Source: Gammaproteobacteria bacterium (GTDB taxonomy: Bacteria; Pseudomonadota; Gammaproteobacteria; Arenicellales; JAOTYS01). Taken from it: 8,784 bases of DNA. The DNA is taken from positions 1-8,784 of the forward strand of contig JAOTYS010000175.1 of assembly GCA_029861795.1 (NCBI GenBank), in the 5' to 3' direction. The translations under genes were made by a program, and so were the position numbers. A model generated the notes under the pieces. The model saw only the letters and a program-made list of their open reading frames with translations, was not told the origin of the DNA and did not search any database. Positions 1 to 8,784 of the stretch are shown here, in pieces (position 1 is the stretch's first letter; the number at the start of each line of letters is the position of its first letter).

Positions 1-900
1 CAAAGCGAGAGATTGATTGGGTCCCTTGGCGAGATTTTGCCACAGGGAGTGATTACAGATTTCAACGCCGCCGCCCAGTACCTGCCAAGCGTGGCGACGC
101 AGCAGGCGAGGCAGGCCTTGTTACCCTCTGGACCCGAGCTGGCAACACGAATGAAGCGGGCGATGGTCGGGCTGCCGTTTAAAACGGGAATCTTTGATCC
201 ATTTCTACGTGATGTGGAAGCGGCACGCACTCAACCGCCACTAACACCCAAGAGTTTGGCATCCTCAGCGCTAGGATTGCGACTGCAGTCGCTCCTGTTT
301 GAGAGTGAAGGTCGCTGGGTGGCTCCCATTTTGCTACACGGTGTAACCAATGCGGAACGACTAAAGACGCTCGCCGGCAAGCGTGATGGGGTAGAGACGT
401 TGTATCTAGATCTTAAGGGGGAATCTACGCGCATCATGGGCGAAGTGATCGATCGGGTGATGGTCTTGTTAGCTTGGGGCGGACTGCTTATCTATGTCGT
501 GCTCGCGGTCTATTTTCGTTCGCCATGGAAACCGTTACGAATTCTAGGTCCCACGCTCGCCGCGGTATTAGCAGTCAGCACGCTGCTGGTGTTTAGTAAC
601 ACGCCGCTGACTTTGTTTCACCTGGTATCACTGTTACTGGTTATCGGTCTGGGACTTGACTACGCGTTGTTCTATAACCGTCTAGTGGAAAATCAAGACG
701 AATGGTCCACTACTTTCAAAGCATTATGGGTGTGTTGCGTGACAACGGTATTGGTATTCGGGGCATTGTTGTTGTCTAGTACGCCACCGCTACAGGCGAT
801 AGGGATGACAGTGGCGTTGGGCGCCGGGTTCTGTCTAGTCTTTGGTGCGATCTGGTCCAGTGCACCGCGCCTGATGCGATCTACTCGGCTAAGTGTTTAG
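1..900 (+). CDS. MMPL/RND-like exporter, C-terminal part (5' end outside window)
   Basis: The reading frame is open from base 1 and ends at TAG 898-900, so this is the last ~300 residues of a larger inner-membrane protein. The TTG at 13 is not a convincing start: no Shine-Dalgarno lies before it and coding continues upstream. After a soluble, periplasm-like stretch of about 150 residues come five hydrophobic segments (roughly residues 150-170, 177-199, 203-226, 237-257 and 264-288 counted from base 13). The third carries GLGLDYALF, the Gly-rich Asp-Tyr motif typical of the proton-relay helix in MMPL/RND exporters. Members of this predicted-exporter group usually move lipids or hydrophobic compounds using the proton motive force, and often lie in fatty-acid or aryl-polyene-like clusters; such a cluster may lie to the left. 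The cargo cannot be told from this fragment. Family call firm, function uncertain. Confidence 0.85.
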   Translation, partial: QSERLIGSLGEILPQGVITDFNAAAQYLPSVATQQARQALLPSGPELATRMKRAMVGLPFKTGIFDPFLRDVEAARTQPPLTPKSLASSALGLRLQSLLFESEGRWVAPILLHGVTNAERLKTLAGKRDGVETLYLDLKGESTRIMGEVIDRVMVLLAWGGLLIYVVLAVYFRSPWKPLRILGPTLAAVLAVSTLLVFSNTPLTLFHLVSLLLVIGLGLDYALFYNRLVENQDEWSTTFKALWVCCVTTVLVFGALLLSSTPPLQAIGMTVALGAGFCLVFGAIWSSAPRLMRSTRLSV

Positions 901-964
901 CCCTGACGAATCTCCCTGCCCACACGGACTGGGTTGAGTGTTTGGTCTAGGATGAGAACGTAAC

Positions 965-1816
965 ATGCACAACAGAGCTTTGCTCTCTCGGGCATTGGCT
1001 GTGTGGCTCGGTCTGAGTATCGGTCCACTGGCGATCGGCGGAACATTACCACTATGGGAGATTGGAGCGGGGGGCGGTGGGTTGCGCATTCCGGACTATC
1101 GCGGCGCGGACGAGTTTCAGTCTTTTGTGTTTCCGATTATCTATCCGGTCTATCGTGGCCGCATATTGCGGGTCGACGACGAAGGGGTGCGCGGTTTTTT
1201 GTTCAAATCGGATCGGCTCAAGTTCGATATCAGCTTGGATGCCGCCATCCCTGTCGACAGCGATGATAACGATGCCCGTGAAGGGATGCCAGATTTAGAC
1301 GCCACCGTACAGTTCGGGCCATCACTCGAAATAAAGCTGTGGGACGCTCCACTATCGCTGCAGAGAGTGTCTCTAAATCTGCCATTACGTGGCGTGTTTG
1401 CGGTGGATGCATCCAGTGTGGATGGCATTGGACTGACTTTTTCGCCTAATATTAAGTATAACCGCACCGTAACGATTCTGGATCGGCAATGGAAGTTGCG
1501 GTTGTCTGGTGGTTTGGAGTTCGGTTCCAATCGATTTCACGACTATTACTACGAAGTCAAACCTGAATTTGTAACCCCAGTAAGACCTGCGTTCGACCCC
1601 GATGCCGGTTTTGGCGGAACCCGCTTCATTTTCACGTTTAACGGGCGTCATCCAAAAGGAAAGAATTGGATAAGCGTGTTCGCGCGTTACGACCAAATCG
1701 ACGGCGCGACATTTGAAGACAGTCCCTTAGTACGTCGCAGCAGCGGATTTACCGTTGGGTTCATCTACGCCCACTATCTGTTCCATTCAAAGAAAAGCGT
1801 GGCGGTGGAAGACTAA
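965..1816 (+). CDS. MipA/OmpV family outer-membrane protein
   Basis: This 283-residue protein begins with a positively charged then hydrophobic leader (RALLSRALAVWLGLSIGPLA, about residues 4-23), consistent with a Sec signal peptide cut near residues 24-27. The mature part starts with WEIGAGGGGLRIPDYRGADE, the Gly-rich strand plus PDYRG signature of the MipA/OmpV family. It continues with FPIIYPVYRGRILRVDDEGVRG and alternating hydrophobic/polar strands, ending in FTVGFIYAHYLF. That pattern fits an outer-membrane beta-barrel. MipA was described in E. coli as an MltA-interacting protein scaffolding murein synthesis, and OmpV is a porin-like antigen in Vibrio; most members have no proven role. 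The start at 965 is preceded by AGGATGAG about 9 bases upstream. It lies 64 bases after the exporter gene on the same strand and could be co-transcribed with it. Confidence 0.85.
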   Translation: MHNRALLSRALAVWLGLSIGPLAIGGTLPLWEIGAGGGGLRIPDYRGADEFQSFVFPIIYPVYRGRILRVDDEGVRGFLFKSDRLKFDISLDAAIPVDSDDNDAREGMPDLDATVQFGPSLEIKLWDAPLSLQRVSLNLPLRGVFAVDASSVDGIGLTFSPNIKYNRTVTILDRQWKLRLSGGLEFGSNRFHDYYYEVKPEFVTPVRPAFDPDAGFGGTRFIFTFNGRHPKGKNWISVFARYDQIDGATFEDSPLVRRSSGFTVGFIYAHYLFHSKKSVAVED

Positions 1817-1881
1817 CAGGTTGACGATCCCACTGTGTAACTTGGTTTGGTTAGCGCGCAAGCCGGTTTGAGTATAGGTCT

Positions 1882-2202
1882 ATGAAAATCAAGGGTTATC
1901 ATGCTCACATCTATTTCGACCCGCACACGCGGGCGCGGGCTGCTACGCTGCGTGAGCAGCTGACGCAGTTTGATGTGCAGTTAGGGCGTTGGCGTGATGA
2001 GCCCGTTGGTCCGCATCCCAAGAGCATGTATCAGGTCGCCTTCGCCGCGGATGTCTTCGCGCAGATCGTGCCGTGGTTGATGCTCAATCGCCAGGGTTTG
2101 GATATCTTGGTACACCCGGAGACTGGTGACGATTTGGGTGATCACTTCGAGCGTTGTTTGTGGTTGGGGAACAAATTGGAGTTGGATCCAAGCGGTTTGT
2201 AG
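1882..2202 (+). CDS. DOPA 4,5-dioxygenase family protein
   Basis: A complete 106-residue cytoplasmic protein. It shows the signature pattern of the small DOPA 4,5-dioxygenase family: GYHAHIYFD near the N terminus (His7, His9), VGPHPKSMYQVAF in the middle (His45), and LDILVHPETGDDLGDH near the C terminus (His78, His88). These histidines are the likely metal ligands and catalytic residues. Characterised fungal members open the DOPA ring extradiolly to give betalamic-acid-type products; the bacterial homologues are mostly untested, so an aromatic-ring dioxygenase is an inference and the natural substrate is unknown. Length matches the bacterial family. The start at 1882 is fixed by the conserved N terminus, since only a weak AGG precedes it by three bases. 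It sits 65 bases behind the MipA-like gene and just before a hairpin that probably ends the transcript. Confidence 0.88.
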   Translation: MKIKGYHAHIYFDPHTRARAATLREQLTQFDVQLGRWRDEPVGPHPKSMYQVAFAADVFAQIVPWLMLNRQGLDILVHPETGDDLGDHFERCLWLGNKLELDPSGL

Positions 2203-2214
2203 CTTTAGCAGTGA

Positions 2215-2250
2215 AAGTGGGGTCAGAGTCTGTATTCTCTGACGCCACTT
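2215..2250. terminator. Bidirectional terminator-like hairpin between convergent genes
   Basis: The arms AAGTGG (2215-2220) plus GTCAGAG (2222-2228) pair with CTCTGAC (2237-2243) plus CCACTT (2245-2250), with one G/G mismatch at 2221/2244 and an 8-base loop. The stem starts 12 bases after the dioxygenase stop and ends directly at the stop codon of the convergent Ntn hydrolase gene, so it can serve both strands. There is no long T tract on either side, so intrinsic termination is not proven. The core GTGGGGTCAGAGTC resembles dispersed palindromic repeats seen in many proteobacterial genomes, so a REP-like element used as a terminator is the alternative. Confidence 0.65.
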
Positions 2251-4026
2251 CTACCAGCAGAGCGCGAACGCGGGGAAAACCTCCCCCTTCCAGCCTCGCG
2301 GATCACACCCCGCTTCCAACACACCGGTGTGCGGGTCACGGCAAGCGGCGAGCAAATAACCTTCGGTCCAATCCGCTGCCACTTCTAAATCATGGCCGCG
2401 TCGTGTCAGCTCAGCACGAACGGATTCAACCACACGTGGTTCTATGCGAACACGATTGGCGATGCTGTCATGGGGTGCAAAGAACCCCGGAAAATGTTCG
2501 CTGGAAAACTTAGGCGCTTCGATTGCCTCTTGGATAGTCATGTTGAAGATCACTCGATTGAGCAAGAATTGAAGCATCCATTGGTCTTGCTGATCTCCGC
2601 CCATGCTACCAAAGACCATCCAGGGCCGTCCTTGATGAAAGGCCAAAGACGGGCTGATCGTCGTTCTTGGACGTTTGAACGGCGCCACGACATTGGGATG
2701 GTGATCCGGGGTCAGATAGAAAGTCATTAGTCGATTGCCGAGAGGAAAGCCTAATGAGGCTATCACCTCCGCAGACTTTATCCAGCCACCACTAGGGGTA
2801 AAGGCTGCCATATTGCCGTCGCAGTCGATTACGTCCACGTGCACGGTGCCGGGTCCCCAAGCGCCGCCAGCGAGACGGGCCTCAGGCGTAAGCAACGCCT
2901 GACCCATCTCGGGGTCTCCGGGTCTGAGCTCCGAACAAGCGTGCTCCGGATCGATGAGTTCTGCCCGCAACTTAGCGTAATCTTTGGATAGTAATTCCAC
3001 CAGCGGGACTGCGACCTGCTCGGGGTCACCGTAGTATTGTTCTCGGTCGGCAAAGGCGAGCTTTACCGCCTCTATCACCGTGTGCAAATAGTCCGATGAA
3101 TTATGACTCATGGCTTGCAAGTCGAACTGTTCGAGGATGGCGGCCGCTTGCAACAGCGCGGGTCCTTGATTCCACGGACCGCATTTGAAGATTTTCGACC
3201 TGTGGAATTTGATACAGGCCGGCTGTTCCAATCGCGTCTGAAAGCACTCGAGGTCGGAGCGACGCAAAAGGCCATCGTGGTCGCGCGAATAACGATCGAT
3301 CGTTGACGCCACATCGCCCCGGTAAAACCCATCCAATACCGCTTGCAGACCGCGTTGTCGATCACTTTTTTCTGGTCGTTCCAGATGGACTAAAGCATCA
3401 AACATCGACGCCAGCGCTGGGTTGTGCAAAACAGTGCCTTCTACCGGAACTTGTCCTGCCGGAAGGTAGAGATTCGCGCTGCCTGACCAATCTTGCTTAA
3501 ACTTTGCCGCCAGATCGCGTACACCAAAGTGTTCTTGCGCAATCAGTCCACGGTGCACCGGGAATCCTTCCCGCGCGAGTGTGAGTGCCGGGCCAACGAC
3601 TTGCGCAAAAGTCATGCGACCAAAATTCGACAGCGCGGTGAGCAATGCGCCAAATGCGGCGGGCACACCCGCGGCGAGGATGCCTTCATCCGGTAGATCA
3701 CTACATTCGCGTTCACGGTACACCCGCGGCGTGGCGAGTTCCGGTGCAGCGGTGTTGCCATTAACGCTGACCACATCACCACGCTCCACCAGATGGATTA
3801 ACATCGGGCATTCACCGCCGATGGTATGCATCTGCGGATTCACTACTCCCTCAACAAAGGTGGCCGCCACGGCGGCGTCCACGGCATTGCCTCCGGCCGT
3901 CAAGATGTCTTTGGCCGTCTGGGCAGACAGATAGTGCTGGCTGGTAACAGCCCCTCGGGTGCCCAATAGCCGTGGCAGATAAGTGTTTTTATCTGTGGCT
4001 CCATTACGAAATGCCCGTGTGCTCAT
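2251..4026 (-). CDS. Gamma-glutamyltransferase-fold Ntn hydrolase, cytoplasmic, altered acyl site
   Basis: 591 residues, full length for the family (E. coli Ggt is 580). The N-terminal half has GAVTSQHYLSAQTAKDILTAGGNAVDAAVAA and the small-subunit start is GPGTVHVDVIDCDGN. Thr394 aligns with the autoprocessing nucleophile Thr391 of E. coli Ggt, giving predicted chains of about 393 and 198 residues. SPSLAF (458-463) and FGSMGG (472-477, oxyanion glycines) are also kept. By eye, the residues that bind the gamma-glutamyl group are not: E. coli Arg114 aligns with Asn91, Asn411 with Gly414, Gln430 with Arg432, Asp433 with Thr435, and Ser462-Ser463 with Thr455-Thr456. No signal peptide is visible, unlike periplasmic Ggt. 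A cytoplasmic amidohydrolase/acylase is therefore more likely than glutathione cleavage; the oxamate amidohydrolase HpxW and cephalosporin acylases are known non-glutamyl members of this fold. The gene follows the SucCD-like genes. The start has TAGG five bases upstream. Confidence 0.85.
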   Translation of the reverse strand: MSTRAFRNGATDKNTYLPRLLGTRGAVTSQHYLSAQTAKDILTAGGNAVDAAVAATFVEGVVNPQMHTIGGECPMLIHLVERGDVVSVNGNTAAPELATPRVYRERECSDLPDEGILAAGVPAAFGALLTALSNFGRMTFAQVVGPALTLAREGFPVHRGLIAQEHFGVRDLAAKFKQDWSGSANLYLPAGQVPVEGTVLHNPALASMFDALVHLERPEKSDRQRGLQAVLDGFYRGDVASTIDRYSRDHDGLLRRSDLECFQTRLEQPACIKFHRSKIFKCGPWNQGPALLQAAAILEQFDLQAMSHNSSDYLHTVIEAVKLAFADREQYYGDPEQVAVPLVELLSKDYAKLRAELIDPEHACSELRPGDPEMGQALLTPEARLAGGAWGPGTVHVDVIDCDGNMAAFTPSGGWIKSAEVIASLGFPLGNRLMTFYLTPDHHPNVVAPFKRPRTTISPSLAFHQGRPWMVFGSMGGDQQDQWMLQFLLNRVIFNMTIQEAIEAPKFSSEHFPGFFAPHDSIANRVRIEPRVVESVRAELTRRGHDLEVAADWTEGYLLAACRDPHTGVLEAGCDPRGWKGEVFPAFALCW

Positions 4027-4130
4027 AACACCTATCCCATCAAATTATTCTGTTATCCATCCCATGGTCACCCTTGAGCCGGACTTATCCTACGTTGTTT
4101 GAAGCCAGGTTAGATAGTTCGCGTAAGTGA

Positions 4131-4146
4131 GTGTGCGCCCGCACAC
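4131..4146. repeat. Short GC-rich inverted repeat in the sucD-like/Ntn hydrolase gap
   Basis: GTGTGCG (4131-4137) is the exact reverse complement of CGCACAC (4140-4146), with two bases between; a folded RNA would have about six pairs and a four-base loop. It lies in the 182-base interval (4027-4208) between the alpha-subunit stop and the start of the Ntn hydrolase gene. I see no other gene, clear promoter or T-tract terminator in that interval. The hairpin may partly terminate or stabilise the message, which would lower expression of the hydrolase relative to the ligase. Confidence 0.4.
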
Positions 4147-4208
4147 GGTCCAACAATCGCACCGTCGCAAGCAGACGTGTCGTTAGCCGGGAAGATAGAC
4201 CCGTCCCG

Positions 4209-5087
4209 TTATCTGCGTGCTAAGGCCTCGGCCACCGTGGCTCCGATGGTGGCTACGGATTCTGCGATGATGACCCCTGCTCGTCGTAACGCTTCGATTT
4301 TTGTTTCAGCACCACCCTTGCCTCCCGCGATCACTGCGCCGGCGTGACCCATGCGCCGATCTGGTGGTGCATGACGCCCAGCCACATAGGCCACCACTGG
4401 TTTTTCTGAGGTTTGGGTGCTGAGATACTGTGCCGCTTGTTCCTCTTCGGTTCCGCCGATCTCACCTACAAGTAAGATGGCTTGAGTTTCGGGATCAGCC
4501 AAAAAAAGCTCAATGCTGTCAATGAAATTCATGCCGTGGATAGGGTCTGCGCCGATACCGATGAAAGTGGACTGACCTAGGCCCAGTGCCGTAGTTTGCA
4601 CCACCGCTTCGTAGCCCAGTGTACCTGAGCGCGACACAATACCAACCGTGCCACGTTTGTGGATCAGCCCAGGCATGATGCCGATCTTGCATTCCCCTGG
4701 CGCAATAACCCCCGGACAATTAGGTCCAATCAATCTGGTATTGCTATCGCTCAGCGCATCCTTGACTGTCACAATGTCTAGGGTCGGGATGCCCTCTGTG
4801 ATACAAACGACCAACGGAAGCTGCGCTTCAATGGCATCGAGTATTGCTTGGGCTGCGAATTCTGGCGGGACGTAGATAACACTAGCATCCGCTTGGGTTG
4901 CAGCAACCGCTTCAGCCACCGTATCAAAAACGGGTAGTTTCAAATGCTTAGTTCCGCCCTTGCCAGGAGTCACTCCAGCCACCATTTTTGTTCCATAGTC
5001 CATTGCCTGATCGGAATGAAACGTCCCTTGGTAGCCAGTAAATCCTTGGCAGATCACTCTGGTATCTGCATTGACAAGAACGGCCAT
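4209..5087 (-). CDS. Succinyl-CoA synthetase-like acid-CoA ligase, alpha subunit
   Basis: 292 residues, close to E. coli SucD (289). The N-terminal CoA-binding Rossmann domain shows [20 protein letters not shown] (14-33) and [10 protein letters not shown] (36-45). The middle has CITEGIP (95-101), GPNCPGVI (121-128) and SRSGTLGYE (152-160, Tyr159 at the substrate-contact position). The C-terminal ligase domain has GEIGG (208-212) and [16 protein letters not shown] (244-259), in which His248 is the phosphohistidine that carries phosphate between nucleotide and acid sites. It forms the enzyme with the beta subunit encoded just upstream: acid + CoA + NTP to acyl-CoA + NDP + phosphate. The start codon overlaps the beta stop by one base (TAATG), with GGGAGG nine bases before it, so translation is coupled. 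The gene is not beside 2-oxoglutarate dehydrogenase genes and is probably a specialised paralogue rather than the TCA-cycle sucD. Malate-CoA ligase (MtkB-like) is an alternative. Confidence 0.9.
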
Positions 5088-6259
5088 TAGCGTCTGCCTC
5101 CCGCCGCGTCGACGGCACGTGTCGCCGCGTCGGCTAGATCATCAGTGCTGATGAACTCTAGGCGTGAGTTTCGCAACAACATCATTGCGGCTTCGCGAGC
5201 GGTGCCGGCGAGGCGAATGATTAGTGGTACATTGATGCCAACATCTTGGGATGCGGTGATAATGCCTTCGGCAATAACATTGCAACGAGTGAAACCGCCG
5301 CCCACGGCGTTGACAAAAATCGCTCTGACATCGTCATCCTTAAGAATGAGTTTGAATGCCTCCGCCACCTGTGATCGAGTCGCCGTTGGCGGAAGGTCTA
5401 GGAAATTTGCGGGTTCACCGCCGTGGCGCTTGATCAAATCGATGGTTGCCAGGGCTAACCCTGCGCCGGTTACTACACAGCCAATGTGGCCGCCAAGTTT
5501 TATGTAATTGAAACCGTGGCGGGCGCGTTCTAGTCGATCCGGATCCTCTTCGGTGTCGTCACGAAGTTTTTCCAGCTCCGGGTGGCGAAACAACGCGTTG
5601 TCGTCAAAGCTCATCTTGACATCCAGCGGTAGTAGCTCATTGGAACCCGTGACCACCAGTGGATTGATTTCGATCAATGATGCATCCAGCTCAACAAATG
5701 TGTGATAGAGACTGGCAAGTAACTGAACTACGGTATTTTCATGTTGCCCAGTTAAGCCAAGGGCCTGGGCCACTTGTCGAGAGTGTTCGCTTCCCAAGCC
5801 GTCTGTGTGATTTATGAGCGTTTTGATGATTTTGTTCGGGGAGCTTTCCGCAACCCTTTCGATTTCCATGCCGCCAACGGTTGAAGCGATGATGGCCACT
5901 TGAGCGCTGTCTCTATCAACCAACATCGCTAGGTAAAGTTCGCGATCAATATCGCAGGCTTGTTCAACGTATACTTGGTTTACTTTGCGACCGGCGGGAC
6001 CAGTTTGGGGTGTCACTAGTTTCATCCCGATCAAGTCGGACGCGTGCTCACGAATGTTTTCCAGAGACTCGGCCGGTCGAATGCCGCCCGTTTTGCCACG
6101 GTCTCCAGCGTGAATTTGGGCCTTCACAACCCAGCGTGAACCACCGATCTTGGTGGCGGCTATCTCCGCCTTTTCCGCACTTTCCGCAACATGTCCTTTA
6201 GGAATTGTCACGCCATACCTGGCGAGGATTTGTTTGGCTTGATATTCGTGGATATTCAT
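5087..6259 (-). CDS. Succinyl-CoA synthetase-like acid-CoA ligase, beta subunit, altered acid site
   Basis: 390 residues, the family length, starting with the canonical [12 protein letters not shown]. The ATP-grasp residues are all present at E. coli SucC numbering: Lys46, Glu99, Glu107, Asn199 (EINPLV) and Asp213, though the usual GGRGK loop reads GDRGK at 52-56. The acid-binding end is unusual. The normally invariant Asn264 (VNGAGLA) is Thr264 (VTGAGLA). The GGIVRC loop that contacts succinate at 321-323 reads GGGFTRC, with one inserted residue. FLDVGGGAT reads FLDLPPTAT (286-294), and RLEGTN reads RLAGTA (349-354). This points to an ADP/GDP-forming ligase for an acid other than succinate. 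RLAGT and other stretches recall malate-CoA ligase beta (MtkA), but that enzyme is expected to keep Asn264 and GGG. No clear Shine-Dalgarno precedes the start at 6259. It is the first gene of the minus-strand group, divergent from tctC. Confidence 0.88.
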
Positions 6260-6292
6260 TTAGCTGGGTATGATGACGCGTTGATAAGCCAG

Positions 6293-6321
6293 TTTACATT
6301 GAATGAAGACGGCGTTATCCT
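6293..6321 (+). promoter_or_regulatory. Candidate sigma70-type promoter for the tct genes
   Basis: TTTACA (6293-6298) and TATCCT (6316-6321) are separated by 17 bases and match the -35 and -10 consensus at five and four of six positions. Transcription would start near 6328, inside the palindrome at 6326-6346, which is where a repressor would block it. The match is modest and found by eye only. For the opposite strand (beta-subunit gene) I could not identify a convincing pair of boxes. Confidence 0.35.
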
Positions 6322-6325
6322 TGAC

Positions 6326-6346
6326 TTTGGTATATGGTATACCAAA
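6326..6346. promoter_or_regulatory. 21-base palindromic operator, GntR/FCD type, in the divergent region
   Basis: TTTGGTATA (6326-6334) and TATACCAAA (6338-6346) are perfect inverted copies around a 3-base centre. A TTGGTATACCAA-like half-palindrome (GGTATACC at 6336-6343) is typical of operators bound by GntR-family regulators of the FadR/FCD branch, many of which sense organic acids. It lies 67 bases from the beta-subunit start and 51 bases from the tctC start, so one regulator could control both directions. The regulator gene itself is not in the window. Confidence 0.65.
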
Positions 6347-6396
6347 CGTTTTTTCTAACAAAGTTTGATTCTCAAGCTGTAAACCTGGAGGGAGAG

Positions 6397-7380
6397 ATGA
6401 AGTCAATTCTGAGAAAGGCGTTATTGCTACCAGCAATATCTGTTTTCGCAATTTTTGCTGTTTTGTCCGTCCCGGCCCACGCGTGGGAACCCAAAAAGCC
6501 AGTTGAATTTATCATCATGGCAGGCACGGGTGGTGGTGCTGATCAAATGGCGCGGTTGATGCAGAGCATTATTCAGAAGAATAATCTCTCGTCGCAGCCG
6601 TTTATTCCGATCAACAAGCCGGGTGGATCCGGCGCCGAGGCACTTCGGTATCTTAAAGACAATGAAGGAAACGATCATGTGGTGATGATCACGCTGAATA
6701 GTTTTTACACCACGCCATTGTTGAATCCTGATCTTGGTGTAGATATCAGCACATTCACTCCTATCGGTCGCATGGCGCTTGATACATTCCTGCTGTGGGT
6801 GAACTCAGAGACCGACATCCAGTCCCTTGACGATTATGTCGTTGAGGTAAAAGCAAAAGGTAGGGACTGGAAGATGGGTGGAACCGGTGAAGGACAAGAG
6901 GATTCGTTGGTGACAGGAATGCTGCAAAACAAATTTGGATTTGAGGTCACCTATGTACCATTCCCTGGCGGTGGCACGGTAGCTAAAAACTTGATTGGCA
7001 AACACATCGATTCAACCGTTAACAATCCCTCTGAGCAGATGGGTTTCTTTGAGGCCGGCCAATCCCGTCCGTTAATGGTGTTGACGCCGGAACGGCTACC
7101 GCAATTCCCAGATGTGCCAACGTCGGCTGAAGTGGGTCACCCCGATCTGGTGTATTACATGCAACGCAGCATCAACGGCCCACCGGGGATGCCTGCCGAA
7201 GCGCAAGAATATTACATCAATCTATTCAAGCAGCTGTTTGATTCGGCCGAGTGGCAGGAGTTTTGCGCAAGCGACGGTATCTTTTGCGAAGAATGGCTGG
7301 CCGGGGATGAGCTGGCTCAATACCATGCCACCGAGAAGGCAAAGCACGAGGAGTTGCTAAAAGGAATGGGTAAAATCTAA
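6397..7380 (+). CDS. tctC: Tripartite tricarboxylate transporter solute-binding protein (TctC/Bug family)
   Basis: 327 residues from the ATG at 6397, chosen because GGAGGGAG lies just before it and a clean signal peptide follows: charged MKSILRK, a hydrophobic core, and AHA|W cleavage after residue 29. An in-frame ATG at 6334 would put 21 residues ahead of the signal peptide and lies inside the operator, so it is unlikely. The mature protein has the Bug/TctC landmarks in order: MAGTGGGADQMARLMQ (41-56), INKPGGSGAEAL (72-83), VPFPGGGTVAKNLIGKHID (187-205) and RLPQFPDVPTSAEVG (233-247). It captures an organic acid, typically a di- or tricarboxylate, in the periplasm and hands it to TctA/TctB. 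Its only two cysteines in the mature chain, Cys290 and Cys297, could form a disulfide. The substrate is unknown; the divergent acid-CoA ligase suggests an acid that is metabolised as its CoA ester. Confidence 0.92.
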   Translation: MKSILRKALLLPAISVFAIFAVLSVPAHAWEPKKPVEFIIMAGTGGGADQMARLMQSIIQKNNLSSQPFIPINKPGGSGAEALRYLKDNEGNDHVVMITLNSFYTTPLLNPDLGVDISTFTPIGRMALDTFLLWVNSETDIQSLDDYVVEVKAKGRDWKMGGTGEGQEDSLVTGMLQNKFGFEVTYVPFPGGGTVAKNLIGKHIDSTVNNPSEQMGFFEAGQSRPLMVLTPERLPQFPDVPTSAEVGHPDLVYYMQRSINGPPGMPAEAQEYYINLFKQLFDSAEWQEFCASDGIFCEEWLAGDELAQYHATEKAKHEELLKGMGKI

Positions 7381-7384
7381 GGAG

Positions 7385-7417
7385 ACTCCGAATAATTCAT
7401 CAGTGAATTTTTGGAGT
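7385..7417 (+). repeat. Imperfect hairpin directly after tctC
   Basis: ACTCC (7385-7389) pairs with GGAGT (7413-7417) and AATTCA (7394-7399) with TGAATT (7404-7409). Between them a G-U and two A-U pairs plus one bulged T connect the stems. The loop is TCAG. It starts five bases after the tctC stop. The downstream side is A-rich rather than T-rich, so it is more likely a 3'-end-protecting RNA structure than an intrinsic terminator. Confidence 0.45.
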
Positions 7418-7449
7418 TCGCAAAACAAAAAAGGACCTTTGTTTTCCCA

Positions 7450-7479
7450 CGTAATCGACCACTAAAGTGATCGATTACG
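7450..7479 (+). repeat. Second tctC-tctB intergenic hairpin
   Basis: CGTAATCGA (7450-7458) and TCGATTACG (7471-7479) are exact inverted copies. Inside, CACT (7460-7463) faces AGTG (7466-7469) across a two-base centre, so the stem can continue past one C/A mismatch. No T tract follows. Being a near-palindrome in DNA, it could also bind a dimeric protein, but its position inside an operon favours an RNA role. Confidence 0.55.
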
Positions 7480-7494
7480 CTGGCATGTGCTTGT

Positions 7495-7533
7495 ATTAGC
7501 GGAAACTCTGAAACATTCAGAGTTTCCGCTAAT
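7495..7533 (+). terminator. 39-base perfect hairpin between tctC and tctB (attenuator or stabiliser)
   Basis: ATTAGCGGAAACTCTGAA (7495-7512) and its exact reverse complement (7516-7533) leave only a 3-base loop: an 18-pair stem without mismatch. It sits 27 bases before the strong tctB Shine-Dalgarno and does not cover it. A weak CATTTC run follows instead of a T tract, so it is not a textbook terminator. The likely role is partial termination and/or protection of the tctC message, giving more solute-binding protein than membrane subunits, as known for intercistronic hairpins in other binding-protein transporter operons. Confidence 0.65.
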
Positions 7534-7572
7534 CATTTCAACTCTGTTCGAACATCGTAGGGGAGGAGCTGC

Positions 7573-8076
7573 ATGAAAGTTCGCGCCGCCGAGCTGATGA
7601 TGGCAGTGCTCATGGGGCTCCTCTCTATTTGGTTGATGTGGAAGAGCGCCGAACTTCCCATCGGATGGCTAGAGGGCCGAGGACCGGGTGGCGGTGCGTG
7701 GCCGTTTTGGTTAGCGGCGGTGATGTTGGGGTGTTGCGTCATTACTGTCGTGCGGTGGTTTATACGTAAGACGCCGGAATCTCGTTCTGATGCCGAGTAC
7801 ATGGATCGTACCACGCGGCGAATCAATTTCATTACCGTGGGTTCTCTTGTCGCGATGCTGGTGCTAACACACGTCATCGGTATGTATTTTGCGATGATGT
7901 TGTTTTTGTTGTTCTATATTCGTTTCATCGGTCGCCACTCATGGCTGCTGACCGGCGTACTGTCCTTGGGTCTCCCAGTCTTCACGTTTTTATTCTTCGA
8001 AGGTTTGTTGAAAATCATTTTACCGAAAGGTTATTCGGAACCACTTTTCTATCCGATCTACAGGCTCATTTTCTAA
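7573..8076 (+). CDS. tctB: Tripartite tricarboxylate transporter small membrane subunit (TctB family)
   Basis: 167 residues, typical for TctB. Hydrophobic segments lie at about 6-26, 43-64, 84-118 (long enough for two close helices) and 124-146, with a hydrophilic stretch at 65-83 between the second and third. GPGGGAWPFWLA (37-48) and ILPKG near the C terminus (149-153) match the family, where a Gly/Pro-rich segment leads into helix two and LPxG follows the last helix. TctB is the poorly conserved small partner of TctA; together they form the sodium- or proton-coupled inner-membrane carrier fed by TctC. The start is well supported by GGGGAGGAG at 7560-7568, four bases before the ATG. The gene follows tctC after a 192-base hairpin-rich gap and is separated from tctA by 21 bases. 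Confidence 0.9.
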   Translation: MKVRAAELMMAVLMGLLSIWLMWKSAELPIGWLEGRGPGGGAWPFWLAAVMLGCCVITVVRWFIRKTPESRSDAEYMDRTTRRINFITVGSLVAMLVLTHVIGMYFAMMLFLLFYIRFIGRHSWLLTGVLSLGLPVFTFLFFEGLLKIILPKGYSEPLFYPIYRLIF

Positions 8077-8097
8077 TACACAATCTAAGAGCTGACA

Positions 8098-8784
8098 ATG
8101 GAGATTCTTGATCCGCTGATGCAGGGTTTTGCAACGGCCCTGTCCCCGCAAAACATTATGCTCATGATGCTGGGGTGCATCATTGGACTTTTCGTAGGCG
8201 CCATGCCCGGTCTTGGTTCCGTCAACGGTGTTGCTATCTTACTCCCTGTTACGTTTTTGGTACCGCCGACCGGTGCAATTATCTTCCTCGCAGCGGTCTA
8301 CTACGGTGCCATGTACGGCGGTGCCATAAGTTCCATCATGTTGGGTATACCGGGTGCATCCACTGCGGTAGCCACTGTATTTGATGGCCGACCATTAGCC
8401 ATGCAGGGCAAAGCGGACTTCGCACTGGTGGCCGCAGCGGTCGGGTCTTTCGTTGGTGGTACGATTTCGGTCATTCTGTTCACATTGTTCGCCCCTCCGC
8501 TGGCTGATTTTGCGCTCAAGTTTGGTCCTCCGGAAGAGTTTGCATTGATGATGTTGGCATTCGCGACCTTTATCGGTTTGGGCGGCGACGACATCCCGAA
8601 GACGGTTTTTTCTATTGCGATCGGTTTAGTACTCGCGGCGGTCGGATTGGACGAAGTATCGGGTAAACCGCGTCTAATCTTTTTCGACCTTCCGGGTTTT
8701 TTCCACGGCGTTAATTTTCTGGTACTAGCCATCGGCATCTATGGCATCGGCGAGATATTGTGGACCTTAAAAACCAGCAAGGGT
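8098..8784 (+). CDS. tctA: Tripartite tricarboxylate transporter large membrane subunit (TctA), 5' part
   Basis: An open frame from ATG 8098 to the window end without a stop: 229 residues of a protein that normally has about 500. After the N-terminal MEILDPLMQGFATALSPQNI come the TctA signatures: LFVGAMPGLGSVNGVAILLP (31-50), VYYGAMYGGAISSIMLGIPG (67-86) and FDGRPLA (95-101). These Gly/Pro-rich loops between helices are the most conserved part of the family and are thought to line the substrate and ion path. The rest of the visible part is a series of hydrophobic helices. TctA is the large transport subunit of the secondary carrier. Only a weak TAAGAG lies before the start, so its translation may depend on that of tctB, 21 bases upstream. 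The end of the gene and whatever follows it lie outside the window. Confidence 0.92.
   Translation, partial: MEILDPLMQGFATALSPQNIMLMMLGCIIGLFVGAMPGLGSVNGVAILLPVTFLVPPTGAIIFLAAVYYGAMYGGAISSIMLGIPGASTAVATVFDGRPLAMQGKADFALVAAAVGSFVGGTISVILFTLFAPPLADFALKFGPPEEFALMMLAFATFIGLGGDDIPKTVFSIAIGLVLAAVGLDEVSGKPRLIFFDLPGFFHGVNFLVLAIGIYGIGEILWTLKTSKG

What the first reader, a model, noticed from the sequence alone, without database searches (positions are those of the whole stretch)
5087..6259. SucC-like beta subunit whose acid-binding positions are rewritten
Seen: the nucleotide and metal residues keep exact SucC numbering (Lys46, Glu99, Glu107, Asn199, Asp213). All the nearby acid-side motifs differ: Asn264 to Thr, GGIVRC to GGGFTRC with one inserted residue, DVGGGAT to DLPPTAT, and LEGTN to LAGTA. 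Known: in E. coli SucC, positions 264 and 321-323 contact the substrate together with the alpha subunit. Inference: a working NDP-forming acyl-CoA synthetase with a new acid specificity, possibly an undescribed subclass related to but distinct from malate-CoA ligase.
Basis: partly seen in the sequence, partly recalled or inferred. Interest (0 to 1): 0.72.

Follow-up and report, generated by a model that had tools for sequence, protein, structure and literature searches.

The report
SucC-like ligase with altered acid pocket
This is a two-subunit enzyme resembling the one that makes succinyl-CoA in the citric acid cycle, but its acid-holding pocket is rebuilt and it sits beside a dedicated acid importer, so it probably activates a different small acid, perhaps oxalate.

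Summary
Against E. coli SucC the ATP-side residues K46, E99, E107, N199, D213 are kept; N264 is T, DVGGGAT is DLPPTAT, NIFGGIVRC is [10 protein letters not shown] (one residue longer). Fourteen sequences share this set, two further groups (5 and 6) part of it. Four +1-loop plasmid relatives all lie in oxalate-degradation clusters. The window's transporter is closest, among plasmids, to the one in one of those clusters (TctC 59%, TctA 75%; next listed TctC 43%), and the alpha subunit shares rare histidines with the oxalate-linked alphas. I conclude: a working NDP-forming acid-CoA ligase of an unnamed +1-loop subclass, probably not for succinate, fed by the divergent transporter. The acid is unproven: oxalate or a close C2-C3 diacid leads; a hydroxydiacid or sulfoacetate remains open. 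No oxc or frc lies in the window, the query differs from the oxalate-linked pairs in several acid-site residues, and the rest of the contig could not be read.

The parts
5087..6259 (-). SucC-like beta subunit, 390 aa; ATP-grasp_2 + Ligase_CoA domains; +1-loop type acid site
   Evidence: AlphaFold2 model mean pLDDT 88.7, pTM 0.66, closest folds SCS beta chains
5378..5398 (-). codons of DLPPTAT (residues 288-294), in place of DVGGGAT
5282..5311 (-). codons of [10 protein letters not shown] (residues 317-326), acid loop with one extra residue
4209..5087 (-). SucD-like alpha subunit, 292 aa, with GHAG phosphohistidine and GEIGG; overlaps beta stop by one base (TAATG)
6334..7380 (+). TctC solute receptor of a tripartite tricarboxylate transporter; likely true start 6397 (GGAGGG upstream, signal-peptide-like start follows)
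7573..8076 (+). TctB small membrane subunit
8098..8784 (+). TctA large membrane subunit, runs off the window end
6326..6346 (.). inverted repeat with perfect 9-base arms, TTTGGTATA-TGG-TATACCAAA, in the 137-base divergent intergenic region; operator-like
   Evidence: role inferred
2251..4026 (-). gamma-glutamyltransferase-family Ntn hydrolase, 182 bases downstream of alpha on the same strand; possible but unproven member of the same operon

Best explanation
The beta-alpha pair is a working NDP-forming acid-CoA ligase: ATP (or GTP) phosphorylates the alpha histidine through the ATP-grasp domain, the phosphate passes to an acid held between the two subunits, and CoA displaces it. It belongs to a '+1-loop' lineage in which the glycine cradle DVGGGAT is replaced by LPPx and the opposite loop has gained a residue (GG to GGG) and a threonine, so the acid is held differently and succinate is probably not the main substrate. 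The acid is brought in by the divergently transcribed tripartite transporter. My leading guess for the acid is oxalate or a close C2-C3 diacid (oxalate itself about 0.3). Shown: gene anatomy, motif changes, separate lineage among sampled rows, kept catalytic residues, transporter kinship. Inferred: catalysis, acid identity, shared regulation, and the mechanism itself, which is that of the family (established knowledge of succinyl-CoA synthetase).
For: Catalytic residues kept in beta and alpha. Loop 317-325 is 10 long in 29 of 29 +1-loop rows and 9 long in 36 of 36 ordinary SucC plus MtkA rows. With motif columns dropped the two sets still separate, 97/93, in 97% of 200 bootstrap trees. Position 323 is V or M in 31 of 32 ordinary rows, T in 25 of 25 Q, G2 and G3 rows, N in 4 of 4 MtkA rows and N in the 3-sulfopropionate ligase HpfY (PMC11489063, passages), i.e. 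polar in two known non-succinate ligases. Oxalate link: the 4 oxalate-cluster betas are +1-loop, with oxc and/or frc in the same stretch in 4 of 4; window TctC/TctB/TctA match those of the La6 oxalate island at 59/50/75%, next listed plasmid TctC hit 43%; alpha H184 is shared with 4 of 4, E214 with 3 of 4 and H239 with 3 of 4 oxalate-linked alphas and each with 0 of 4 MtkB.
Against: No oxc, frc, oxalyl-CoA reductase or other CoA-ester consumer among the 9 window proteins scanned. Query beta is 34-41% identical to the 4 oxalate-linked betas but 41-57% to the 32 ordinary rows. The oxalate-linked alphas lose the acid-contact tyrosine (SLTSE) while the query keeps Y; the query alpha shares G158 with 4 of 4 MtkB and 0 of 4 oxalate-linked alphas. 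Over all 31 unusual alpha sites the excess is small: residues matching at least 3 of 4 rows number 5 for the oxalate group and 4 for MtkB. The query keeps E107, the oxalate group does not. One ordinary row (Chloroflexi L009) has T at 323 too. In L005 and L011 the +1-loop pair is about 4 and 12 kb from oxc; only in the two Phyllobacterium does it adjoin frc. Oxalate specificity of those pairs is itself inferred from position, and such clusters also hold ordinary SucCD. Long branches and an unrooted tree weaken the single-lineage claim.
Confidence: 0.6

Rival explanations
1. The ligase activates a hydroxy-dicarboxylate (malate, citramalate, tartronate, tartrate or similar), whose CoA ester is then cut by a CoA ester lyase; the gamma-glutamyltransferase-family hydrolase releases that acid from an amide precursor.
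For: Alpha G158 (SGTLGYE) is shared with 4 of 4 MtkB. The closest listed plasmid relatives of the window's hydrolase (58% and 57%, two Skermanella) sit near a CoA ester lyase (in L027 RipC/CitE-like, below both cut-offs) and TTT and, in L028, TRAP transporter genes.
Against: Beta lacks the MtkA signature NIFAGINRC and lies outside the MtkA clade; malate-ligase model NF010647 scores 472.5 against a cut-off of 604. No lyase among the 9 window proteins scanned; the two Skermanella stretches have no annotated SucCD, and their TctA is only about 31% identical to the window's.
Confidence: 0.25
2. It is a sulfoacetate-CoA ligase of SauCD kind, with the transporter as SauXYZ.
For: SauCD is an ADP-forming CoA ligase, and the sau clusters reported from Arctic sponge symbionts are associated with a TTT (PMC12625764 section 17 and passages; PMC12890257 passages).
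Against: No sulfoacetaldehyde dehydrogenase (SauS) among the 9 window proteins scanned. SauC sequences could not be obtained, so motifs were not compared. The characterised sulfonate ligase HpfYZ has GIN and His for Tyr; the query has GFT and Tyr. The TTT is closest, among plasmids, to one in an oxalate island.
Confidence: 0.12
3. It is an ordinary, diverged succinyl-CoA synthetase.
For: Passes the NCBIfam succinate-ligase model NF001913 (489.8 bits, cut-off 370); fold and catalytic residues kept.
Against: Acid-side motifs replaced together in 14 relatives; lineage separate from sampled SucC; neighbours are an importer, not TCA genes.
Confidence: 0.1

Closest known systems
Succinyl-CoA synthetase SucCD (ADP-forming)
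   Same: Domains, catalytic residues, beta-alpha gene order, fold (Foldseek ranks 1-24 are SCS beta chains, E 1.6e-52 to 9.0e-38)
   Different: N264, GGG cradle and loop length changed; separate lineage among sampled rows
Malate-CoA ligase MtkAB
   Same: Polar residue in the acid loop; alpha G158
   Different: MtkA keeps N264, GGG and the 9-residue loop NIFAGINRC; falls with ordinary SucC
Oxalate-cluster SucCD-like pairs (Paracoccus alcaliphilus, Paracoccaceae La6, two Phyllobacterium)
   Same: +1 loop, loss of G291, alpha H184 (4 of 4) and H239 (3 of 4); the La6 island carries the related transporter
   Different: RTT instead of LPP, N264 kept, E107 lost, alpha Tyr lost; 34-41% identity in beta
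Sulfonate-CoA ligases SauCD, SqwKL, HpfYZ
   Same: ADP-forming ligases with non-succinate acids, HpfYZ a SucCD homologue; SauCD is reported with a TTT
   Different: HpfYZ signature GIN plus His is absent here; SauC/SqwK sequences not compared
ATP-citrate lyase and citryl-CoA synthetase
   Same: Same superfamily; by eye, a Phe-Thr pair ends the acid loop in human ACLY too (IANFTN)
   Different: Weaker fold and sequence match (TMq 0.54-0.68, 16-24% identity, ranks 25 and 35-50 without the Blastocystis fragments)

Membership tests
Succinyl-CoA synthetase (SucCD) | ATP-grasp_2 and Ligase_CoA in beta; CoA_binding and Ligase_CoA with phosphohistidine in alpha | tested here: met
Succinyl-CoA synthetase (SucCD) | ordinary acid site: N264, DVGGGAT, 9-residue NIFGG loop | tested here: not met
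   T264, DLPPTAT, 10-residue loop
Succinyl-CoA synthetase (SucCD) | falls inside the ordinary SucC clade | tested here: not met
   motif columns dropped, 97/93; sampled rows only, unrooted
Succinyl-CoA synthetase (SucCD) | activity with succinate | not testable with these tools
   needs assay
Malate-CoA ligase (MtkAB) | NCBIfam NF010647 cut-off 604 | tested here: not met
   472.5 bits
Malate-CoA ligase (MtkAB) | NIFAGINRC loop and place in the MtkA clade | tested here: not met
   4 MtkA rows
Oxalate-cluster +1-loop pairs | 10-residue GGG loop and loss of G291 | tested here: met
Oxalate-cluster +1-loop pairs | RTT motif and loss of alpha Tyr | tested here: not met
Oxalate-cluster +1-loop pairs | oxc and/or frc nearby | tested here: inconclusive
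   none among the 9 window proteins scanned; rest of the 124,621-base contig not readable
SauCD sulfoacetate-CoA ligase | neighbouring TTT | tested here: met
SauCD sulfoacetate-CoA ligase | neighbouring SauS dehydrogenase | tested here: inconclusive
   none among the 9 window proteins scanned; contig beyond not readable
SauCD sulfoacetate-CoA ligase | sequence kinship to SauC | not tested
   no SauC sequence in hand; primary papers not held
HpfYZ 3-sulfopropionate-CoA ligase | GIN loop and His in place of alpha Tyr (PMC11489063) | tested here: not met
   GFT and Tyr159

The most novel reading that the evidence does not exclude
The +1-loop proteins are a distinct subclass of NDP-forming acid-CoA ligases in which the acid-holding glycine cradle has moved from the DVGGGAT loop to the opposite GGG loop, and its members, this one included, are reversible ATP-linked oxalate (or oxalate-like diacid)-CoA ligases served by a dedicated tripartite transporter. 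That would be a way to activate oxalate without a CoA transferase or an AMP-forming ligase.
Probability: 0.27. Interest if true: 0.72.

Novelty: new variant of a known kind. Interest (0 to 1): 0.5.

Why it matters
NCBIfam's succinate-ligase models accept this protein above cut-off, so a probably different subclass is being folded into the TCA cycle in annotation. Its motif pattern gives a simple test (loop length 9 or 10, GGG or not) to separate them. If the acid is oxalate, it adds an ATP-conserving entry to oxalate metabolism and a transporter family for it. In the held library I saw no paper that shows a SucCD-type oxalate ligase or a TTT for oxalate, judging from the listed parts of the searches (20 of 229, 12 of 14, 12 of 235 papers listed) and passages of two: a 2026 survey of oxalate enzymes has neither 'tripartite' nor 'CoA ligase' in its main text (PMC12927642), and a Cupriavidus genome paper only names oxalate among possible ligands of Bug/TTT receptors (PMC2864759).

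Tried and rejected
Exact-motif scan of one genome for each of 84,980 species for NA[VI]GGGxT[RS]C: one hit, L001, an off-frame match antisense to a long ORF that by eye looks like a molybdenum hydroxylase; none in viral contigs. The pattern covers 11 of the 14 Q motifs and none of G2, G3 or the oxalate group, so the scan shows rarity of Q, not absence. Viral-contig search with the Q profile gave 3 SucC-like loci of at most 50% identity, not pursued. Phage search with alpha gave 5 records below 60%.

Idea that the acid loop is citrate-like (Phe-Thr as in ATP-citrate lyase): only a local resemblance seen by eye; fold and sequence match is weaker than to SCS.

Oxamate amidohydrolase reading of the gamma-glutamyltransferase-family gene (link HpxW = 5hft is recalled): its best structure match is 6j3a (E 2e-106), 5hft chain A only 4e-22; not supported, not excluded.

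Operator search: for TTGGTATACCAA-like sites in 8 regions of 6 plasmid loci with oxalate clusters, 5 of 8 scored as chance would (fraction of shuffles as good 0.155-0.795) and 3 better (L005 0.01, L011 0.025 and 0.005); kept only as a weak hint. Sigma-70 and terminator scans were at chance level.

Structure models: beta good (mean pLDDT 88.7), alpha poor around the active loops (72.2; under 50 at 122-141, 180-184, 244-257), so no pocket geometry is claimed. The pair could not be modelled together.

Trees: 65 rows chosen by me from 204 beta hits plus plasmid, E. coli and one Chloroflexi sequence. The quick tree without motif columns keeps the +1-loop/ordinary split (99) but does not join Q and G2; the careful one does (94/94). 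Only the best 120 of about 8,000 scored hits are listed per search, so group sizes are lower bounds. In one search the profile was built from 9 of the 14 Q members.

Full report
OBSERVATION. The stretch 5087-6259 encodes, on the minus strand, a 390-residue SucC-like protein. Pfam finds ATP-grasp_2 and Ligase_CoA; NCBIfam names it succinate-CoA ligase beta above cut-off (489.8 against 370) and scores it below the cut-off for malate-CoA ligase (472.5 against 604). The alpha gene follows at 4209-5087, sharing one base with the beta stop (TAATG), and keeps the phosphohistidine motif GHAG and GEIGG. Against E. coli SucC, K46, E99, E107, N199 and D213 are identical, N264 is T, LDVGGGAT is LDLPPTAT, and NIFGGIVRC is [10 protein letters not shown].

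IS IT SHARED. Of 204 beta sequences gathered in two searches (the best 120 of each), 25 have the longer loop and 179 the ordinary one. The 25 fall in three sets: Q (14, with this protein: T264, LPP, N[AV][VL]GGGxTRC), G2 (5: T264, LPP, NAVGGGLTDC) and G3 (6: N264, VPP, NV[VI]GGGITRC, EGTN kept). Identity to the query within Q is 54-83%. Motifs conserved at such divergence imply a maintained function (inference). Q looks rare: an exact scan of one genome for each of 84,980 species, with a pattern that covers 11 of the 14 Q motifs, returned one off-frame chance match.

THE OXALATE-LINKED BRANCH. Plasmid searches brought in 4 further longer-loop beta subunits: Paracoccus alcaliphilus L005, Paracoccaceae bacterium La6 L011, and two Phyllobacterium, L012 and L013 (motif RTT, NVHGGGM[TQ]). 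The 4 are the only hits above 40.8% identity among the 25 of 103 records listed; the other 78 were not listed. All 4 have oxc and/or frc in the fetched stretch: oxc and frc in L005 and L011 (about 4 and 12 kb from the longer-loop pair), frc adjoining the pair in L012 and L013, there with a thiamine enzyme beside frc (oxc-like by position, my inference) and oxlT. Ordinary SucCD genes also lie in these or similar clusters (L003, L005, L008, L011, L013), so position alone does not give the acid. The two Phyllobacterium are close relatives, so this is about three independent cases.

TREE. A careful IQ-TREE of 65 beta subunits keeps G2, G3, the oxalate group (OX) and MtkA each as one side of a branch; Q alone is not, because G2 nests in it. 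Ordinary SucC plus MtkA is one side at 100/98; Q+G2+G3 is weaker (86/69). After dropping all acid-motif columns and the ATP-grasp loop insert (307 columns left), the 29 longer-loop rows and the 36 ordinary plus MtkA rows are still the two sides of one branch (97/93; 97% of 200 bootstrap trees; 99 in the quick tree). In one search Q plus G2 are one side at 94/94; in the quick tree they are not. The tree is unrooted, the OX rows and the Chloroflexi row have long branches, and archaeal SCS, SauC and SqwK are not in it.

WHAT THE CHANGES MEAN. A published analysis of HpfYZ against the succinate-bound structure says that the far carboxylate of succinate is held by an alpha tyrosine and backbone amides of the GIV motif, and that a conserved beta glycine (HpfY G280) helps bind phosphate, Mg or the near carboxylate (PMC11489063, passages read; the structure paper itself is not held). 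By numbering offset that glycine corresponds to E. coli G291, assuming no indel between (my inference). G291 is kept in 36 of 36 ordinary plus MtkA rows and is lost in 29 of 29 longer-loop rows (Pro in 25 of Q, G2, G3; Thr in 4 of OX), while the opposite loop has gained a residue. I read this as one coordinated rebuilding: the lost amide is replaced by the added GGG turn. The residue equivalent to V323 is T in 25 of 25 Q, G2 and G3 rows, T or Q in OX, N in MtkA and N in HpfY: polar in the known non-succinate ligases; against this, one of 32 ordinary rows (Chloroflexi L009) also has T. The alpha subunit departs from 31 of 195 positions that are at least 90% conserved among 118 ordinary-like alphas. 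Of these, H184 matches 4 of 4 OX alphas, E214 3 of 4 and H239 3 of 4, none matching MtkB; G158 matches 4 of 4 MtkB and 0 of 4 OX. The one other longer-loop partner alpha in hand, P0206, also has H184, E214 and H239 and has A at 158 (it and beta P0003 are both on a contig of 13,453 bases). Over the 31 sites, 12 match at least one OX row and 8 at least one MtkB row, 5 and 4 match three or more, so the general excess is small and the case rests on the few positions near the active-site motifs. The alpha tyrosine is kept in the query and lost in OX.

TRANSPORTER. TctC, TctB and TctA lie divergently. TctC probably starts at 6397, leaving a 137-base intergenic region with an inverted repeat of perfect 9-base arms. 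Among 776 plasmid records with a TctC match, the best is La6 at 59%, the next listed 43%; La6 TctB and TctA match at 50% and 75% (TctA over the 229 residues in the window). La6 TctA's own next listed plasmid matches are about 46%. The La6 transporter directly follows oxc, frc, fmt-like, fhs and usp genes on the same strand, about 19 kb from a longer-loop SucCD. So the window's transporter and its ligase type both point to that island.

GAMMA-GLUTAMYLTRANSFERASE-FAMILY GENE. It keeps a T-x-H nucleophile like 6j3a (Thr394; that this Thr is the nucleophile is inferred from the alignment and from 6j3i, which reads Ala there). In the alignment, the E. coli stretches NNQMDD and RPLSSMSP read GNRLMT and RPRTTISP here; that these hold the glutamyl group is recalled. 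So it is unlikely to be a true gamma-glutamyl enzyme. Its nearest listed plasmid relatives (57-58%) stand with a CoA ester lyase (the L027 one RipC/CitE-like, below cut-offs), which supports the hydroxydiacid rival.

VERDICT. A conserved, unnamed subclass of SucCD-type ligases; the acid is probably not succinate. Best single guess oxalate or a close C2-C3 diacid (oxalate about 0.3), then hydroxydiacids, then sulfoacetate. I saw no experiment on a longer-loop member in the listings or in the passages read of five papers (PMC12890257, PMC12625764, PMC11489063, PMC12927642, PMC2864759); none of these searches could ask for the loop itself.

Noticed in passing
window 2251-4026 (-): Gamma-glutamyltransferase-family protein without the usual glutamyl-binding residues (their role recalled); relatives at 57-58% in two Skermanella lie near a CoA ester lyase, a fumarylacetoacetate hydrolase-family gene, TTT (and TRAP in one) and TauE/SafE genes.
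   Followed up: partly
window 6326-6346: Inverted repeat TTTGGTATA TGG TATACCAAA between the divergent ligase and transporter genes, GntR-operator-like (label recalled).
   Followed up: partly
L003 8001-9200, L005 8001-9200, L008 8001-9200, L011 19814-21082, L013 2863-4062: Ordinary SucC with a 9-10 residue insert in the ATP-grasp loop sits in or near oxalate clusters with its SucD; the insert also occurs in the TCA-cluster SucC of L006, so it is not oxalate-specific.
   Followed up: partly
L003 5768-7915, L005 14669-16846, L012 120-2246, L013 4200-6326: An 'acetate--CoA ligase family' gene, another NDP-forming type, recurs in 4 oxalate clusters.
   Followed up: no
L011 29735-30718: TctC receptor annotated as 'Argininosuccinate lyase' in CP031587.1; apparent misannotation.
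   Followed up: yes
OX beta subunits (L005, L011, L012, L013): They lack E107 (Ser in 3, Asn in 1), which is kept in the other 61 rows of the tree set.
   Followed up: no
L001 2737-2766: Chance antisense match to the loop pattern inside a long ORF that looks by eye like a molybdenum hydroxylase.
   Followed up: yes
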